From contig CANMWQ010000006.1 of assembly GCA_947501685.1 (NCBI GenBank), positions 1-64,000 of the forward strand: DNA of 64,000 nucleotides, read 5' to 3'. The DNA comes from an uncultured Litoreibacter sp. (GTDB lineage: Bacteria; Pseudomonadota; Alphaproteobacteria; Rhodobacterales; Rhodobacteraceae). The notes under the pieces were generated by a model. That model was not told the origin of the DNA, did no database searches, and was given only the letters and a program-made list of their open reading frames with translations. Below, piece after piece: positions 1 through 64,000 of this stretch (position 1 is its first letter; every line of letters starts with the position of its first letter). The translations under genes and the position numbers were made by a program.

Positions 1-214
1 CGGAAGCGATCCTTATTTTGGCAGGCTCGTTCTTGAAGCGGTCACTCGCGCAGCCGTAGCGAAAGCTCACTATGTCCCGCAAATTGTGAATTCGTTTTTC
101 AACTGACTTTGCAGTTGCGGCGAATGTCCGCAATGACGGGCCGCAATGCAGCATCCTGCGGTGGACGTGGACGGCAGCTTAGGGCCGAAGTTCCTCGTCA
201 TCGATAGCTCGGTT

Positions 215-325
215 TGAGGTGCCCCTAGTTTCCTAGACGCCTGCCTTTTTCAGTTTCTGCTGTCTGATCTCGAAGTCAACGGGTGATAGCATGCCGTTGT
301 TGGTGTGCTTGCGCATCGGGTTGCC
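215..325 (-). mobile_element. IS3-family insertion sequence remnant (transposase 3' end plus terminal repeat)
   Basis: On the minus strand the last ~30 codons of an IS3-group OrfB transposase are readable. They contain RKHTNNGMLSPVDFE and end at a TAG whose forward positions are 233-235. Immediately outside it, 215-238 reads TGAGGTGCCCCTAGTTTCC..., which looks like an IS3-type terminal inverted repeat. Reading upstream in the same frame reaches a stop near 390, so only the extreme 3' end survives and the element is dead. No second terminal repeat was found in the next kilobase. It sits just outside the damaged creatinase/sulfatase region and may have mediated that damage. The inner boundary (~325) is approximate. 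Confidence 0.75.
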
Positions 326-849
326 GACCCTCGCCTGCACCCGGTACCATGTTTGCTCGACGGTGACGGTGGACTGTATGCATTGAGCCTAAATGGTTGA
401 AACCCAAAAGCGGCACAGCTTGTTAGCTTTAGGCGTGCTCGAGTAGCGCGCGCCGCAAATACGACCAATTTGAATCGAAGTGCGCAGCATTTCGGATAAG
501 GTGTGGTAATTTTTGAGGTACAAATTTTAATTGAGTTGAAGAAAACTATTATAAACAGATGCTTGATGTAAAAGAATGGCGGACTTCGTCTCCGCCACCC
601 ACCATTTTGACCTCTGCCTGATGGTAGACGCTCGCCCCTACGAGTTTGTTTTTGTTGCGTGATTTTCGTTGAGGCACCGGCAAAATGCGTGTACGCTTTA
701 CTCACAGGCCGGCGATGGCGTCGCCAGCACTTTGTGCAAGCCTGTTCCACCATCCTGAACGCCGGGATCTTGCTTTGTCGTTTGCGCGATAAGGGGGATC
801 CCAACTCCTATCCCAAACGCGACAATACGTTTGATAGGAGCCTTGTTTT
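326..849. other. Intergenic region, AT-rich, no recognisable gene
   Basis: I found no convincing gene in this half-kilobase. The open frames here have unusual composition and match no family I know. A perfect 7-bp hairpin, TGGCGGA (577-583) and TCCGCCA (591-597), is followed on the minus strand by a T-rich run, so it could be a leftward terminator. The stretch at about 480-570 is much more AT-rich than the rest of the window, consistent with foreign or degraded DNA next to the IS remnant. AGGAG at 836-840 belongs to the gene starting at 850. Confidence 0.5.
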
Positions 850-1689
850 ATGGAGCGTCCACAACATTACCGCTTTCACCAGGGTCAAAAGACCCTTCCA
901 TTTTCCGATGCTGAATATGAGGCACGTCTGAGAAAGCTGCGCGCGCAGATGGCCGAGATGGGGGTCGACGCGTGTGTGCTCACCTCGATGCACAATGTCG
1001 GTTACTATTCGGGCTTTCTCTACTGTGCCTTTGGCCGCCCCTATGCGCAGGTTGTGACGGCGACTGACACATGTACTTTCAGCGCGGGGATTGATGCCGC
1101 GCAGCCTTGGCGTCGGGGATATGGTGACAACATCACCTATACGGATTGGCAGCGGAATAATTATTGGCGTGCGATCCAGACCGTGACGGGCTCTGGCAAG
1201 GTGATTGGCTTTGAGGGCGATCATATCTCCCATACGCAGCTGGGGTTGCTGGACGCGTTCCTCGCGCCCTCCGCCAAGACAGACATCGCGCCGACCACGA
1301 TGAAGCTGCGGATGCAAAAGTCTCCGGCTGAGATCGAGCTGATCCGTGCGGGTGCGGCCACAGCAGATGTTGGTGGCTATGCCATCAAGGATGCGATCAA
1401 GGCGGGGGTGCGTGAAGTGGATGTCGCCATGGCGGGCCGCGATGCGATGGAGTTGGAGATCGCCCGTCGTTTCCCAGACTCAGAGATCCGCGACACATGG
1501 GTTTGGTTCCAGTCCGGCATCAACACGGATGGGGCGCATAACCCGGTCACCTGCCGCAAGCTGGAGCGGGGGGATATCCTGAGCCTCAACACTTTCCCGA
1601 TGATCTCCGGCTACTACACCGCCCTTGAGCGGACGCTGTTTGTTGAAGAGGTCGATGCGCTTATGGGGCCAAATCGCGGTACTTGCTAA
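850..1689 (+). pseudogene. Creatinase-like M24 peptidase-fold hydrolase, 3'-truncated
   Basis: Residues 1 to about 271 follow creatinase (creatine amidinohydrolase, creatine to sarcosine plus urea) closely: an N-terminal creatinase domain (NVGYYSGFLYCAFGRPYA, IDAAQPWRR, YTDWQRNNY), then the start of the pita-bread domain (TWVWFQSGINTDGAHNPVT, GDILSLNTFPM, GYYTALERTLF). Family members are about 400 residues. Here the similarity stops at ERTLFVEEVDAL near 1663 and nine unrelated codons lead to a stop. The C-terminal catalytic half, including the later active-site histidine and acidic residues, is missing, so activity is unlikely. AGGAG lies about 10 nt before the ATG, so the remnant may still be translated. 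A dipeptidase-like M24 relative is the alternative, but the creatinase motifs are strong. Confidence 0.85.
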
Positions 1690-1740
1690 GAAAGGGTTTG
1701 TTGCTCATCGTAGCCACCGAGGAGTGGACGATGAGAAAGA
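1663..1740. other. Deletion/insertion junction of unknown origin
   Basis: These ~78 bases match neither the creatinase reading frame to the left nor the sulfatase C-terminal frame to the right. On the minus strand a short frame begins MSNKPFLSKYRDLA and runs into the creatinase side without a stop, which would fit the 5' end of an inserted gene cut off here. I do not recognise it. The segment most likely marks a rearrangement that removed the end of the creatinase gene and most of a neighbouring sulfatase gene. Confidence 0.5.
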
Positions 1741-1906
1741 CAGTGCCATCTTTGAGTGGTCCCGCAAACATCATAGCCGTATGACCATGACCCCGGAACA
1801 GATAGAGCGGATGACCGGGCGCGAACCTCCGGGCAAAGTGGTCGGGGTCTGGGATGACGCGCAGTTTGAAGCCCATTTCGGGAAACCCGTCGAGGAGAGA
1901 CCGTAA
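1741..1906 (+). pseudogene. C-terminal remnant of a second sulfatase
   Basis: The frame from about 1741 encodes AIFEWSRKHHSRMTMTPEQ followed by GKVVGVWDDAQFEAHFG. This parallels the C-terminus of the intact sulfatase just downstream (ALFEWARKPRQRNTV ... GILIGYWDEAELEDAI). Order, spacing and chemistry agree, so this is the last ~55 codons of a paralogous sulfatase whose catalytic body has been lost. The frame ends with TAA at 1904-1906, three bases before the ATG of the intact gene, the tight spacing expected of an original operon. An internal ATG at 1782 could express a 41-residue peptide, but nothing suggests a function. Confidence 0.75.
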
Positions 1907-1909
1907 GCC

Positions 1910-3622
1910 ATGCCAGCCAAGAACGTTCTCTTTGTGATGTGCGACCAGCTGCGGTGGGACTACCTCAGCTGTTACGGTCACACGCGTCTGCACACGCCCA
2001 ACATTGACGCCTTGGCCGCGCGCGGGGTGCGCTATGATCGCGCCTATGTGCAATCGCCCGTATGTGGTGCGTCTCGGATGTCGACCTATACGGGGCGCTA
2101 TGTGCATGCCCATGGGGCCAGCTGGAATTTCGTGCCGATCAAGGCCGGTGAGATGACCATCGGCGACTATCTGCGGCCAATGGGTGTGCGCTCGGTCCTG
2201 ATTGGCAAGACGCATATGCGTGCAGATGCGATGGGCATGTCGCGGCTTGGGATTGATCCCACCAGCCAGATTGGCGTGCGGATTTCCAAGTGTGGCTTTG
2301 ATCCGTTTGAGCGCGATGACGGTATACATCCCTATTCCGGCCATGAGCCAAACCCGCCCTATAACGATCATGCCCGCGCCCAAGGGTTGGACGCTGAGAA
2401 CCCTTGGGAAGAATACGCCAATGCTGCCGAGGGGGAGGGGGGCAATTTGCTGTCGGGCTGGTTCCTGAAATATTCCGACCGCCCGGCCCGCGTGCCCGAT
2501 GCGCTGTCTGAGACCCCCTACATTACCTCGCGGGCGATGGAATTCATTGACAACGCGCTTGAGAACAACCCCGACCAGCCTTGGGTCGCGCATGTCAGTT
2601 ATATCAAGCCGCACTGGCCCTATATCGTGCCCGAACCTTATGCCTCCATGTATGGGCCAGAGGATGTGCCGGAGGCCAACCGCAGTGAGGCGGAGCGCGA
2701 GAACCCGCATCCGATTTTTGAGGCCTTCATGGACCGCCGGGTCAGCAAATCCTTCGCCCGCGACGAGGTGCGCGACACGGTGATCCCTGCCTATATGGGG
2801 CTGATCAAGCAAATCGACGACCAGATGGGACGGCTTTTCAAACATCTTGAGGATCGCGGGATTGCGGATGACACGATGATCGTCTTCACCTCGGATCACG
2901 GTGACTATCTGGGCGATCACTGGATGGGGGAGAAAGACCTTTTTCACGAAGAAGCTTTGCGTGTTCCCCTTATTATCTATGACCCTTCCGCCGAGGCGGA
3001 CGCGACGCGCGGCACGCTCAACACCGATTTGATCGAATCCATTGATCTGGCTCCGACCTTCCTTGAGATGTATGGCGGCGCGCCGGTGCCGCATGTGATG
3101 GACGGGCATTCCTTGATGGGCACGCTGTATGGAACCCGGACGCAGGATCCACGTGACTATGTCATTTCCGAATATGACTATTCCTTCATTGAGCCGCGCA
3201 TCGCCCTAAACATGACCGCGCGGGACTGTTGGCTGCGGATGATCTTTGACGGACGGTTCAAATATATTCATGCGGAGAAGTTCCGCTCGATGCTTTACGA
3301 CCTGCAAGAGGACCCGCGCGAGTTGGTTGATCTGGGAGATGATCCGGCACATGCCGAGACGCGGGCGCGGCTGCATGAGGCGCTCTTTGAATGGGCCCGC
3401 AAACCGCGTCAGCGTAACACTGTCGCGGATGGTGCGATTGAGGGGACTGATATTCAGGACCGCATTGGCGAGAACGGTATTCTTATCGGGTACTGGGACG
3501 AGGCGGAGCTGGAAGATGCGATCAGGAACAAATGGGGCAGGCGGCTGGCCAATTCAAACCCGTTGCTTGCCCCGACACTAAACAAGCTGCTGCGCCGCGA
3601 TCAAGACGAGGAAAAGACATGA
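1910..3622 (+). CDS. Sulfatase family hydrolase (arylsulfatase / phosphonate monoester hydrolase type)
   Basis: The 570-residue protein has the alkaline-phosphatase-like sulfatase fold. VMCDQLRWD (9-17) supplies N-terminal metal ligands. VCGASR carries Cys52, the position converted to formylglycine in sulfatases (C-x-[PA]-S-R; here Ala instead of Pro). IGKTHM and VFTSDHGDYLGDHWMGEK give the later metal and substrate residues. The long insert and C-terminus recall phosphonate monoester hydrolases as much as classical arylsulfatases. No signal peptide is visible, so it is probably cytoplasmic. It overlaps the cupin gene by ATGA and is followed by a TRAP carrier, suggesting that an imported sulfate or phosphonate ester is hydrolysed inside the cell. 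The exact substrate cannot be read from sequence. Confidence 0.92.
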   Translation: MPAKNVLFVMCDQLRWDYLSCYGHTRLHTPNIDALAARGVRYDRAYVQSPVCGASRMSTYTGRYVHAHGASWNFVPIKAGEMTIGDYLRPMGVRSVLIGKTHMRADAMGMSRLGIDPTSQIGVRISKCGFDPFERDDGIHPYSGHEPNPPYNDHARAQGLDAENPWEEYANAAEGEGGNLLSGWFLKYSDRPARVPDALSETPYITSRAMEFIDNALENNPDQPWVAHVSYIKPHWPYIVPEPYASMYGPEDVPEANRSEAERENPHPIFEAFMDRRVSKSFARDEVRDTVIPAYMGLIKQIDDQMGRLFKHLEDRGIADDTMIVFTSDHGDYLGDHWMGEKDLFHEEALRVPLIIYDPSAEADATRGTLNTDLIESIDLAPTFLEMYGGAPVPHVMDGHSLMGTLYGTRTQDPRDYVISEYDYSFIEPRIALNMTARDCWLRMIFDGRFKYIHAEKFRSMLYDLQEDPRELVDLGDDPAHAETRARLHEALFEWARKPRQRNTVADGAIEGTDIQDRIGENGILIGYWDEAELEDAIRNKWGRRLANSNPLLAPTLNKLLRRDQDEEKT

Positions 3623-4083
3623 GCCTGCAACCCGGTATCCACCCTAAAGGCGAAGGCGCGGATGGCGTGCATTGGAACATTTTGGGGCAGGTTTACACGC
3701 CCAAATCCATCACCGAGGAGTGTTTAAGCTGGCACGCGCTCCTGCCGCAGGAGACTTTTATCCCGCCGCATGTGCATCCAACGCAGGACGAGTATATCCA
3801 TGTGCTGTCGGGCGAGCTGGATCTGGTACTGGACGGGGAGCATCTGCATGCCAATACGGGTGATCTGGTGTGTATGCCGCGCGGCATCCCGCATGGGATC
3901 TTTAACAATACCGGCCACAACGTGACCTGTCTTTTTTGGGTGACGCCAACCGGAAAATTGGTCAATCTGTTTCGCAAGCTGCACAACATGTCGCGACCGG
4001 ATGAGGTGGTCGCCATGTCGTCTGACTATGAAGTTAATTTTCTGCCGCCTGTCCGTGCGGCCGATGTCATTGGTCTGAAATAG
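3619..4083 (+). CDS. Cupin-domain protein
   Basis: This 154-residue single-domain cupin has the metal site HVHPTQDEYI (His51, His53, Glu58) and a second motif PRGIPHG with His92. The start chosen is the ATG overlapping the sulfatase stop (ATGA at 3619-3622); it is preceded by GAGGAAAAG inside the sulfatase gene. A longer in-frame start exists upstream but would lie within the sulfatase. Small cupins of this kind bind a metal and act as isomerases, dioxygenases or sensors. Its translational coupling to the sulfatase and position before the TRAP genes suggest it processes or senses the sulfatase product. That is inference only. Confidence 0.88.
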   Translation: MSLQPGIHPKGEGADGVHWNILGQVYTPKSITEECLSWHALLPQETFIPPHVHPTQDEYIHVLSGELDLVLDGEHLHANTGDLVCMPRGIPHGIFNNTGHNVTCLFWVTPTGKLVNLFRKLHNMSRPDEVVAMSSDYEVNFLPPVRAADVIGLK

Positions 4084-4115
4084 GCCGGAAACCAGAGTTC
4101 TCGGGAGGAACCACA

Positions 4116-5159
4116 ATGAATCTTAAACTCACCGCAGGTGCGGCTGCACTTGCTTTGTCAACGGCCTTCGCGGCCCCGGCATTTGCCGCGGAACGCGTTA
4201 TCTTTAACTGCTTCTTTCCTGCCAAACACTACGTTTGCACAGTCATGTTGCCAGAGCTGAAGAACCGGATTGAAACCGCGACAGAAGGTCGGGTGAAGGT
4301 CAATGTCCCACCAAAATCGCTGGCGGCTCCGCCCGATCAGTATGACGGTGTCGTCGGCGGTGTCATGGATGGCGCGTTGCAGTTCAACGCGTTCATCGCC
4401 AACAAGGTGCCTGGCATTCAGTTCTCCTTGCTGCCTTTCGTCGGTGGGACACGCGCTGAAGTTGCAAGCGCTGCATTGTGGGACACCTATCAAGAGTTCT
4501 TCGCGGATAAGAACGAATATGGCGACGCGAAGCTGATCTCGGTCTATGCGTCCAGCGGCAACGAGTTCTACTCCATGAACGACAAGCCGATTGAGACCCT
4601 CGAGGATATCGGCAGCCGTAAAATGTGGGGCCTGCCCGGCGTCGTGGCCAACACGCTCAAAGGCACAGGCAGCTCGGTTGTTGCGGGCCCGGCGGTTCAG
4701 ATGCTTGAGATCATCTCGAAAGGTGTTGTGGACGGCTATGCCGGCGTGCCTTGGGGCTCCGTGCGGGCGTTCAAGATCGCTGACTACACCAAATCCGCGA
4801 CCGAGCTGGAAAACAAGCTGTTCCAGCCGACCTTCTCTTTCCTTATCTCACGTGAAAAGTGGGACAAGTTCTCGGCTGAGGATCAGGCGGCGATCATGGA
4901 CGTGATGGGCGCTGACTTTGCGGCATTCGCAGGGTCTGTTCAGGACGATGCCAACGACACGGCACGGACTGCCATGATCGAGGCCGGTATCGAGGTGGTC
5001 GAGGGCTCCAAAGAGCTCGAGAACGGCCTGCGCGCGCTGGGTCAGCCGATGACGGATGCTTGGATTGCGAAAGCCTCCGAGATGGGCGTCGATGGGCAGG
5101 CCGTGATCGACTTTTATCTTGCGCGTATCGCCGAAGGCGGCGCTGCGGCGACGAACTAA
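4116..5159 (+). CDS. TRAP transporter solute-binding protein (DctP family)
   Basis: The 347-residue protein begins with a clear Sec signal peptide (cleavage after AAPAFA, about residue 24). The mature part has the DctP/TRAP periplasmic receptor pattern, including the strand carrying PVQMLEIISKGVVDG and the later W/F-rich segment. GGGAGG sits 8 nt before the ATG. It is the extracytoplasmic receptor for the two membrane genes that follow and would bring an organic anion to them. The unusually Cys-containing N-terminus of the mature protein (FNCFFPAKHYVC) is worth noting. The gene is probably cotranscribed with the sulfatase and cupin, 32 nt upstream. Confidence 0.93.
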   Translation: MNLKLTAGAAALALSTAFAAPAFAAERVIFNCFFPAKHYVCTVMLPELKNRIETATEGRVKVNVPPKSLAAPPDQYDGVVGGVMDGALQFNAFIANKVPGIQFSLLPFVGGTRAEVASAALWDTYQEFFADKNEYGDAKLISVYASSGNEFYSMNDKPIETLEDIGSRKMWGLPGVVANTLKGTGSSVVAGPAVQMLEIISKGVVDGYAGVPWGSVRAFKIADYTKSATELENKLFQPTFSFLISREKWDKFSAEDQAAIMDVMGADFAAFAGSVQDDANDTARTAMIEAGIEVVEGSKELENGLRALGQPMTDAWIAKASEMGVDGQAVIDFYLARIAEGGAAATN

Positions 5160-5177
5160 GCAGATAGGTAGCGCCCG

Positions 5178-5693
5178 ATGGAACGGATATTCAAAAGCAT
5201 CGAGCGGGTGTTGGCAGTCCTTGCCGGCATTGCGCTGTTTTGCATGATGATTTTGACATTCGTTGACGTCGTCGGGCGCTACGGATTTAACAAGTCAATC
5301 TTCGGCACCTCGGAAATGATCGAGTTCCTGATGGTTGTCGTGATTTTCGCGGGCGTGGCCTTTGTCACGGCCAGCGATAAGCATATCAAGGTCGACATCT
5401 TTGCTGGATGGATCGAACGTGTGGCGCCGAATTTTCAGCGCTGGACGGTTCATGGCTTCTCCCTGGTGGTCTATGCTTGTCTCAGCTATGAGTTGGGGCA
5501 TCACATGCTCGACAGCCTGATCAGCGAAAAACGCACGGCGGTTTTGGATTTCCCGCAATGGGTTTTGCCGGGGGCGGCGGTGTTCTTCTCAGTGATCGGG
5601 GTGGCGCTCTTTGCGGCGGGACTTCTTGCGACAAAGGGGCGGTTGGAAAAATTGGACCACGCTTCGGTCGATGGCCGCGGCCCGGAGCTATAG
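5178..5693 (+). CDS. TRAP transporter small membrane subunit (DctQ family)
   Basis: The 171-residue protein has four predicted membrane helices (about residues 13-35, 45-65, 88-108 and 130-150), the DctQ topology. Typical motifs are VDVVGRYGFN in helix one and the conserved F-GTSEMIEFLM segment. It lies 18 nt after the binding-protein gene and 3 nt before the large-subunit gene, the standard order P-Q-M. Together with the M subunit it forms the Na+-driven membrane carrier that accepts solute from the receptor. Confidence 0.93.
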   Translation: MERIFKSIERVLAVLAGIALFCMMILTFVDVVGRYGFNKSIFGTSEMIEFLMVVVIFAGVAFVTASDKHIKVDIFAGWIERVAPNFQRWTVHGFSLVVYACLSYELGHHMLDSLISEKRTAVLDFPQWVLPGAAVFFSVIGVALFAAGLLATKGRLEKLDHASVDGRGPEL

Positions 5694-5696
5694 CGC

Positions 5697-6998
5697 ATGG
5701 AACTTGCACTCTTGGGCTTTGCAGTCCTGTTGTTTCTCAGCTTCTGCGGCTTCCCGCTCGGCTTCACCACGCTTTTCGTCGGCTTCATAGGTTTTGCCTA
5801 TACGCGCGAGTGGAACTGGGAAGGGGCCATGACCATGGTCGGCCAGCAGGTCATGGAGACGGGCGCAAATTACGGGTTGTCGGTGATCCCGCTCTTCATC
5901 CTGATGGGCAGTTTCATTCACCGCTCAAACATCTCTGAGGACCTGTTTCGTGCGGCTTATGCTTTCATTGGATACCGCAAGGGCGGCTTGGCGCAGGCCA
6001 CTATTCTTGCGAGCGCCGGTTTCTCTGCCGTGTCGGGGTCGTCTCTGGCAACAGCCGCGACCATGACCAAAGTTGCTATGCCGCATATGCGCAAATACGG
6101 CTATGCCGACAGCCTGTCCTCCGGGGTTGTGGCGGCGGGCGGCACGCTTGGCATTATGATCCCGCCTTCCGTGCCGCTGATCATTTACGGTCTGGTGGCC
6201 GAGGAGGACATCGGCAAACTGTTCATCGCAGGCACCATACCGGGCATCTTGCTGGTCTTCCTATTCCTAGGTGCTGTGCGTTTTTCGGTCTGGCGCAACC
6301 CGTCACTGGGGCGGCCCGGCGAACGGGTGGAACGCGCTGAGAGGTTCTCCGCCTATGCCAAGGTTTGGCCGGTGATCGTGCTGTTCCTGCTGGTGCTGGG
6401 TGGCATTTATATTGGCGCCTTCACCCCGACGGAGGCCTCCGGCATCGGTGCTTTCGGGGCCGCAGCTTTTGCCTTCTTCAAGGGACATGTGCGCAGCTGG
6501 TCGGCTCTGCTTGATATTCTGATCGACAGCACAAAGACCTCGGCCATTCTGTTTTCCGTCATCTTCGGGGCGCTGGTTTTCTCGAACTTCATCAACCTGT
6601 CCGGGTTGCCCTATGACTTGCTCGATATGTTGGACGCGCTGAATGCGGGGCCGTTTGGGGTGATCCTCTTTGTCTGCGTGATCTGCATCCTGCTGGGCAT
6701 GATCTTTGAGGCCGTGGGCCTGCTTTTGCTGATTGTACCTGTGTTCCTGCCGACGCTTCAGTTGATGGGCGTGGACATGATCTGGTTCGGTATCATCATG
6801 GTTGTGGTGGTGGAAATGGGGCTGATCACGCCTCCGATTGGGATGAATGTCTTCACGGTCCGCGCAGTGATGCCAGACATCAAACTGGGGCATATCTTCA
6901 AAGGGGTTGTGCCCTTTGTCTTTGCCGACGTGATCGCGTTGATCCTGATCTTGCTGTTCCCGGTGATTGCCGTCGGGCTCGTCGAGCTTTTGCGTTAA
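5697..6998 (+). CDS. TRAP transporter large membrane subunit (DctM family)
   Basis: The 433-residue, strongly hydrophobic protein has about 12 membrane helices of the DctM/IT superfamily. Diagnostic stretches are LFILMGSFIHRS, FSAVSGSSLATAATM, GTLGIMIPPSVPLIIYG and the C-terminal VEMGLITPPIGMNVF. It starts three bases after the DctQ stop and ends 41 bases before the convergent DUF3299 gene. It is the transport channel of the TRAP system and completes the sulfatase-cupin-TRAP unit. I saw no good rho-independent terminator in the short convergent gap. Confidence 0.94.
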   Translation: MELALLGFAVLLFLSFCGFPLGFTTLFVGFIGFAYTREWNWEGAMTMVGQQVMETGANYGLSVIPLFILMGSFIHRSNISEDLFRAAYAFIGYRKGGLAQATILASAGFSAVSGSSLATAATMTKVAMPHMRKYGYADSLSSGVVAAGGTLGIMIPPSVPLIIYGLVAEEDIGKLFIAGTIPGILLVFLFLGAVRFSVWRNPSLGRPGERVERAERFSAYAKVWPVIVLFLLVLGGIYIGAFTPTEASGIGAFGAAAFAFFKGHVRSWSALLDILIDSTKTSAILFSVIFGALVFSNFINLSGLPYDLLDMLDALNAGPFGVILFVCVICILLGMIFEAVGLLLLIVPVFLPTLQLMGVDMIWFGIIMVVVVEMGLITPPIGMNVFTVRAVMPDIKLGHIFKGVVPFVFADVIALILILLFPVIAVGLVELLR

Positions 6999-7039
6999 GA
7001 GACGTGCTGCCCGGCAGCTCGTAAGCAAAGGCGCTGGGA

Positions 7040-7549
7040 TCAGCTTCTGCGGAATGGCTCGATCTTGTCTGCCGACAACGCGTAGCCGATATCGGCGAGA
7101 TGCGTGGACATGGAAGATACGCCGAACATGCCGATGACATTTACCGCCTCAAATAGCCCGGCGCTTTCATAAGGCGTTTGCGTGGTCACGAAGACCAGTT
7201 GGTTCGCCGGAGGCGGGGGCACGTGCACGCATGCGCCGACGAATGGCACCAGAATGAAGGCCGTGACCCCGCTGCCTGAATAATCAATAGGAACAATAAA
7301 GCCCGGCAGACGGATGACTTGGCCGTTCCAGTCGCTGCGCACTCCGCTGGAGGCTGGCTGCTGGGTGTTCAACGGGGCTTGGGTATGGTCGATCAGGCTT
7401 TGCAGCACCGGCGGTGGGGCTGTTTCGCCCACTGGAAGCAGATCAGACCAGTTCAGATCAATAAAGTCGTCTGCCCGCGCCAGCGTCGGGGCAGCGGCGA
7501 AAGCGGCAACACTGGCCAAAACTGTGCGTCGGTCCAGAATGCGGCTCAC
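7040..7549 (-). CDS. DUF3299 exported protein, second copy (Zrg-like operon)
   Basis: The 169-residue protein starts at a GTG overlapping the stop of the preceding gene (GTGA), which places an arginine-containing signal (RILDRRTVLASVAAFAAAP) at the N-terminus and cleavage near ARA-DD. The mature domain matches DUF3299: LPGFIVPIDYSG, FVGACVHVPPPPANQLVFV and a C-terminal LADIGYALSADKIE. A longer in-frame frame exists upstream but would lie fully inside the neighbour. It is a paralogue of the next gene, with which it shares the CVHVPPPPxNQLVFVTT core. This is the last gene of a five-gene minus-strand operon resembling zrgABCDE of Vibrio. Its molecular role is unknown. Confidence 0.88.
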   Translation of the reverse strand: MSRILDRRTVLASVAAFAAAPTLARADDFIDLNWSDLLPVGETAPPPVLQSLIDHTQAPLNTQQPASSGVRSDWNGQVIRLPGFIVPIDYSGSGVTAFILVPFVGACVHVPPPPANQLVFVTTQTPYESAGLFEAVNVIGMFGVSSMSTHLADIGYALSADKIEPFRRS

Positions 7550-8049
7550 CAGATATATGTCTCCATCTTGTCCGCCGTCAGCGCATAGCCGGTATCGGCC
7601 ACCTCGGTCGATTGGATGTCGTGCCGCATCTCTCCGGTCACCCAGACCGCGTCCCAAAGATTGTCGCTTGGCCATGGCGTCTTGGTGGTGACAAAAACCA
7701 GCTGGTTGGGCGGCGGTGGCGGGACATGCAGGCAGGCGCCGACATAGGGCACGAGGACAAAGCCGGTCACGCCTTCGGGCGACAGGTCGATCGGGATGAT
7801 GAAGCCGGGCATCTTGATATAAGCGCCATCCAAGATCGGGTTCAGCTTGGTTGCGTTGTTGTCAAAGACCGGACGCCAGGTGTCATTGCTTTCGTTTGTC
7901 ACACCTTCGGCCACAATCTCGGAATAGGGCACGCCGGGTGGGATGAGATCGTCCCAGGTGATCTCATGCGCTTTGCGCGCGACAGCCGATTGGGGCAGCA
8001 GGGACGCAGCTGCGGCGGTGGTGATCAAGTGGCGGCGGGATAGGTGCAT
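7546..8049 (-). CDS. DUF3299 exported protein, first copy (Zrg-like operon)
   Basis: The 167-residue protein starts with MHLSRRHLITTAAAASLLP, a Tat-type signal (S-R-R-x-L-I), suggesting export in folded, perhaps metal-loaded, form. The DUF3299 domain is seen in MPGFIIPIDLSP, YVGACLHVPPPPPNQLVFV and VADTGYALTADKME. The invariant Cys and His in GACLHVPPPP could bind metal. Its stop overlaps the GTG of the second copy, indicating translational coupling after a tandem duplication. It follows an ABC permease of the MacB/FtsX type. In zinc-regulated Zrg operons DUF3299 proteins accompany such an ABC system, but their activity has not been defined to my knowledge. Confidence 0.9.
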   Translation of the reverse strand: MHLSRRHLITTAAAASLLPQSAVARKAHEITWDDLIPPGVPYSEIVAEGVTNESNDTWRPVFDNNATKLNPILDGAYIKMPGFIIPIDLSPEGVTGFVLVPYVGACLHVPPPPPNQLVFVTTKTPWPSDNLWDAVWVTGEMRHDIQSTEVADTGYALTADKMETYIW

Positions 8050-8067
8050 TATCTCAACATCATCTGC

Positions 8068-9318
8068 TCAAGTTCTCACCAACATACCATCGGCGAGGGA
8101 CATTCGGTAGGCCCTGTAGGCCGGGATCATACTCACAATTGCGCCAGCCACGATGACGCCCGCCAAGACCCACAGCTCGCGCAACGTGGGCGGCTCAATG
8201 GGCAGCCAAAGCCCAAAGGCGCTGTCGATCAGGGGTTGGCCGATAAAAAGTGCAAGGTAGAGCAGGGCTAAACCAAGGAGGGCTCCGACACTTGCCATCA
8301 GCACGGCTTCCAGCACCAACAGCCCCAAGACCACCCGAGGGCGAGCGCCCATGGCGCGGAAAATGGCCATCTCGCGACGGCGCTCGTTGAGGCTGGAAAA
8401 GATGGTGGCCATCATGCCGATCAGCGCAGTGACAACGACCATGGCTGAGACCGCGATCAGCGCCGTTTCCGCGATGCCCACGATCTGCCACAACTCTTGC
8501 AAGGCGACGCCGGGCAGGATCGCCAAAAGCGGTTCCTGCGGATATTCATTGATGGCGCGTTGCAGGCCAAACACCTGCAAACGGCTTTTGACGCCCACAA
8601 GTGCTGCGGTGACGGCCTGCGGTTCAAGCTGCATTTGCCGAATGGTGTCTGCCGGGGTGGATTGGCCGGGGATTTGCGCCCCGTTGCGCCAGTCCACATG
8701 GATCGCCTCAATCGCCTCCAAGCTTACGATGACCGTGCGATCCACAGGCGTGCCGGTTTTCTCAAGGATGCCGGAGACCCGGAACGGCTGGTCTTTATGC
8801 TCCGTGAACGAGGCCAGCCCGTGGGCCACGACTATCGGGTCACCAATCTTATAGCCCAGCGTTTCGGCGACATCTGCGCCGATGACCGTGTCAAAGAGGT
8901 CGTCGATCACTGCGCCGTCTTTGACGGCAAGCGACTGCCCGGAGCGGTATTTGTAGCGGTCGAAAAAAGCGACTGTCGTGCCCATCACCCGGAATTGGCG
9001 GTGGCTGTCGCCCAAGGAGATCGGCACGATCCAGTCCACCTCAGGGCGGGCGGCGAGGTCTTGGTAGCTTTCCCATGTCATGTTGTTGGTCGCGTTGCCG
9101 ATCCGGAACACCGAATAGAGCAGGAGTTGAACCGAGCCCGACCGCGCGCCCACGATCAGGTCCGTGCCGGAGATCGTGTCCGCAAAGCTGGCCTTTGCCC
9201 CGGTTCGGACTTTCTCCACGCCCAGAAACAAAGCCACGGACAGGGCGATGGCCAGAATGGTCATGCCAACCGTCAAAGCGCGCGCGGCAAGGGAGGCGAG
9301 GGCGAGGCGCAGGATCAT
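8068..9318 (-). CDS. ABC transporter permease, FtsX/MacB-like (Zrg-like operon)
   Basis: The 416-residue protein has one N-terminal membrane helix (about residues 13-33), a large periplasmic domain (about 35-280) and three C-terminal helices of the FtsX domain, with SLNERRREMAIFRAMGARP in the cytoplasmic coupling segment. This is the topology of MacB/LolC-type permeases, which move substrates within the periplasm or act as mechanotransmitters rather than as channels. Its start overlaps the stop of the ATPase gene by four bases. With the His-rich protein and DUF3299 partners it forms a Zrg-like unit, probably linked to zinc handling. Confidence 0.9.
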   Translation of the reverse strand: MILRLALASLAARALTVGMTILAIALSVALFLGVEKVRTGAKASFADTISGTDLIVGARSGSVQLLLYSVFRIGNATNNMTWESYQDLAARPEVDWIVPISLGDSHRQFRVMGTTVAFFDRYKYRSGQSLAVKDGAVIDDLFDTVIGADVAETLGYKIGDPIVVAHGLASFTEHKDQPFRVSGILEKTGTPVDRTVIVSLEAIEAIHVDWRNGAQIPGQSTPADTIRQMQLEPQAVTAALVGVKSRLQVFGLQRAINEYPQEPLLAILPGVALQELWQIVGIAETALIAVSAMVVVTALIGMMATIFSSLNERRREMAIFRAMGARPRVVLGLLVLEAVLMASVGALLGLALLYLALFIGQPLIDSAFGLWLPIEPPTLRELWVLAGVIVAGAIVSMIPAYRAYRMSLADGMLVRT

Positions 9319-10016
9319 GCGACGTCTCGCAGCGATTGCGCAATGTCGGACATGTGGATCACCCGGTCAAACTGATCGGAAAGCCGGGCGTCATGGCTGA
9401 CCATCAACACGCTCGCCCCATGGGTGCGGGACTGCGCAACGAGCAGCTCCAAGAAAGTCGCTTGGGTGGCGGCGTCCAGCGACGAAGTCGGCTCGTCGGC
9501 GATGATCAGTGGAGGTGCGCCGATCAATGCACGTGCCGCGGCCACGCGTTGTTGTTGGCCGACACTCAGGGTGCCTGCACGGGCGCTGACCACGTCTTTC
9601 GGCAGGCGCAGGTCGAGGCAAAGCTTGTGGGCCTCGGCGTTCGGGTCGCCTACACGTGCGCGACGCTGTGCGGCAAATTGCAAAGGCAGTGTGATGTTGT
9701 CGCGCACGCTGGCGAAGGGAAGCAGGTTGAACTGTTGAAAGATCAGCCCGATCTGCTCCGCGCGGAAGCCGTCTCGCTGGCCGGGTGAGAGGGCCGCAAT
9801 GTTTGTGCTGGCGACCTGCACCTCGCCCGCATCCGCAACAATCGTGCCGCAAATCAGCGATAGCAGGGTCGATTTTCCCGAGCCGCTTTCGCCCAACAGC
9901 AAAACGGTTTCACCCTGTGCCATGCTGAATTCCGAGACATGCACGCCGAAGGACGCCCGACCCGGCCAACGGAATTGGACGTCTTTGAGATGCAGAATTG
10001 GGTTGGCGTCAGGCAT
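9315..10016 (-). CDS. ABC transporter ATP-binding protein (Zrg-like operon)
   Basis: The 233-residue ATPase has Walker A GESGSGKST (residues 42-50), a Q-loop in IFQQFNLLP, signature LSVGQQQR, Walker B LIIADEPTS and the switch histidine in MVSHDARLS. It belongs to the LolD/MacB subfamily, which pairs with FtsX-type permeases. The permease gene follows with a 4-bp overlap. The protein is cytoplasmic and membrane-associated and would power the permease encoded next. Confidence 0.93.
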   Translation of the reverse strand: MPDANPILHLKDVQFRWPGRASFGVHVSEFSMAQGETVLLLGESGSGKSTLLSLICGTIVADAGEVQVASTNIAALSPGQRDGFRAEQIGLIFQQFNLLPFASVRDNITLPLQFAAQRRARVGDPNAEAHKLCLDLRLPKDVVSARAGTLSVGQQQRVAAARALIGAPPLIIADEPTSSLDAATQATFLELLVAQSRTHGASVLMVSHDARLSDQFDRVIHMSDIAQSLRDVA

Positions 10017-10029
10017 TGGACGAGATCAT

Positions 10030-10650
10030 CTAGAACAGCCCGCGCAGGTCCAGCTTGGGCGCGTCGCGTTCCACCTCATAGGCGGTGGCCCCGGCGTCGG
10101 AGATGATCTGAACCTCGACCTCCAGTGCATTTGGGAAGACTTCGAAATAGGCGAATGTGATCTCGGACACGGCCGCCGGGTCGGCGCAGTTCAGAAGGTA
10201 TTCTGCGTGAAACTCGGTATGGTTGGCCTCGTCGGCATGGACCTCATGTGCGTGCTCATCGTGCGCATGCTCATCTTTATCAGCGTGGTCGTCATGCGCA
10301 TGCTCGTCGTGATCGTGGCCCTCGTGATCGTCCGCCTCGCTTTCCAGACCTGCGGTGGCTTGGATCACGCTGCACCCGGCGGCCTCGGAGATCATGAACA
10401 AATCCATGGGGCGGGCGAGTGTTGCGACTGCGTTCTCAACGGCGGCGCGATCCTCAGCGCTTTCAGGCTGATATTCGAAGCCTACGATGTCTGCGCCTGG
10501 GGCATGGAATTCCATCGCGATCTGTTGCCCATCAAAGGCAATATTAAGCTGGCCGACCCCGTGCACATGGGCATCAAGCTGACGCGTTTCTTCAGCGACG
10601 GCGGAGGTTGCGGCCATCGCTGAAAGGGCAAGGATGTTCAGGGTTTTCAT
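10030..10650 (-). CDS. His-rich exported protein, DUF2796 / ZrgA family
   Basis: The 206-residue protein has a Sec signal peptide (cleavage after SAVA, about residue 19), a first DUF2796 half (LDAHVHGVGQLNIAFDGQQI, AMEFHAPGADIVGFEYQP), a linker of roughly 45 residues composed mostly of His, Asp and Glu (HDHDEHAHDDHADKDEHAHD and more), and a closing C-terminal half. The linker is a plausible periplasmic Zn2+ buffer. DUF2796 includes ZrgA of Vibrio cholerae, first gene of the zinc-regulated zrgABCDE operon, and the gene order here matches that operon. I found no convincing Zur box in the short region before the ATG, so zinc regulation is not shown by sequence. Confidence 0.87.
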   Translation of the reverse strand: MKTLNILALSAMAATSAVAEETRQLDAHVHGVGQLNIAFDGQQIAMEFHAPGADIVGFEYQPESAEDRAAVENAVATLARPMDLFMISEAAGCSVIQATAGLESEADDHEGHDHDEHAHDDHADKDEHAHDEHAHEVHADEANHTEFHAEYLLNCADPAAVSEITFAYFEVFPNALEVEVQIISDAGATAYEVERDAPKLDLRGLF

Positions 10651-10704
10651 AAGCCAACTCCATTTGTGTGAGGTCTCCTAGTGTACCGGGTGGCGCGTTG
10701 GATG

Positions 10705-11922
10705 CTAGGCCAATTGGGGCGGGGCAGCGGTTTGTTGCGGCCTGCTTCGGGTGTCGCCTTTCAAGTAGGCATCCCGCAGGACCGTGACGCAGGACAAGGC
10801 AAGTTGCAGATGCGCATGCTCGCGCAAGACCAGCGACGGCATCACCGTCCCGTGGAACAAAAGCTCTTCGGTCTTGGCTTGGATCTGGGGCAGGCCGCGC
10901 TGCAGCAGGCTGGCCAGCGGTCCTGAAAAGATCATCGTGTTGGGGTCGAAGATGCTGGCGAGCGAAGAGCAGGTCTCGCTGATGACAGAGGTCCAGTCAG
11001 ACAAAATCGTCAGCGCATCGGGGTCGCCTTGATCAATGAGGCGGGCGAGGTCGGCAATTGTTTCGATGTGGAGCCCGGCGGAGCGGGTCTGCTCAAAAAG
11101 GGCAGGCAGCCCGGCTTTGTCATCGAGCCGGGAGCCCACCGTCCCGCTCGCCCTGCCCACGAATGTGTGGCCGACTTCGCCCGCTAGACCGTTAGCTCCG
11201 GTCATTAGCGTGTCGTTGACCACGATGCCCGCGCCGATCCCAGCATCCATCCAAAAGTAGATGGCGGAGCTTCCATGTTCCTCGGGGCTCAGCAGCTCTC
11301 CTTTGGCGAATATCCTCGCGTCATTGTCGATGCTAATGGGTCCGAAATCCGGCAGCTCCCGGTCGAGAAGCGCGCGAAACTCGACGTCCCGCCAGTCAAT
11401 CAGGGGCAGGCGAAGAATGGTGCCGGATGTGTTGACCTGCCCCGGCACGCTGATCAATGCGCCTTCAAGGGAGGTTGCTTGCGCTTTCAGGCTGGCGAGG
11501 AGCTGCGCGATCATCCGGCTCATCCGCTCCGGGGTTTGCTGGTCGCTCGGGACGATCTGCGCCCGGTGTTGCAGAACATTGCCTGCAAGGTCAACCAGTG
11601 CGGCGCGGACATATCCAATGCCCAAATCAACCCCGATAAAGGAGCGGTGCTTTGGGTTGAATTCAATCGCAGAGCCTGGCCGGCCCGCGCCGCTTCGGTT
11701 CGGCCTTTGGACCTGCGGGGTGTTGTGAATTTGGTGAGGTGCCTCGCGCAGCAGCTGCGCGTCCAAAAGCTTTGAAACTTGCGTGCCGATTGTCGAACGC
11801 ATCACGTCAAGACGCCGCGCCAGTTGCGCCCGGCTTTGCGGGCCGTGACGCGCCAAAGCCTGCAAAAGCCGTCGCTCCGTTGCGCCGACCTGTCGGGTCA
11901 GGGTGTCCGTGTCATTGGCCAT
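10705..11922 (-). CDS. ROK-family transcriptional regulator
   Basis: The 405-residue protein has an N-terminal winged helix (RLLQALARHGPQSRAQLARR, MRSTIGTQVSKLLDAQLL) and a C-terminal ROK sugar-kinase-like domain (FIGVDLGIGYVRAALVDL, ISIDNDARIFAKGEL, GANGLAGEVGHTFVG). The usual zinc-binding cysteine cluster of ROK kinases is not evident, consistent with a regulator. I chose the ATG at 11922; an in-frame start 24 codons upstream would put extra residues across the divergent promoter. The gene is divergent from a sugar ABC transporter, and a perfect palindrome lies in the gap, so it probably represses that operon until a sugar or sugar phosphate binds. Confidence 0.9.
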   Translation of the reverse strand: MANDTDTLTRQVGATERRLLQALARHGPQSRAQLARRLDVMRSTIGTQVSKLLDAQLLREAPHQIHNTPQVQRPNRSGAGRPGSAIEFNPKHRSFIGVDLGIGYVRAALVDLAGNVLQHRAQIVPSDQQTPERMSRMIAQLLASLKAQATSLEGALISVPGQVNTSGTILRLPLIDWRDVEFRALLDRELPDFGPISIDNDARIFAKGELLSPEEHGSSAIYFWMDAGIGAGIVVNDTLMTGANGLAGEVGHTFVGRASGTVGSRLDDKAGLPALFEQTRSAGLHIETIADLARLIDQGDPDALTILSDWTSVISETCSSLASIFDPNTMIFSGPLASLLQRGLPQIQAKTEELLFHGTVMPSLVLREHAHLQLALSCVTVLRDAYLKGDTRSRPQQTAAPPQLA

Positions 11923-11973
11923 CGGTTTTTGCTTTTGGTCTCCGCGTGGGGCTCTGGGACAAATGTAATCGAC

Positions 11974-12017
11974 TTGACTCCCAGCGACAAACAATTTGTA
12001 TTGCGGAAATACAAATT
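11974..12017 (+). promoter_or_regulatory. Sugar-transporter promoter with overlapping ROK operator palindrome
   Basis: A perfect inverted repeat AATTTGTATT (11993-12002), spacer gcgga, AATACAAATT (12008-12017) lies between the divergent ROK and binding-protein genes. A sigma-70-like promoter can be read as TTGACT (11974-11979), 17-bp spacer, TGTATT (11997-12002), so the left arm covers the -10 element. That is the geometry of a repressor site. The regulator assignment is inferred from adjacency. Confidence 0.75.
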
Positions 12018-12044
12018 ACTGAAAACCGCAGTTGGAGGATGAAA

Positions 12045-13292
12045 ATGACTGTTAAATCGACATGCGCCGTCGCGGCGCTATCTGTGGCTCTGGGAGGGGC
12101 GACCAGCGTATTTGCACAGGATGTGGAGGTATTGCACTGGTGGACTTCGGGTGGTGAGGCTGCCGCTGTTTCGGTCCTGAAAGAGGACCTTGAAGGCAAA
12201 GGCACCGGCTGGGTTGATATGGCTGTGGCCGGTGGGGGCGGTGACGCAGCGATGACCACCCTGCGCGCCCGCGTGACCGCAGGCGATCCGCCCACGGCGG
12301 CGCAGATGCTCGGCATGAACGTGCGCGAATGGGCCGATGAAGGCTATCTGGGCAACCTCAATGAGATCGCAGCCGCCGAAGGGTGGGACGAAGTTGTACC
12401 GCCAGCGGTGCAGGCCTTCGGCAAGTATGAAGGCAACTGGGTCGCGGCCCCTGTGAATATGCACCGCCCGCACTGGGTCTGGGGCTCGGCCAAGATCTTC
12501 GACGAGCTTGGGTTGGAAATGCCGACCAACTGGGACGAGTTCTTCGCCGCAGCGGACGCAATTGAGGCCGCTGGCTACACGGCTGTCGCGCAAGGCGGTC
12601 AAGCGTGGCAGGAAGCCACGATCTGGGAAGCGATTGTTCTGAGTATCGATCCGAACCTCTATCAGTCTGCCCTGATCGAGGCTGATCCGGAGGCGCTTGG
12701 CTCCGACCAAATGGTCGAGGCGTTTGAAATCTACCGTAAGGTCCTGGGCTATGCGGATGACGGTTATGCTGGTCGTGACTGGAACCTGACAACGGCACTC
12801 GTCATCAATGGCGAGGCGGGCATGCAGATCATGGGCGACTGGGCCAAGGGCGAGGTTGTGGCCGCAGGGCTGACACCGGGTGAGGAGATTTTGTGCTCCG
12901 TGGTGCCTGGCACGCAGGGCTCCTTCCTGTTCAACACCGACTTCTTTGCGATGTTTGATGTGGGTGAAGGCAAGCAGGCCGCGCAACAGAACATGGCGCA
13001 ATCTGTGATGTCGGTGTCGTTCCAAGAGACGTTCAACCTGACCAAGGGCTCCATCCCGGCGCGGACGGATGTGCCACAGGGCAATTTTGACGCCTGTGCG
13101 CAGAAATCCATGGCCGATCTGGCGGAAGCTACGGCTGCGGATCAGCTTTACGGCTCGCTGGCCCACGGCCATGGCCAGCCTGCAGCCATCCAGGGCGCGT
13201 ATCTGGATGTCGTGACCGCGTTTGCGAACTCTGATCAGTCGGCTGCGGATGCGGCGGCTGCTCTGGTTGCCTCCGTGGCGGCTGCGCAATAA
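12045..13292 (+). CDS. Sugar ABC transporter substrate-binding protein (GtsA-like, glucose/mannose type)
   Basis: The 415-residue extracellular solute-binding family 1 protein has a Sec signal (cleavage near VFA-QD). Strong family features of glucose/mannose receptors are VEVLHWWTSGGEAAAV, AVAGGGGDAAM, PVNMHRPHWVWG, AQGGQAWQEATIWEA, GRDWNLTTALVINGEAGMQI and FNLTKGSIPAR. Two ATGs are possible. GGAGG at 12034-12038 abuts the first (12039), so the second (12045) has the better spacing and is used here. It is the first gene of the operon controlled by the divergent palindrome and would deliver sugar to the two permeases that follow. Glucose or mannose is the best guess, but the SDR gene in the operon may imply a polyol or pentose. 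Confidence 0.9.
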   Translation: MTVKSTCAVAALSVALGGATSVFAQDVEVLHWWTSGGEAAAVSVLKEDLEGKGTGWVDMAVAGGGGDAAMTTLRARVTAGDPPTAAQMLGMNVREWADEGYLGNLNEIAAAEGWDEVVPPAVQAFGKYEGNWVAAPVNMHRPHWVWGSAKIFDELGLEMPTNWDEFFAAADAIEAAGYTAVAQGGQAWQEATIWEAIVLSIDPNLYQSALIEADPEALGSDQMVEAFEIYRKVLGYADDGYAGRDWNLTTALVINGEAGMQIMGDWAKGEVVAAGLTPGEEILCSVVPGTQGSFLFNTDFFAMFDVGEGKQAAQQNMAQSVMSVSFQETFNLTKGSIPARTDVPQGNFDACAQKSMADLAEATAADQLYGSLAHGHGQPAAIQGAYLDVVTAFANSDQSAADAAAALVASVAAAQ

Positions 13293-13391
13293 TCTATCGG
13301 CGGGCGGCGCTGACGCGTCGCCTGCTACTACCCTTTCTATTACGTGGCCGTCGGGGCTGAGAATGCCGCGACAAACCTTGCGAGATACCAG

Positions 13392-14264
13392 ATGCGCAAG
13401 CTCCGGGGCTTGGCCCCTCAGCTCACTCTTCTTCCCAGCCTGATCCTCGTGGCGGTCACCGTCTACGGGTTCATTGCGGTGACGATGGTGTTATCCCTGA
13501 CCAAGTCACGGATGCTGCCTCGGTTCGATCGGTGGGAGGGGTTCGACAATTACGCCCGTGTCTGGAACCACCCCCGTTGGGAGGTGGCGATGGAGAATTT
13601 CGCGATCTTCGGCATCCTCTACATTGGCGGCACGCTGTTCATTGGGTTGCTGCTGGCCATTTTCCTCGACCAGAAAATTCGCGCCGAGGGCGCGCTGCGC
13701 ACGATTTATCTTTACCCGATGGCCCTGAGCTTCATCGTCACCGGTGTCGCATGGCAATGGATCATGACGCCTGACCTTGGTTTGGAGCGGGCGTTTCAGA
13801 TCTGGGGCTGGGACAGCTTTGAGTTTGACTGGATCACCCAGTCGGAAATGGCGATTTACTGTGTGGTGATCGCGGGCGTATGGCAGGCAAGCGGCTTTGT
13901 TATGGCGCTGTTTCTGGCGGCATTGCGAGGCATCAACCCCGAAATTCTGGCCGCCGCGAAAATGGACGGCGCCTCTGGGCCAAGCATGTATTGGCATGTC
14001 ATCGTCCCGGCTTTGCGCCCGGCCTTTTTGACGGCCATTGTAGTGCAGGGGCATTTGGCGATCAAAAGCTACGACCTTGTGGTGGCCCTGACCGGCGGCG
14101 GTCCCGGCTTTTCAACGGAGCTGCCTTCCACTTTCATGTATGAGTTCACCTTCTCACGAAACGAGATGGCCGTGGGGGCCTCTTCTGCGGTGATGATGCT
14201 GGTGCTCGTGATGATCCTGATTGTTCCCTATCTCTATTCGGAGCTGCGTGATGGCGACCGCTAG
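13392..14264 (+). CDS. Sugar ABC transporter permease (MalF/GtsB type)
   Basis: The protein has six predicted membrane helices and the binding-protein-dependent inner-membrane motif EAA (EILAAAKMDGASGPSMYWHV, then PALRPAFLTAI). I start it at ATG 13392 (MRKLRGLAPQLTLLP), giving 290 residues and the usual short cytoplasmic N-terminus. An in-frame GTG at 13344 would add 16 residues, but neither start has a strong Shine-Dalgarno. About 100 bp separates it from the binding-protein gene, and its stop overlaps the next permease start. It pairs with that permease to form the channel. Confidence 0.88.
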   Translation: MRKLRGLAPQLTLLPSLILVAVTVYGFIAVTMVLSLTKSRMLPRFDRWEGFDNYARVWNHPRWEVAMENFAIFGILYIGGTLFIGLLLAIFLDQKIRAEGALRTIYLYPMALSFIVTGVAWQWIMTPDLGLERAFQIWGWDSFEFDWITQSEMAIYCVVIAGVWQASGFVMALFLAALRGINPEILAAAKMDGASGPSMYWHVIVPALRPAFLTAIVVQGHLAIKSYDLVVALTGGGPGFSTELPSTFMYEFTFSRNEMAVGASSAVMMLVLVMILIVPYLYSELRDGDR

Positions 14265-15135
14265 AAACCGCGCCTCCTTCGAGCGGGGCTTTGTCTACCT
14301 CGTCTTGCTGCTCAGCGCGGCCTTTTTCCTGATGCCGCTGATCGCGATGATCTTCACTTCGCTGAAAAGCATGCCGGAGATCACGGGCGCAGCCGGGTTT
14401 GAGAATAACACGATCCTGACCCCGCCCAAGGAGCCGTCCGTGGCGGCATGGGGGGCTGCGTGGTCCTCCGCGTGTATCGCGGTGGCCTGCGAGGGGTTGC
14501 GGTCGTATTTTTGGAACTCTGTCCTGATGGTGGTCTTCGCGGTTGCGATTTCCGTGATGCTGGGGGCGGTCAATGGCTACGTTTTGTCAAAATGGCGGTT
14601 TCGGGGGGACAACATCGTTTTTGGCATGCTGCTTTTCGGCTGCTTCATCCCGTTTCAGATCGTCTTGATCCCGATGGCGCGGCTGTTGGGGATTCTGGAC
14701 ATTGCGGGCACGATACCGGGGCTGGTCTTTGTGCATGTTTGCTATGGCATTCCTTTTACCACACTGTTTTTCCGCAATTTCTACGTCACCATCCCGGATG
14801 AGCTGGTCAAAGCCGCGCGGATTGACGGGGCGGGGTTCTGGTCGATCTTCTTCCTGATCCTCTTGCCGATCTCGACGCCGATTTTCGTGGTGGCGATCAT
14901 CTGGCAGTTCACCGGGGTCTGGAACGACTTCCTGTTCGGCGCGTCCTTTGCCGGGGCCGATGCGCGGCCTTTGATGGTGGCGCTGAACAATTTGGTCAAC
15001 ACGTCCACAGGGACGAAAACCTACAACATTGACATGGCAGGCGCGATGATTGCCGCCTTGCCAACCATGCTCGTCTATATCGTGGGCGGGCGCTACTTTG
15101 TGCGCGGGCTCACCTCCGGCGCGGTAAAAGGATAG
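14251..15135 (+). CDS. Sugar ABC transporter permease (MalG/GtsC type)
   Basis: The 294-residue permease begins at ATG 14251, inside the last codons of the preceding gene and after a GGAGCTGCGTG spacer that provides the Shine-Dalgarno. The C-subunit EAA loop reads ELVKAARIDGAGFWSIFFLI, followed by the conserved LPISTPIFVVAIIWQF and WNDFLFG segments. Six membrane helices are expected. It forms the inner-membrane heterodimer with the upstream permease and docks on the ATPase encoded three bases downstream. Confidence 0.91.
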   Translation: MATARNRASFERGFVYLVLLLSAAFFLMPLIAMIFTSLKSMPEITGAAGFENNTILTPPKEPSVAAWGAAWSSACIAVACEGLRSYFWNSVLMVVFAVAISVMLGAVNGYVLSKWRFRGDNIVFGMLLFGCFIPFQIVLIPMARLLGILDIAGTIPGLVFVHVCYGIPFTTLFFRNFYVTIPDELVKAARIDGAGFWSIFFLILLPISTPIFVVAIIWQFTGVWNDFLFGASFAGADARPLMVALNNLVNTSTGTKTYNIDMAGAMIAALPTMLVYIVGGRYFVRGLTSGAVKG

Positions 15136-15138
15136 CCC

Positions 15139-16209
15139 ATGGCGCAACTCAACATTGATCGCGTGTCCAAATCTTTCGGCAAAACGGAGGTCCTCAAAGA
15201 GGTCAGCATCGGCATCGAAGAGGGCGAGTTCCTTGTGCTGGTCGGCCCATCGGGCTGTGGCAAGTCCACGCTTTTGAACATGATCGCGGGGCTTCTTGAC
15301 CCGTCCAGCGGCGAGATCCGGCTTGATGACGCACGTATAGACGACCAAGAGCCCAAGGACCGCAACATCGCGATGGTGTTCCAGTCTTACGCGCTTTACC
15401 CGTCCATGACCGTCGAGAAAAACATGGCCTTTCCGCTGCGCATGGCGGGCGTGTCCAAGGCGGATCAAAAAGCGAAGGTGAACGAGGTCGCCACGCTTTT
15501 GCAGATCGAGCATTTGCTCAACCGCAAGCCTGCGGCCCTGTCTGGCGGACAACGCCAGCGGGTGGCGATGGGCCGCGCCTTGGTGCGGGACCCGAAGCTG
15601 TTCCTCTTTGACGAGCCGCTGTCCAATCTTGACGCCAAGCTGCGCGTCGATATGCGCACCGAGATCAAGCTGCTGCATCAGCGCTTGGGCAAAACAATCG
15701 TCTATGTGACCCATGATCAGGTTGAAGCCATGACCATGGCCAGCCGCATTGCGGTCATGGAAGGCGGGCTGGTCCAGCAACTTGGCACTCCCGCCGAGAT
15801 TTACGACAGACCGGCCAATATGTTCGTTGCCACCTTCATGGGCTCGCCTGCGATGAACCTGTTGCCGGCCATTGCCGGGGCAGATGGAAAAACCATCATG
15901 GTCGGCGACCAGACGCTGCCGTTGTCCCCCATTGCCGCGGCCCCTGCCAAGGGCCAGACTGTCAAATTGGGGCTGCGTCCTGAATGGTTCAACCTGACGG
16001 GAGAGGGGTCTGCGATTGTGGCCCGGGTTGAGTTGATCGAGCCAACGGGCCCTGATGTCTATGTCTCTCTGCGCATCAATGGCGAGCGCGTCATGGCGCG
16101 GCTGCCTGCCGGGACGGAGATAGATGCGGGCACCGAGCGGACCTTCCATGTGACGTTGGACAAGGCCCCGATCTTTGACGCAGACACCGGGGCCGCGCTC
16201 TATGCTTAG
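15139..16209 (+). CDS. Sugar ABC transporter ATP-binding protein (MalK/UgpC type)
   Basis: The 356-residue ATPase carries Walker A GPSGCGKST, Q-loop MVFQSYALYPSMTV, signature LSGGQRQR, Walker B LFLFDEPLSNLDAKLR and switch VTHDQVEAMTMA. A C-terminal TOBE/OB regulatory region starts at about residue 240 (KLGLRPEWFNL). This length and layout define the CUT1 sugar transporter ATPases. It completes the GtsABCD-like transporter, and the operon continues with a reductase 39 nt downstream. Confidence 0.93.
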   Translation: MAQLNIDRVSKSFGKTEVLKEVSIGIEEGEFLVLVGPSGCGKSTLLNMIAGLLDPSSGEIRLDDARIDDQEPKDRNIAMVFQSYALYPSMTVEKNMAFPLRMAGVSKADQKAKVNEVATLLQIEHLLNRKPAALSGGQRQRVAMGRALVRDPKLFLFDEPLSNLDAKLRVDMRTEIKLLHQRLGKTIVYVTHDQVEAMTMASRIAVMEGGLVQQLGTPAEIYDRPANMFVATFMGSPAMNLLPAIAGADGKTIMVGDQTLPLSPIAAAPAKGQTVKLGLRPEWFNLTGEGSAIVARVELIEPTGPDVYVSLRINGERVMARLPAGTEIDAGTERTFHVTLDKAPIFDADTGAALYA

Positions 16210-16248
16210 GCGGGGCGAGGTGCTGTCATTTACACGAAAGGAACTGAT

Positions 16249-16977
16249 ATGAAGGGTTTGGACAAGGGCGCAATTCTTGTGACCGGGGCCAGCGGCGGGA
16301 TCGGTGGCACAACTGTGCGTCATCTGGTGGAAGCAGGGGCGGAGGTCATTGCAAGCGGGCGCAACGAAGAAGCCTTGTCCGCGTTGGCCAAGGACACCGG
16401 CTGCCGGACGCTCGCGTTTGATCTGACCTCGGAGGACAGTGTCAAAGGCGCTTTAGAGGGGCTCGATCTTTACGGGGTGGTCAATTGCGGCGGGTTTGGC
16501 GGCGAAATCGCGACCCCGATGGAGACCGATATCGACGTGTTCGACAAGGTGATCTCGATCAATGCGCGCGGGTCGCTGCTGGTCACGAAATACGCGTCCC
16601 AATCCATGATCCGCCTCGGCAAAGGCGGCGCGATTGTCAACGTGTCGAGCCAGGCCAGCCTTGTGGCGTTGAAAGGGCATATCTCTTACGGCTCGTCGAA
16701 AGCGGCGCTCGACAATATCACGCGCGTCTCGGCCATGGAGCTTGGGCCCCATAATATCCGCGTCAACGGCGTGCATCCGACGGTGGTGATGACGCCAATG
16801 TCGGCGTGGTATTGGGGCCGGGAAGATATCGAAAAGCCGTTCCTCGATACGATGCCGCTGGGCCGCTGGGCCACGGAGGACGAGATCGCCGCGCCGATTG
16901 TGTTCCTGCTGAGCGACGCGGCCTCCATGATCTCGGGCGTGGCGCTGCCCATTGATGGGGGCTTCACGGCCGTCTAG
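16249..16977 (+). CDS. Short-chain dehydrogenase, L-xylulose reductase-like
   Basis: The 242-residue SDR has the cofactor motif TGASGGIG (12-19), the NAG-equivalent region VVNCGGFGG (an unusual Cys-Gly-Gly in place of Asn-Ala-Gly), and the catalytic Ser134, Tyr147 and Lys151. AMELGPHNIRVNGVHPTVVM, PLGRWATEDE and FLLSDAASMISG follow dicarbonyl/L-xylulose reductases closely. AAAGGA precedes the ATG by 7 nt. As the last gene of the sugar-uptake operon it probably interconverts an imported polyol or ketose with its partner using NAD(P)H. The true substrate is not determined by sequence. Its stop overlaps the convergent gene by three bases. Confidence 0.88.
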   Translation: MKGLDKGAILVTGASGGIGGTTVRHLVEAGAEVIASGRNEEALSALAKDTGCRTLAFDLTSEDSVKGALEGLDLYGVVNCGGFGGEIATPMETDIDVFDKVISINARGSLLVTKYASQSMIRLGKGGAIVNVSSQASLVALKGHISYGSSKAALDNITRVSAMELGPHNIRVNGVHPTVVMTPMSAWYWGREDIEKPFLDTMPLGRWATEDEIAAPIVFLLSDAASMISGVALPIDGGFTAV

Positions 16978-18032
16978 CGCATCCAGAGCTTGGCGCGTTT
17001 GAGCTGGTTGCGGATCGCCTGTTCGCGGCGGGGCAGGTTGCCCCTGTCAAACATTTCGCGGGCCTTGCGGCCTTTGCCCTGAAATATCATCCGTTTCATG
17101 GGCTCATATTGCTTGAGCACCTTCTTGATCCAATTGGGCGCGGAGATCTCTTCGAGCAGGTCGACCACCGCGTCGCTTTCGCGCGCATAGAGCAAGGGAA
17201 GCACGCGGTAGTGGCAGGTCACCTCATGGTCCATCAGGGTGCTGACCTCAGGCTGCCGCCCGCCGCCAAGACTGTGGATGACGAGGGGGAGAGCCACCTG
17301 ATCGAGCCAAGGGGTCATGACCTGGCAGACCAACGCGTCTGGCGGGGCGTCGCGGATGGTTTCGGCGTAGTCCACGAACCTCTGGCCAAACTCCTGCGGG
17401 TCGGCGTGGTAGAAAAAGCCTGCGTTGAAATAGAGGTAGCGCTGCCAGTATTCGTCCGGCTGGCTGAGGTCGAGCGAGCTGTCGAACTCCAGCCCAAAGC
17501 GGTCATAGAGGGATTTCCAGATCTCCGCGTAGCCGGGCCCGTAGAGGGAGATTTCGGGCCAGGTGCCCTCCCGCTTCATGGAGGCCGTAGGGCGGTTGAA
17601 ATCAAACGGCACCCGGCTGAGATCCCCGGTGATCAGCGTGTCGGTGTCCAGAAACAGAAACGGCTTGTCGCCCGGCATGTGCGCGAGGGCCTCAATCTTG
17701 TTTCCATAGGGGTAGCTCTGGCCAAACGCCTTGCTTTCAAAGGGAATAATCTCTGCGCCAAGCTGCGCCAGACAGGTCAGCACCTCGGCATTTCGCACCT
17801 CGGGGGAGGTCTGCCATTGTGCGTTGTTCTGCGGTTCGGCCAGCAGCAACCGGCCTTTGAAATCGGGGTTGGTGCGCCGCAAGGAGGCCGCAAGCAGGAT
17901 CGCCTCATATTGCAGCCGCCCGGCCTGAACCACCGCGACGATATTGAAATCGTCACTGCGCAAAACCGGCGCGTCTGCGGCGGGTTTCACGCGAGCTTTC
18001 GGTTTGGGTGTGCGCTGTTTTTGCGGGGCCAT
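16974..18032 (-). CDS. Glycosyltransferase-like protein with DTD motif
   Basis: The 352-residue protein resembles nucleotide-diphospho-sugar transferases. FLFLDTDTLITGDLS places a DxD-type metal motif at residues 129-131, and YGNKIEAL precedes it, as in GT-A enzymes. The first ~25 residues are basic and Pro/Lys/Arg-rich. I used ATG 18032; a longer frame would extend into the tRNA-side intergenic region and is less likely. No signal peptide or membrane helix is seen. The C-terminus is basic (PRREQAIRNQLKRAKLWM). The acceptor is unknown, and the gene is convergent with the SDR rather than part of its operon. Confidence 0.7.
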   Translation of the reverse strand: MAPQKQRTPKPKARVKPAADAPVLRSDDFNIVAVVQAGRLQYEAILLAASLRRTNPDFKGRLLLAEPQNNAQWQTSPEVRNAEVLTCLAQLGAEIIPFESKAFGQSYPYGNKIEALAHMPGDKPFLFLDTDTLITGDLSRVPFDFNRPTASMKREGTWPEISLYGPGYAEIWKSLYDRFGLEFDSSLDLSQPDEYWQRYLYFNAGFFYHADPQEFGQRFVDYAETIRDAPPDALVCQVMTPWLDQVALPLVIHSLGGGRQPEVSTLMDHEVTCHYRVLPLLYARESDAVVDLLEEISAPNWIKKVLKQYEPMKRMIFQGKGRKAREMFDRGNLPRREQAIRNQLKRAKLWMR

Positions 18033-18197
18033 GTCAGCCTTCTTGGAGTTTGCCGCAGAATAGACCCTTTGGGCGGTGGCGGAACCCCCTAGACGCACGC
18101 GAAGGCAAAAAGCTTTCGCCCGTGATCCTTGGGGGCCGACGGTGGCATAGTCCTGACGCACCGCGGTAAACACGTCTTTTTCCGAAAAAGTGGGGGA

Positions 18198-18273
18198 TGG
18201 TGGACCCTAGCGGGATCGAACCGCTGACCTCCTGCATGCCATGCAGGCGCTCTCCCAGCTGAGCTAAGGGCCC
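18198..18273 (-). tRNA. tRNA-Ala (anticodon GGC)
   Basis: On the minus strand a complete 76-nt cloverleaf is readable. The acceptor GGGCCCU pairs with AGGGUCC, with one G-U pair. The D arm contains AGCUCAGCUGGGAGAGC, the anticodon stem CCUGC/GCAGG closes loop AUGGCAU with GGC at its centre, the T arm contains GGUUCGAUCC, and CCA is encoded (forward positions 18198-18200). It is a standalone tRNA gene. Confidence 0.96.
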
Positions 18274-18358
18274 TTAAGCGACCAAAGCCGCGAGGGGTGG
18301 TTTAGGCGGCACGGCGGATCAGTTCAAGCAGAAAATCCGGTATCCGTGCCGTCAATTC

Positions 18359-18715
18359 TTAAGAGTCGTCGTCATCATCGGACGCCACATCTGCCAGCTC
18401 GTCCAAGCTGACCGTGTCGTCGTCATCCTCTTCCAATACGTCATCGCCCAGATCAACGTCTTCCGCGTCGTCATCGGCTTCCGCGGCGTCGTCGAGGATC
18501 ACCTCTTCATCATCATCCAACGTCACTTCTTCGTTGTCTTTGTTCTGCGCATCGGGCTTGTCGGCCTTCATCGTCCGGGACTTGGTGCCGGTCAGGCTTT
18601 CTAGCGTCATCTCATGCGCGCAGGACGGGCAGGTCATCGGGTCGTTCTGCAGGTCGTAAAAACGGATCGAGCAGTTCGGGCAAACGCGTTTAACGCCCCA
18701 TTCTTCCTTGGGCAT
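18359..18715 (-). CDS. TIGR02300 family protein: zinc-ribbon-like head with acidic tail
   Basis: The 118-residue protein has two CxxC pairs (Cys12/Cys15 and Cys29/Cys32) around RFYDLQNDP, the hallmark of the alphaproteobacterial TIGR02300 (FYDLN acid) family. After about residue 55 the chain is almost entirely Asp/Glu (VTLDDDEEVILDDAAEADDD and onward). The ATG at 18715 has GAGGA seven bases upstream; a longer start is unlikely. The four cysteines probably bind Zn2+. The acidic tail suggests a nucleic-acid-mimic or chaperone role, but function is unknown to me. It lies 85 bp from the tRNA gene. Confidence 0.9.
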   Translation of the reverse strand: MPKEEWGVKRVCPNCSIRFYDLQNDPMTCPSCAHEMTLESLTGTKSRTMKADKPDAQNKDNEEVTLDDDEEVILDDAAEADDDAEDVDLGDDVLEEDDDDTVSLDELADVASDDDDDS

Positions 18716-18875
18716 GATCGTCCTCATTGAGCTATATTCATAAAGGTTTTCGCCAGTTGCCACATGGGCGCAGGCGTGTCAAAGCCTTTCCCCCTGATTT
18801 CCGGCGCTGGCGCGGGTTTCCCTTGTGCAATTAGAGGCGTATTATCGCAGTTGCAACAGCAAGGAGCGGGCAAAG

Positions 18876-19562
18876 GTGACACAGATCATCCAGCTCGGGC
18901 AGCCCCCGATTGAGGTCACAGTAAAGAGGTCTGCGCGCGCGCGTCGTCTGTCGCTGCGCGTGTCCGGTGTGGACGGGCGGGTCTCCCTGACGGTTCCGAA
19001 CCGCTCTGGTCTGTCTGAGGCAGAGGGCTTCCTGCGCGACAAGGAGCCGTGGATCCGCAGGCATTTGGACAAGCAGCCAGCCGCAAGCGCCGTGGAGCCC
19101 GGCGCGGTGATCCCTGTTGAAGGGGTTGAGCGCAAGATCGTGGAAACCGCGACACGTGTGGTGCGTCTGCATCCGCATTGGATCGAGGTGCCACATGGCG
19201 CAGAGAAGACCGCGCCACGCGTCCGGGCCTTTCTGAAAAACCTTGCCCGCGACAGGTTGTCTGCGGCCAGTGCGCATTATGCTCAGTTGGTCGGAAAACC
19301 CTTCGGGCGGATTACCTTGCGCGACACGCGCTCGCGCTGGGGGTCGTGCACCTCGGACGGCAATCTGATGTATTCGTGGCGGCTGGTTTTGGCGCCCTCT
19401 GAGGTGCTGGAGTATGTCGCCGCCCATGAGGTGTCGCATTTGGTCGAGATGAACCACTCGGACGCCTATTGGGCTGTGGTCGCGAAGGTGATGCCGGAGT
19501 ATAAGCGCCCCCGCAAATGGCTGCGCGACAATGGCGGGGCTTTGCACCGCGTCGTGTTCTAA
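18876..19562 (+). CDS. YgjP-like zinc metallopeptidase-fold protein (M48-related, DUF45)
   Basis: The 228-residue protein carries HEVSH (184-188), the zinc-binding HExxH, with a third ligand candidate at His194 (MNHSDAYW). RDTRSRWGSCTSDGNLMYSW and PEVLEYV-type sequence (PSEVLEYVAAHE) are typical of the YgjP/SprT-related DUF45 family. I chose the GTG at 18876 because AAGGAG lies 9 nt upstream; earlier starts lack a ribosome site. The protein is soluble and cytoplasmic. Family members are often called predicted metal-dependent hydrolases and substrates are unknown. It is followed after 52 bp by a GntR regulator on the same strand. Confidence 0.88.
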   Translation: MTQIIQLGQPPIEVTVKRSARARRLSLRVSGVDGRVSLTVPNRSGLSEAEGFLRDKEPWIRRHLDKQPAASAVEPGAVIPVEGVERKIVETATRVVRLHPHWIEVPHGAEKTAPRVRAFLKNLARDRLSAASAHYAQLVGKPFGRITLRDTRSRWGSCTSDGNLMYSWRLVLAPSEVLEYVAAHEVSHLVEMNHSDAYWAVVAKVMPEYKRPRKWLRDNGGALHRVVF

Positions 19563-19596
19563 GCGCGATTTTCTAGGGATTGACGAAGCGCGCGGA

Positions 19597-19606
19597 TGTG
19601 ATCACG
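19597..19606. promoter_or_regulatory. Single TGTGATCACG palindromic site before the GntR gene
   Basis: TGTGATCACG differs by one base from the perfect palindrome TGTGATCACA found in pairs upstream of sucC and sdhC. It sits in the 52-bp gap after the YgjP gene and ends 8 bases before the ATG of the GntR gene, overlapping where a ribosome site or start-proximal operator would be. GntR-type proteins favour GT-N-AC palindromes, so autoregulation is plausible. Confidence 0.5.
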
Positions 19607-19614
19607 TTCGGGCT

Positions 19615-20280
19615 ATGTTGATCCAATCTCGCAGCTCTGATGCCACGGGTTCTGCTCCAACCGGGGCGGCCAATGACATGGTCTACCGTCGCCTGCGCAG
19701 CCAGATCATGCATGGGGAGGTGAAACCCGGTCTCGCCATGACCCTGCGCGGCATCGGCAAGGAGTTCGGCGTCTCCATGACTCCCGCCCGCGAGGCGGTG
19801 CGGCGGTTGGTGGCTGAAGGGGCGTTGTCGCTGTCCTCCTCCGGACGGGTCTCAACGCCTGAGCTGTCCAATGACCGCATCGAGGAGCTGGCCGCGATCC
19901 GCGCCTTGCTGGAACCTGAGCTGGCAGCACGGGCTTTGCCGCGGGCGCATTTGGCGTTGATTGACCGGCTGCAATCCATCAACGCGACGATTGGCCAAGT
20001 GATCGAACGGCATGATGCGCCGGGCTATATTCGGGCCAATCTGGAGTTCCACCGTACGCTTTATCTGCGCGCGCAGGCCCCCGCGATGCTGGCGATGGCG
20101 GAGACCGTTTGGCTCCAGCTTGGACCCACGATGTGTGACCTTTATGGCCGGCTCAACCGCACCACCCCGCCGCAGCATCACCGCTTGATCGTGGCCGCCT
20201 TGAAAGCGGGCGACGAGCCCGGTCTGCGTGTGGCCGTCCGGGCTGATGTGACCCAAGGCTTGCGGATGCTGGCCACGTAA
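19615..20280 (+). CDS. GntR-family transcriptional regulator with FCD domain
   Basis: The 221-residue protein has an N-terminal GntR winged helix (VYRRLRSQIMHGEVKPG, GKEFGVSMTPAREAVRRL, EGALSL) and a C-terminal all-helical FCD effector domain (AAIRALLEPELAARAL, ANLEFHRTLYLRA, PPQHHRLIVAALKAGD) with His residues suited to metal or carboxylate binding. I start it at ATG 19615; the longer frame overlaps the upstream gene. FCD regulators respond to organic acids or sugar acids. It is convergent with lpd at the edge of the TCA gene block and carries a site-like palindrome at its own start, so it is a candidate TCA regulator. That link is inference. Confidence 0.9.
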   Translation: MLIQSRSSDATGSAPTGAANDMVYRRLRSQIMHGEVKPGLAMTLRGIGKEFGVSMTPAREAVRRLVAEGALSLSSSGRVSTPELSNDRIEELAAIRALLEPELAARALPRAHLALIDRLQSINATIGQVIERHDAPGYIRANLEFHRTLYLRAQAPAMLAMAETVWLQLGPTMCDLYGRLNRTTPPQHHRLIVAALKAGDEPGLRVAVRADVTQGLRMLAT

Positions 20281-20288
20281 GCCTTTGA

Positions 20289-21677
20289 TTATGAATGGAT
20301 AGGGCCGTCTCCACAGGCGAGTGCGGCTTCGCGCACGGCTTCTGAATAGGTGGGGTGGGCGTGGCAGGTGCGGGCCAGATCTTCGGCGGCAGCGCCGAAT
20401 TCCATGGCGACGCAGATCTCATGGATCAGGTCGCCTGCCATGGGGCCAATGATATGCGCGCCAAGGATGCGGTCGGTGCTTTTGTCAGCCAGAATTTTCA
20501 CAAACCCGTCGCCCGCAAAATTGGCCTTCGCGCGGCCGTTGCCCATAAAGGAGAACTTGCCGACCTTATACGCGGTCCCTGCCTCTTTCAGCTGTTCTTC
20601 CGTCGCACCGACATTGGCAACCTCAGGGTGTGTGTAGATCACGCCCGGGATAACCCCATAACTTACATGGCCTTTTTGGCCTGCAAGGATCTCTGCAATG
20701 GCCATGCCTTCGTCTTCGGCCTTATGGGCCAGCATGGGGCCGTCGATACAGTCGCCGATGGCGTAGATGCCTTTTACAGACGTCGCGTAATGGCCGTCGG
20801 TTTTGATCTGCCCGCGCTCTGAGATGCCAACGCCAAGCGCCTCCAGACCCAGCCCGTCGGTGAAGGGTCTGCGGCCTGTGGCGACCAGAACGATGTCGGC
20901 GTCTTCGACATGTTCGCTGTCATCTTTGCGCAGTTTGTAGGTGACTTTGGCCTTGCCGCCTTTGGTGTCCACGCTTTGAACAGCGGCACCCAACTGGAAT
21001 TCAAGGCCTTGTTTTTTCAGGGTTCTCTGGAAGGTCTTGGCGATCTCCGCGTCCATGCCGGGGGTGATGGCGTCGAGGAATTCGATCACCTTCACCTCCG
21101 CGCCCAAGCGCTTGTAAACGCTGCCCAGTTCCAGCCCGATCACGCCTGCGCCGATGACGACCAGCTTGTTTGGCACCTTGCTCAGCTCCAATGCGCCGGT
21201 GGAGGACACGACGGTCTTTTCGTCGATCTCAACGCCCGGCAGGGTGGACACCTCGGAGCCTGAGGCGATGATGATATGTTTGGCGTCATGGGTCTCGTCG
21301 CCGACTTTGACCTTGCCCGCCTCAGGGATGGAGCCCCAGCCTTTCAGCCAGTCTACCTTGTTCTTTTTAAAAAGAAATTCGATGCCCTTGGTGTTCTGAC
21401 CAATGGTCTCTGTCTTGTAGGAGAGCATCTGTTTCCAGTCCACCGAAGGCGTCTTCCCCTTGAGCCCCATGGCGGCGAAATTATGCTCTGCCTCGTGCAG
21501 CATGTGCGACGCGTGCAGCAGCGCTTTGGAGGGGATGCAGCCCACGTTCAGGCAGGTGCCGCCCAGCGTGTCGCGCCCCTCGACCACGGCGGTTTTCAGG
21601 CCAAGCTGGGCGCAGCGGATGGCGCAGACATAGCCGCCGGGGCCGGACCCGATGATGATAACGTCATATGCGGACAT
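20289..21677 (-). CDS. lpd: Dihydrolipoyl dehydrogenase (E3)
   Basis: The 462-residue flavoprotein oxidises dihydrolipoamide for 2-oxo acid dehydrogenase complexes. It has the FAD motif GSGPGG near residue 10, the redox disulfide TCLNVGC (Cys42, Cys47), the NAD motif [10 protein letters not shown], the second FAD motif GIYAIGD and the C-terminal catalytic HAHPTYSEA. Length and motifs are canonical. It is the last gene of the minus-strand suc/odh block, after MAPEG, and probably serves the 2-oxoglutarate dehydrogenase encoded upstream. An array of 11-bp GTACA repeats lies 37-69 bp upstream of its ATG, hinting at its own promoter. Confidence 0.97.
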
Positions 21678-21713
21678 GGGGGGTCTCCTTCAGAGAAATC
21701 GGTCATAAACAGC

Positions 21714-21746
21714 GTACACAACCCGTACACAGCCTGTACACATCCC
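21714..21746. repeat. Array of three 11-bp GTACACA direct repeats upstream of lpd
   Basis: Three copies in exact 11-bp phase are GTACACAACCC (21714), GTACACAGCCT (21725) and GTACACATCCC (21736); a degenerate GTCGTGA follows at 21747. The phase is about one helical turn, so a protein could bind side by side on one DNA face, as OmpR/PhoB-type regulators do. A matching four-copy array lies upstream of deoD (43164-43207). Confidence 0.7.
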
Positions 21747-21775
21747 GTCGTGACACTGTGTCGCCAAAGGGTGGT

Positions 21776-22186
21776 TCATATCAGGGCTGCGATCAGCATG
21801 GTGATGGTGGCGAAAAAGCCTACCGCCCAGATCACCGAGCGCCACGGCACCCAGCCGAACGCATAGGCGGGGATGTAGAGGATGCGGGCGACAAGGTAGG
21901 TCCAGGCGGCGTATTGGGTGGTCGGGGTGGATTGGTCGGAGAGCGTGATCACAACAGCGGCGATGGTAAAGAGGATCAGCGCCTCGAAATGGTTGTTCAT
22001 CGCGCGGATCAGGCGCGAGGTCTCCACAGAGACGAGGTCCTGCATGCTGCCACCCAGCCGCGCAGGGTCGCGCGGGGACAGCGTCTTGCCGGCGCCCAGT
22101 TCGAGGTTCGCCGGGATCGCCATGAGTGCGAATTGGATGACCTGCAAGATGGCGGCGAGGGTGAGGACGGTGAGTTCGGTGGTCAT
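21776..22186 (-). CDS. MAPEG-family membrane protein
   Basis: The 136-residue protein has four membrane helices and the MAPEG pattern: MTTELTVLTLAAILQVIQF, a loop with GGSMQDLVSVETSRLIRAMNN, HFEALILFTIAAV, and ARILYIPAYAFGWVPWRSV with the family's aromatic/Arg end. Eukaryotic MAPEG enzymes conjugate or isomerise glutathione or lipid substrates; bacterial single-domain members are largely uncharacterised. It lies between the GIY-YIG gene and lpd. A strong GGTGGGTT/AACCCACC hairpin lies just before its start region, so it may be transcribed separately from the odh genes. Confidence 0.85.
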   Translation of the reverse strand: MTTELTVLTLAAILQVIQFALMAIPANLELGAGKTLSPRDPARLGGSMQDLVSVETSRLIRAMNNHFEALILFTIAAVVITLSDQSTPTTQYAAWTYLVARILYIPAYAFGWVPWRSVIWAVGFFATITMLIAALI

Positions 22187-22200
22187 GTCATCTCCTTTGA

Positions 22201-22219
22201 GGTGGGTTGGAAACCCACC
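22201..22219. repeat. GGTGGGTT/AACCCACC dispersed hairpin
   Basis: GGTGGGTT (22201-22208) and AACCCACC (22212-22219) form a perfect 8-bp stem with a GGA loop, followed by CTACGG. Hairpins of this GGTGGGTT-AACCCACC type are widely dispersed between genes of many proteobacteria. It may attenuate transcription between the GIY-YIG and MAPEG genes, but no U-run follows. Confidence 0.6.
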
Positions 22220-22235
22220 CTACGGTTTGCTGTCG

Positions 22236-22550
22236 TCACGTCCGCGCCTCCACCGTCATCATCGGACTTGATCCGAAGATCTCGTCCCACAGGTCCTGCC
22301 AGTCGGGATTTGTCTTCTCGATGAGGTCGATCTTCCAGGCGCGGTTCCAGCGTTTGAGTGCCTTTTCACGTCGGATCGCCTCAGCGGGCTCCTTGTGCTC
22401 TTCGAACCAGACAAGGCGTTCGAGATTGTAGCGGTCGGTGAAGCCTTTAATCCCATGCGAGCGGTGTTCATGCGCGCGACGCACAAGGTCGTTGGTGACG
22501 CCAAGATAGAGCGTGCCCTTCGGTCTGTTTGTCATCATGTAGACGTACAT
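22236..22550 (-). CDS. Small GIY-YIG nuclease-domain protein
   Basis: The 104-residue protein is a single GIY-YIG domain. MYVYMMTNRPKGTLYLGVT contains the paired YVY / YLG motif, then RRAHEHRSHGIKGFTDRYN with catalytic-type Arg and His, YNLERLVWFE, and AIRREKALKRWNRAWK with Glu68-region chemistry of this family. I used ATG 22550; an earlier start would use codons from the flanking repeat. Such stand-alone GIY-YIG proteins are of unknown role, perhaps DNA repair or mobile. The gene interrupts the odhB-lpd order, and inverted copies of a 29-nt hairpin repeat flank it, one of them inside its last codons. That suggests it arrived as a unit. Confidence 0.9.
   Translation of the reverse strand: MYVYMMTNRPKGTLYLGVTNDLVRRAHEHRSHGIKGFTDRYNLERLVWFEEHKEPAEAIRREKALKRWNRAWKIDLIEKTNPDWQDLWDEIFGSSPMMTVEART
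22255..22283 (+). repeat. 29-nt hairpin repeat, left copy, overlapping the GIY-YIG 3' end
   Basis: The element runs GTCATCATCGGA-CTTGA-TCCGAAGATCTC (arms around a CTTGA loop). It matches the inverted copy at 22568-22596 at 23 of 29 positions. The core arms are TCGGA (22262-22266) and TCCGA (22272-22276). It supplies the final codons of the GIY-YIG protein. Repeats of the form ...CGGRCTTGAYCCG... are common dispersed palindromes in alphaproteobacterial genomes. Confidence 0.75.
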
Positions 22551-22567
22551 TTTGCGCTCTATTTTGG

Positions 22568-22596
22568 GAGACCCTCGGGTCAAGCCCGAGGGTGAC
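22568..22596 (-). repeat. 29-nt hairpin repeat, right copy, upstream of GIY-YIG
   Basis: Read on the minus strand this is GTCACCCTCGGG-CTTGA-CCCGAGGGTCTC, the inverted partner of 22255-22283. Two of the six differences between the copies are compensatory pairs in the stem (A-T against G-C at stem positions 12/18, T-A against C-G at 5/25), so base pairing has been preserved. It lies between odhB and the GIY-YIG gene, ending 12 nt before the odhB stop. Confidence 0.75.
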
Positions 22597-22607
22597 AGGG
22601 TGGGGGG

Positions 22608-24134
22608 TTACAAATCCATCAGCAACCGACGTGGATCCTCAAGCGCCTCTTTCACGCGGACCAAGAACGTCACCGCTCCTTTGCCGTCCACGATGCGGTG
22701 GTCGTAGCTGAGCGCCAGATACATCATCGGGCGGATGATGACCTCGCCACCAATCGCCATCGGGCGGTCCTGGATTTTGTGCATGCCGAGGATGCCGGAT
22801 TGGGGCGGGTTCAGGATGGGAGAGCTCATCAGCGAGCCGTAGACGCCGCCGTTGGAGATGGTGAAGCTGCCGCCTTGCATTTCGGCCATGCTCAGTTTGC
22901 CGTCGCGGGCCTTGGCACCTTTTTCGGCGATGGCTTTCTCGATCTCCGCGAAGCTCATGGAATCCGCGTCGCGGATCACGGGGACGACCAGCCCTGTGGG
23001 GGTGCCGGCGGCGATGCCCATGTGGACGTAGTTCTTGTAGACCACGTCGGTGCCGTCGATCTCCGCATTGACCTCGGGGACCTCTTTGAGGGCATGGACG
23101 CAGGCCTTGGTGAAGAAGGACATGAAGCCCAGCTTGACGCCGTGTTTCTTCAGAAACAGGTCTTTGTACTCGCTGCGCAGGTCCATGACCGCTCCCATGT
23201 CCACCTCGTTATAGGTGGTCAGCATGGCGGCGGTGTTCTGGCTGTCTTTCAGACGGCGTGCGATGGTCTGGCGCAGGCGGGTCATTTTCACCCGTTCCTC
23301 GCGGGAGGCGTCGTCGGATGAGACCGGTGCGCGTGGTTTTTGCGCGGCTGGGGCAGGGGCTGCTGATTGCGGGGTGGCCAGCGCTTTTTGCACGTCTTCC
23401 TTCATGATGCGCCCGTCTTTGCCGGTGCCGGTGACATCGCTTGCGGAGAGGCCTTTCTCGGCCATCATCTTGTTGGCAGACGGCGCGTTTTCGACGTCCT
23501 TGCCGGAGGTTGCAGGCGCCGGGCTTGCTGCCGTCGCGGGTGCAGAGGCCACCGCGCCGCCGCCGGAGGTCATGGTGGCCAGCTTGCCGCCTGCCTCGAC
23601 CGTGTCGCCTTCGGCGGCCAGCACGTCTTGCAGCACGCCGGAGGCGGGTGCGGGCACCTCGACGGAGACCTTGTCGGTTTCCAGCTCGCAGAGCATCTCA
23701 TCCGCCTGCACGTTTTCGCCGGGCTTTTTGAACCATGTGGAGACCGTGGCTTCCGTGACGCTTTCGCCCAAGGTTGGCACCATGATGTCGACGGTTTCAC
23801 CTTTGATGGGCTGGGCTTCCGGGGTGTGCTCGGAGACGGGGTCTTCCTTGGCGGCTGGGGCCGCTTTTGGTGCTTCGGCCTTCGGTGCGGGGGCGCTGTC
23901 GCCTTCCGCGACCTGCGCCAGCAAAGCGTCGACGCCAACGGTTGCGCCTTCCTCGGCCACGATTTCGCTTAGGGTGCCTGCCACGGGGGAGGGCACCTCC
24001 ACGGTAACCTTGTCGGTTTCCAGCTCGCAGAGCATTTCGTCCACCGCGACGCTGTCGCCGGGCTTTTTGAACCATGTGGCGACGGTGGCTTCGGTCACGG
24101 ACTCACCGAGTGTGGGGACACGAATTTCGGTCAT
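22608..24134 (-). CDS. odhB: 2-oxoglutarate dehydrogenase E2, dihydrolipoyl succinyltransferase, with two lipoyl domains
   Basis: The 508-residue protein is longer than the ~400-residue enterobacterial SucB because the lipoyl domain is duplicated. The lipoyl lysines are Lys42 and Lys155, each in an ETDKV(T/S)VEVP context, joined by Ala/Pro-rich linkers. An E3-binding domain follows ([20 protein letters not shown]), then the catalytic domain ending in the active-site [11 protein letters not shown]. It transfers succinyl groups to CoA at the core of the complex. It lies 3 nt after sucA and is clearly cotranscribed with it. Confidence 0.97.
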
Positions 24135-24137
24135 GGG

Positions 24138-27107
24138 TTATTTCCCTTTCAGTGTGAGCGCATCGTTCACGAGTGCGGCTTGTTCTGCTTTATGTCTGCT
24201 GGCCAGCCCCGTCGCGGGGGAGGCGGAGGCGGCGCGGCCGGTGTAGTGAGGCCGTGTGTTTTTGGCGCCAATGCGGGTCAGGACCCATTCGATATTGGGC
24301 TCCATGAAGGTCCATGCGCCTTGGTTCTTGGGCTCTTCCTGGCACCAGACCATGTCGGCGTTGGGGAAGCGTTCCAGCTCTTTGACCGCTGATTGGGCGG
24401 GGAAGGGGTAGAACTGCTCGAACCGCATCAGGTAGACGTCATCGATGCCGCGCGCGTCGCGTTCTTCCAGCAGGTCGAAATAGACCTTGCCCGAGCACAT
24501 GACCACGCGTTTGATCTTGTCGTCTTTGACCAGTTTGGTGTCCGAATTGCCTTGCTGCGCGTCGTCCCACAGCACGCGGTGGAAGCTGGAGCCAATTTGG
24601 AACTCCTCTGCGCGGCTGACGGCCAGCTTGTGGCGCAGCAGGGATTTGGGCGTCATCAGCACGAGCGGCTTGCGGTAGTCGCGGTGGATCTGGCGGCGCA
24701 GGATGTGGAAATAGTTGGCCGGCGTGGTGCAATTGGCCACGATCCAGTTGTCGCCGCCGCACATTTGCAAAAAGCGTTCCAGCCGGGCGGAGGAGTGCTC
24801 CGGGCCTTGGCCCTCGAAGCCGTGGGGCAGCAGCATCACGAGGCCGGACATGCGCAGCCACTTGCTTTCGCCTGAGCTGATAAACTGGTCGAACATGATC
24901 TGCGCACCATTTGCGAAATCGCCGAATTGTGCCTCCCAGAGGACCAGCGCGTTGGGCTCGGCCAAGGAGTAGCCATATTCGAAGCCCAGCACCGCATATT
25001 CGGAGAGCATCGAGTCGATGACCTCATACTCGGCCTGCCCCTCGCGGATGTGGTTGAGCGGGTAATAGCGGTCTTCATTCTCTTGGTTGATCAGCCCGGA
25101 ATGGCGCTGCGAGAAGGTGCCGCGTGTGCTGTCCTGACCCGACAGGCGCACGGGGTAGCCTTCCGTGAGCAGGGAGCCGAAGGCCAAGGCCTCCCCGGTG
25201 GCCCAGTCGAAGCCCTCGCCGCTGTCAAACATCTTGGCTTTCGCGTCGAGCAGTCGCCCGACGGTTTTATGCAGCGGAAAGCCATCTGGCGCGTTGCTCA
25301 GCGACTTGCCGATATCGCTCATTGTTTCGGCAGAGATGGCGGTTTTGCCGCGCTGGTATTTGCCCTTCTCGCGGGCGTCGAGATGCGACCACTTCCCGTC
25401 GAGCCAGTCAGCCTTGTTGGGCTTGTAGTCTTTGCCCGCCTCAAACTCTTCGTTGAGATAGGACTGGAAGGAGGCTTTCATATCCTCGATCTCGCCCTCG
25501 GGTATCAGCCCGTCTTGGACCAGCCGTTCCGTATACAGCGTCAGCGTAGTCTTCTGGGTTTTAATCTTTTTGTACATGACCGGGTTGGTGAACATGGGCT
25601 CGTCGCCCTCGTTATGGCCAAAGCGGCGGTAGCAGATGATGTCGAGCACCACGTCTTTGTGGAATTTCTGGCGGAACTCGGTGGCGACCCGTGCGGCGTG
25701 CACCACGGCTTCGGGGTCGTCGCCGTTCACGTGGAAGATCGGGGCCTCCACCATCAGCGCAATATCCGTGGGGTAAGGGCTGGAACGCGAGAAGTGCGGG
25801 GCGGTGGTAAACCCGATCTGGTTGTTGACCACGATATGCATCGTGCCGCCGGTTTTGTGACCTTTGAGGCCGGAGAGGCCAAAGCCTTCGGCCACAACGC
25901 CCTGACCCGCAAAGGCCGCGTCGCCATGCAGCAAGATGGGCAGCACTTTCGTGCGGTCCACGTCGGATAATTGGTCCTGCTTGGCGCGGGCCTTGCCCAG
26001 AACCACCGGGTTCACGGCCTCTAGGTGGGAGGGGTTGGCGGTGAGGGAGAGGTGAACCTCGTTGCCGTCAAATTCCCGGTCCGAGGAGGCCCCGAGATGG
26101 TATTTCACATCGCCTGACCCGTCGACATCCTCAGGCTTGAAACTGCCGCCCTGGAATTCGTTGAAGATCGCCTTGTAAGGCTTTTGCATGACATTCGCGA
26201 GCACGCTGAGGCGGCCACGATGCGGCATGCCGATGATGATATCCTGCACCCCCAGCTGCCCGCCGCGTTTGATGATCTGCTCCATCGCGGGGATCAGGCT
26301 TTCTCCGCCATCAAGGCCAAACCGCTTGGTGCCCATATATTTGACATGCAGGAATTTCTCGAAACCCTCGGCTTCCACCAGCTTGTTGAGGATCGCCTTG
26401 CGCCCCTCTTTGGTGAAGGTGATTTCCTTGTCGTACCCTTCGATACGCTCTTTCAGCCAGCCCGCTTCTTCGGGGTCCGAGATGTGCATATATTGCAGGG
26501 CAAATGTGCCGCAATAGGTGCGTTTGAGAATGGCCACGATCTCGCGCATGGAGGCGGTTTCCAGCCCCAGCACGTGGTCGATAAAGATCGGGCGGTCCAT
26601 GTCTCCTTCGGTGAAGCCGTAAGAGGCAGGATCCAGCTCTGGGTGCTTCGTGTGCTCGCGCATATCGAGCGGGTCCAGATCGGCCGCCAGATGGCCCCGG
26701 ATGCGGTAGGCGCGGATGATCATGATGGCGCGGATGCTGTCGAGCACCGCGTGGCGGATCTGCTCCTCGGAGACCTCCACCTTCATCTCGGACGCCTTGC
26801 CCGCGATTTTCTGGGCAATGGCTTTGGTCTCGCTGGCAGGCGTGTCAGCGGGCCATTGGCCGTCCAGCGCTGCTGTCAGGTCATCTTGCGGAGCAGGCGG
26901 CCAGTCAGTGCGCGCCCAAGAGGGGCCAGCGGCCTCCGCCTGCGCCAGCTCCGTGTCGCCGAGGTCCTTGAAGAAGCTGCGCCACCCCTCGTCCACCGCA
27001 TTGGGGTCCTGGGCGTATCGGGCATAAAGCTGCTCCAGATACTCCGCGTTATGGCCCTGCATGAAGGAGGAGGCATGGAACTGGTCATTATTGGACTGGT
27101 CGGTCAT
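24138..27107 (-). CDS. sucA: 2-oxoglutarate dehydrogenase E1 component
   Basis: This 989-residue thiamin-diphosphate enzyme decarboxylates 2-oxoglutarate and succinylates E2. It has the N-terminal segment HASSFMQGHNAEYLEQLYAR typical of OdhA/SucA, the IIGMPHRGRLSVLANV and HLGASSDREF regions, the ThDP/Mg motif around LLHGDAAFAGQGVVAEGF ... VVNNQIGFTT, and the C-terminal RMSGLVMLLPHGFEGQGPEH transketolase-like part. Its ATG overlaps the stop of the DUF805 gene (ATGA), so initiation is coupled to it. It follows sucCD in the same minus-strand cluster, linking succinyl-CoA synthesis and use. Confidence 0.97.
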   Translation of the reverse strand: MTDQSNNDQFHASSFMQGHNAEYLEQLYARYAQDPNAVDEGWRSFFKDLGDTELAQAEAAGPSWARTDWPPAPQDDLTAALDGQWPADTPASETKAIAQKIAGKASEMKVEVSEEQIRHAVLDSIRAIMIIRAYRIRGHLAADLDPLDMREHTKHPELDPASYGFTEGDMDRPIFIDHVLGLETASMREIVAILKRTYCGTFALQYMHISDPEEAGWLKERIEGYDKEITFTKEGRKAILNKLVEAEGFEKFLHVKYMGTKRFGLDGGESLIPAMEQIIKRGGQLGVQDIIIGMPHRGRLSVLANVMQKPYKAIFNEFQGGSFKPEDVDGSGDVKYHLGASSDREFDGNEVHLSLTANPSHLEAVNPVVLGKARAKQDQLSDVDRTKVLPILLHGDAAFAGQGVVAEGFGLSGLKGHKTGGTMHIVVNNQIGFTTAPHFSRSSPYPTDIALMVEAPIFHVNGDDPEAVVHAARVATEFRQKFHKDVVLDIICYRRFGHNEGDEPMFTNPVMYKKIKTQKTTLTLYTERLVQDGLIPEGEIEDMKASFQSYLNEEFEAGKDYKPNKADWLDGKWSHLDAREKGKYQRGKTAISAETMSDIGKSLSNAPDGFPLHKTVGRLLDAKAKMFDSGEGFDWATGEALAFGSLLTEGYPVRLSGQDSTRGTFSQRHSGLINQENEDRYYPLNHIREGQAEYEVIDSMLSEYAVLGFEYGYSLAEPNALVLWEAQFGDFANGAQIMFDQFISSGESKWLRMSGLVMLLPHGFEGQGPEHSSARLERFLQMCGGDNWIVANCTTPANYFHILRRQIHRDYRKPLVLMTPKSLLRHKLAVSRAEEFQIGSSFHRVLWDDAQQGNSDTKLVKDDKIKRVVMCSGKVYFDLLEERDARGIDDVYLMRFEQFYPFPAQSAVKELERFPNADMVWCQEEPKNQGAWTFMEPNIEWVLTRIGAKNTRPHYTGRAASASPATGLASRHKAEQAALVNDALTLKGK

Positions 27108-27679
27108 TGTGGGACCTCATGAGGGTTGGGGCCGAAGCGGTTGGGGCCGGGGTCGGAAGGACGGGTGAGCCAGTAAGTATTCAGGATCAGCGTGCCCAAA
27201 AAGAGCACCGCGATAATTGCGGCAAGCCATCCGCTCACTGGGGCGGTTGCCTGACCTGTAGCCTGCAGTTGCTCAACGGTGTTAGCAGGTCCCAAACTCG
27301 ACAAAACCCCTGCGAGAATGAAAACAGACAAAGCCAGGTATGGGACAAAAGGCAACCAACCTGGTCTCCCGCTGTCATGCATGCGCCTCCACGTAACGGC
27401 GAGCCAAGGCAGAAGGGTGGCAAGGCCAAATAGATTGCCGACAATGCCGCTGCTATATCGGATCACCTGTCGGGGTTGGCCATTTGGATTGCCTTGAGCA
27501 TCAAGGGAAAGTTCGTACTCGATTTCAGGTCCGAACAGGACTGAATTGATGATCAGGCAGGCGATAATTCCCAAGAAGAGGAACAGAATGAACTTCCAGA
27601 ACTCAGGGCGAGTCGCGCGGCCAGAGAAGGTGAGGTACTTCTGAAACAGGCAGGTTCTTACGGCATTGATGAAAGTCAT
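27104..27679 (-). CDS. DUF805 membrane protein
   Basis: The 191-residue inner-membrane protein has the DUF805 signature FSGRATRPEFWKFILF near residue 20, followed by four membrane helices and the conserved WRRMHDSGRPGW loop; the C-terminus is Pro-rich. I start it at MTFINAVRTC (27679) because this is the usual family N-terminus. Its stop overlaps the sucA ATG by four bases, so it lies inside the TCA cluster and translation is coupled to sucA. Function is unknown. A dispersed GC hairpin lies between it and sucD and might separate transcripts. Confidence 0.85.
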   Translation of the reverse strand: MTFINAVRTCLFQKYLTFSGRATRPEFWKFILFLFLGIIACLIINSVLFGPEIEYELSLDAQGNPNGQPRQVIRYSSGIVGNLFGLATLLPWLAVTWRRMHDSGRPGWLPFVPYLALSVFILAGVLSSLGPANTVEQLQATGQATAPVSGWLAAIIAVLFLGTLILNTYWLTRPSDPGPNRFGPNPHEVPQ

Positions 27680-27759
27680 TCCGGACGCTCTCCGATCTTG
27701 AATGGCCACATCGCTGTTTCTTTGTCGTCGCCGTGAAAACGGGGACGCCGTTCAGGGTG

Positions 27760-27800
27760 CGTACCCGGTTTTGCGAGGTCCCCGCTTTCGCGGGGATGAC
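27760..27800. repeat. Dispersed GC hairpin repeat (SSPRKRG type) between sucD and DUF805
   Basis: TCCCCGC (27779-27785), loop TTTC and GCGGGGA (27790-27796) form a perfect 7-bp stem. Together with the flanking GTACCCGG...GCGAGG it corresponds to the very common dispersed repeat whose spurious translation reads SSPRKRGPR on the minus strand. It is not a gene. It may lower expression of the downstream DUF805-sucA part, but this is not shown. Confidence 0.7.
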
Positions 27801-27821
27801 AATGATATGGGCGGCGTGGGA

Positions 27822-28703
27822 TCACCCAATCGCCTCAAGCACCGCCTCGCCCAGCGTGGCGGGGCTGTCGGCGACGACGATCCCGGCGGAGCGCATGGCT
27901 TCGATCTTGCTTTCGGCGTCACCGACACCGCCCGCGACGATGGCACCGGCGTGGCCCATGCGGCGGCCCGGAGGGGCGGTGCGGCCTGCGATGAAACCGG
28001 CGGTGGGCTTCCAGCGGCCTTTCTTCTTTTCGTCGGCGAGGAATTGCGCGGCTTCCTCCTCGGCGGAGCCGCCGATCTCCCCGATCATGATGATCGACTG
28101 TGTCTCGTCATCGGCGAGGAACATCTCGAGCACGTCGATATGCTCCGTCCCTTTGATCGGGTCGCCGCCAATGCCCACGGCGGTGGACTGGCCGAGGCCG
28201 CTATCTGTCGTCTGCTTCACCGCCTCATAAGTCAGCGTGCCGGAGCGCGAGACCACGCCGACGGAGCCGCGCTTGTGAATGTGGCCGGGCATGATGCCGA
28301 TTTTGCATGCGTCGGGCGTGATCACACCGGGGCAGTTGGGGCCGATCAGAATGGACGATGACCCCTCCAGCGCGCGTTTCACCCGCATCATGTCGAGCAC
28401 CGGGATGCCTTCGGTGATGCAGCAGATGAAGGGGATCTCCGCGTCGAGCGCTTCAAGGATACTGTCTGCCGCGAAGGGCGGGGGCACGTAGATCACTGTG
28501 GCATCGGCACCGGTGCGCGCGACGGCCTCGTGGCAGCTGTCAAAGACCGGCAGGTTGAGATGGGTTTGCCCGCCCTTGCCCGGCGTCACGCCGCCGACCA
28601 TTTTGGTGCCATAGGCGATGGCCTGCTCGGAGTGGAACGTGCCTTGCGACCCGGTGAGGCCCTGGCAGATCACCTTGGTGTTTTCGTCGATGAGAATGGC
28701 CAT
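27822..28703 (-). CDS. sucD: Succinyl-CoA ligase, alpha subunit
   Basis: The 293-residue subunit begins [20 protein letters not shown], the canonical start, with ATG at 28703; a longer frame upstream is not needed. It has the CoA-binding Rossmann domain ([17 protein letters not shown]), [24 protein letters not shown] and the phosphohistidine loop [12 protein letters not shown]. It forms the succinyl-CoA/succinate plus NTP step with SucC. An 81-residue orf separates it from sucC, which is not the enterobacterial arrangement. Confidence 0.97.
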
Positions 28704-28716
28704 TCGTGTTGGCTCC

Positions 28717-28962
28717 TTAGGCGGTTGGGCTGAGCGGCGCGTTGATGTGGGGATCAACGGGCAGCGTCAGGGGATTGGTGATTTTACTGTTGGGCGAAAG
28801 CCCGGCTTTGGCGACGAGGGCGCCAGGGATTTCCGGGGTGAAGTCGTTGACGTGATCGGGGTTGCCGTCGCGCAGCTCAGCGTCACGGGCGTACTCCGCC
28901 ATCGGGCTGGCCTTTTCTGCGTCGCAGGCCGGGCGGGGGAGATATGTGAGTGTGTCGCTCAT
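28717..28962 (-). CDS. Small conserved-looking protein between sucC and sucD
   Basis: The 81-residue frame starts at ATG 28962 ([20 protein letters not shown]), with a GGGAGG Shine-Dalgarno-like run just upstream, and ends 13 nt before sucD. It is hydrophilic and Pro-rich, with one Cys and no membrane segment or signal. Sequence such as [20 protein letters not shown] and a C-terminal [14 protein letters not shown] look structured rather than random. I recognise no family. Its position in the middle of succinyl-CoA ligase suggests a companion or regulatory protein of that enzyme or operon, which is inference. Confidence 0.65.
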
Positions 28963-29040
28963 ATCAATTACAGGGAGGGGCCCGGCGCGCGACAAGCTCA
29001 GAAGACCTTGCCGCGGGCTTTAGAAGGACCCGCCATTGCT

Positions 29041-30234
29041 TCATCCCTTGACGGCTTTCACGATTTTCTGGGCCCCGTCTTTGAGGTCATCTGCGGCGAT
29101 GACGTCGACGTCGCTGTCGTTGATGATCTTCTTGCCCTCTTCGACATTGGTGCCTTCAAGGCGGACAACCAATGGCACTTTCAGGCCGACTTCTTTGACC
29201 GCTGAGACCACGCCTTCGGCGATGACGTCGCAGCGCATGATTCCGCCGAAGATGTTGACGAGGATACCTTTGACGTTCGGGTCAGAGGTGATGATCTTGA
29301 AGGCCTCGGTCACTTTCTCCTTGGTCGCGCCGCCGCCCACGTCGAGGAAGTTGGCGGGTTCTGCGCCGTAAAGCTTGATGATGTCCATCGTGGCCATGGC
29401 CAGACCTGCGCCGTTGACCATGCAGCCGATCTCGCCATCCAGTGCGATGTAGTTGAGGTCATATTTGGAGGCGGCGAGTTCCTTGGGGTCTTCCTCCGTC
29501 TCGTCGCGCAGCTGGGCGATGTCGGCGTGGCGGTAGATTGCGTTGCCGTCAAACCCCATTTTGGCGTCGAGGCATTTCAGATCGCCGCTGTCGGACACGA
29601 TCAGCGGGTTGATCTCCAGCATCTCCATGTCTTTTTCGAGGAACAGCTTGTAGAGCGTGCCCATCAAGGCGACGCATTGCTTGACCTGCTGGCCTTTGAG
29701 GCCCAGCGAGAAGGCGATGCGGCGGCCGTGATAGGGCTGGTAGCCTGTGGCCGGATCAACGGAGAAGCTGAGGATTTTCTCGGGCGTGTCTTCGGCGACC
29801 TGCTCGATATCCATGCCGCCTTCGGTGGAAGAGACAAAGCTGACGCGGCTGGTCTGGCGGTCGACGAGCAGGGCGAGGTAGAGCTCGGTTTCGATGCCGG
29901 AGCCGTCTTCGATATAGATGCGGTTGACCTGCTTGCCCGCGGGGCCGGTCTGATGAGTGACCAATGTGCGGCCCAGCATCTTTTTGGCCTCATTGGCCGC
30001 TTCCTGCACGGATTTGGCAAGGCGCACGCCGCCTGCTTCGCCTGCATCGGCTTCTTTGAACGAGCCTTTGCCGCGTCCGCCTGCGTGGATTTGTGCTTTG
30101 ACGACCCAAAGCGGGCCATCAAGTTCACCGGCGGCGGTTTTGGCGTCTTCGGCGCGGGTGACAACTCGGCCATCGGAGACCGGGGCACCGTAGCTGCGCA
30201 ACAGGCCTTTTGCCTGATACTCGTGGATGTTCAA
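29041..30234 (-). CDS. sucC: Succinyl-CoA ligase, beta subunit
   Basis: The 397-residue subunit begins [16 protein letters not shown], standard for SucC. It has the ATP-grasp region ([17 protein letters not shown]) and the C-terminal ligase domain with [17 protein letters not shown] and [14 protein letters not shown]. It supplies nucleotide binding and specificity for the SucCD complex. It is the first gene of the sucC-orf81-sucD cluster. The 240-bp gap upstream holds the mdh terminator and, 97-129 bp before the ATG, the composite TTGTGATCAC-N13-GTGATCACAA element, so it probably has its own promoter. Confidence 0.97.
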
Positions 30235-30330
30235 AGTTACTCTCCTTAGATGCGCTGTTGGGCGTGATTTGACATGGGGACGTGCCGCGAGAAAAGGAGT
30301 TTATGACCCGGACAGGGAAAAATCCGACAT

Positions 30331-30363
30331 TTGTGATCACAGTAAGAAAATGTGTGATCACAA
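30331..30363. promoter_or_regulatory. Tandem TGTGATCACA operator upstream of sucC
   Basis: Two perfect 10-bp palindromes TGTGATCACA (30332-30341 and 30353-30362) are 21 bp apart centre to centre, two helical turns. Overall the element reads TTGTGATCAC-N13-GTGATCACAA. The same composite with the same 13-bp spacer occurs at 36581-36613 upstream of sdhC. It lies between the mdh terminator and sucC, where the sucC promoter must be. Confidence 0.72.
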
Positions 30364-30420
30364 AAATTCAGAGCGGATGCGAATCTTTAAAAATCGTTAT
30401 GATTTTGCGGGTTTTTTGAC

Positions 30421-30450
30421 GAAAAAGGGCCCCGCAATACGGAGCCCTTT
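30421..30450 (-). terminator. Rho-independent terminator after mdh
   Basis: On the minus strand AAAGGGCTCC (30450-30441), loop GTATTGC and GGGGCCCTTT (30433-30424) form a 10-bp stem with one G-U pair. The right arm runs on into two more T residues (30423-30422), making five T in all. It starts 24 bases after the mdh stop and separates mdh from the sucC promoter. Confidence 0.85.
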
Positions 30451-30474
30451 GGGAGTGATTGTGGAGGCCGAGAT

Positions 30475-31755
<1,281 letters not shown>

Positions 31756-32508
31756 ATGGAGTTTGACACCACCTTCTTTCTTGTCGCCGTGCCCGCGGCC
31801 TTCATTGCGGGGGTTGCGAAGGGCGGGTTTGGTGGAGGGCCGGCCTTTGCCGCCACAGCCCTGATGGCGTTGATCATGCCGCCTGCGACGGCGTTGGGGA
31901 TCATGCTGCCGCTGCTGATGGTGGCGGATCTGGCGACGTTGCGCCCGTTCTGGAAGCAGTGGGACACGGCCGCCGCCAAGGCGTTGATCTATGGCGGGCT
32001 GCCCGGCGTGGTGCTGGGGGCGGTGCTTTATAAAGTGGCCAATGCGGATGTGCTGCGGGTGCTGATCGGGGTGATCTCGCTGGTCTTCGTGGCGTTCCAG
32101 ATCGGCCGCGCGCGGGGATGGTTTGCCCCGCCCAAAGCGCCTTTGGGGCCGGGGATCGGGCTGTTTGCGGGGGTCGTGTCGGGGTTTACCAGCTTTATCA
32201 GCCACGCGGGCGGCCCTCCGGCGGCGATGTATCTGCTGAGCAAGGGGATGGGAAAGACCACCTATCAGGCGACCACCGTGCTGGCCTTTTGGGCGATCAA
32301 CGCGATGAAAGCGGTGCCTTACGCGTTTTTGGGGGTGTTCACGCTCGACACGTTCAAGGCGGACCTGATCTTGGTCGGCCCTATCTTGTTGGGCTGCGCG
32401 GTGGGGGTCTACGCGCACCGGGCTTTGCCGGAACACGTTTTTTTCAAGATCACCTATGCGCTGTTGCTCACTGCGGGCGGCAAGCTGATCTATGACGGGC
32501 TGACCTGA
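31756..32508 (+). CDS. TSUP (TauE/SafE) family anion exporter
   Basis: The 250-residue protein has about eight membrane helices of the TSUP family, with the paired motifs GVAKGGFGGGPAFAATALMA near the N-terminus and GFTSFISHAGGPPAAMYLLS in the middle, and a central YGGLPGVVLGAVL. These carriers are thought to export sulfite, sulfoacetate or related anions. I use ATG 31756 (MEFDTTFFLVA); a GTG at 31729 is an alternative and neither has a strong ribosome site. It stands alone. A second, unrelated TSUP gene occurs at 54567. Confidence 0.87.
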   Translation: MEFDTTFFLVAVPAAFIAGVAKGGFGGGPAFAATALMALIMPPATALGIMLPLLMVADLATLRPFWKQWDTAAAKALIYGGLPGVVLGAVLYKVANADVLRVLIGVISLVFVAFQIGRARGWFAPPKAPLGPGIGLFAGVVSGFTSFISHAGGPPAAMYLLSKGMGKTTYQATTVLAFWAINAMKAVPYAFLGVFTLDTFKADLILVGPILLGCAVGVYAHRALPEHVFFKITYALLLTAGGKLIYDGLT

Positions 32509-32517
32509 CGCTTTGGG

Positions 32518-32847
32518 TTACGCCGGATCGCCTGCGGCGGGCAGATCTTCGTCGATGCGTTCAAACCCGTGGCCGTCAGCGACCAGACAGGTCACGCCAT
32601 CGGGGCGGGTGAGGGTGATGGTCCATGTCCCGGTGTCAGTCGAGGCAAACATCTCCACTACCGTGCCATTGGCGGCCATGCCGATGGATTGGCGGGTTTC
32701 GCTGAAGGCGGAGGCGAGGCGCTCGATCACGGCGGCGCGCGGGGCGCAGCGGTTCTGGGTTTGGGCCTGAGTTTGGGCCTGGCTGGCTTGCGCGGCCGCA
32801 AGCATGGCGACAAGGCCAAAGGACAGGGCGAGGAGTTGGGTGTTCAT
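32518..32847 (-). CDS. Small exported protein of unknown function
   Basis: The 109-residue protein begins with a clear Sec signal (MNTQLLALSFGLVAMLAAAQ, cleavage near SQA-QT), then a short Gln/Thr-rich stretch and a domain with CAPRAAVIERLASAFSETRQ, GTVVEMFASTDTGTWTIT and PDGVTCLVADGHGFE. Two cysteines in the mature part could form a disulfide. I chose ATG 32847 because upstream codons are out of character. It is convergent with the TSUP gene (9 bp apart). I recognise the general look of small periplasmic proteins of alphaproteobacteria but no named family. Confidence 0.7.
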   Translation of the reverse strand: MNTQLLALSFGLVAMLAAAQASQAQTQAQTQNRCAPRAAVIERLASAFSETRQSIGMAANGTVVEMFASTDTGTWTITLTRPDGVTCLVADGHGFERIDEDLPAAGDPA

Positions 32848-33150
32848 AAGACTACCTTTCTTGGCGAGCGCGGGGCGCGCCTGAGGCAGGTCTTGGTTGG
32901 ACATACGAGGCGGGTCGGGCGGCTCGTGATGTGAATGCGTCGTCATGCGCCGCGCTGTTCTGAGGCTGTTTGAAGCGAAGCGGCGACGGGGCCAGCATGT
33001 CTTTATATTGGACAAGCTCGCGTTAAGGCCGCGCCCGGTGTTGTCCCGTTCTGCGCAACGGCGCGTTCTTCTGCGATGCAGCAAAAGCTGCTTGCAGCGG
33101 CGGCGGAGCTGTGGTGGATAACAAAATAACAAAAACCGAGGGTGATCCTT
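32848..33150. other. Divergent intergenic region before mcl2
   Basis: About 300 bp with no convincing gene; a minus-strand frame running through it is rich in Arg and Cys and looks like chance. It contains the palindrome CTGCGATGCAG (33071-33081), 70 bp before the mcl2 ATG, which resembles CTGCAATGCAG before ecm, and an adjacent GCAGC-AAAA-GCTGC hairpin (33078-33091). It must hold the mcl2 promoter. Confidence 0.5.
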
Positions 33151-34014
33151 ATGCAAACTTACTCAGGTCCGTGTAGATCCGTGCTCTATATCCCCGGCTC
33201 AAAGCCTCGGGCGTTGGAAAAGGCGCAAGGGCTGGCTGTGGACGCGATCATCTTTGATCTGGAGGACGCGGTGTCGCCAGATGAGAAAATCGCAGCGCGT
33301 GACCTGTTGGCCGAGACGTTGAAAACGGCTGAGTACGGCCCGCGCCGCCGGATCGTGCGGATCAACGGGTTTGACACGGACTGGGGCGCAGAGGATCTGA
33401 AGGCCGTGGCGGCTTCTGGCCCGGACGCGGTGTTGCTGCCCAAGGTGGATGGCGGGGCCGATATTGCGAAGCTGGCAGAGATGCTCGACGCCATCCCGGC
33501 TGCCAAAGACACGACCATCTGGGCGATGATGGAGACCCCGCGCGGCATTCTGAACGCGGCGGAGATTGCGGCCGCCCCGCGTATGGAAGGGTTTGTGCTG
33601 GGTACGAATGATCTGGCCAAGGACCTGCGCAGCACCGGGCGCGCGGCGATGATGACCAGCTTGCAGCTGTGCCTGCTGGCCGCCCGTGCGGAAGGGCTGA
33701 TCTGTGTGGACGGGGTCTATAATGCGTTCAAGGATGATGAGGGGCTCAGGGCGGAATGCGCTGAGGGGCGCGACATGGGGTTTGACGGCAAGACGTTGAT
33801 CCACCCGGCGCAGATCGAGATCGCAAATGCCGCCTTTGGGCCGTCCGAGGAGGAGCTGGCTCTAGCGCGCCGTCAAATCGCTGCCTTTGAGGAGGCTAAG
33901 GCCGCAGGGCAGGGTGTTGCGGTTTTGGATGGCAAGATCGTCGAAAACCTGCATGTTGCCTCTGCACAGCGCATCCTCGCCCAAGCCGAGGCCATCGCGC
34001 GTTTGGAGGGCTAG
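33151..34014 (+). CDS. mcl2: (3S)-malyl-CoA thioesterase (Mcl2 type)
   Basis: The 287-residue protein belongs to the HpcH/HpaI-CitE family. It has SVLYIPGSKPRALEKAQGLA, the metal/CoA motif DAIIFDLEDAVSPDEK, RRRIVRINGFDTDW, WAMMETPRGILNAAEIA, the acidic GTNDLAKDL segment and GFDGKTLIHPAQIEIA. It follows Rhodobacter Mcl2, which hydrolyses (3S)-malyl-CoA to malate in the ethylmalonyl-CoA pathway, more closely than the lyase Mcl1. GAGG lies 9 nt before ATG 33151. It is followed, four and more bases apart, by nnrU-like, DUF1737 and mch genes, so it heads an operon. Confidence 0.9.
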   Translation: MQTYSGPCRSVLYIPGSKPRALEKAQGLAVDAIIFDLEDAVSPDEKIAARDLLAETLKTAEYGPRRRIVRINGFDTDWGAEDLKAVAASGPDAVLLPKVDGGADIAKLAEMLDAIPAAKDTTIWAMMETPRGILNAAEIAAAPRMEGFVLGTNDLAKDLRSTGRAAMMTSLQLCLLAARAEGLICVDGVYNAFKDDEGLRAECAEGRDMGFDGKTLIHPAQIEIANAAFGPSEEELALARRQIAAFEEAKAAGQGVAVLDGKIVENLHVASAQRILAQAEAIARLEG

Positions 34015-34017
34015 GAT

Positions 34018-34587
34018 ATGGCGTTACTGATCATCGGCGTTTTGATTTGGACCTTTGCGCATTGGCTGAAGCGGCTCGCGCCTGCGGTGCGCGGGGCGAT
34101 GAGTGACAAGATGGGCGAGGGCTCGAAAGGGGTCATCACCGTGTTGCTGGTCCTGTCCATTGTGCTGATGGTGATCGGCTATCGGGGCGCGGAATTTATC
34201 CCCGTGTGGGAGCCGCCCACGGTCTTTAAGCACATTAACAACCTTCTGATGTTGCTGGCGTTTTACGTCTTCGGGGCCAGCGCGCGGAAGACTGACAAAG
34301 TCTGGATCGGCACCAAGATCAGGCATCCTCAACTGGTGGCTTTCATCATCTGGGCGGTGGCGCATTTGATGGTTAATGGCGATCTCGCCTCGCTGGTGCT
34401 GTTTGGCGGGCTGCTGGTCTGGGCCGTGGTCTCGATCCCGACGATCAATGCCGCCAACGGCCCTTGGGTGGTGCCGGCGCGGGCTCCGATGAAATCCGAG
34501 ATCATCCTTGTGGTCATTGCCCTTGTGCTGTTCAGCCTTGTGGCTGCCATTCACACTTGGCTCGGCGTCTCGCCGTTTGGAGGCTGA
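34018..34587 (+). CDS. NnrU-family membrane protein
   Basis: The 189-residue protein has six or so membrane helices and the NnrU layout: MALLIIGVLIWTFAHWLKRL, SKGVITVLLVLSIVLMVIGYRG, KHINNLLMLLAFYVFGAS, HPQLVAFIIWAVAHLMVNGD and a C-terminal helix. NnrU is named for a gene needed for nitrite/nitric-oxide metabolism in Rhodobacter, and MAPEG-like relationships have been proposed. No denitrification genes are nearby, so here it is likely to have another role. It starts 3 nt after mcl2 and ends one base before the DUF1737 start. Confidence 0.87.
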   Translation: MALLIIGVLIWTFAHWLKRLAPAVRGAMSDKMGEGSKGVITVLLVLSIVLMVIGYRGAEFIPVWEPPTVFKHINNLLMLLAFYVFGASARKTDKVWIGTKIRHPQLVAFIIWAVAHLMVNGDLASLVLFGGLLVWAVVSIPTINAANGPWVVPARAPMKSEIILVVIALVLFSLVAAIHTWLGVSPFGG

Positions 34588-34588
34588 C

Positions 34589-34792
34589 ATGAAGCTCTAT
34601 CGGTTCCTCAGCGAGGAAGACACGTCCGCGTTCTGCCACAAGGTGACGGATGCTTTGAACAAGGGCTGGGAGCTCTACGGCTCGCCCACCCAGACATGGG
34701 ATCACAAGGCAGGCGTGATGCGCTGCGGCCAGTCGGTGGTGAAGGAGGTCGAGGGCACTTATACGCCCGAGACCAAGCTGGGGGCGCATTGA
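34589..34792 (+). CDS. DUF1737 small protein
   Basis: The 67-residue protein (MKLYRFLSEEDTSAFCHKVT, then LNKGWELYGSPTQTWD) fits the DUF1737 domain, a compact unit with a conserved LNxGWxLxG motif. ATG 34589 immediately follows the nnrU stop, with GGAGG eight to twelve bases upstream. Its stop overlaps the mch start as TGATG, so it is translationally coupled. Function is unknown. Its place between mcl2 and mch ties it to the ethylmalonyl-CoA operon only by position. Confidence 0.85.
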   Translation: MKLYRFLSEEDTSAFCHKVTDALNKGWELYGSPTQTWDHKAGVMRCGQSVVKEVEGTYTPETKLGAH

Positions 34793-35826
34793 TGTCGAAG
34801 ACCAGTGCAGGCCGGTTCTTTGAAGATTACGCCGTGGGCCAAGTGATCGAGCACGGTGTTCCGCGCACGCTGTCGGGCGGGGAGCGGGCGATGTATCACG
34901 CGCTCTACCCCGCACGGCATGCGCTTTATTCGTCGGACGAGTTTGCGCGGGATTGCGGGCTGCATGAGGCCCCGCTGGATGACCTGATTGGCTTTCACAC
35001 GGTGTTTGGCAAAACGGTGCCGGATGTGTCGCTGAACGCGGTGGCCAATCTGGGCTATGCGGAGGGGCGGTTCCTGAAGCCCGTGCATCTGGGAGACACG
35101 CTGGTGTCGCGCTCGGAGGTGATCGGGGTCAAGCAGAACTCCAACGGCAAGACGGGTGTTGTCTGGGTACGCACCACGGGGGAGAACCAGCTGGGCGAGC
35201 CGGTATTGAGCTACGTGCGCTGGGTCATGGTGCGCAAGCGCGACATGGATGCGCCCGCGCCCGAGACGGTGGTGCCGGAGCTGAGCGGCGTTGTGGCGGC
35301 CAGTGATCTGGTGGTGCCGGAGGGTCTGGATTTCTCCGGGTACAACTTCAGTCATGCTGGCGAACCGCATCGGTTGGGTGACTATGCCATTGGCGAGAAG
35401 ATCGACCATGTGGACGGTGTGACCATTGAAGAGGCGGAGCATATGCTGGCCACCCGGATGTGGCAGAACACGGCGAAGGTGCATTTTGACGCCACAGCGC
35501 GCGAGGATGGCAAGCGGTTGATCTATGGGGGGCATGTGATCTCCATGGCGCGGGCGCTGAGTTTCAACGGGTTGGCCAATGCGCAGATGATCGTCGGGCT
35601 GAACGCGGGCGCGCATGCCAATCCGTGTTTCAGCGGCGATACCGTGACGGCGTGGTCAGAGGTGCTGGATGTGGCCGAGACTGCGGCACCCGGTATTGGC
35701 GCGATCCGGCTGCGGCTGGTGGCGCAGCGGGCGGGTGCGGCTTCGTTCGCGTTGAAGGGCGAGGATGGCAAATACCTGCCCGACGTGCTGCTGGACCTTG
35801 ATTATTGGGCGCTGATGCCGGTCTAG
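34792..35826 (+). CDS. mch: Mesaconyl-CoA hydratase
   Basis: The 344-residue MaoC-type double-hotdog protein matches Rhodobacter mesaconyl-CoA hydratase. It has GRFFEDYAVGQVIEHGVPRT, LYPARHALYSSDEFARDCGL, LNAVANLGYAEGRFLKPVHLGDTLVS, VVWVRTTGENQLGEPVLSYV and a second half with LATRMWQNTAKVHFDA and the hydratase motif around IYGGHVISMARALSFNGLAN. It hydrates mesaconyl-CoA to (2R,3S)-beta-methylmalyl-CoA, the step before cleavage to glyoxylate and propionyl-CoA. ATG overlaps the DUF1737 stop. Together with mcl2, ecm and ccr in this window it marks the ethylmalonyl-CoA pathway. Confidence 0.93.
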   Translation: MSKTSAGRFFEDYAVGQVIEHGVPRTLSGGERAMYHALYPARHALYSSDEFARDCGLHEAPLDDLIGFHTVFGKTVPDVSLNAVANLGYAEGRFLKPVHLGDTLVSRSEVIGVKQNSNGKTGVVWVRTTGENQLGEPVLSYVRWVMVRKRDMDAPAPETVVPELSGVVAASDLVVPEGLDFSGYNFSHAGEPHRLGDYAIGEKIDHVDGVTIEEAEHMLATRMWQNTAKVHFDATAREDGKRLIYGGHVISMARALSFNGLANAQMIVGLNAGAHANPCFSGDTVTAWSEVLDVAETAAPGIGAIRLRLVAQRAGAASFALKGEDGKYLPDVLLDLDYWALMPV

Positions 35827-35893
35827 GTCGGGCGCGCGCCACTTGGCGAAAATTTGACTGCGCATTGGCGGCGTTTCTGGCTAGGCTTTGCTG

Positions 35894-36586
35894 ATGCGCT
35901 GGACCTGTCCTCTCTTCCTCTCTGCCTGCCTGTCGTTTTCAGGCCCAGTGGCGGCGTGCGACATTGCGTTGATCCTTGCGGTGGACGTGTCGGGTTCCGT
36001 GGATCAGAACGAGTATGACATTCAAATGCAGGGCCTTGCGGAGGCGTTGCGGGACGGCGCGATTTCCGAGGCTTTGGTGGTGCGCGAGGCGGCGGTGCAG
36101 GTGATCCAATGGACCGGGTCGGGGCGGCACCGGGTGTCTGTGCCGTGGACGCGGATCAAGGATTTCAACGACACCGACACTCTGGCCGATGTGATCGAGG
36201 CCGATCCGCGTATCTGGCGCAATTTCTCGACCGCTTTGGGGGAGGCCGTGCAGTTTGCGCAAGGCAATTTCAAGCAGGTCCCGGATTGCACGCGCAAGGT
36301 GATCGACGTCTCTGGCGACGGGCGCTCGAATGAGGGGATCCGCCCGCCTGCGCTGCATGCCTCGCTCTTGGCGGATGGGATTATCGTCAACGGTCTGGCG
36401 ATTGAGGCCTATGACAAGGGGTTGACGGAGTATTTCGAAAAACATCTGATCGTGGGTCCGGGGGCCTTTGCGATGCGGGCGGCGGAGTTCGAGGATTACC
36501 CAGAGCGGATCCGGCGCAAGCTGCTGCGCGAGATCACGAAACAGCTCTCCGAGGCGGAGGTGCCGCGCAAGAATGGCAATTTGTGA
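35894..36586 (+). CDS. DUF1194 exported von Willebrand A-like protein
   Basis: The 230-residue protein has a signal peptide (cleavage after PVAA, before CDIALI, or a lipobox-like variant) and a VWA fold with the MIDAS motif DVSGSVD near residue 30. Further strands carry KVIDVSGDGRSNEG and IIVNGLAIE, which is the DUF1194 family pattern. The frame begins at a TTG two codons before ATG 35894; I prefer the ATG. Its stop codon (36584-36586) lies inside the first half-site of the sdh operator. Function is unknown; it may bind metal and a protein partner in the periplasm. Confidence 0.87.
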   Translation: MRWTCPLFLSACLSFSGPVAACDIALILAVDVSGSVDQNEYDIQMQGLAEALRDGAISEALVVREAAVQVIQWTGSGRHRVSVPWTRIKDFNDTDTLADVIEADPRIWRNFSTALGEAVQFAQGNFKQVPDCTRKVIDVSGDGRSNEGIRPPALHASLLADGIIVNGLAIEAYDKGLTEYFEKHLIVGPGAFAMRAAEFEDYPERIRRKLLREITKQLSEAEVPRKNGNL

Positions 36587-36613
36587 TCACGACGCAAAAA
36601 GCAGTGATCACAA
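36581..36613. promoter_or_regulatory. Tandem GTGATCAC operator upstream of sdhC
   Basis: TTGTGATCAC (36581-36590) and GTGATCACAA (36604-36613) are separated by 13 bases, exactly as upstream of sucC (30331-30363). The left palindrome is TGTGATCACG and the right AGTGATCACA, each one base off perfect. The left half-site overlaps the DUF1194 stop. The element sits 127-159 bp before the sdhC ATG, in the only intergenic space before the sdh operon. Confidence 0.72.
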
Positions 36614-36739
36614 ACTTGAGAAATTAGTCAAAATCTAGCGACAATTGCGCGCAAATAGACCTCCGGGCGCGTGACTCTGCTGTGAAAACGTCTAGAGTTC
36701 GTGACAGTAATTACCGCAGCCAGCACGAAGGACGCGCTC

Positions 36740-37123
36740 ATGGCAGACGTCAACCGGGGGGACCGGCCGCTTTCCCCCCATCTTACCATCTACCGGCCAC
36801 AGCTGACCTCCATGACCTCGATCCTGACGCGGATCACCGGAAACGCACTTCTTGTGGCCGCAATCTTGATTGTGTGGTGGTTTCTGGCGGCCAGCTACGG
36901 GCCTGAGTATTTCGCCACCGCCGACGCCGTACTGACCTCGTGGTTTGGCGATCTGGTGTTGTTCCTGTCGCTTTGGGCCGTGTGGTATCATTTCTGTGCG
37001 GGCATCCGGCATCTGATCTGGGACAGCGGCCATGGCTTCGAGCTGGAGACCGCGGAAAAGCTGGGCTACGCCGTGATCGCGGGCTCGCTGCTGCTGACCA
37101 TTTTCACCGTTATCGTGATTTGA
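36740..37123 (+). CDS. sdhC: Succinate dehydrogenase cytochrome b556 subunit
   Basis: The 127-residue subunit has the SdhC signature RPLSPHLTIYRPQLTSMTSI, then three membrane helices with WYHFCAGIRHLIWD containing the haem-ligand histidine. ATG 36740 has AAGGA nearby; upstream codons are poor. It anchors SdhAB to the membrane and passes electrons to quinone. It is the first gene of sdhCDA-B and lies 153 bp after the DUF1194 gene, behind the GTGATCAC element. Confidence 0.95.
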   Translation: MADVNRGDRPLSPHLTIYRPQLTSMTSILTRITGNALLVAAILIVWWFLAASYGPEYFATADAVLTSWFGDLVLFLSLWAVWYHFCAGIRHLIWDSGHGFELETAEKLGYAVIAGSLLLTIFTVIVI

Positions 37124-37134
37124 GGGGGCAGCAC

Positions 37135-37506
37135 ATGGCTTATCTGACCGACCGCAAACGCGCGCAGGGCATGGGCTCTGCCAAGACCGGCACCGGGCAT
37201 CACTGGTATATGATGGTCAGCTCCGTTGGGCTGGCTATTCTCATTCCTCTGTTCATCTTCACCTTTGGCCCCGTCCTTGGGTCCTCCTATGAAGAGGTCA
37301 TCGCCTATTTCGCGCGTCCTTTCCCGGCGATTGTCGCGGGGCTGACGATTGTGGCCTCGATGATGCATTTCAAAAGTGGTGTGCAAACGCTGATCGAGGA
37401 CTACGTTCACGGTACGGCCAAGAAGGTGACGATCATTTTGATGATCTGCCTGAGCTACGCCATCGCCGCCACCGGCCTTTTCGCCATCGCGCGTCTCGCA
37501 CTTTAA
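37135..37506 (+). CDS. sdhD: Succinate dehydrogenase membrane anchor subunit
   Basis: The 123-residue subunit starts at ATG 37135 (MAYLTDRKRAQGMGSAKTGT). It has three membrane helices and the conserved HHWYMMVSSV and HFKSGVQTLIEDYVHG with haem/quinone-site residues. It lies 11 nt after sdhC and 15 nt before sdhA. It completes the quinone-reactive anchor of complex II. Confidence 0.94.
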   Translation: MAYLTDRKRAQGMGSAKTGTGHHWYMMVSSVGLAILIPLFIFTFGPVLGSSYEEVIAYFARPFPAIVAGLTIVASMMHFKSGVQTLIEDYVHGTAKKVTIILMICLSYAIAATGLFAIARLAL

Positions 37507-37521
37507 TTTCGGAGCAAAGAC

Positions 37522-39330
37522 ATGGCTGCTGAATACGAATATGAAACCCATGAATATGATGTCGTCGTTGTTGGCGCTGGCGGCGCGGGGTTGCGCGCCA
37601 CGCTTGGTATGGCCGAACAGGGCTTGCGCACGGCTTGCGTGACCAAAGTGTTCCCCACGCGCTCTCACACGGTTGCTGCACAGGGTGGCATTGCTGCGTC
37701 GCTCTCCAATATGGGGCCCGACAATTGGCAGTGGCATATGTATGACACGGTCAAGGGCTCCGACTGGCTGGGCGATACGGATGCGATGGAATATCTGGCG
37801 CGCGAAGCCCCCAAAGCGGTCTACGAGCTGGAGCATTACGGTGTGCCGTTCTCGCGCACCGAAGAGGGCAAGATTTACCAACGGCCGTTCGGTGGCCACA
37901 CAACCGAATTTGGCGAAGGCCCCCCGGTGCAGCGCACCTGTGCCGCCGCCGACCGGACGGGCCACGCGATTTTGCACACGCTTTACGGTCAATCGCTGAA
38001 GCAAAAAGCCGAATTCTACATCGAGTATTTCGCGATCGACCTGATCATGTCCGATGACGGGGTGTGTCAGGGTGTTTTGTGCTGGAAGCTGGATGACGGC
38101 ACGTTGCATTTGTTCTCCGCCAAAATGGTGGTGCTGGCGACGGGCGGCTATGGCCGCGCCTATTTCTCTGCGACCAGCGCGCATACCTGCACCGGTGACG
38201 GTGGCGGCATGGTCGCGCGGGCGGGCCTGCCTTTGCAGGACATGGAGTTCGTGCAATTCCACCCCACCGGCATTTACGGCGCGGGGTGTCTGATCACCGA
38301 AGGCGCGCGTGGGGAGGGGGGGTATCTGACCAACTCCGAAGGCGAGCGTTTCATGGAACGCTATGCGCCGACCTACAAGGATCTGGCGTCGCGCGACGTG
38401 GTCTCGCGCTGCATGACGATGGAGATCCGCGAAGGGCGCGGCGTGGGTGAGGCGGGAGATCATATCCACCTGCATCTCAACCATCTGCCGCCTGAAACGC
38501 TGGCGCTGCGGCTGCCGGGCATCTCCGAGTCAGCGCGGATTTTTGCGGGCGTGGATCTGACGAAAGAGCCGATCCCGGTGCTGCCGACGGTGCATTACAA
38601 CATGGGCGGGATTCCAACGAATTACTGGGGTGAGGTCCTGTCTCCGACCAAGGACGACCCTGACCGTGTGTCGCCCGGCCTGATGGCCGTGGGGGAGGCG
38701 GGCTGTGCGTCTGTTCATGGGGCCAACCGGCTTGGGTCGAACTCGCTAATTGACCTCGTGGTCTTTGGCCGTGCGGCGGCCATTCGCGCGGCGAAAGTGG
38801 TTGACCCGGAGGCGCCAAACCCCGGCATCAACAAGATGTCGCTGCAACGCGCTTTGGACCGGTTCGACGGGCTGCGCTACGCCAAAGGCCAAGTGCCAAC
38901 GGCTGAGCTGCGCATGGAAATGCAGACCACGATGCAAAGCGACGCGGCGGTGTTCCGCACGGACAAGACGCTGGCCGAAGGTGTTGAGAAGATGGACAAT
39001 GTGGCGTCCAAGCTCGACGATTTGGAGGTGTCGGATCGCAGCCTTGTCTGGAACTCCGACTTGATGGAGACGCTGGAGCTGGCCAATTTGATGCCAAACG
39101 CCGTGGCGACGGTTGTGTCGGCTGAGGCCCGTAAGGAAAGCCGTGGCGCGCATGCGCATGAGGATTATCCCGACCGCGACGACAAGAACTGGCGCAAACA
39201 CTCGCTGACCTATTTCAAGGGGCAGAAGGCCAAGCTGGACTATCGTGGCGTGCATCTGGAACCGCTGACCTCGCATAATGAGGGCGGCATTGATCTCAAG
39301 AAAATCGCGCCAAAAGCGCGAGTCTATTGA
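37522..39330 (+). CDS. sdhA: Succinate dehydrogenase flavoprotein subunit
   Basis: The 602-residue subunit has the FAD dinucleotide motif [11 protein letters not shown], the covalent FAD histidine in [12 protein letters not shown] (His49), [12 protein letters not shown], the substrate loop HPTGIYGAG, the catalytic region [17 protein letters not shown] and [10 protein letters not shown]. It oxidises succinate to fumarate. It is 15 nt after sdhD. Two small lipoprotein genes, rather than sdhB, follow it; the first overlaps its stop codon. Confidence 0.97.
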
Positions 39331-39629
39331 TCCGGGGGATGGCTCTCTGTGTGGTCCTTGCGGTTTCGGCCTGTGCCCCCGTGCCGATGACGCTTGAGCG
39401 CGCGGATGCGCTGTGTCGTGAAGAGCTGCGCGGGGCGGATGGCGTGACGGGCAAGGTGGGCGTTGGCGTGGGCTCTGGCGGCGTGCGGGCCGGGGGCGCG
39501 GTGACGGTGGATAGCCGTGTGTTGAACCCTCAGACGGAAGAAGAGTTTCTGGCTGAGTGCATCTCGCGGCGCGTCAATGGCGAGCCTGCCCCGACCAGAT
39601 TTGGCATCACTTTGGGAGGCCGGACATGA
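39327..39629 (+). CDS. Small lipoprotein inserted between sdhA and sdhB (first)
   Basis: The 100-residue frame starts at a TTG overlapping the sdhA stop (TTGA) or at ATG 39339. With the TTG start the N-terminus [16 protein letters not shown] is a good lipoprotein signal with Cys16 in a VSAC lipobox. The rest is short, with a Gly-rich middle ([20 protein letters not shown]) and [17 protein letters not shown] near the end. No family is recognised. Overlaps at both ends (TTGA with sdhA, ATGA with the next gene) show it is translated as part of the sdh operon. Confidence 0.65.
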
Positions 39630-39940
39630 GGGCTCTGCTTATGGCGATACCGCTGCTGTTGACCGCCTGCGGCGACAATGGATTGGCCGACCAGCTGGCC
39701 CGCGATCAGGCCCGCAAGGCGGTGAACCCGGTGCTGGCGGAGCGGTTCCCCGGTGTGCCTCTGGAGCCTGCCACCAATTGTGTGATCGATCAGGCCAGCG
39801 CGTCTGAAATTATCCAGCTTGCAAAGGCCGGTGCGACCACCGTCAGCCAGACCGATGTCGAGCTGATCGTGCAGATCGCGACCCGCGGCGAGACAATCGA
39901 ATGTTTGCTCAAAGACGGCATTGCGCCGTTTCTGATCTAG
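39626..39940 (+). CDS. Small lipoprotein inserted between sdhA and sdhB (second)
   Basis: The 104-residue protein begins [20 protein letters not shown], with Cys15 in an LTAC lipobox. The mature part is mostly helical: [56 protein letters not shown], with two more Cys that could pair. Its ATG overlaps the stop of the first lipoprotein gene, and it ends 10 nt before sdhB. I recognise it as a type common in Rhodobacterales sdh loci, but no function is known to me; a periplasmic role near complex II is inference. Confidence 0.7.
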
Positions 39941-39950
39941 GAGAAGACCC

Positions 39951-40730
39951 ATGGTTCAACTGACCCTGCCCAAGAATTCCCGCATCACCGTGGGCAAGAC
40001 CTGGCCCAAGCCCGAGGGCGCCAACAATGTGCGCAAATTCCAGATTTACCGCTGGAACCCCGACGACGGCAAAACGCCTCAGGTGGATACGTATTTTGTC
40101 GACATGGACAAATGCGGGCCGATGGTGCTGGACGCGTTGATCAAGATCAAGAACGAGATCGACCCGACGCTGACCTTCCGCCGCTCTTGCCGCGAAGGGA
40201 TTTGCGGATCCTGTGCGATGAATATCGACGGCATTAACACGCTGGCTTGCATTTACGGCATGGACGAGATCAAGGGCGACGTGAAGATTTACCCGCTGCC
40301 GCATATGCCGGTGGTCAAGGATTTGATCCCTGATTTGACGCATTTTTATGCCCAGCATGCCTCCATCATGCCGTGGCTTGAGACCACGACCAACCGCCCC
40401 CAGAAGGAGTGGCGGCAATCGGTGGAGGATCGCGAAAAGCTGGATGGGCTCTATGAATGCGTGATGTGCGCGTGTTGCTCGACCTCATGCCCGAGCTATT
40501 GGTGGAACGGTGACAAATACCTTGGGCCCGCGGCGTTGCTGCATGCGTATCGCTGGATCATTGACAGCCGCGACGAGTCCACGGGCGTGCGTCTGGACGA
40601 TCTGGAAGACCCGTTCAAGCTGTACCGCTGCCACACGATCATGAACTGCACCAAGACCTGCCCTAAAGGTCTGAACCCGGCCAAGGCCATTGGCGCGATC
40701 AAGAAGATGATGGTTGAGCGGACGGTGTAG
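39951..40730 (+). CDS. sdhB: Succinate dehydrogenase iron-sulfur subunit
   Basis: The 259-residue subunit carries the [2Fe-2S] motif [15 protein letters not shown] with further Cys in LACIYG, and the [4Fe-4S]/[3Fe-4S] cysteines in [16 protein letters not shown] and [21 protein letters not shown] lies 9 bases before the ATG. It transfers electrons from FAD to the membrane anchor. It directly abuts the convergent membrane-protein gene with no space, so transcription from sdh must stop inside or beyond that gene. Confidence 0.97.
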
Positions 40731-41375
40731 CTAGTCTTGCTTCGGCCCATCCTCAAGCGGGTGGGTCGCAATCACGGTCCACCAATACAGGTAATGGAAG
40801 ACGACAGGGACGGCGGCGTATCCCAACACCCATTCCAAAGGGGTCGCGTGAAGCGTGAGCGCCAATAGGACGACACCGCTCCAAACGTAGCGCCAAAGCT
40901 GCCAAGTCATTGTGTTTTCTGCTTCTTTCGGACGCTGCTCTGAGTCCATCCAGCTGTGTTGATCGAAGTAGGACGGGTCGGATTTCCACAGGGCCCAAGT
41001 CATCACCCCATATGCTGGATAGGTTGCCGTGGCCGCGTAGGCGAGCCAGAGGTCAGATGGTATCGTAACCGTCGCGACAAGAGGCGGTAGCCAAGCGGTG
41101 GCGATAAGTGGCGCAATGTAGCCTGGCCGCCTGTCGCCGGGATCCAGCATCTGTTGGAGTTTGTCCCAGGTGCTTTTGGCCGCCCCTAGCATGACAATGA
41201 TAAGCCCCAGAAATACGGTTGCTTTGAGCGGGGTCAGACCGATGCGTGCGAGAGTCTCGGCATATGGCGCCGTTGCGAGATAGGCTGCGACAATGGCCGC
41301 CGCGCGCAGGAGAAGCTGACGGGGCACCGGCACTGATGTGGTGAGCAGCGCATAAAGGGCAAACAGATGTCGCAT
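40731..41375 (-). CDS. Multispanning membrane protein of unknown function
   Basis: The 214-residue protein has about five hydrophobic helices, starting MRHLFALYALLTTSVPVPRQ, with RIGLTPLKATVFLGLIIVML, a TAWLPPLVATVTIPSDLWLA segment and a C-terminal WVLGYAAVPVVFHYLYWWTV. A hydrophilic loop (about residues 130-155) is rich in Asp, Glu and Trp. I recognise no family. Codon use and GC content are lower than those of its neighbours, so it may be a recent arrival. It shares no intergenic space with sdhB. Confidence 0.65.
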   Translation of the reverse strand: MRHLFALYALLTTSVPVPRQLLLRAAAIVAAYLATAPYAETLARIGLTPLKATVFLGLIIVMLGAAKSTWDKLQQMLDPGDRRPGYIAPLIATAWLPPLVATVTIPSDLWLAYAATATYPAYGVMTWALWKSDPSYFDQHSWMDSEQRPKEAENTMTWQLWRYVWSGVVLLALTLHATPLEWVLGYAAVPVVFHYLYWWTVIATHPLEDGPKQD

Positions 41376-41503
41376 GCTTCTGATATGGCTGTCGGACTAG
41401 CGGTTTTTGAGGCTTGAAATTGAAGTTTTCATGACAGGGCCGCCGCGAAACAGATTGTTTTCGATGGAAAACTTGGGTTCTGTGGCGAGTAAGGAGACTG
41501 AAG

Positions 41504-42346
41504 ATGACCCCAGAAGATGCCGACCTGCGTAAGGCGATTGAGCCTGTTATTTGCTACCCTGTTGAGACCCTGCCTGCGCCTGACATGGCGCTTTACGAGG
41601 CGGCTCGGGAGGGGTTGGTGAAGCGTGAGGAGCTCCGTGTCGAGCCGCGGGAGGCTGCGTGTTTCAGGGTGCCAAAGGGGCATTTTTTCCGGATCCGGTC
41701 GATTGAGGGACCTCAGGTCGGCGATTTGAACCTTTTTAACACGCAAGATCTGTCGGAGCGGTTTTATTCCGGCAAGACCCGCGCGTTGCATGGCACGCAT
41801 ATCACCACCGGGGAGCGGATGTGGTCGGGTTTTCCCTATTTGCGCCCGATGGCCACGGTGACGCATGACACGCTGAATTGGTACGGGATCGACCCTTTTG
41901 GCGGGTCTGTTCATGATGTGATTGGCACGCGGTGCGATCCCTATACGCATAACCTCCTAACATCTGGTAAACAGTATCATCATTGCTGCCATTCCAATCT
42001 GTCGCGTGCGGTGGCGGAAGAGCTTGGCATGACGCCGCGCGAGGCGGAGGCTTATGTACATGACGTGCTCAACGTCTTTATGTGCACTGGATTTACGCGT
42101 GATACGGGGCAGTATTTCATGAAGGCAAGCCCGGTACGGCCCGGGGATTACATTGAATTCTTTGCAGAAATTGACCTGCTGGGGGCGTTAAGCGCCTGTC
42201 CGGGCGGGGATTGCTCCTCTGAACATTCCAGTGATGTGGCGGCGTGCCATCCGTTGCTGGTGGAGGTGTTTGAACCGCGCGAGGGGGCGCTGGATGGCTG
42301 GGTGCCGCCGCAGGTCAATCGCTATGATCGGAGCCATGGCGTCTGA
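41504..42346 (+). CDS. DUF1989 (urea carboxylase-associated) family protein
   Basis: The 280-residue protein contains the DUF1989 core: FRVPKGHFFRIRSIEGPQVGDLNLFN, SGKTRALHGTHITTGERMWS, and Cys/His-rich GTRCDPYT, QYHHCCHSNLSRA, FMCTGFTRDTGQYFM, ACPGGDCSSEHSSD. The conserved His, Cys and Asp residues suggest a metal-binding hydrolase or lyase acting on a small amine or carboxylate. Family members sit in urea-carboxylase or glycine-cleavage clusters, but none is here. SD-like GGAGACTGAAG precedes the ATG. Confidence 0.85.
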   Translation: MTPEDADLRKAIEPVICYPVETLPAPDMALYEAAREGLVKREELRVEPREAACFRVPKGHFFRIRSIEGPQVGDLNLFNTQDLSERFYSGKTRALHGTHITTGERMWSGFPYLRPMATVTHDTLNWYGIDPFGGSVHDVIGTRCDPYTHNLLTSGKQYHHCCHSNLSRAVAEELGMTPREAEAYVHDVLNVFMCTGFTRDTGQYFMKASPVRPGDYIEFFAEIDLLGALSACPGGDCSSEHSSDVAACHPLLVEVFEPREGALDGWVPPQVNRYDRSHGV

Positions 42347-42359
42347 CCTCTGGGGAGAT

Positions 42360-42380
42360 GCATATTTTTGCCAAGATGAA
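42360..42380 (+). other. Dispersed intergenic motif GCATATTTTTGCCAAGATGAA
   Basis: The 21 bases GCATATTTTT-GCCAAGATGAA lie 14 bases after the DUF1989 stop. Very similar strings (GAGTATTTTTGCCAAGATGAA) recur downstream of genes in many Rhodobacteraceae, by my recollection. A looser match occurs at 50533-50555. It has no obvious stem and its role is unknown. Confidence 0.4.
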
Positions 42381-42393
42381 ACCGATTTGGGGT

Positions 42394-43098
42394 TTAGGTG
42401 AAGGCCGCTTCCAAGGCGATTTCGACCATGTCTCCAAAGCTTTTTTCGCGCTCTTCTGAGGGGAGGGCCTCGCCGGTGATCAGGTGGTCTGACACGGTCA
42501 GAACGGCCAGGGCGCGGCGTTGGTAGCGGGCGGCGAGGTTGTAAAGCTCGGCGGCTTCCATTTCGACGGCGAGGATGCCGTGGCGGGTCATTTCTTCATT
42601 AAGATCAGGACGTTCGTCGTAGAAGACATCTGCCGAATAGATGCCGCCGACATGGGTGGTGACGCCTTTGGCTTCGGCGGCGTGATAGGCTTTGTGCAGC
42701 AGGTCGAAATCGGCGCAGGGGGCGAAGTTGACCTCTTTGAAAATACCGCGGGATGGGGTTGAAATGTTGGAGGCGGTCTGGGCGAGGATGACGTCCCGGA
42801 TGGCGACTTTTTGCTGCATTCCGCCGGTAGAGCCTATACGGATCAATGTCTTAGCACCGTAATCCTTGATCAGCTCGTTGACGTAAATCGACAGCGACGG
42901 CATCCCCATGCCGGAGCCCTGTATGGTGACGCGGTGGCCGTTCCATGTGCCGGTGAAGCCCAGCATCCCTCTGACTTCATTGACCAATTTGGCATCCTTG
43001 AGAAAGGTCTCTGCCGCCCATTTGGCGCGGTAGGGATCGCCGGGAAGCAGAACGGTTTCTGCGATCTCGCCGGAATTTGCGCCGATATGAATGGTCAT
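42394..43098 (-). CDS. deoD: Purine nucleoside phosphorylase
   Basis: The 234-residue enzyme is DeoD-type. It begins [20 protein letters not shown], then has [47 protein letters not shown], and the phosphate/nucleoside segment [13 protein letters not shown] followed by [11 protein letters not shown]. It cleaves purine (deoxy)nucleosides with phosphate. I used ATG 43098; a longer frame includes an unlikely Cys-rich leader. It is monocistronic. An array of four 11-bp GTACA-type repeats lies 66-109 bp upstream. Confidence 0.95.
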
Positions 43099-43163
43099 GG
43101 GGAAGCTCCTGCAGGGGATGGTTAACGCGGCTCTTGCCCCTCGGTTTGCCCCCAAAACGGCGC

Positions 43164-43207
43164 ATACACAAGCCGTACATATCCTGTACACAGCGCGTAC
43201 ATACGCA
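43164..43207. repeat. Array of four 11-bp GTACA-type direct repeats upstream of deoD
   Basis: Four copies in exact 11-bp phase are ATACACAAGCC (43164), GTACATATCCT (43175), GTACACAGCGC (43186) and GTACATACGCA (43197). With the lpd array they give the consensus GTACAYANCCN. The spacing of one helical turn suits a regulator binding as a row of monomers or dimers on one DNA face. Its position upstream of deoD is promoter-like. Confidence 0.7.
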
Positions 43208-43281
43208 ATGGGCGCACAGTGATGCTCGGGTCACATGGTTAACGTGCATGTGCTGTTGGGCGGGGGCGTCTTGGGGTGGGT

Positions 43282-44397
43282 CTACTCGGCGGGGCTGAGC
43301 GCGGTCCCCGTCGCGGCCTCGCCGCTGCGCATGGCGCGTTCATCGGCGAAGGAGATCATCTGCCGTGCGTCCTCGTCCCAGAGCTGCATCCAGATGCATT
43401 TGACCGAAGAGCGCAGCGTCATCTTATAGGCCCCGCCCAAGAGCGGCTCTTTCTCCAGCACCTCCGGCAGACGGTAGAAAGGGATGCGCGCATAGAGATG
43501 GTGGACGTGGTGGATGCCCATATTCGCGGTGACCCACATGAGTGGCTTTGGCAGCACATATTGCGAGGAGGAATGCAGCGCCTTTTGGTGGATGGTCCAG
43601 TTGGGCTGCCAGTCGAACTGGGCTTCCTCGAACTGGTGCTGGACGTAGAAGGTCCAGACGCCGGCGCTGGCACCGACCCAGACGGAGGGGAACCAGATCA
43701 ACCAGATCGCGGCCCAGCCGCCATAGGCGTAGAGGGCGGCCAGCACACAGGCGATGGCGAGGTTCGTGCCCATGGCGGAGCGCCAGTAAATCCAGCCGTC
43801 TTTCCACATGCCGAAGGGCAGGCGGTGTTGCAGGAAGAACAGCCAGACGGGGCCGATGCCGAACAGAAAGACCGGGTTGCGGTAGATGCGGTAGGCGAAG
43901 CGGTGCCAAGCGGGAAGCGCGCGGTATTCTTTGAGCGTAAACGTGTGGACCTCGCCGATATCGCGGTCATCGAGATTGCCGAGGTTCTTGTGATGGTTGG
44001 CATGCATCTTGCGCCACATGTAATAGGGCGTCAGCGTGACGACGCCCAGAACCCGGCCGAAGCGGTCATTGGCGCGCGCGGATTTGAACAGCGCGCCGTG
44101 GCCCACATCATGTTGCAGCAGGAACATGCGGATCGTGAACACCCCGGTGGTGAGCCCGAAGAAAAACGCCAGCGGGTAGCTGATCTGTAGCGCCCAGAGG
44201 GCGGCGGCCCAGCTGAGGGCGAACGGAATCACCGTTTGGGCGATTTCCCACCATGTGCGGGCCGGGATCGGATCCTTGTATTTCTTGAGGCGGCGGGCCA
44301 GCGCACGGGCGTCCTTGGCGCTAACATAGGCATATTCCGATTTTTTTTGCGGAAAAGGCTGCGCATTTTCGAGCTGTTTGTGCGGAGTTATTTTCAT
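43282..44397 (-). CDS. Fatty acid desaturase
   Basis: The 371-residue membrane protein has the three histidine boxes of membrane desaturases, HDVGH (residues 95-99), HANHH (131-135) and HHVHH (near 299), with hydrophobic helices between. These ligate a di-iron centre that inserts a double bond in acyl chains. The N-terminus is polar (QLENAQPFPQKKSEYAYVSA) and Lys-rich before the first helix. It is monocistronic, divergent from a rhodanese-like gene across a 279-bp gap in which I see no clear operator. Confidence 0.92.
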   Translation of the reverse strand: MKITPHKQLENAQPFPQKKSEYAYVSAKDARALARRLKKYKDPIPARTWWEIAQTVIPFALSWAAALWALQISYPLAFFFGLTTGVFTIRMFLLQHDVGHGALFKSARANDRFGRVLGVVTLTPYYMWRKMHANHHKNLGNLDDRDIGEVHTFTLKEYRALPAWHRFAYRIYRNPVFLFGIGPVWLFFLQHRLPFGMWKDGWIYWRSAMGTNLAIACVLAALYAYGGWAAIWLIWFPSVWVGASAGVWTFYVQHQFEEAQFDWQPNWTIHQKALHSSSQYVLPKPLMWVTANMGIHHVHHLYARIPFYRLPEVLEKEPLLGGAYKMTLRSSVKCIWMQLWDEDARQMISFADERAMRSGEAATGTALSPAE

Positions 44398-44676
44398 AAA
44401 TCGCTTCGCTTTTAATTCGATTCTTGAACAAAATAACTATGTGAAAGACTTCAACATGTTATAGCGCGACCCCGTCCGGCTGCAAAGGTGAAAAATCCGC
44501 CGTTTCGGAAGTGCAAAACGCGCCAAGTTGACATGTTTGAGAGAGAATATGTTTTCGCTTACATGAAGTTTCTGTAGGTTTTTCGGGCGTTTAGGCCTTG
44601 TATATTTCGAGGTGTCATGTTTACTTTACAGCAGCCAAGGGATTACGACTGTGATTGCTCAACAGGGAAATTCGCC

Positions 44677-45246
44677 ATGGCGGGATTATTTAAAAATACA
44701 CTTATTGCATGTATGCTCTTTTCGGCGCCGGTTTCGGGCCAGTCCGTCGGTGTGGTGCTCGATATCAGTGACGTGCCGGTTCGCAAACAAACGGGTACCG
44801 CATATTACCTGAGCAACGTCGCAGCCTATGACCTCGTCAAATCGAACCCAAGCGTCTTCTTTGTCGATGTGCGCAGCGTGAAGGAAATCGCCAGTGCTGG
44901 CCACCCGGCGGTGATTGACGCAGTTGTGCCCGTGATGGTTGAGGGCGAGGAATTTGACGAAGACCTGCAAGAATACAAGCTGGTTTCCAGCCCGAAATTT
45001 GTGGATAGAATGCTCGCTGCGATAGAAAGCGTAGGCCGCGGGCCGCATGACATGATCATCGTCACCTGTGGGTCCGGCGTGCGATCAGCGATGGCGAGCC
45101 GAGCCCTAGAGGCTGCGGGTTTTACCAATGTCTGGCATATCCCCGAAGGCTATGACGGCGACACAAAGCCGGGCCTCAACACGCAGAACTCCTGGAAGAA
45201 CGCTAATCTTCCCTGGACCGAAACATTGACCGCCACCGTTTTCTAA
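44677..45246 (+). CDS. Exported rhodanese-domain protein
   Basis: The 189-residue protein starts at ATG 44677 with AGGGA about 9 bases upstream; a longer frame is less likely. A hydrophobic signal (LIACMLFSAPVSGQS) is followed by a rhodanese domain: SNPSVFFVDVRSVKEIASAG, a long insert, and the active-site loop VTCGSGVRSAMASRALE with the persulfide Cys. The C-terminal KPGLNTQNSWKNANLPWTET includes Trp residues typical of periplasmic rhodaneses. It may transfer sulfur or sense oxidants in the periplasm. It is convergent with ecm. Confidence 0.85.
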   Translation: MAGLFKNTLIACMLFSAPVSGQSVGVVLDISDVPVRKQTGTAYYLSNVAAYDLVKSNPSVFFVDVRSVKEIASAGHPAVIDAVVPVMVEGEEFDEDLQEYKLVSSPKFVDRMLAAIESVGRGPHDMIIVTCGSGVRSAMASRALEAAGFTNVWHIPEGYDGDTKPGLNTQNSWKNANLPWTETLTATVF

Positions 45247-45295
45247 CGCCGCTTCCGCAGCGACAGAGCGGGTCAGCGGGCGTTTTGGGAGGCGG

Positions 45296-47275
45296 CTATT
45301 CTGCCGCGATCCCTGTGGGGTCCACCAGCGTTACCAGATCGTTCATGATCACGTTCATCTCGAAATCCTTGGGAGTGTAGACCTTGGCCACGCCCATGGC
45401 GCGGAGGCGTTTGGCGTCCTCCTCCGGGATGATGCCGCCGACCACGACGGGGATGTGGCCAACTCCGGCGGCGTGCATCTTCTTCATCAGGTCCTGTATC
45501 AGCGGGATATGGGAGCCTGACAGGATCGACAGGCCGACGACATGAGCCTCGTCCTTTTGCGCGGCGGCGACGATTTCGTCGGGGGTCAGCCGGATGCCCT
45601 CATAGGTGATGTCCATGCCGCAGTCGCGGGCGCGGGCAGCGATTTGCTCGGCCCCGTTGGAATGCCCGTCGAGGCCCGGTTTGCCAACAAGGAATTTCAG
45701 GCGGCGGCCCAGCTTGTCGGAGACAGCGTCGACGCGTTCGCGGATCTCTTCAAGCCCTTCGGTGCGGTTGGACGGGTTGCGCGACACGCCGGTGGGGCCG
45801 CGATATTGGCCGAAGGCCTGACGGACCATGTCGCCCCATTCGCCGGTGGTGACACCCGCCTTGGCGGCCTGGATGGAGGGGGGCATGATGTTTGCGCCGC
45901 TTTGCGCGGCTTCTCTGAGCGCTTTCAGGGCGTCTTGCACCTTGGCCTCGTCGCGGTTGGCTTTCCATTGGGTAAGGCGGTCGATCTGGTCGGCCTCCGC
46001 GTCTTTGTCGGCAACCATGATCGCCTCCTCGCCAGCGGTGAGCGGGCTTTCCTCGTGCTGCTGGTATTTGTTGACGCCGACGACGGTGGTCTCCCCGGTC
46101 TCGATGCCGCCGAGGCGGTTGGCATTGGCCTCCACCAGCCGGGATTTCATGTATTCGATGGCCTCATTTGCGCCGCCCATGGCGTCGATGGTGGCCAGCT
46201 CTGCGCGGGCGCCGGTTTTGAGGGCCTCGACCTTGCGCTCCACGGCGGGATTGCCGTCGAAGAGGTCGTCATATTCCAGAAGGTCGGTCTCGAACGCCAT
46301 GATCTGCTGCATGCGCAGCGACCATTGCTGATCCCAAGGGCGGGGCAGGCCGAGCGCCTCGTTCCAAGCGGGCAGCTGCACCGCGCGGGCGCGGGCGTTT
46401 TTGCTCAGCGTTACGGCGAGCATCTCGATCAGGATGCGGTAGACGTTGTTTTCGGGTTGTTGTTCCGTGAGGCCGAGGGAGTTGACCTGCACCCCGTAGC
46501 GGAAGCGGCGGAATTTGGGGTCCTCGACGCCGTATCTTTCGCGGGTGATTTCGTCCCACAGATCCACGAAGGCGCGCATTTTGCACATCTCGGTCACAAA
46601 GCGGATGCCCGCATTCACGAAGAAGGAGATGCGGCCGACCATGGCGGGGAAGTGCTCGGGCGGCACCTTGTTTTGCAAATCGTCCAGCACGGCGGTGGCG
46701 GTGGCAAGGGCAAAGGCGAGCTCTTGCTCCGGCGTCGCGCCTGCCTCCTGCAAATGGTAGGAACAGACGTTCATCGGGTTCCATTTGGGCAGGTGTTCCC
46801 GCGTATAGGCGGCGACGTCGGTGATCATCCGCAAGCTGGGCTGGGGCGGGCAAATATAGGTGCCGCGTGACAGGTATTCCTTGATGATGTCGTTTTGCAC
46901 TGTGCCTTGCAGGGCGGAGATATCCGCGCCTTGCTCTTCGGCCACGGCGATATAAAGCGCCAAGAGCCAGGGGGCGGTCGCGTTGATCGTCATGGAGGTG
47001 TTCATCTGGTCCAGAGGGATGTCGTGGAACAAAGCGCGCATGTCCCCCAGATGGGCGACGGGGACGCCGACCTTTCCGACCTCGCCACGGCTGAGTTCAT
47101 GATCGCTGTCATAGCCGGTTTGCGTGGGCAGATCGAAGGCCACGGAGAGGCCGGTTTGCCCTTTGGCCAGATTGCCCTTGTAGAGCGCGTTGGAGGCCTT
47201 GGCCGTGGAGTGCCCGGCATAGGTCCGAAACAGCCATGGTCTGTCCTTGGGGCGGTCGGTTTTGGTCTCGGTCAT
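45296..47275 (-). CDS. ecm: Ethylmalonyl-CoA mutase
   Basis: The 659-residue B12 enzyme has the mutase TIM barrel (GLSVAFDLPTQTGYDSDH, MTINATAPWLLALYIAVAEE, RGTYICPPQPSLRM) and the C-terminal cobalamin domain with the base-off motif DGHSNG in KFLVGKPGLDGHSNGAEQIA and GLSILSGSH. Differences from methylmalonyl-CoA mutase and the companion ccr gene identify it as Ecm, converting (2R)-ethylmalonyl-CoA to methylsuccinyl-CoA. It is divergent from a PlsB-like gene. A palindrome AATTCGCTGCA/TGCAGAAATT (47351-47372) lies 76-97 bp upstream. Confidence 0.95.
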   Translation of the reverse strand: MTETKTDRPKDRPWLFRTYAGHSTAKASNALYKGNLAKGQTGLSVAFDLPTQTGYDSDHELSRGEVGKVGVPVAHLGDMRALFHDIPLDQMNTSMTINATAPWLLALYIAVAEEQGADISALQGTVQNDIIKEYLSRGTYICPPQPSLRMITDVAAYTREHLPKWNPMNVCSYHLQEAGATPEQELAFALATATAVLDDLQNKVPPEHFPAMVGRISFFVNAGIRFVTEMCKMRAFVDLWDEITRERYGVEDPKFRRFRYGVQVNSLGLTEQQPENNVYRILIEMLAVTLSKNARARAVQLPAWNEALGLPRPWDQQWSLRMQQIMAFETDLLEYDDLFDGNPAVERKVEALKTGARAELATIDAMGGANEAIEYMKSRLVEANANRLGGIETGETTVVGVNKYQQHEESPLTAGEEAIMVADKDAEADQIDRLTQWKANRDEAKVQDALKALREAAQSGANIMPPSIQAAKAGVTTGEWGDMVRQAFGQYRGPTGVSRNPSNRTEGLEEIRERVDAVSDKLGRRLKFLVGKPGLDGHSNGAEQIAARARDCGMDITYEGIRLTPDEIVAAAQKDEAHVVGLSILSGSHIPLIQDLMKKMHAAGVGHIPVVVGGIIPEEDAKRLRAMGVAKVYTPKDFEMNVIMNDLVTLVDPTGIAAE

Positions 47276-47578
47276 GGCGGACTCCGCGGAATCGGTTTGG
47301 GTAATTTTGTTGCGTCAAGATGTAGATATGCGGAATTTTATGCCAATGTCAATTCGCTGCAATGCAGAAATTGGGATGTTGTCAGGGGGGTATGCGGGTG
47401 GATCATGTCGGATGGGTGGAGTGTGCGGACCTTCTATCAGCGCGCTGACCCGCCCGGCTAGGGTGGGCTGGTTTGTGGGGCAGGGCGCTCGGTTGGGGAT
47501 GTTGCAGCCGAAGGACAGCGGGGCGGGTGAGCGCGTTAAGGATTTACCCCGACGCATTTCCCTGCCAACGTCCGCGCC
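47276..47578. promoter_or_regulatory. Divergent ecm/plsB-like promoter region with CTGC-N3-GCAG palindrome
   Basis: In about 300 bp without a gene, the inverted repeat AATTCGCTGCA-A-TGCAGAAATT (47351-47372, core CTGCAATGCAG at 47357-47367) is the clearest feature. Similar cores CTGC-N3-GCAG lie before mcl2 (33071) and ccr (49064). Two short frames cross the region and look like chance. No confident -10/-35 boxes were assigned. Confidence 0.45.
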
Positions 47579-48982
47579 ATGTTTCAGACCGTAGAATTGC
47601 CCGTCTGGGCGTTGATCCTGATGGGGCTTTTGGCTGCGGTGACGGCGGCGTCACATTTTCTGTTTCCGTCGGTGCGCTGGTTTTTCCGACGCCGGGCGGA
47701 GCGGGTGGTGGCGGAGCTGAACACCAAGTTGAAGCGGCCTATTCAGCCGTTCAAGCTGGCGCGGCGGCATGACATGATTCAGAACGTGCTCTATGACCCG
47801 GATATCATCCGGGCGGTGAATGACTATGCTGACAGCCAGGGCATCCCCGACAATGTGGCCTTTGAGACCGCGCAGCGTTATGCGCGCGAGATTGTGCCGT
47901 CTTTCAGCGCGTCTCTCTATTTTGGGCTGGGGATCCGGCTGGCCAAATGGCTGTCGCGGGGGCTCTACCGCGTGCGGGTGGTCAATGAGAACCGCGAGGC
48001 GCTGGCGGAGATCGACCCGGAGGCGACGGTGGTCTACATCATCAACCACCGCTCCAATATGGATTATGTGCTGGTGACCTATCTGGCGGCGAAGGACACG
48101 TCGCTCTCTTATGCGGTGGGGGAATGGGCGCGGGGCTGGCCCTTGCAGCCGCTGATCAAGATGATGGGCGGCTATTTCATCCGGCGCAAATCGCTCAACC
48201 CGCTCTACCGCAAGGTGCTGGCGCGCTATGTGCAGCTGTCGACCAAGGAAGGCGTCACGCAGGCCGTGTTCCCCGAAGGCGGGCTGTCGCGGAGCGGAGG
48301 GTTGCAGGACCCCAAGCTGGGGCTGATCAGCTATATCGTGGAAGGGTTCGACCCTGAGAGCTCGCGCGATGTGGTGTTCGTGCCGGTGGGGCTGAATTAC
48401 GACCGGGTGCTGGAAGACCGCGTGCTGGTGGCGGCTGCGGGGGACAATCGTTCGCGCTTCAAGTTCCGCATCTCATCTGTGTTTCGCTATGTCGGGCGGC
48501 ATATCTGGCAGCGGGTGTCGGGCAAGTTCCACCGTCTGGGCTTTGCCGCCGTGGCCTATGGCACGCCCTTGTCGCTGCGCAGTTTTCTCCAAGAGCCCCA
48601 TGAAGATGTCGCCAAAGAGCTGGGGCTGGCAGTGATGGGGCGTGTGGCCTCTACCGTGCCGGTGCTGCCGGTGCCGATCATTGCGTGGCACCTTGAGCAG
48701 GCCGGCGGGCAGATTGCCCGCGCGGAGCTGGAAGCGTTGTTTGAGCGGGATATTGATGCGTTCGAGGCGCGAGGGGTGAATATATGCCTGCCGCAATCGG
48801 GGGTCTTGAAGGGCATGGACGCCGCTTTGCGGATGCTGGAGGCGCGCGGGCTGATCACGCAGGAAGACGGGCAGGTCGCGCTGACGGGCAAGCATGGCGA
48901 TCTGGCGGGGTATTATGCCCGCTCGATTGCGCATCTGACGTCCGGGGCGGGTGACGCGGCTTTTGAGAGCCTTGCGACATAA
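47579..48982 (+). CDS. Glycerol-3-phosphate acyltransferase, PlsB-like
   Basis: The 467-residue protein has one N-terminal membrane helix (WALILMGLLAAVTAASHFLF) and acyltransferase motifs: NHRSNMDYVL (block I, NHxSxxD-type, His and Asp catalytic), GGYFIRRKS (block II region), and FPEGGLSRSGG (block III). Blocks and overall layout fit PlsB-type sn-glycerol-3-phosphate acyltransferases, shorter than the 800-residue E. coli enzyme. It would start phospholipid synthesis at the inner membrane. It is divergent from ecm and followed by ccr after 116 bp; a functional link with those genes is not obvious. Confidence 0.87.
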   Translation: MFQTVELPVWALILMGLLAAVTAASHFLFPSVRWFFRRRAERVVAELNTKLKRPIQPFKLARRHDMIQNVLYDPDIIRAVNDYADSQGIPDNVAFETAQRYAREIVPSFSASLYFGLGIRLAKWLSRGLYRVRVVNENREALAEIDPEATVVYIINHRSNMDYVLVTYLAAKDTSLSYAVGEWARGWPLQPLIKMMGGYFIRRKSLNPLYRKVLARYVQLSTKEGVTQAVFPEGGLSRSGGLQDPKLGLISYIVEGFDPESSRDVVFVPVGLNYDRVLEDRVLVAAAGDNRSRFKFRISSVFRYVGRHIWQRVSGKFHRLGFAAVAYGTPLSLRSFLQEPHEDVAKELGLAVMGRVASTVPVLPVPIIAWHLEQAGGQIARAELEALFERDIDAFEARGVNICLPQSGVLKGMDAALRMLEARGLITQEDGQVALTGKHGDLAGYYARSIAHLTSGAGDAAFESLAT

Positions 48983-49063
48983 AATTACAAAATAGAGATA
49001 ATTTTAGTTGCAATGTTACTTTGGTCGGAATATCCCGGTCCTATTGCGGCGCAGCATTTGATT

Positions 49064-49074
49064 CTGCGCGGCAG
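49064..49074. promoter_or_regulatory. CTGCGCGGCAG palindrome before ccr
   Basis: CTGCGCGGCAG is a CTGC-N3-GCAG palindrome 25 bp before the ccr ATG. It resembles the cores before ecm and mcl2. The site is very close to the start codon and its GC-rich spacer makes chance occurrence likely, so this is a weak call. Confidence 0.3.
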
Positions 49075-49098
49075 CATGTAAAAGTGAAGGACCCGGCA

Positions 49099-50391
49099 AT
49101 GGCTTTGGACACGCGAGAGACAGTTATGGATTACGACGCCCCTGTTAAGGACCTCTATGAGGTTGGTGAAATTCCCCCGCTGGGCCATGTGCCGAAACAG
49201 ATGTACGCATGGGCGATCCGTCGCGAGCGCCACGGCGAGCCGGAGCAGGCGTTTCTGGCCGAGGTGGTCGACGTCAAACAGCCTGACAGCCACGAGGTTG
49301 TGGTTCTGGTGATGGCGGCGGGCGTGAACTATAACGGCGTCTGGGCCGGCCTCGGCGTACCGCTGAGCCCGTTTGACGTGCATGGCGCGCCTTACCATAT
49401 TGCCGGCTCGGATGCGTCGGGCATCGTTTGGGCGGTGGGCGACAAGGTCACGCGCTGGAAGGTTGGCGACGAGGTGGTGATCCACTGCAACCAGGATGAT
49501 GGCGATGACGAGCATTGTAATGGCGGGGACCCGATGTTCTCGAACAGCCAGCGGATTTGGGGTTACGAGACGCCGGACGGCTCTTTTGCGCAGTTTACCA
49601 CGGTGCAAAGCCAGCAGCTGATGCCGCGGCCCCAGCATTTGAGCTGGGAAGAAAGCGCCTGCTACACGCTGACGCTGGCCACCGCCTACCGGATGCTGTT
49701 CGGCCACCACCCGCATGAGCTTAAGCCCGGCCAGAACGTGCTGATCTGGGGCGCGTCGGGGGGCTTGGGCTCTTATGCGATCCAGCTAGCCAATACGGCG
49801 GGCGCGAATGCGATTGGCGTGATCTCGGATGAAAGCAAGCGTGATTTCGTCATGGGGCTGGGCGCCAAGGGCGTGTTGAACCGCAAGGATTTCAACTGCT
49901 GGGGGCAAATGCCCGTGGTGAATTCGCCGGAGTATAAAGAGTGGTTCGGCGAGGTCCGCAAGTTCGGCAAGGCCATCTGGGACATCACCGGCAAGGGCAA
50001 CAATGTGGACATGGTGTTCGAGCATCCGGGCGAAAGCACGATGGCGGCGTCGGTGTTTGTCTGCAAGAAAGGCGGCATGGTCGTCATTTGCGCGGGCACC
50101 ACGGGCTACAATCTGACGATGGATGCGCGTTATCTGTGGATGCATCAGAAACGTGTGCAGGGCTCGCATTTTGCACATCTGGCGCAGGCCTCTGCCGCGA
50201 ACCAGCTGATGGTGGAGCGCCGTCTGGACCCGTGCATGTCGGAGGTTTTCCCGTGGGATGAAATCCCGCAGGCGCATACCAAGATGCTGCGCAACGAGCA
50301 TAAGCCGGGCAATATGGCGGTGCTGGTGACGGCCACGCGCACCGGGCTGAGCACGTTTGAGGACACGCTGGAGGCCAGCCGTCAACCTTAG
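49099..50391 (+). CDS. ccr: Crotonyl-CoA carboxylase/reductase
   Basis: The 430-residue MDR-superfamily enzyme carries the Ccr signature: GHVPKQMYAWAIRRERHGEP, VLVMAAGVNYNGVWAGLGVP, VIHCNQDDGDDEHCNGGDPM, WGYETPDGSFAQFTTVQSQQ, the NADPH loop LIWGASGGLGSY, and FNCWGQMPVVNSPEYKEWF. It reductively carboxylates crotonyl-CoA to ethylmalonyl-CoA, the committed step of acetate assimilation in bacteria lacking isocitrate lyase. ATG 49099 has AAGGA eight bases upstream; a longer frame exists but is unlikely. A strong terminator follows. Confidence 0.97.
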   Translation: MALDTRETVMDYDAPVKDLYEVGEIPPLGHVPKQMYAWAIRRERHGEPEQAFLAEVVDVKQPDSHEVVVLVMAAGVNYNGVWAGLGVPLSPFDVHGAPYHIAGSDASGIVWAVGDKVTRWKVGDEVVIHCNQDDGDDEHCNGGDPMFSNSQRIWGYETPDGSFAQFTTVQSQQLMPRPQHLSWEESACYTLTLATAYRMLFGHHPHELKPGQNVLIWGASGGLGSYAIQLANTAGANAIGVISDESKRDFVMGLGAKGVLNRKDFNCWGQMPVVNSPEYKEWFGEVRKFGKAIWDITGKGNNVDMVFEHPGESTMAASVFVCKKGGMVVICAGTTGYNLTMDARYLWMHQKRVQGSHFAHLAQASAANQLMVERRLDPCMSEVFPWDEIPQAHTKMLRNEHKPGNMAVLVTATRTGLSTFEDTLEASRQP

Positions 50392-50421
50392 GTGAGCCAC
50401 CTTGACTCTTTGACATTCAAG

Positions 50422-50453
50422 CGGCGCGAATCGATCTGGTTCGCGCCGTTTTT
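50422..50453 (+). terminator. Rho-independent terminator after ccr
   Basis: CGGCGCGAA (50422-50430), a 9-base loop and TTCGCGCCG (50440-50448) form a perfect 9-bp stem followed by TTTTTC. It lies 31 bases after the ccr stop and isolates the luxR operon. Confidence 0.92.
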
Positions 50454-50569
50454 CTGTCCGAAATTTGTCCGGCCCACGATTTCAGGCACTTACAAATTCC
50501 GACCTCACCATTTCTGGTGAAGGGGAAACCGCGAATATATTTTGGCAAGAAACGGCTGATATACTCTGG

Positions 50570-50584
50570 TTAACCTTTGATTAA
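50570..50584 (+). promoter_or_regulatory. CtrA-type binding site upstream of the luxR operon
   Basis: TTAA-CCTTTGA-TTAA (50570-50584) exactly matches the TTAA-N7-TTAA consensus of the alphaproteobacterial response regulator CtrA. Further TTAAC half-sites follow (50587-50591). It lies 21 bp before the small orf that heads luxR-luxI. In Roseobacters CtrA and quorum sensing regulate each other, so the position makes biological sense. Confidence 0.65.
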
Positions 50585-50605
50585 CCGTTAACGGAGACAG
50601 TGTTT

Positions 50606-50815
50606 ATGACAAATGATTGGATTATCGACGTCCTGACCGACCTGCAGCGTTTTTCCCAAAGCAACAGCATGGGCAAACTGGCGGACGGGCTTGATGACGC
50701 GATTGCCATTGCGGCGCGTGAGCTTTCAAACGCTGACATGCCGGCAACGAGGGTATGTGAGCTTGAACAAACTCGTGGACATGCAGGAGGCGCTTTCAAA
50801 CGCCAAATCGCTTGA
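50606..50815 (+). CDS. Small orf upstream of and overlapping luxR
   Basis: The 69-residue frame starts at ATG 50606 with GGAG 10 nt upstream. Its first half, MTNDWIIDVLTDLQRFSQSN and GKLADGLDDAIAIAARELS, reads as an amphipathic helical protein rather than random sequence. The last ~20 residues overlap the luxR start in another frame. It resembles small orfs that precede luxR in other Rhodobacterales, by my recollection; no family name is known to me. Overlap of 59 nt implies translational coupling with luxR. Confidence 0.7.
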   Translation: MTNDWIIDVLTDLQRFSQSNSMGKLADGLDDAIAIAARELSNADMPATRVCELEQTRGHAGGAFKRQIA

Positions 50816-51473
50816 GGAGCTGCAAACCTTCGTCGAAGGGCTGCGCGGCGTCTACGGTATAGACAACCTTGTGTACCATTCCGTCAACGCAAGCGGCGGC
50901 CAATATGCGGCGCTGACCTACTCGGACACATGGGTCGAGCGCTATATTGAGAAGGGCTATGAACGCATCGATCCGGTGGTGCAGGGGTGCTACAAACGCT
51001 TTACCCCGATTGACTGGAAAGCGCTGGACTGGTCCGGCAAACCCAGCCGCGATTTTCTGGGAGAGGCCGCGAGCCAAGGCTTGGGCAATCAGGGCTTTTC
51101 CGTTCCCATTCGTGGCCCGTCCGGGCAGTTTGCCCTGTTTTCCGTAAACCAAAAAGACAATGATGACCGCTGGGCGCAGTTCACGGAAGAACGCGCCTCC
51201 GACCTGATCCTGATTGCGCATTATATGAACGAACGCGCCCTTGAGATTGAGGGCGGCCCCAGCCAGGGACCTGTGCGCGCGCTGAGCCCTCGGGAAAAGG
51301 ACGCGCTGACGCTTTTGGCACTGGGCAACAACCGGGCGGGGGTCGCGGAGGCGCTGCAAATCTCCGAGAACACGCTGCGGGTCTATATTGAAAGCGCGCG
51401 TTTCAAGATGGGGGCGACCAACACGGTGCATGCCGTCGCCACCGCGCTGACACACGGGCTTATCGTCGTCTAA
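50757..51473 (+). CDS. LuxR-family quorum-sensing regulator
   Basis: The 238-residue protein has an N-terminal autoinducer-binding domain with the conserved YSDTWVERYIEKGYERIDPV (Trp, Tyr, Asp-Pro of the AHL pocket) and a later WSGKP/GQGNQGFSVPIR-like region, then a C-terminal LuxR helix-turn-helix (LSPREKDALTLLALGNNRAG and ISENTLRVYIESARFKMGA). I chose GTG 50757 because GAGGG lies just upstream and the next codons match usual LuxR starts; spacing is short. With the adjacent luxI it forms a cognate pair. The CtrA-type site lies upstream of its small leader orf. Confidence 0.92.
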   Translation: MSLNKLVDMQEALSNAKSLEELQTFVEGLRGVYGIDNLVYHSVNASGGQYAALTYSDTWVERYIEKGYERIDPVVQGCYKRFTPIDWKALDWSGKPSRDFLGEAASQGLGNQGFSVPIRGPSGQFALFSVNQKDNDDRWAQFTEERASDLILIAHYMNERALEIEGGPSQGPVRALSPREKDALTLLALGNNRAGVAEALQISENTLRVYIESARFKMGATNTVHAVATALTHGLIVV

Positions 51474-51489
51474 ACCCCTCTGATTATTA

Positions 51490-51529
51490 CCGCCCGACCC
51501 GTTGCCGGTGCTGCCAAAGCGTCGGGCGG
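51490..51529. terminator. Possible terminator hairpin between luxR and luxI
   Basis: CCGCCCGAC (51490-51498) and GTCGGGCGG (51521-51529) form a perfect 9-bp stem with a 22-nt loop, 16 bases after the luxR stop. There is no U-run, so it could be a rho-type pause or partial terminator that separates luxR from luxI. I did not find a standard lux box in the same gap. Confidence 0.5.
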
Positions 51530-51597
51530 GTCGTTCTGCGGCCATTAACCACGACATGACAGGGCTGCTTTCCTCAGTTTGAAAGAGGAAAGCCACC

Positions 51598-52224
51598 ATG
51601 ATCCGCTATATTTACGCCGACGATTTGGCCCGCTACCCCGCCCTGCGCAATTCGATGCTGCGCGACCGGGCCACGCAGTTCCATGACCGACTGAAATGGG
51701 AGGTGACCGTCGATGCGGAAGGGTTTGAGCAGGACCAATATGACGCGCTGAACCCGCTCTATGTGATCTGGGAGGAGGGCGGTTTGCATGGCGGCTCTAT
51801 GCGGTTTTTGCCCACAACAGGTGACACGATGGTCAATGACCATTTCGCGCATCTGGCAGGGGGTGCTATCACCGCGCCCGGCATTTGGGAGACAACCCGG
51901 TTTTGCGTCTCGCCGGGCAGCGCAAACAAAGCCCGCGCGGCGAATGTGCTGATGATGGCGGGCGGCCAATTGGGCGTGGGCTTCGGGCTGAGCCATTCCA
52001 TCGGGGTGTTTGACGCGCGCATGGTGCGCATCTACCGCCAATTGGGCTGGGAGCCGGAGATTTTGGGGGCCGACGGCACCGGCCGCGACGCGATCAGCGC
52101 GGGGCTTTGGGCCTTTGACGAGGCGGTTTTGACCCGCATGTGCCTTGCCGCCGGGGTCAGCCGGGAGCTGTCGCAATTGTGGTTCGACCGCGCATTTGGG
52201 CTTGCTCTTCCAAAGGTCGCATAG
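51598..52224 (+). CDS. Acyl-homoserine-lactone synthase (LuxI family)
   Basis: The 208-residue protein has the LuxI pattern: Arg, Phe and Trp of RDRATQFHDRLKWEV, acidic pair in EGFEQDQYD, GGSMRFLPTTGDTMVNDHF with the conserved Arg, and WETTRFCVSP with Glu and Arg of the active site. It makes an N-acyl-homoserine lactone from SAM and acyl-ACP; the acyl length cannot be read reliably. ATG follows AAAGAGGAAAGCCACC, a good ribosome site. The C-terminus is unremarkable. It partners luxR 125 bp upstream. Confidence 0.93.
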   Translation: MIRYIYADDLARYPALRNSMLRDRATQFHDRLKWEVTVDAEGFEQDQYDALNPLYVIWEEGGLHGGSMRFLPTTGDTMVNDHFAHLAGGAITAPGIWETTRFCVSPGSANKARAANVLMMAGGQLGVGFGLSHSIGVFDARMVRIYRQLGWEPEILGADGTGRDAISAGLWAFDEAVLTRMCLAAGVSRELSQLWFDRAFGLALPKVA

Positions 52225-52273
52225 CAGGAGAAATGCGCTGGCGGCGCGCTGGGCGTGTCGCTAGGTTGCGCGC

Positions 52274-53809
52274 ATGGCCGCACCGACAAACATCATCTAT
52301 TCCGAAGATCAGGCGGAGGCCTATGACGCCGTGGCCGACCTGCTGGGCCGTGCGGGGGTGGACATCACCTCCGGCGATACGATGCCATTGCAAGAAAGCC
52401 GCGATCAGGTGATGGCGATTGTGGGCAAGGCGGGCTCGGGCAAGACGCTGTTGCTGGCCGAATTGGTGAATGCGGTGACCGGGTCCGGCGTTGATCTGGT
52501 CTCGGGCGATTATGAGGGCAAGGCGCGCAAGGATCGCCGCACCTTGGCGGTGTTGGCTCCGACGAATAAGGCGGCGAGCGTGTTGCGTAACCGGGGCGTG
52601 CCTGCAACGACGATCCACCGGATTTTGTACACGCCGCTTTATGATCCTGATTATGAGCTGATCGCCGATTGGCTGGCGGGCCAAGGGGAGCGGCCAAGTG
52701 TCGAAGGGCTGGCTGACGCCGCGTTGGACCGGGCCAAGCTGTTTTACGACGCGCATAAATCTATCCCCGGTGCCTTGGCGGCGGCAGGTCTGCGCGGCTC
52801 TGACTTTATCCAGGGCTGGAAGCGGCGGGAGGACCCGTTGGATATCGGTTTTGTGGACGAGTCCTCCATGCTGGATGAGAAGCAGTTTGACGATTTGCGC
52901 GAGATCTTCCCGACGCTGGTGCTGTTCGGCGACCCGGCGCAACTGGCCCCCGTGGGCAGCAATGGCGACATGGTGTTCGACACGCTGAAAGACGGCCGCA
53001 AGCTGGAATTGAGCCGGGTGCACCGCCAAGATGCGGGCAACCCGATCCTTGATCTGGCGCATGCGCTGGCGGATCCAGAGGTTGACTTCTCCGCTTTTGA
53101 ACGGCTGGTGCGGGAGGCTGCTGCCAAGGATGACCGGGTGGTGTTTGCCGAGCGGGTGGAGGCGGATTTGATGGCGCGGTCGCCGGTTTTGGTCTGGCGC
53201 AATGCCACGCGGATCCGGCTTATTCAGGCGTGGCGCGGGGCATATGGGGCGACGGTGGACACGCTTTTGCCCGGCGAGCCGCTGATTTGCGACGGGATTG
53301 AGCTGCCTGCGAAGCATCGCAAGAAGCGGATTGATCTGGAGGCGCGCGGCCTCGTGAAAGGGGCGCAGGTGGTCTATATGGGGCCGGGCAAAAAGCCCGG
53401 TTTTTCCCGGCTGCATGTGATGGGGGCGGAGGACCCGCAGGTCTCTGCGGCGTCCATCATCAAGATCGAGGCCCCCGACGAGGAAGAGCCGTTTATTCCC
53501 TTTGCCGCCCGGATGGGGGCCGCGTTTTTGCATGGGGCTGCGGTGACCATTCACAAGGCGCAAGGCTCGCAATGGGACACGGTGCAGGTGTTTGCGCCTG
53601 ATCTCTATGCCGCCGCGCGCTCGGGTCGGTCGGAGGCGGGGCAGCCAGTGTGGAAACGGCTGGCTTATGTGGCGATCACGCGGGCTGAGAACCGGCTGCT
53701 TTGGGTCACGCGCAACCGTTTGAGCCGGCCTTCGGGCACGCTTGATACCAGTGATCTGAGCACCGTTGCGCCTGCGCCTTTGACCCTTGAGGCCGAGACG
53801 GAAGATTAG
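52274..53809 (+). CDS. RecD/UvrD-like superfamily 1 helicase-type ATPase
   Basis: The 511-residue protein has Walker A VGKAGSGKTLLLAEL, APTNKAASVLRNRG (motif Ia), Walker B FVDESSMLDE (motif II), FGDPAQLAPVG (motif III), HRQDAGNPI (motif IV-like) and the UvrD C2 region VTIHKAQGSQWDTVQVF ... AYVAITRAENRLLW (motifs V/VI). The architecture is of a RecD-like / ATP-dependent exonuclease V helicase, without an obvious nuclease domain. It may translocate on DNA, alone or with a phage or repair partner. It lies 49 bp after luxI on the same strand but probably has its own expression. Its stop overlaps the convergent TIGR02186 gene. Confidence 0.87.
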   Translation: MAAPTNIIYSEDQAEAYDAVADLLGRAGVDITSGDTMPLQESRDQVMAIVGKAGSGKTLLLAELVNAVTGSGVDLVSGDYEGKARKDRRTLAVLAPTNKAASVLRNRGVPATTIHRILYTPLYDPDYELIADWLAGQGERPSVEGLADAALDRAKLFYDAHKSIPGALAAAGLRGSDFIQGWKRREDPLDIGFVDESSMLDEKQFDDLREIFPTLVLFGDPAQLAPVGSNGDMVFDTLKDGRKLELSRVHRQDAGNPILDLAHALADPEVDFSAFERLVREAAAKDDRVVFAERVEADLMARSPVLVWRNATRIRLIQAWRGAYGATVDTLLPGEPLICDGIELPAKHRKKRIDLEARGLVKGAQVVYMGPGKKPGFSRLHVMGAEDPQVSAASIIKIEAPDEEEPFIPFAARMGAAFLHGAAVTIHKAQGSQWDTVQVFAPDLYAAARSGRSEAGQPVWKRLAYVAITRAENRLLWVTRNRLSRPSGTLDTSDLSTVAPAPLTLEAETED

Positions 53810-54570
53810 AAGCGGATGTAGCGAAAGACGGCGGAGGCCAGCCAGCCTGCGCTGATTGCGATGATCAGCGACAAGATGCCGTAGATTAGCGGCTTTTCAT
53901 GGGCCAGATCGTAGATCCAGCGCTCCAGCCCGACTTTACGCACGTCGATGAAAGTGGCCAGCCTTGAGACGACCTGCCCGTCGCGGGTCAGGAAAATGCG
54001 CATCGGGTAGACCCCTTCGACCAGATTGGCGGGCAGGTCGATGGTGGTGGAAAACAGCGCTTGGTCGAACAGCCGGATGGAGCCGTCGAGCTGCTGGTAG
54101 AGGTTGTTCTTGCTGCGCAGCCGGATCAGCGCGTCGGTAAAGGCGCGGGTGCCTTCGGCGTCATGCTCGGCGTCGCCGACGGCATAGATGGCGCGCTCCA
54201 TGGAGACCTGAAAGCGGATGTCTTCTTGTGTGCTCAGCACCTCGTCGAGCGGGCCGGTGGAGGCCACGGCGTAGAAGCTGGGCGCGCGGGCGACCTTGAC
54301 CGCGTCGGTATTCACCCAGATGCCGAAGCGGCGCGATTTCTTGCGAACGGTGACGGCGTCATTGGGGCCTTTGATGGCGATTATGACGTCGAGCGGCCCG
54401 AAGTCTGCGTCCTCTGGCCCGCCTTTGATGGCGCCGTAGATCAGGATGTCGGAGCCGTCAAAATTGGCGGTGATCTCCACATTGCGCTGGGACAGGTCGG
54501 CCACGACTTTTTGCGCCTGCGCGACGCTTGGCAGGCACAGGGCCAGCAGAAGGATCAGGGCGCGGATCAA
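53806..54570 (-). CDS. TIGR02186 family membrane-anchored periplasmic protein
   Basis: The 254-residue protein begins at a TTG overlapping the stop of the TSUP gene (TTGA), the only suitable start. MIRALILLLALCLPSVAQAQ is a signal peptide; the mature domain has VEITANFDGSDILIYGAIKG and PLDVIIAIKGPND, VRKKSRRFGIWVNTD, and a C-terminal membrane helix (IYGILSLIIAISAGWLASAV). This is TIGR02186, almost always paired with a TSUP carrier, as here. Function is unknown; it may help anion export or sulfite handling. Confidence 0.85.
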   Translation of the reverse strand: MIRALILLLALCLPSVAQAQKVVADLSQRNVEITANFDGSDILIYGAIKGGPEDADFGPLDVIIAIKGPNDAVTVRKKSRRFGIWVNTDAVKVARAPSFYAVASTGPLDEVLSTQEDIRFQVSMERAIYAVGDAEHDAEGTRAFTDALIRLRSKNNLYQQLDGSIRLFDQALFSTTIDLPANLVEGVYPMRIFLTRDGQVVSRLATFIDVRKVGLERWIYDLAHEKPLIYGILSLIIAISAGWLASAVFRYIRF

Positions 54571-55484
54571 TGTCCGCCCCCCGTGCCGATGGAATACAGC
54601 TCGGACGGCATGATCAGCAGGTCGAGCGCCAGCTTGAAACAGACAGCCAGCACCATGATGGAGAGCAGGATTCGCAGCTGCTCGGCTTGCAGGCGCGCCC
54701 CGATCCGGGTGCCGATCTGCGCGCCCACGACGCCGCCCACCAGCAGAAGCACGGCCAGCGCCATGTCGACTGTGTAATTGGTGGTGGCGTGCATCAGGGT
54801 GGTGAACCCGGTCACGAAAATGATCTGGAACAGCGAGGTGCCGACCACAACCTTGGTGGGCATGCCCAGCAGGTAGATCATCGCGGGGACCATGATGAAG
54901 CCGCCTCCGACGCCCATGATGGCGGCGAGGATGCCGACGAAGACGCCGACAATCAGTGGCGGAATGACGGAGATATAAAGCCCCGATGTCCGAAACTTCA
55001 TCTTGAGGGGTAGCGCGTGGACCAGCCCGTGCTTTTTGCGGGCGGGCGCTGTCTGCGCGCCTTTGGCGCGGCGGATCGCCTTGAGGCTTTCGAAAAACAT
55101 CAGCCCGCCGATGATGCCAAGAAAGACCACGTAGCAGAGCTTGACCAGCAGATCGACCTGACCCATTTCGCGCAGCGCGGCAAAGAGCTGCACACCAAGG
55201 GCCGCGCCCGCCAGACCGCCCACGAGCAGCACCGTGCCCATCTTCAGATCGACGGTTTTTCGCCTGAGATGCGCCAGCACACCTGAGAAGGAGGAGGCGA
55301 CGATTTGGTTGGCCTCCGTGGCCACGGCGACGGCGGGGGGGATGCCGATGAAGAACAACAGCGGCGTCATCAGGAAGCCGCCGCCCACGCCAAACATGCC
55401 CGACAGGATACCCACAAGCCCGCCCAACCCCAATAGGAGGAAGGCGTTGACCGAGACCTCGGCTATGGGCAGGTAGATTTGCAT
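54567..55484 (-). CDS. TSUP (TauE/SafE) family anion transporter, paired with TIGR02186
   Basis: The 305-residue protein has about eight helices and the doubled TSUP motifs GGLVGILSGMFGVGGGFLMTP near the start and VGILAAIMGVGGGFIMVPAM in the second half. A Lys/Arg-rich cytoplasmic loop (RAKGAQTAPARKKHG) separates the halves. It starts with ATG 55484. The TIGR02186 gene follows with a 4-bp overlap. TSUP carriers export sulfite, sulfonates or similar anions; the substrate here is unknown. It is not related closely to the exporter at 31756. Confidence 0.9.
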   Translation of the reverse strand: MQIYLPIAEVSVNAFLLLGLGGLVGILSGMFGVGGGFLMTPLLFFIGIPPAVAVATEANQIVASSFSGVLAHLRRKTVDLKMGTVLLVGGLAGAALGVQLFAALREMGQVDLLVKLCYVVFLGIIGGLMFFESLKAIRRAKGAQTAPARKKHGLVHALPLKMKFRTSGLYISVIPPLIVGVFVGILAAIMGVGGGFIMVPAMIYLLGMPTKVVVGTSLFQIIFVTGFTTLMHATTNYTVDMALAVLLLVGGVVGAQIGTRIGARLQAEQLRILLSIMVLAVCFKLALDLLIMPSELYSIGTGGGH

Positions 55485-55588
55485 GTGCCCCCCTTAGACC
55501 CGTCCAGCGGGCTTGGGCAATGCTCTTTTATAGATCCAGTTGCCAATTCGTGCCGCGTTGCAGCATGGGCGAGAAACTGGGACCGGTG

Positions 55589-56725
55589 TTAACGTTCTTT
55601 TACGTAAGGCTGCCCGCCCGCGCGCGGGGGGATGGCCTTGCCGACGAACCCCGCAAGGATGATCACGGTCAGGATATAGGGCAGCGCCTGCATGAATTGG
55701 CTGGGCAGGGTGGACGTGCCGCCAATGCCGGTTGTCGTGATGATCCACAAGGCGATGGCCATCAGGATTGCCGCGACCCCGCCCAAGACGCTGAGATCCA
55801 GTTTCGATTTTCGGCCCGCAAAGAGCAGCGTAGCGGCGAGCACCACGAGCACCACGATCAGCACGGAGGCAGGCAGGTCGATATTGGGGTAGCGGTTTGA
55901 GATCGCCTCCAACAGGCCGAAAAGCAGCGTGGCTCCGAGGGCCTGAACGGGTCTCCATTTGGCGAAGATCAGGGCGGCGAGTGCGATGAAGCCGCGGCCC
56001 GCGCTCATTTCCTTGACAAAGCCTGCGGCCAGCCCGGTGGCCAGATAGGCCCCTGCGATGCCGCACAGGACGCCGCAGAGGATAACGGCGGTGTAGCGCA
56101 GGCGGACCACGGAAATGCCCGCCGTGTCAACGGCGGCCGGGTTCTCGCCCACCGCGCGCAGGCGCAGCCCGAACCGGGTGCGAAACAGCACGAACCAGCT
56201 GAGCGGCACGAAGAGCATGGCGACATAGACGAGGATGGTGTGGCCGGACAGGAGCTCAACATAGATCGGGCCGAAGAGGGGGATGTCGCCTAAAGCGCCG
56301 GAGAAGGGCAGGGACACGCTTTCGAACCGGCCCCCATCGGTGAGGGCCGGCGTGCGGCCCCCCAAGCGGAAGACGCTGAGGCCGATCAGGACCGTCAGGC
56401 CCGAGGCCAGAAAGTTGATCGCGACGCCGGAGATCAGCTGATTGCCCCGGAAGGTGATGGAGGCCAGCCCGTGCAGCAGGGACAGCAGCACGGAGGCGAA
56501 AATGCCCGCGAGCAGCCCGGCCCAGACGGCAAGCGAGCCCCAGCCGGGGGTGGCCAGATAGGCGACACTGGCCGAGGCAAAGGCGGCGGCCAGCATTTTG
56601 CCTTCGAGGCCGATATCAAAGATGCCCGCGCGTTCCGAGAAGAGCCCGGCGAGGCAGGCCAGAAGAAGTGGCGTGGCCAGCCGGACGGTCGAGTCGAGGA
56701 TTTGGATGATGGTCAGGAAGTCCAT
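55589..56725 (-). CDS. BMP-type ABC transporter permease, second subunit
   Basis: The 378-residue permease has about nine helices and the conserved GIFDIGLEGKMLAAAFASAS (binding-protein interaction loop) and GLRLRAVGENPAAVDTAGIS ATPase-coupling loop, found in nucleoside/purine ABC importers such as NupQ and YufQ. It is the last gene of bmp-(NTF2)-ATPase-permease-permease. The C-terminus is Arg/Pro-rich. It starts 3 nt after the first permease gene. Confidence 0.92.
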   Translation of the reverse strand: MDFLTIIQILDSTVRLATPLLLACLAGLFSERAGIFDIGLEGKMLAAAFASASVAYLATPGWGSLAVWAGLLAGIFASVLLSLLHGLASITFRGNQLISGVAINFLASGLTVLIGLSVFRLGGRTPALTDGGRFESVSLPFSGALGDIPLFGPIYVELLSGHTILVYVAMLFVPLSWFVLFRTRFGLRLRAVGENPAAVDTAGISVVRLRYTAVILCGVLCGIAGAYLATGLAAGFVKEMSAGRGFIALAALIFAKWRPVQALGATLLFGLLEAISNRYPNIDLPASVLIVVLVVLAATLLFAGRKSKLDLSVLGGVAAILMAIALWIITTTGIGGTSTLPSQFMQALPYILTVIILAGFVGKAIPPRAGGQPYVKER

Positions 56726-56728
56726 TGT

Positions 56729-57823
56729 CTACACCTCGGCCTTGCGTCGCATGGCAAAGAGTTTGCCCACGAACATGCGGATCATTTGGTCCAGTGCGCC
56801 TGTGAACAGGATGACCAGCGCTTGGATGACGATCACCAGCTCGCGGGGGATTTGGGTCCAGAGGCCCAGCTCAGCCCCGCCTTGGTAGAGCGCGCCGAAG
56901 AGGAGTGCGGCGAAGAGGATGCCGATAGGGTGAGAGCGGCCCATAAGGGCCACCGCGATGCCGATAAAGCCTGCGCCCTCGACGGAGTTGAGGACAAGCC
57001 GCTCGGCCTCCCCCATGACGTTGTTGATGGCCATAAGGCCCGCGAGGCCGCCCGACAGCATCATGGAGATCATGATGATTTTCACGGGCGAGATGCCGCC
57101 ATAGACGGCCGCGGGCTCTGATTTGCCGAGCGAGCGGATCTCGAAGCCCAGCCTGGTGCGCCAGATCAGCAGGTAGACCAGCACGCAGGCGATGAGCGCG
57201 ATGAAGAGCGTCACATTGGCCGGCGTGCGGGCGGCGAAGGGGATGCCTATGGCGTTCAGCCAGTCGCTCAAGGCGGGCAGGTGGGTGGCTTCGGGGAATT
57301 TGGCAGTGGCCGGGTCCATCGCGCCTGCGGGGCGCAGCACATTGACCAGAACGTAGTTCAGGAGGGCGGCGGCGATGAAATTGAACATGATCGTGGTGAT
57401 GACGATATGGCTGCCACGCCGGGCTTGCAGCCACGCGGGCAAAGTGGCCCAAAGCGCGCCGAACGCAGCCCCGGCTGCGGTGGCGCCCAGCAGGGCCAGC
57501 GTCCAATGCGGCCACGGGATAAACAGGCAGACCAGCGCCACGCCAAGCCCGCCCAAAGCGGCTTGCCCCTCACCGCCAATGTTGAACATCGCGGCGTGGA
57601 AGGCCACGGCCACGGCCAGCCCGGTGAAAATGAAATTGGTCGCGTAATAGAGCGTGAAGCCCCAGGCATAGGTGGAGCCGACGGAGCCCTCGACCATCAG
57701 CTTGACGGCCTCTTTGGGGTCATGGCCGGTGGCGATGATCATCAGGCCGGAGACGATAAAAGCGAGGACCAGCCCCACCACCGGCACCAGAACGAGGTCG
57801 GCCCATTTGGGCATCGGTTCCAT
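56729..57823 (-). CDS. BMP-type ABC transporter permease, first subunit
   Basis: The 364-residue permease has about ten helices. MFNIGGEGQAALGGLGVALV and GFEIRSLGKSEPAAVYGGIS are the binding and coupling loops of the nucleoside-type permease pair (NupP/YufP). It directly abuts the ATPase gene (one after the other) and precedes the second permease by three bases. It would transport purine or pyrimidine nucleosides or related bases. The particular ligand is not readable. Confidence 0.92.
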   Translation of the reverse strand: MEPMPKWADLVLVPVVGLVLAFIVSGLMIIATGHDPKEAVKLMVEGSVGSTYAWGFTLYYATNFIFTGLAVAVAFHAAMFNIGGEGQAALGGLGVALVCLFIPWPHWTLALLGATAAGAAFGALWATLPAWLQARRGSHIVITTIMFNFIAAALLNYVLVNVLRPAGAMDPATAKFPEATHLPALSDWLNAIGIPFAARTPANVTLFIALIACVLVYLLIWRTRLGFEIRSLGKSEPAAVYGGISPVKIIMISMMLSGGLAGLMAINNVMGEAERLVLNSVEGAGFIGIAVALMGRSHPIGILFAALLFGALYQGGAELGLWTQIPRELVIVIQALVILFTGALDQMIRMFVGKLFAMRRKAEV

Positions 57824-59371
57824 CTAGCTGACCCCTTCCATCGGCGTGTTCACCATGCCGGCCATCATCATGCCCAGCTCCTTTTCGTCGGTCTCGGAGG
57901 GCAGCCGTTCGCCCATGATCTGACCGTCGAAAATCACCGCGATGCGGTCCGACAGCGACAGGATTTCCTCCAGCTCGACGGAGACCAGAAGGATCGCTTT
58001 TCCTGCGTCGCGCAGCGCCACCAGACGTTGGTGGATGAACTCAATCGCGCCGATATCCACGCCGCGTGTGGGCTGGCCGACCAGCAGCAGGTCCGGGTTG
58101 CGCTCGATCTCGCGGGCGAGCACGATCTTTTGCTGGTTGCCGCCGGAGAAGCTTTTGGCCTGCAGCATCGGGTTGTCGGGGCGCACGTCAAAGCGTTCGA
58201 ATTTTTGGGCGGCGTCGCCCTTGATGGCGGCGTGATCCATCAGCAGGCCTGAGTTATATTCATCCTCATGGTGGTAGCCGAAGGCCACGTTTTCCCACGC
58301 GGTGAAGTCCATGATCAGGCCTTCGCGCTGGCGGTCTTCGGGCACATGCGCGATGCCGCGCGCGCGGCGGGATCTGGCGTCGGAATGCGCGCCGGTCAGG
58401 TCGATCTCTTGGCCGTTTACCTTGACCGAGCCGGTGCCGGTGGTCACGCCGCCCAGCACTTCCAAAAGCTCCGACTGGCCGTTGCCGGAGACCCCCGCAA
58501 TACCTAGAATTTCCCCGGCACGGACATCAAGCGAGATGCCTTTGAGGCGTTTTACGCCTTTGTCGTCAATGACTTCGAGGTTGTCCACCTCAAGCACCAG
58601 CTCTTTCGGTTTGGCAGGCGTCTTGTCGACGCGCAGCAGCACTTTGCGGCCGACCATCAGCTCGGCCAGCTCTTGCGGAGAAGTCTCTGAGGTTTTGACC
58701 GTCGCGGTCATCTCGCCGCGCCGCATCACGGAGACGGTGTCGGTGACCTCCATGATTTCGCGCAGCTTATGGGTGATCAGGATGATGGTTTTGCCCTGCG
58801 CCTTGAGCCCTTCGAGGATGCGGAACAGATGGTCGGCCTCGGCGGGGGTCAGCACGCCGGTGGGCTCGTCGAGGATCAGAATATTGGCTTGGCGGTAGAG
58901 CGCTTTGAGGATCTCAACGCGCTGCTGCATGCCGACGCCGATGTTTTCGATCTTGGCATCCGGGTCCACGTTCAGCTCGTAGTCTGCGGCCAGCTGGGTC
59001 AGCTCTTTGCGCGCTTTGGCCAGCGAGGGGCCGAGGCGCGCGCCGTCTTCGGCACCCAGCACGACGTTTTCCAGAACGGAGAAGTTTTCCACCAGTTTGA
59101 AATGCTGAAAAACCATGCCAATTCCGGCGGCGATGGCGGCCTGGCTGTCGGGAATGTCGGTCTGGTTGCCGTTGATGAAGACCTCGCCTTTATCGGCTTT
59201 GTAAAAGCCGTAGAGGATCGACATCAGCGTGGATTTGCCCGCGCCGTTTTCGCCGATGATGCCGTGGATGGTGCCGGGCATGACCCGGATGGAGATGTCT
59301 TTGTTGGCTTGCACCGGCCCGAACGCCTTGGAGATGCCTTTCAGCTCAATCGCCGGAGCTAAGCCGCTCAT
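57824..59371 (-). CDS. BMP-type ABC transporter ATPase with two nucleotide-binding domains
   Basis: The 515-residue ATPase contains two ABC domains, as in sugar and nucleoside importers. The first has GENGAGKST and IGVGMQQRVEILKAL; the second, degenerate copy has VSGNGQSELLEVLGG in place of Walker A, FSGGNQQKIVLAREIE and LLLVGQPTRGVD. Loss of a canonical second Walker A is typical of the RbsA/NupO type. Its ATG overlaps the stop of the NTF2-like gene (ATGA). It powers the two permeases encoded next. Confidence 0.94.
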   Translation of the reverse strand: MSGLAPAIELKGISKAFGPVQANKDISIRVMPGTIHGIIGENGAGKSTLMSILYGFYKADKGEVFINGNQTDIPDSQAAIAAGIGMVFQHFKLVENFSVLENVVLGAEDGARLGPSLAKARKELTQLAADYELNVDPDAKIENIGVGMQQRVEILKALYRQANILILDEPTGVLTPAEADHLFRILEGLKAQGKTIILITHKLREIMEVTDTVSVMRRGEMTATVKTSETSPQELAELMVGRKVLLRVDKTPAKPKELVLEVDNLEVIDDKGVKRLKGISLDVRAGEILGIAGVSGNGQSELLEVLGGVTTGTGSVKVNGQEIDLTGAHSDARSRRARGIAHVPEDRQREGLIMDFTAWENVAFGYHHEDEYNSGLLMDHAAIKGDAAQKFERFDVRPDNPMLQAKSFSGGNQQKIVLAREIERNPDLLLVGQPTRGVDIGAIEFIHQRLVALRDAGKAILLVSVELEEILSLSDRIAVIFDGQIMGERLPSETDEKELGMMMAGMVNTPMEGVS

Positions 59372-59733
59372 TCGGGGGCTCCTGTTCCGACAAAGCCTGT
59401 CATGCGGGTGATTTTGTCGCCGTCGGTTTCTGCGAAATATTGCCCGTGCTGGACCATCTCAGTGCCGTCGGGGCCGATGCCGCCAAAGGCGATGGTGGCC
59501 CGGGTCAGCCCGGCGTTTTCGTCGGATTTGATCAGTTTCGCGGTCCAGCCCGGCGCGTTGGCGCTGAACATGTTCACATAGGTGGCGATGGCTGTGGGGC
59601 CTGTCAGGACGCCGTCGCTGCGTGGATCGGCATAGGTGCCAGCCTCCGCATAGACAGAGGCAATCGCGTCGGCACGTGCCGTGTCATCCGCCATGCCCCA
59701 AGCGTCGAAAAATATCTCAATAGGATTGGTCAT
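59368..59733 (-). CDS. NTF2/SnoaL-like small protein inside the BMP operon
   Basis: The 121-residue protein has the cone-shaped NTF2/SnoaL pattern: MTNPIEIFFDAWGMADDTAR, VYAEAGTYADPRSDGVLTGP, TYVNMFSANAPGWTAKLIKS, and MVQHGQYFAETDGDKITRMT. ATG 59733 is used; a longer frame would run into the terminator. It lies between the bmp gene and the ATPase gene, with the ATPase start overlapping its stop. NTF2-like proteins hydrolyse, isomerise or bind small ligands, so it might act on the imported nucleoside, but this is inference. Confidence 0.8.
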   Translation of the reverse strand: MTNPIEIFFDAWGMADDTARADAIASVYAEAGTYADPRSDGVLTGPTAIATYVNMFSANAPGWTAKLIKSDENAGLTRATIAFGGIGPDGTEMVQHGQYFAETDGDKITRMTGFVGTGAPE

Positions 59734-59754
59734 ACGCGGCCCCCCGACACAGCG

Positions 59755-59788
59755 AAAAAGGACCACGCCCGTCTGATGGGCGTGGTCC
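59755..59788 (-). terminator. Hairpin terminator/attenuator after the BMP binding-protein gene
   Basis: GGACCACGCCC (59760-59770), loop GTCTGAT, GGGCGTGGTCC (59778-59788) is a perfect 11-bp stem; on the minus strand it is followed by TTTTTCGC. It lies 18 bases after the binding-protein stop and before the NTF2-like gene, so it probably limits expression of the ATPase and permeases relative to the receptor. Confidence 0.88.
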
Positions 59789-59806
59789 CGATCTTTGGCT
59801 CAGTCC

Positions 59807-60802
59807 TTAGAAGGACAGGGCTGGGCAGCTTTCGTCGGACATGTAGTCATGCACGGTGATCTCGCCTGCGATGATCTTGTCCGCAACGGCGTCCACAGTG
59901 GCCTGCAGCTCGTCCGAGACCAGATCCGCGTTGTTTTCGTCCATCGCATAGCCCACGCCGTTCGACGCGAGGTTGAGGACGGAGAAGCCGCCGGGCTGCT
60001 CCGTGCCACGTGTGAAGGCGTCATAGACGGCGACGTCAACGCGCTTCATCATGGAGGTCAGAACCTTGCCCGGGTGCATCCCGTTCTGGTTGCTGTCCAC
60101 GCCGATCGACAGCGCACCGGCATCGGCTGCTGCTTGCAGAACGCCCACGCCTGTGCCGCCAGCGGCCGCATAGACAACGTCAGCGCCTTGGCTGATTTGC
60201 GCCTTAGTCAGCTCGCCGCCTTTAACCGGGTCATTCCAGGCCGCAGGCGTGGTGCCTGTCATGTTGGCGATGACCGTGGTGTCCGGGTTGGCCGCTTTTG
60301 CGCCTTGAGCGTAGCCGCAGGCGAAGCGGCGGATCAGCGGGATGTCCATGCCGCCGATGAAACCAACCGTGTTGGTCTTGGACGTTTGCGCCGCCATGTA
60401 GCCCACGAGGTAGGAGCCTTCATGCTCGGTGAAGACCACCGAGGTCACGTTGGGCTGATCCACGACCATGTCGATGATCACGAAGTCGGTCTCAGGGTAA
60501 TCTGGAGCCACCTCGCCCAGCACGGAGCCAAAGGCGAAGCCGGTCATGACAACGGGGTTGGAGCCGGCCTCGGCCAGACGGCGCAGGGCCTGCTCGCGCT
60601 GAGCCTCGGACTGCATCTCGATTTCCTTGAAGGACCCGCCGGTCTCATCGGCCCATTTCTTGGCACCGTTATAGGCGGCTTCGTTGAAGGATTTGTCGAA
60701 TTTGCCGCCAAGGTCGAAGATGATCGCTGGCTCGGCAAGGGCCATACCGGCGCTCAGCGCCAAGGTTGCGGCCGCGCCCAAGAAGGATTTCATGAGGGTC
60801 AT
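59807..60802 (-). CDS. BMP-family ABC transporter substrate-binding protein
   Basis: The 331-residue protein has a signal peptide (ALSAGMALA-EP) and the basic membrane protein fold: AIIFDLGGKFDKSFNEAAYN, VVMTGFAFGSVL, FTEHEGSYLVGYMAA, VGFIGGMDIPLIRRFACGYA, DVVYAAAGGTGVGVLQAAAD and IGVDSNQNGM. Similar receptors bind purine or other nucleosides. It starts at ATG 60802 with GGGAGA seven bases upstream. It is the first gene of the importer operon, followed by a strong hairpin. I saw no purine riboswitch in the 230 bp upstream. Confidence 0.93.
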   Translation of the reverse strand: MTLMKSFLGAAATLALSAGMALAEPAIIFDLGGKFDKSFNEAAYNGAKKWADETGGSFKEIEMQSEAQREQALRRLAEAGSNPVVMTGFAFGSVLGEVAPDYPETDFVIIDMVVDQPNVTSVVFTEHEGSYLVGYMAAQTSKTNTVGFIGGMDIPLIRRFACGYAQGAKAANPDTTVIANMTGTTPAAWNDPVKGGELTKAQISQGADVVYAAAGGTGVGVLQAAADAGALSIGVDSNQNGMHPGKVLTSMMKRVDVAVYDAFTRGTEQPGGFSVLNLASNGVGYAMDENNADLVSDELQATVDAVADKIIAGEITVHDYMSDESCPALSF

Positions 60803-61035
60803 ATGTGGTCTCCCAGATGTTTTGTTTGCCCGCTCGCCGCTTCCGGGCGCAGCAGGTCCGGGGCCGTCCCCCCGGTGTTTGGTTGAGCAGAGGTTTCTCT
60901 CAGATCATGACGTATTAAGGGGCATTGACGGCAGGAGGGCAACCGATTCCTTACCGCGAAACGCTCCGTAACCGGCGTGTTTTGATGTCGCGGATGGCTG
61001 ACTTTCGGTCAGCGTGCCCATCGCCTCTTTTTGCG

Positions 61036-61452
61036 TCACAGTGTGAAATCGCGGCGCATAATATAGGCGTCCCGTGCGCGGCCATCGGTGCCTTTCATGT
61101 AGCCTCTGCGCTCGGCCACTTCCACAAATCCGTGTTTGGCATAGAGCGCGAGGGCGGCGGCATTGTCCGTGGCGACCTCGAGAAACGCACTTTCGGCATG
61201 CATCAGGGCGATCTGGTGCAGGAAGGCCTCGATCAGCAGGTCCCCGGTGCCTTGTCTGCGTGCGTCGGGCGCGACGGCGAGGGTCAGCAGCTCGGCCTCC
61301 CCGCCTGCGGCGCGGCCCACTAGAAAGCCGCCCGATTGGGTCAGCAGGAAGCTGTGCGGCAAGTTCAGGACGCTGGCAAATTCAGAGGCGGTCCAAGGGC
61401 GCGGTGCGGTAAAGCAAACGGCATGAAGCGCGGCCATCTCGGCATGTGTCAT
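61036..61452 (-). CDS. rimI: Ribosomal-protein alanine N-acetyltransferase
   Basis: The 138-residue GNAT protein has WTASEFASVLNLPHSFLLTQ, the acetyl-CoA loop VAPDARRQGTGDLLIEAFLH and LEVATDNAAALALYAKHGFV typical of RimI. Its ATG overlaps the tsaB stop (ATGA), the common tsaB-rimI coupling. It probably acetylates the N-terminus of ribosomal protein S18. The alternative is another GNAT acting with the t6A pathway, but the context favours RimI. Confidence 0.9.
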   Translation of the reverse strand: MTHAEMAALHAVCFTAPRPWTASEFASVLNLPHSFLLTQSGGFLVGRAAGGEAELLTLAVAPDARRQGTGDLLIEAFLHQIALMHAESAFLEVATDNAAALALYAKHGFVEVAERRGYMKGTDGRARDAYIMRRDFTL

Positions 61453-62087
61453 GACAAGATAACGGGCGCAGGGTCGCGCGGCGGGGCCGCGTCGGCGGGC
61501 CTGAGGTAATAGGGCGTGGGGCGCGCGTCGGGGATGTGCTCCAGTGCTGCCACGTGTCGCGCAATGGCGGAGGCGGGCGCGAAAGCGGCGGGCTGGGCGT
61601 GGAGGCCCAGATGGGCGGCTACCTCGTGGGAACGGTGGCCAATGCAGGTGCAGCCGTCGGCGCTTGGGGGCGGGATATGCTCAATAGCCATCTGTTGCGG
61701 CTCGGAGTGCCAGTCGTCGTGGATTTCGCTGACATAGAGCTCGTGGCGGGTGGCTTGCAGGGTGGCGAGGATTGGCAAGGGGCCCTTTACCGCGAGTGCC
61801 TCGAACAGGGTGACGCCGGTGGCGGGGATGCCCAGCGACAGGCTCAGCCCGCGCGCGGCGGAAACAGCGATGCGGATGCCCGTGAAATTGCCCGGCCCGG
61901 TGCCCACGGCGATCTGGGTGAGCTGCGACAGGGCAAGGTTCGCGTCCCGCATGGTGGCCTCGATCAGCGGCATCAGTGCCTCGGCCTGACCTTTGACCAT
62001 CTCCTCGTGGCGCGCGGCAATCACGTCGCCCCCCGCAAAGATCGCCGTGCCGCAATAGGGGCCGGATGTGTCGAAGGCGAGGATCAT
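61449..62087 (-). CDS. tsaB: tRNA threonylcarbamoyladenosine biosynthesis protein TsaB
   Basis: The 212-residue ASKHA-fold protein begins MILAFDTSGPYCGTAIFAGG and has EALMPLIEATMRDANLALSQ, VGTGPGNFTGIRIAVSAARG and VTLFEALAVKGPLPILATL. It is the partner of TsaD in making t6A on tRNAs that read ANN codons. ATG 62087 is used; a GTG at 62099 is in frame. It follows the GFA gene with a 4-base gap and overlaps rimI. Confidence 0.94.
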   Translation of the reverse strand: MILAFDTSGPYCGTAIFAGGDVIAARHEEMVKGQAEALMPLIEATMRDANLALSQLTQIAVGTGPGNFTGIRIAVSAARGLSLSLGIPATGVTLFEALAVKGPLPILATLQATRHELYVSEIHDDWHSEPQQMAIEHIPPPSADGCTCIGHRSHEVAAHLGLHAQPAAFAPASAIARHVAALEHIPDARPTPYYLRPADAAPPRDPAPVILS

Positions 62088-62091
62088 CTTG

Positions 62092-62511
62092 TCACTCACC
62101 TGCGGCCTCCTGCAACACATCCGCTCCACTGTCGGTCACGCGGGGCAGGTCGTCTTGGATCACCAGCCACGGCATTCCCGATTGTACGTAGCAATGCAGG
62201 CTGGGGGCCATGTCGGGCGCTTGGTCGAGCACACCAAGCGGCACATAGGTCTGATCCGGCAGATAGGCGAAACGCGCCTTCAAGGGCGAGCCGCAGCCGG
62301 TGCAAAACCACCGCTCCACGCCCTCGAAATGCGAGACATGGCTGACTGGACCGCCGCTGAGCGTCACTGCGCCGCGCGCGAAGGCGGCAAAGGCGGTGAC
62401 AGGCGCGCCGGTGAGGCGCCTGCAATCCACGCAGTGGCAATAGGTTGAGGTCTGGGGCTGGGCGGTGCTTTCGATCAAGACCGCGCCGCAATAGCAACGT
62501 CCGGTGATCAC
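62092..62511 (-). CDS. GFA/CENP-V family zinc-binding protein
   Basis: The 139-residue protein has the GFA fold with zinc cysteines in GRCYCGAV, CHCVDCRR and CTGCGSPL, plus PRVTD near the end. The start is a GTG (GTGATCACCGGA...), four bases after the preceding stop. The family is named for glutathione-dependent formaldehyde-activating enzyme, but many members are uncharacterised zinc proteins, so enzyme activity is not assured. It sits in the nfu-gfa-tsaB-rimI minus-strand run. Confidence 0.87.
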   Translation of the reverse strand: MITGRCYCGAVLIESTAQPQTSTYCHCVDCRRLTGAPVTAFAAFARGAVTLSGGPVSHVSHFEGVERWFCTGCGSPLKARFAYLPDQTYVPLGVLDQAPDMAPSLHCYVQSGMPWLVIQDDLPRVTDSGADVLQEAAGE

Positions 62512-62515
62512 CGCT

Positions 62516-63073
62516 TCAGGCGGCGACAGGGCGCACTTCCAGCACCTCGGGGATGTAATGGCGCAGCAGGTTCTCGATGCCCATTTTCAGCGTTAGTGTC
62601 GAAGATGGGCAGCCCGCGCAGGCGCCTTGCATGTGCAGGTAGACCACGCCGCGGTCGAAGCCGTGAAAGGTGATGTCGCCGCCATCTTGGGCCACAGCCG
62701 GGCGCACGCGGGTGTCGAGCAGCTCTTTGATCTGGCCCACGATCTCCCCGTCCTCGCCAGTGTGTTCGGCATGGCCCGAAGAGGCCTCCCCCTCGACCGC
62801 TTTCGCGCCCGATTGGTAATGCTCCATGATCGCGCCGAGAATGGCTGGTTTGATGTGGTCCCATTCGACGCCGTCTGCCTTGGTGACGGTCACAAAGTCC
62901 AGCCCCATGAACACGCCGGTGACGCCTTCAACGGTGAAAATGCGTGTGGCCAAGGGTGAGCTGTCCGCCGTGTCGGGCGACGGGAAATCAGCGGTGCCCA
63001 CCTCAAGCACGGACTGGCCGGGCAGGAATTTCAATGTTGCAGGGTTCGGCGTGGATTCTGTTTGAATAAACAT
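62516..63073 (-). CDS. NifU-like iron-sulfur scaffold/carrier (Nfu type)
   Basis: The 185-residue protein has an N-terminal Nfu domain (MFIQTESTPNPATLKFLPGQ and FMGLDFVTVTKADGVEWDHI) and a C-terminal NifU domain with RPAVAQDGGDITFHGFD and the cluster-binding motif GACAGCPSSTLTLK (CxxC). It would carry [4Fe-4S] clusters to targets such as SdhB or aconitase. ATG 63073 is chosen as the family start. It lies 85 bp after the stress protein gene and four bases before the GFA start. Confidence 0.92.
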   Translation of the reverse strand: MFIQTESTPNPATLKFLPGQSVLEVGTADFPSPDTADSSPLATRIFTVEGVTGVFMGLDFVTVTKADGVEWDHIKPAILGAIMEHYQSGAKAVEGEASSGHAEHTGEDGEIVGQIKELLDTRVRPAVAQDGGDITFHGFDRGVVYLHMQGACAGCPSSTLTLKMGIENLLRHYIPEVLEVRPVAA

Positions 63074-63158
63074 GGCGGAGACCAACCTTTTCTATCAGGC
63101 TTCAAATATGGCGATGGGAGGGGCAAAGGTCAAGAGTTTAGAACTGTTCTAAGCTGAT

Positions 63159-63611
63159 CTAGCTGATCGCCTCCAGCTGCTCCTTGCTCAGCGTGCCGGG
63201 CACAATGGTGATCGGCATCGGCAGGGTGCCGGAGTTCCGCGTCATCTCGGTGACGAGCGGGCCGGGGCCGCCATCGGTGCCTGCGCCCAAGACCAGCACG
63301 CCGACCTCGGGGTCCTCCTGCACCTGCGCAAGAATTTCGCGCACTGCCTCGCCCTCGCGGATCACCAGCTCAGGATCAACGCCTTGCTTGTCACGCATCC
63401 ATTTGGCGAAGACCTCGAAATGGGCCACGATGCGCTCGCGGGCCTCCTCGCGCATGATGTTGCCCACGCCGATCCAGTGGTTGAATTCTTCGGGAGGGAT
63501 GACGGCCAGCACCTCGACCCCGCCGCCTGTCCGCGCGGCGCGCATGGCGGCAAAGCGCATGGCGTTCAGACATTCCTTGCTGTCGTCCAAAACGACCAGA
63601 AACTTGCGCAT
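63159..63611 (-). CDS. Universal stress protein (UspA family)
   Basis: The 150-residue protein has the UspA fold: MRKFLVVLDDSKECLNAMRF at the N-terminus, VEVLAVIPPEEFNHWIGVGN, and a C-terminal VGVLVLGAGTDGGPGPLVTE, PITIVPG. The ATP-binding G-2x-G-9x-G(S/T) motif is only partly kept (GAGTDGG then MTRNSG), so nucleotide binding is uncertain. ATG 63611 is used; the longer frame is unlikely. It is single and unlinked to obvious targets. Confidence 0.9.
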   Translation of the reverse strand: MRKFLVVLDDSKECLNAMRFAAMRAARTGGGVEVLAVIPPEEFNHWIGVGNIMREEARERIVAHFEVFAKWMRDKQGVDPELVIREGEAVREILAQVQEDPEVGVLVLGAGTDGGPGPLVTEMTRNSGTLPMPITIVPGTLSKEQLEAIS

Positions 63612-63716
63612 GATACACTCCCTTGGCCGGCGGCCTTTGCGCGCGGCGAGCGCCATCATGCGGCAAGGGGGGGCGTGGCGCAACAGCGATCACGCCGGAT
63701 ATGGCAGGTTCGGAGG

Positions 63717-64000
63717 CTAAGCCAGCAAACGCGCTTCGCGGGGCTTCAAAGCGGGTCGGACAAAGACCGTATCTGTATCCCGGCTGACACCCATCAGCTC
63801 CATATCCAGCAGCGCCTCGTTCGTAAGATGCGTGGTTCCGGGGAAGAGGCTTTCGGTCTCGAGCCCGTTGACGATCAGAAGCTCATGGTTTTCCAACAGC
63901 AAGTGGCGATAGGTGACCTGTGGCCTGCCGGAGGTGAAGACGATGCTTGTCCCGTTTACGAGACTTGCGGCATTTGCCAACATCTCATCCTCGCCGAAGA
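63717..64000 (-). CDS. Hint-domain protein, C-terminal part (runs off the window)
   Basis: The minus-strand frame stays open to the window edge; about 94 residues are visible, ending ...RPALKPREARLLA. The sequence NAASLVNGTSIVFTSGRPQV, TYRHLLLENHELLIVNGLET and SLFPGTTHLTNEALLDMELM matches the C-terminal part of Hint (Hedgehog/intein-like) domains common in Rhodobacterales exported or RTX-related proteins. HELL with the nearby His is a Hint-like catalytic block. The true start and N-terminal domains are outside the window. Confidence 0.82.
   Translation of the reverse strand, partial: FGEDEMLANAASLVNGTSIVFTSGRPQVTYRHLLLENHELLIVNGLETESLFPGTTHLTNEALLDMELMGVSRDTDTVFVRPALKPREARLLA

Follow-up and report, generated by a model that had tools for sequence, protein, structure and literature searches.

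A conserved pair of palindromes upstream of sucC and sdhC as the probable operator of an AkgR-type GntR regulator in Rhodobacteraceae

Why do two perfect copies of one palindrome stand 21 bp apart in front of sucC in an uncultured Litoreibacter, and which protein would read them? The sequence analysed here (the window) is a stretch of 64,000 nucleotides, for which the first-pass annotation had proposed two perfect palindromes before sucC, the same composite before sdhC and, as the consequence, a dedicated regulator of the TCA cycle operons. Read directly, positions 30331-30363 are TTGTGATCAC-AGTAAGAAAATGT-GTGATCACAA, and the perfect TGTGATCACA palindromes are confirmed at 30332-30341 and 30353-30362, with centres 21 bp apart, 99 bases upstream of the TTG start of sucC. 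At sdhC the identical spacing is found for the pair of 8-mers, GTGATCAC, but the 10-mers there are TGTGATCACG and AGTGATCACA and are not both perfect, so that only the 8-mer version of the composite is common to the two operons. The upstream end of the sdhC operator overlaps with the stop codon of a DUF1194 gene. The two operators and the genes that follow them are:

30331-30363: sucC composite operator, GTGATCAC at 30333-30340 and 30354-30361 with N13 between; conserved.
36581-36613: sdhC composite operator, GTGATCAC at 36583-36590 and 36604-36611 with N13 between; conserved.
29041-30234, minus strand: sucC, succinyl-CoA synthetase beta subunit, TTG start; NCBIfam equivalog above cut-off.
22608-28757, minus strand: sucD, a DUF805 gene, sucA and sucB, downstream of sucC on the same strand; co-transcription assumed.
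36740-37123, plus strand: sdhC; Pfam Sdh_cyt, NCBIfam succ_dehyd_cytB.
37522-39330 and 39951-40730, after sdhC: sdhA and sdhB, respectively, named from sequence.

The exact arrangement GTGATCAC-N13-GTGATCAC occurs only at 30333-30361 and 36583-36611 in the whole genome of 3,322,244 bases; the other genomic matches, nine among those listed, carry two mismatches each. When up to three mismatches were allowed, the window gave four matches against 0.22 expected from shuffled sequences, and the sucC and sdhC copies were the only exact ones. The single 8-mer is found eight times in the window: in the two pairs, once before a GntR gene, and at three other positions (21945, 28318 and 62504) that fall within, or at the beginning of, the coding sequences for a MAPEG protein, sucD and a GFA-family protein, respectively. 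These single sites in coding sequence are the one observation that fits a chance pair of palindromes, a reading to which we give practically no credence, as it is refuted by the shuffles, by the genome and family searches and by the recurrence of the pair at these two promoters in relatives. The earlier argument that the pairs are not accidental is thus borne out, with both exact copies at TCA operons.

The perfect 10-mer has a distribution of its own. Besides the sucC pair, nine exact copies of TGTGATCACA were found, all in contig C2 of G000 between 87093 and 310800 (224 kb; L245-L253) and each within an open frame; malic-enzyme-like and ParB-like frames are among these. This compares with 0.24 expected in that stretch, and with none in 160 kb of contig C1; TGTGATCACAGACGG is common to three of the nine sites. 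An origin- or terminus-type role of the 10-mer was considered for this cluster and dropped, there being no such cluster among the sites listed for 12 relatives.

Conservation of the pair was assessed in a family set of 149 genomes, one per genus and including the genome under study. At least one exact pair is present in 126 of these, while the pattern read backwards, used as a control, gave no match in any of the 149; with spacings from N3 to N33 allowed, at least 133 genomes match. Among 289 genomes sampled across the class, the pair is found in three of the four family members versus 2 of 285 others. The position relative to genes is equally consistent: in 40 loci fetched from relatives, every pair found lies 97-192 bases upstream of a gene start, that of sucC or sdhC and in one case sucA, and the 85 distinct exact pairs (195 sequences) comprise 47 before sucC, 36 before sdhC, one before sucA and one unassigned. 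After removal of duplicates and of matches below 60% (sucC) or 40% (sdhC) identity, the pair was seen in 75 of 87 sucC upstream regions (69 exact with N13, five exact with N12, one with N13 and one mismatch) and in 59 of 61 sdhC upstream regions (52 exact with N13, five exact with N12, two with mismatches), rates that are biased by the partial selection of regions for a known pair or regulator, as are the count of 85 pairs and the phasing and own-promoter sets described below. Checked in the genome and in its relatives, the motif is thus neither scattered nor unconserved before sucC and sdhC, the two outcomes that had been named as speaking against an operator. A Rhodobacter sphaeroides-like genome, G051, carries the pair exactly twice, 107 bases upstream of sucC and 143 bases upstream of sdhC.

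Pairs with other spacings or outside the family were also recorded. Those fetched with N10, N16 and N19 lie inside open frames (L290-L294). Two pairs with N23, that is 31 bp or three turns from centre to centre, are located away from TCA genes (L276:1543-1581 in G136, L277:1513-1551 in G042); the first is intergenic and upstream of a TauE-like permease gene, and the second could be assigned to no gene, like a third exact pair of G042 (L036/L278). Outside the family, the pair of G295 (L279:992-1020) is exact, intergenic and next to a gene with a 28% match to the regulator discussed below, and that of G350 is within open frames.

Placing the pair relative to RNA polymerase depends on the promoters. 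A simple sigma-70 consensus scan found none for either sucC or the GntR gene, and ranking positions by a weighted sigma-70 score led to no consistent promoter location and frequently picked out the operator itself. The following putative promoters come from comparison with relatives:

30267-30295, minus strand: putative sucC promoter, -35 at about 30295-30290 and -10 at about 30272-30267; position weight matrix of relatives, significant at offset -10.
36671-36698, plus strand: putative sdhC promoter, -35 GTGACT at 36671-36676 and -10 at about 36693-36698; GTGAC position in relatives.

The element GTGAC, taken as the -35, lies 57-60 bases past the pair in 42 of the 59 sdhC regions (59 in the window); in the others it is at 48-49 (three regions), 70 (two), 80 (one) or 115 (one), or is absent (ten). 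Over the same 59 regions, the sdhC start codon is anywhere between 107 and 191 bases past the pair. Most relatives have the pair about 47 nt (sucC) and about 58 nt (sdhC) upstream of the inferred -35, and the inferred sucC promoter of the window is one turn nearer to it. Promoter profiles were built from the regions that share the most frequent distance (for sdhC, chosen by GTGAC position) and applied in a leave-one-out manner. The sucC profile was significant in 51 of 75 regions, at offsets -1 to +1 in 39, -10 or -11 in eight (including the window) and +21 in four; the sdhC profile was significant in 34 of 59, at -1 to +2 in 29 and at -9, +11, +11, +21 and -52 in one each. Because the central class arises partly by construction, the actual test is provided by the displaced promoters, which are few and related. 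Of the periods tried, 10.5 bp gives them the highest vector strength (sucC 0.97, sdhC 0.96), with a period of 8 also fitting the sucC set well (0.93 versus 0.97). The corresponding p-values, 0/20,000 and 0.0012, come from a null that assumes independence and samples a range narrower than the -52 case. A smaller run gave the same offset classes plus one promoter at +12. The regions without a significant promoter match (24 of 75 for sucC, 25 of 59 for sdhC) have scattered offsets. These comparisons suggest that promoter and pair keep a constant helical phase, the displaced significant matches being whole-turn shifts, an arrangement that looks new.

The gap between mdh and sucC contains a further element. 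At 30415-30470, on the mdh side, a stable hairpin is followed by a T run; it is terminator-like (folding z of -3.5) and parts mdh from the sucC promoter, although a terminator pattern scan of the gap listed none. Since this hairpin sits on the mdh side, the pair was not taken as an RNA element; an Rfam search of the window returned one tRNA and nothing else.

A candidate protein is encoded 10 kb from the sucC pair in the same window, in a gene that adjoins lpd:

19615-20280, plus strand: GntR/FCD regulator, AkgR-type, 221 aa; Pfam GntR (PF00392, 1e-12) and FCD (PF07729, 1.8e-19), and family distribution.

Matches to this regulator at E 1e-30 are present in 136 of the 149 family genomes, including three (G019, G054 and G101) with paralog-level matches only. 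With these three treated as lacking the protein, the pair at any gap of 3-33 is found in 130 of the 133 protein-bearing genomes versus 3 of the other 16 (Fisher p 1.8e-13). Restricting the set to the 132 genomes that are at least 90% complete gives 118 of 119 versus 2 of 13, and the raw match list with N13 only gives 124 of 136 versus 2 of 13 (p 6.5e-9); the p-values overstate the association because the genomes are related. Exceptions are few on either side. The pair is present without a detected ortholog in G019, G096 and G114, all three represented among the 75 sucC regions with the pair, and the ortholog is present without the pair, by exact search, in G040, G122 and G147, the first of which has a pair with one mismatch. 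All 12 sucC regions lacking the pair are from genomes counted as without the protein; G109 retains a single near-site and G017 a pair with three mismatches. Nine highly complete genomes have sucC and neither the regulator nor the pair (G004, G014, G017, G029, G048, G059, G083, G102 and G109). Across the class, where 10 candidates per genome were scored, the protein at 76% identity or above is confined to the four family members among the 289 genomes, and the best match outside reaches 40%.

Residues N142, H146, H189 and D211 of the regulator are constant in 118 aligned relatives. Among FCD-type GntR proteins, TM0439 has an Asp-His-His-His metal site, and Asn together with Asp would be unusual there; judged by spacing, the four residues may fall on this site, which would put Asn and Asp at two of its four positions.

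The upstream region of the regulator gene contains one more copy of the motif:

19597-19606, plus strand: single site TGTGATCACG, between TTGACG (19580) and the GntR start codon (19615).

Exact GTGATCAC is located 17-20 bases past TTGAC in 64 of 153 distinct regulator upstream regions, the window included (at 18 bases in 55), and the exact single site is absent from 89; over the whole of the 110 bases that precede residue 19, the 8-mer is found in 68 of the 153 against 0.24 expected. The first in-frame ATG or GTG follows 34-36 bases past TTGAC in 57 of the 64 site-bearing regions. A 17-base spacer puts the start codon approximately at the transcription start, and the regulator message is therefore probably leaderless, with the single site overlapping the -10 region (19580-19617 in the window). 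Regions of Rhodobacter/Tabrizicola type, that of G051 among them (L289), are without the single site, and the 153 regions are tilted to this clade because the named loci were collected with the G051 protein. From this clade, to which the R. sphaeroides-like genome belongs, the own-promoter site has been lost.

What is known of related systems points to a named protein. We take RSP_0981 and AkgR of R. sphaeroides to be the same gene. Excerpts of a published study list sucCD, sdh and the 2-oxoglutarate dehydrogenase genes as predicted targets of RSP_0981, a GntR protein (PMC4344238), and, likewise in excerpt, GTGATCAC is published among AkgR site motifs and the R. sphaeroides protein is termed a 'transcriptional activator'. 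The window protein is the apparent ortholog of RSP_0981/AkgR, as judged from sequence comparison: it is 74% identical to the G051 protein encoded beside sdhB. The photosynthetic L chain of G051 has 1aig_L as its top match (281 of 281 residues aligned), on which basis we assume this genome to be R. sphaeroides; among named loci, a list that does not contain R. sphaeroides, the nearest to its regulator is that of Cereibacter ovatus (94%). G051 resembles the window in encoding the regulator and in having pairs before both sucC and sdhC, but its regulator gene is beside sdhB rather than lpd, and of the two only the window has the own-promoter site. The nearest solved relative of the regulator by sequence is McbR (YncC) of Escherichia coli (PDB 4p9f, E 2.7e-23), whose function is presumably not in the TCA cycle.

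Could another transcription factor bind the pair, the GntR gene being merely a neighbour with a shared history? In many genomes the regulator gene is within about 20 kb of sucC or sdhC, so linkage alone could yield the co-occurrence, and the 14 matches to PF00392 in the genome under study show that other GntR genes exist. Moreover, PS417_07240, a GntR-type protein of the Pseudomonas simiae deoxyribonate cluster that is 32% identical to AkgR, is proposed to use the same GTGATCAC palindrome, which means that no single protein can claim the motif; the description there, however, is of one palindrome, at -47 to -40 from the start codon of the protein's own gene, and in another pathway. Against a different factor stand the assignment of GTGATCAC to AkgR, already in print, and the site at a fixed position in the promoter of the GntR gene itself. 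CceR (RSP_1663), the other named TCA regulator of R. sphaeroides, similarly controls central carbon genes and has sdh and mdh among its predicted targets, but it belongs to the LacI family and its motif, as given in excerpts of the same study, is GTT-N6-8-AAC (PMC4344238), by which we ruled it out as the binder. Overall, we regard binding by another factor as very improbable.

We are highly confident that the pair is the operator of the AkgR-type GntR protein, bound by two dimers for activation of sucC and sdhC, and that the single site serves self-repression; the sites, their conservation, spacing, positions and co-occurrence with the protein are observed, and binding by this protein and activation in this organism, the use of two dimers and self-repression are inferred. 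Two dimers would bind side by side at a distance of 21 bp, or two turns of the helix. From about 70-100 bp before the inferred sucC and sdhC transcription starts, and on a fixed DNA face relative to RNA polymerase, they would activate the two TCA operons. In the regulator's own promoter, a single dimer would cover the -10 region and block polymerase, which makes the regulator most likely self-repressing. Two dimers on one face upstream of a promoter fit activation. The regulator might instead bind the pair and repress sucC and sdhC, through looping or exclusion of another activator; loops need helical phasing too, and at the regulator gene the site takes a repressor position, overlapping the promoter. 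We consider this rather unlikely, as the pair is well upstream of the inferred promoters (in most relatives some 47 and 58 nt from the -35), a usual place for an activator, and AkgR is named an activator in the published excerpts.

The dedicated TCA regulator anticipated for this locus is accordingly the best-supported reading, and that regulator, its targets and the 8-mer are already known; the detailed layout of the sites looks new. Searches of the literature, which excluded the primary AkgR paper of 2015, turned up neither the pair and its spacing nor the phasing or the site in the regulator's own promoter. We lean, with moderate confidence, towards a strict operator grammar for AkgR: for activation, two dimers two turns apart with a promoter on the same face that moves in evolution by whole turns only; for self-repression, one dimer on the -10 region of an apparently leaderless regulator gene, a loop that much of the family retains and that is absent from the R. 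sphaeroides-type clade, where AkgR has been investigated.

Within a large bacterial family from sea and soil, a conserved operator is now tied to a regulator that was already known, and the motif becomes a testable layout of spacing, helical phase and self-repression. The model species may lack a feedback loop that is present in many of its relatives.
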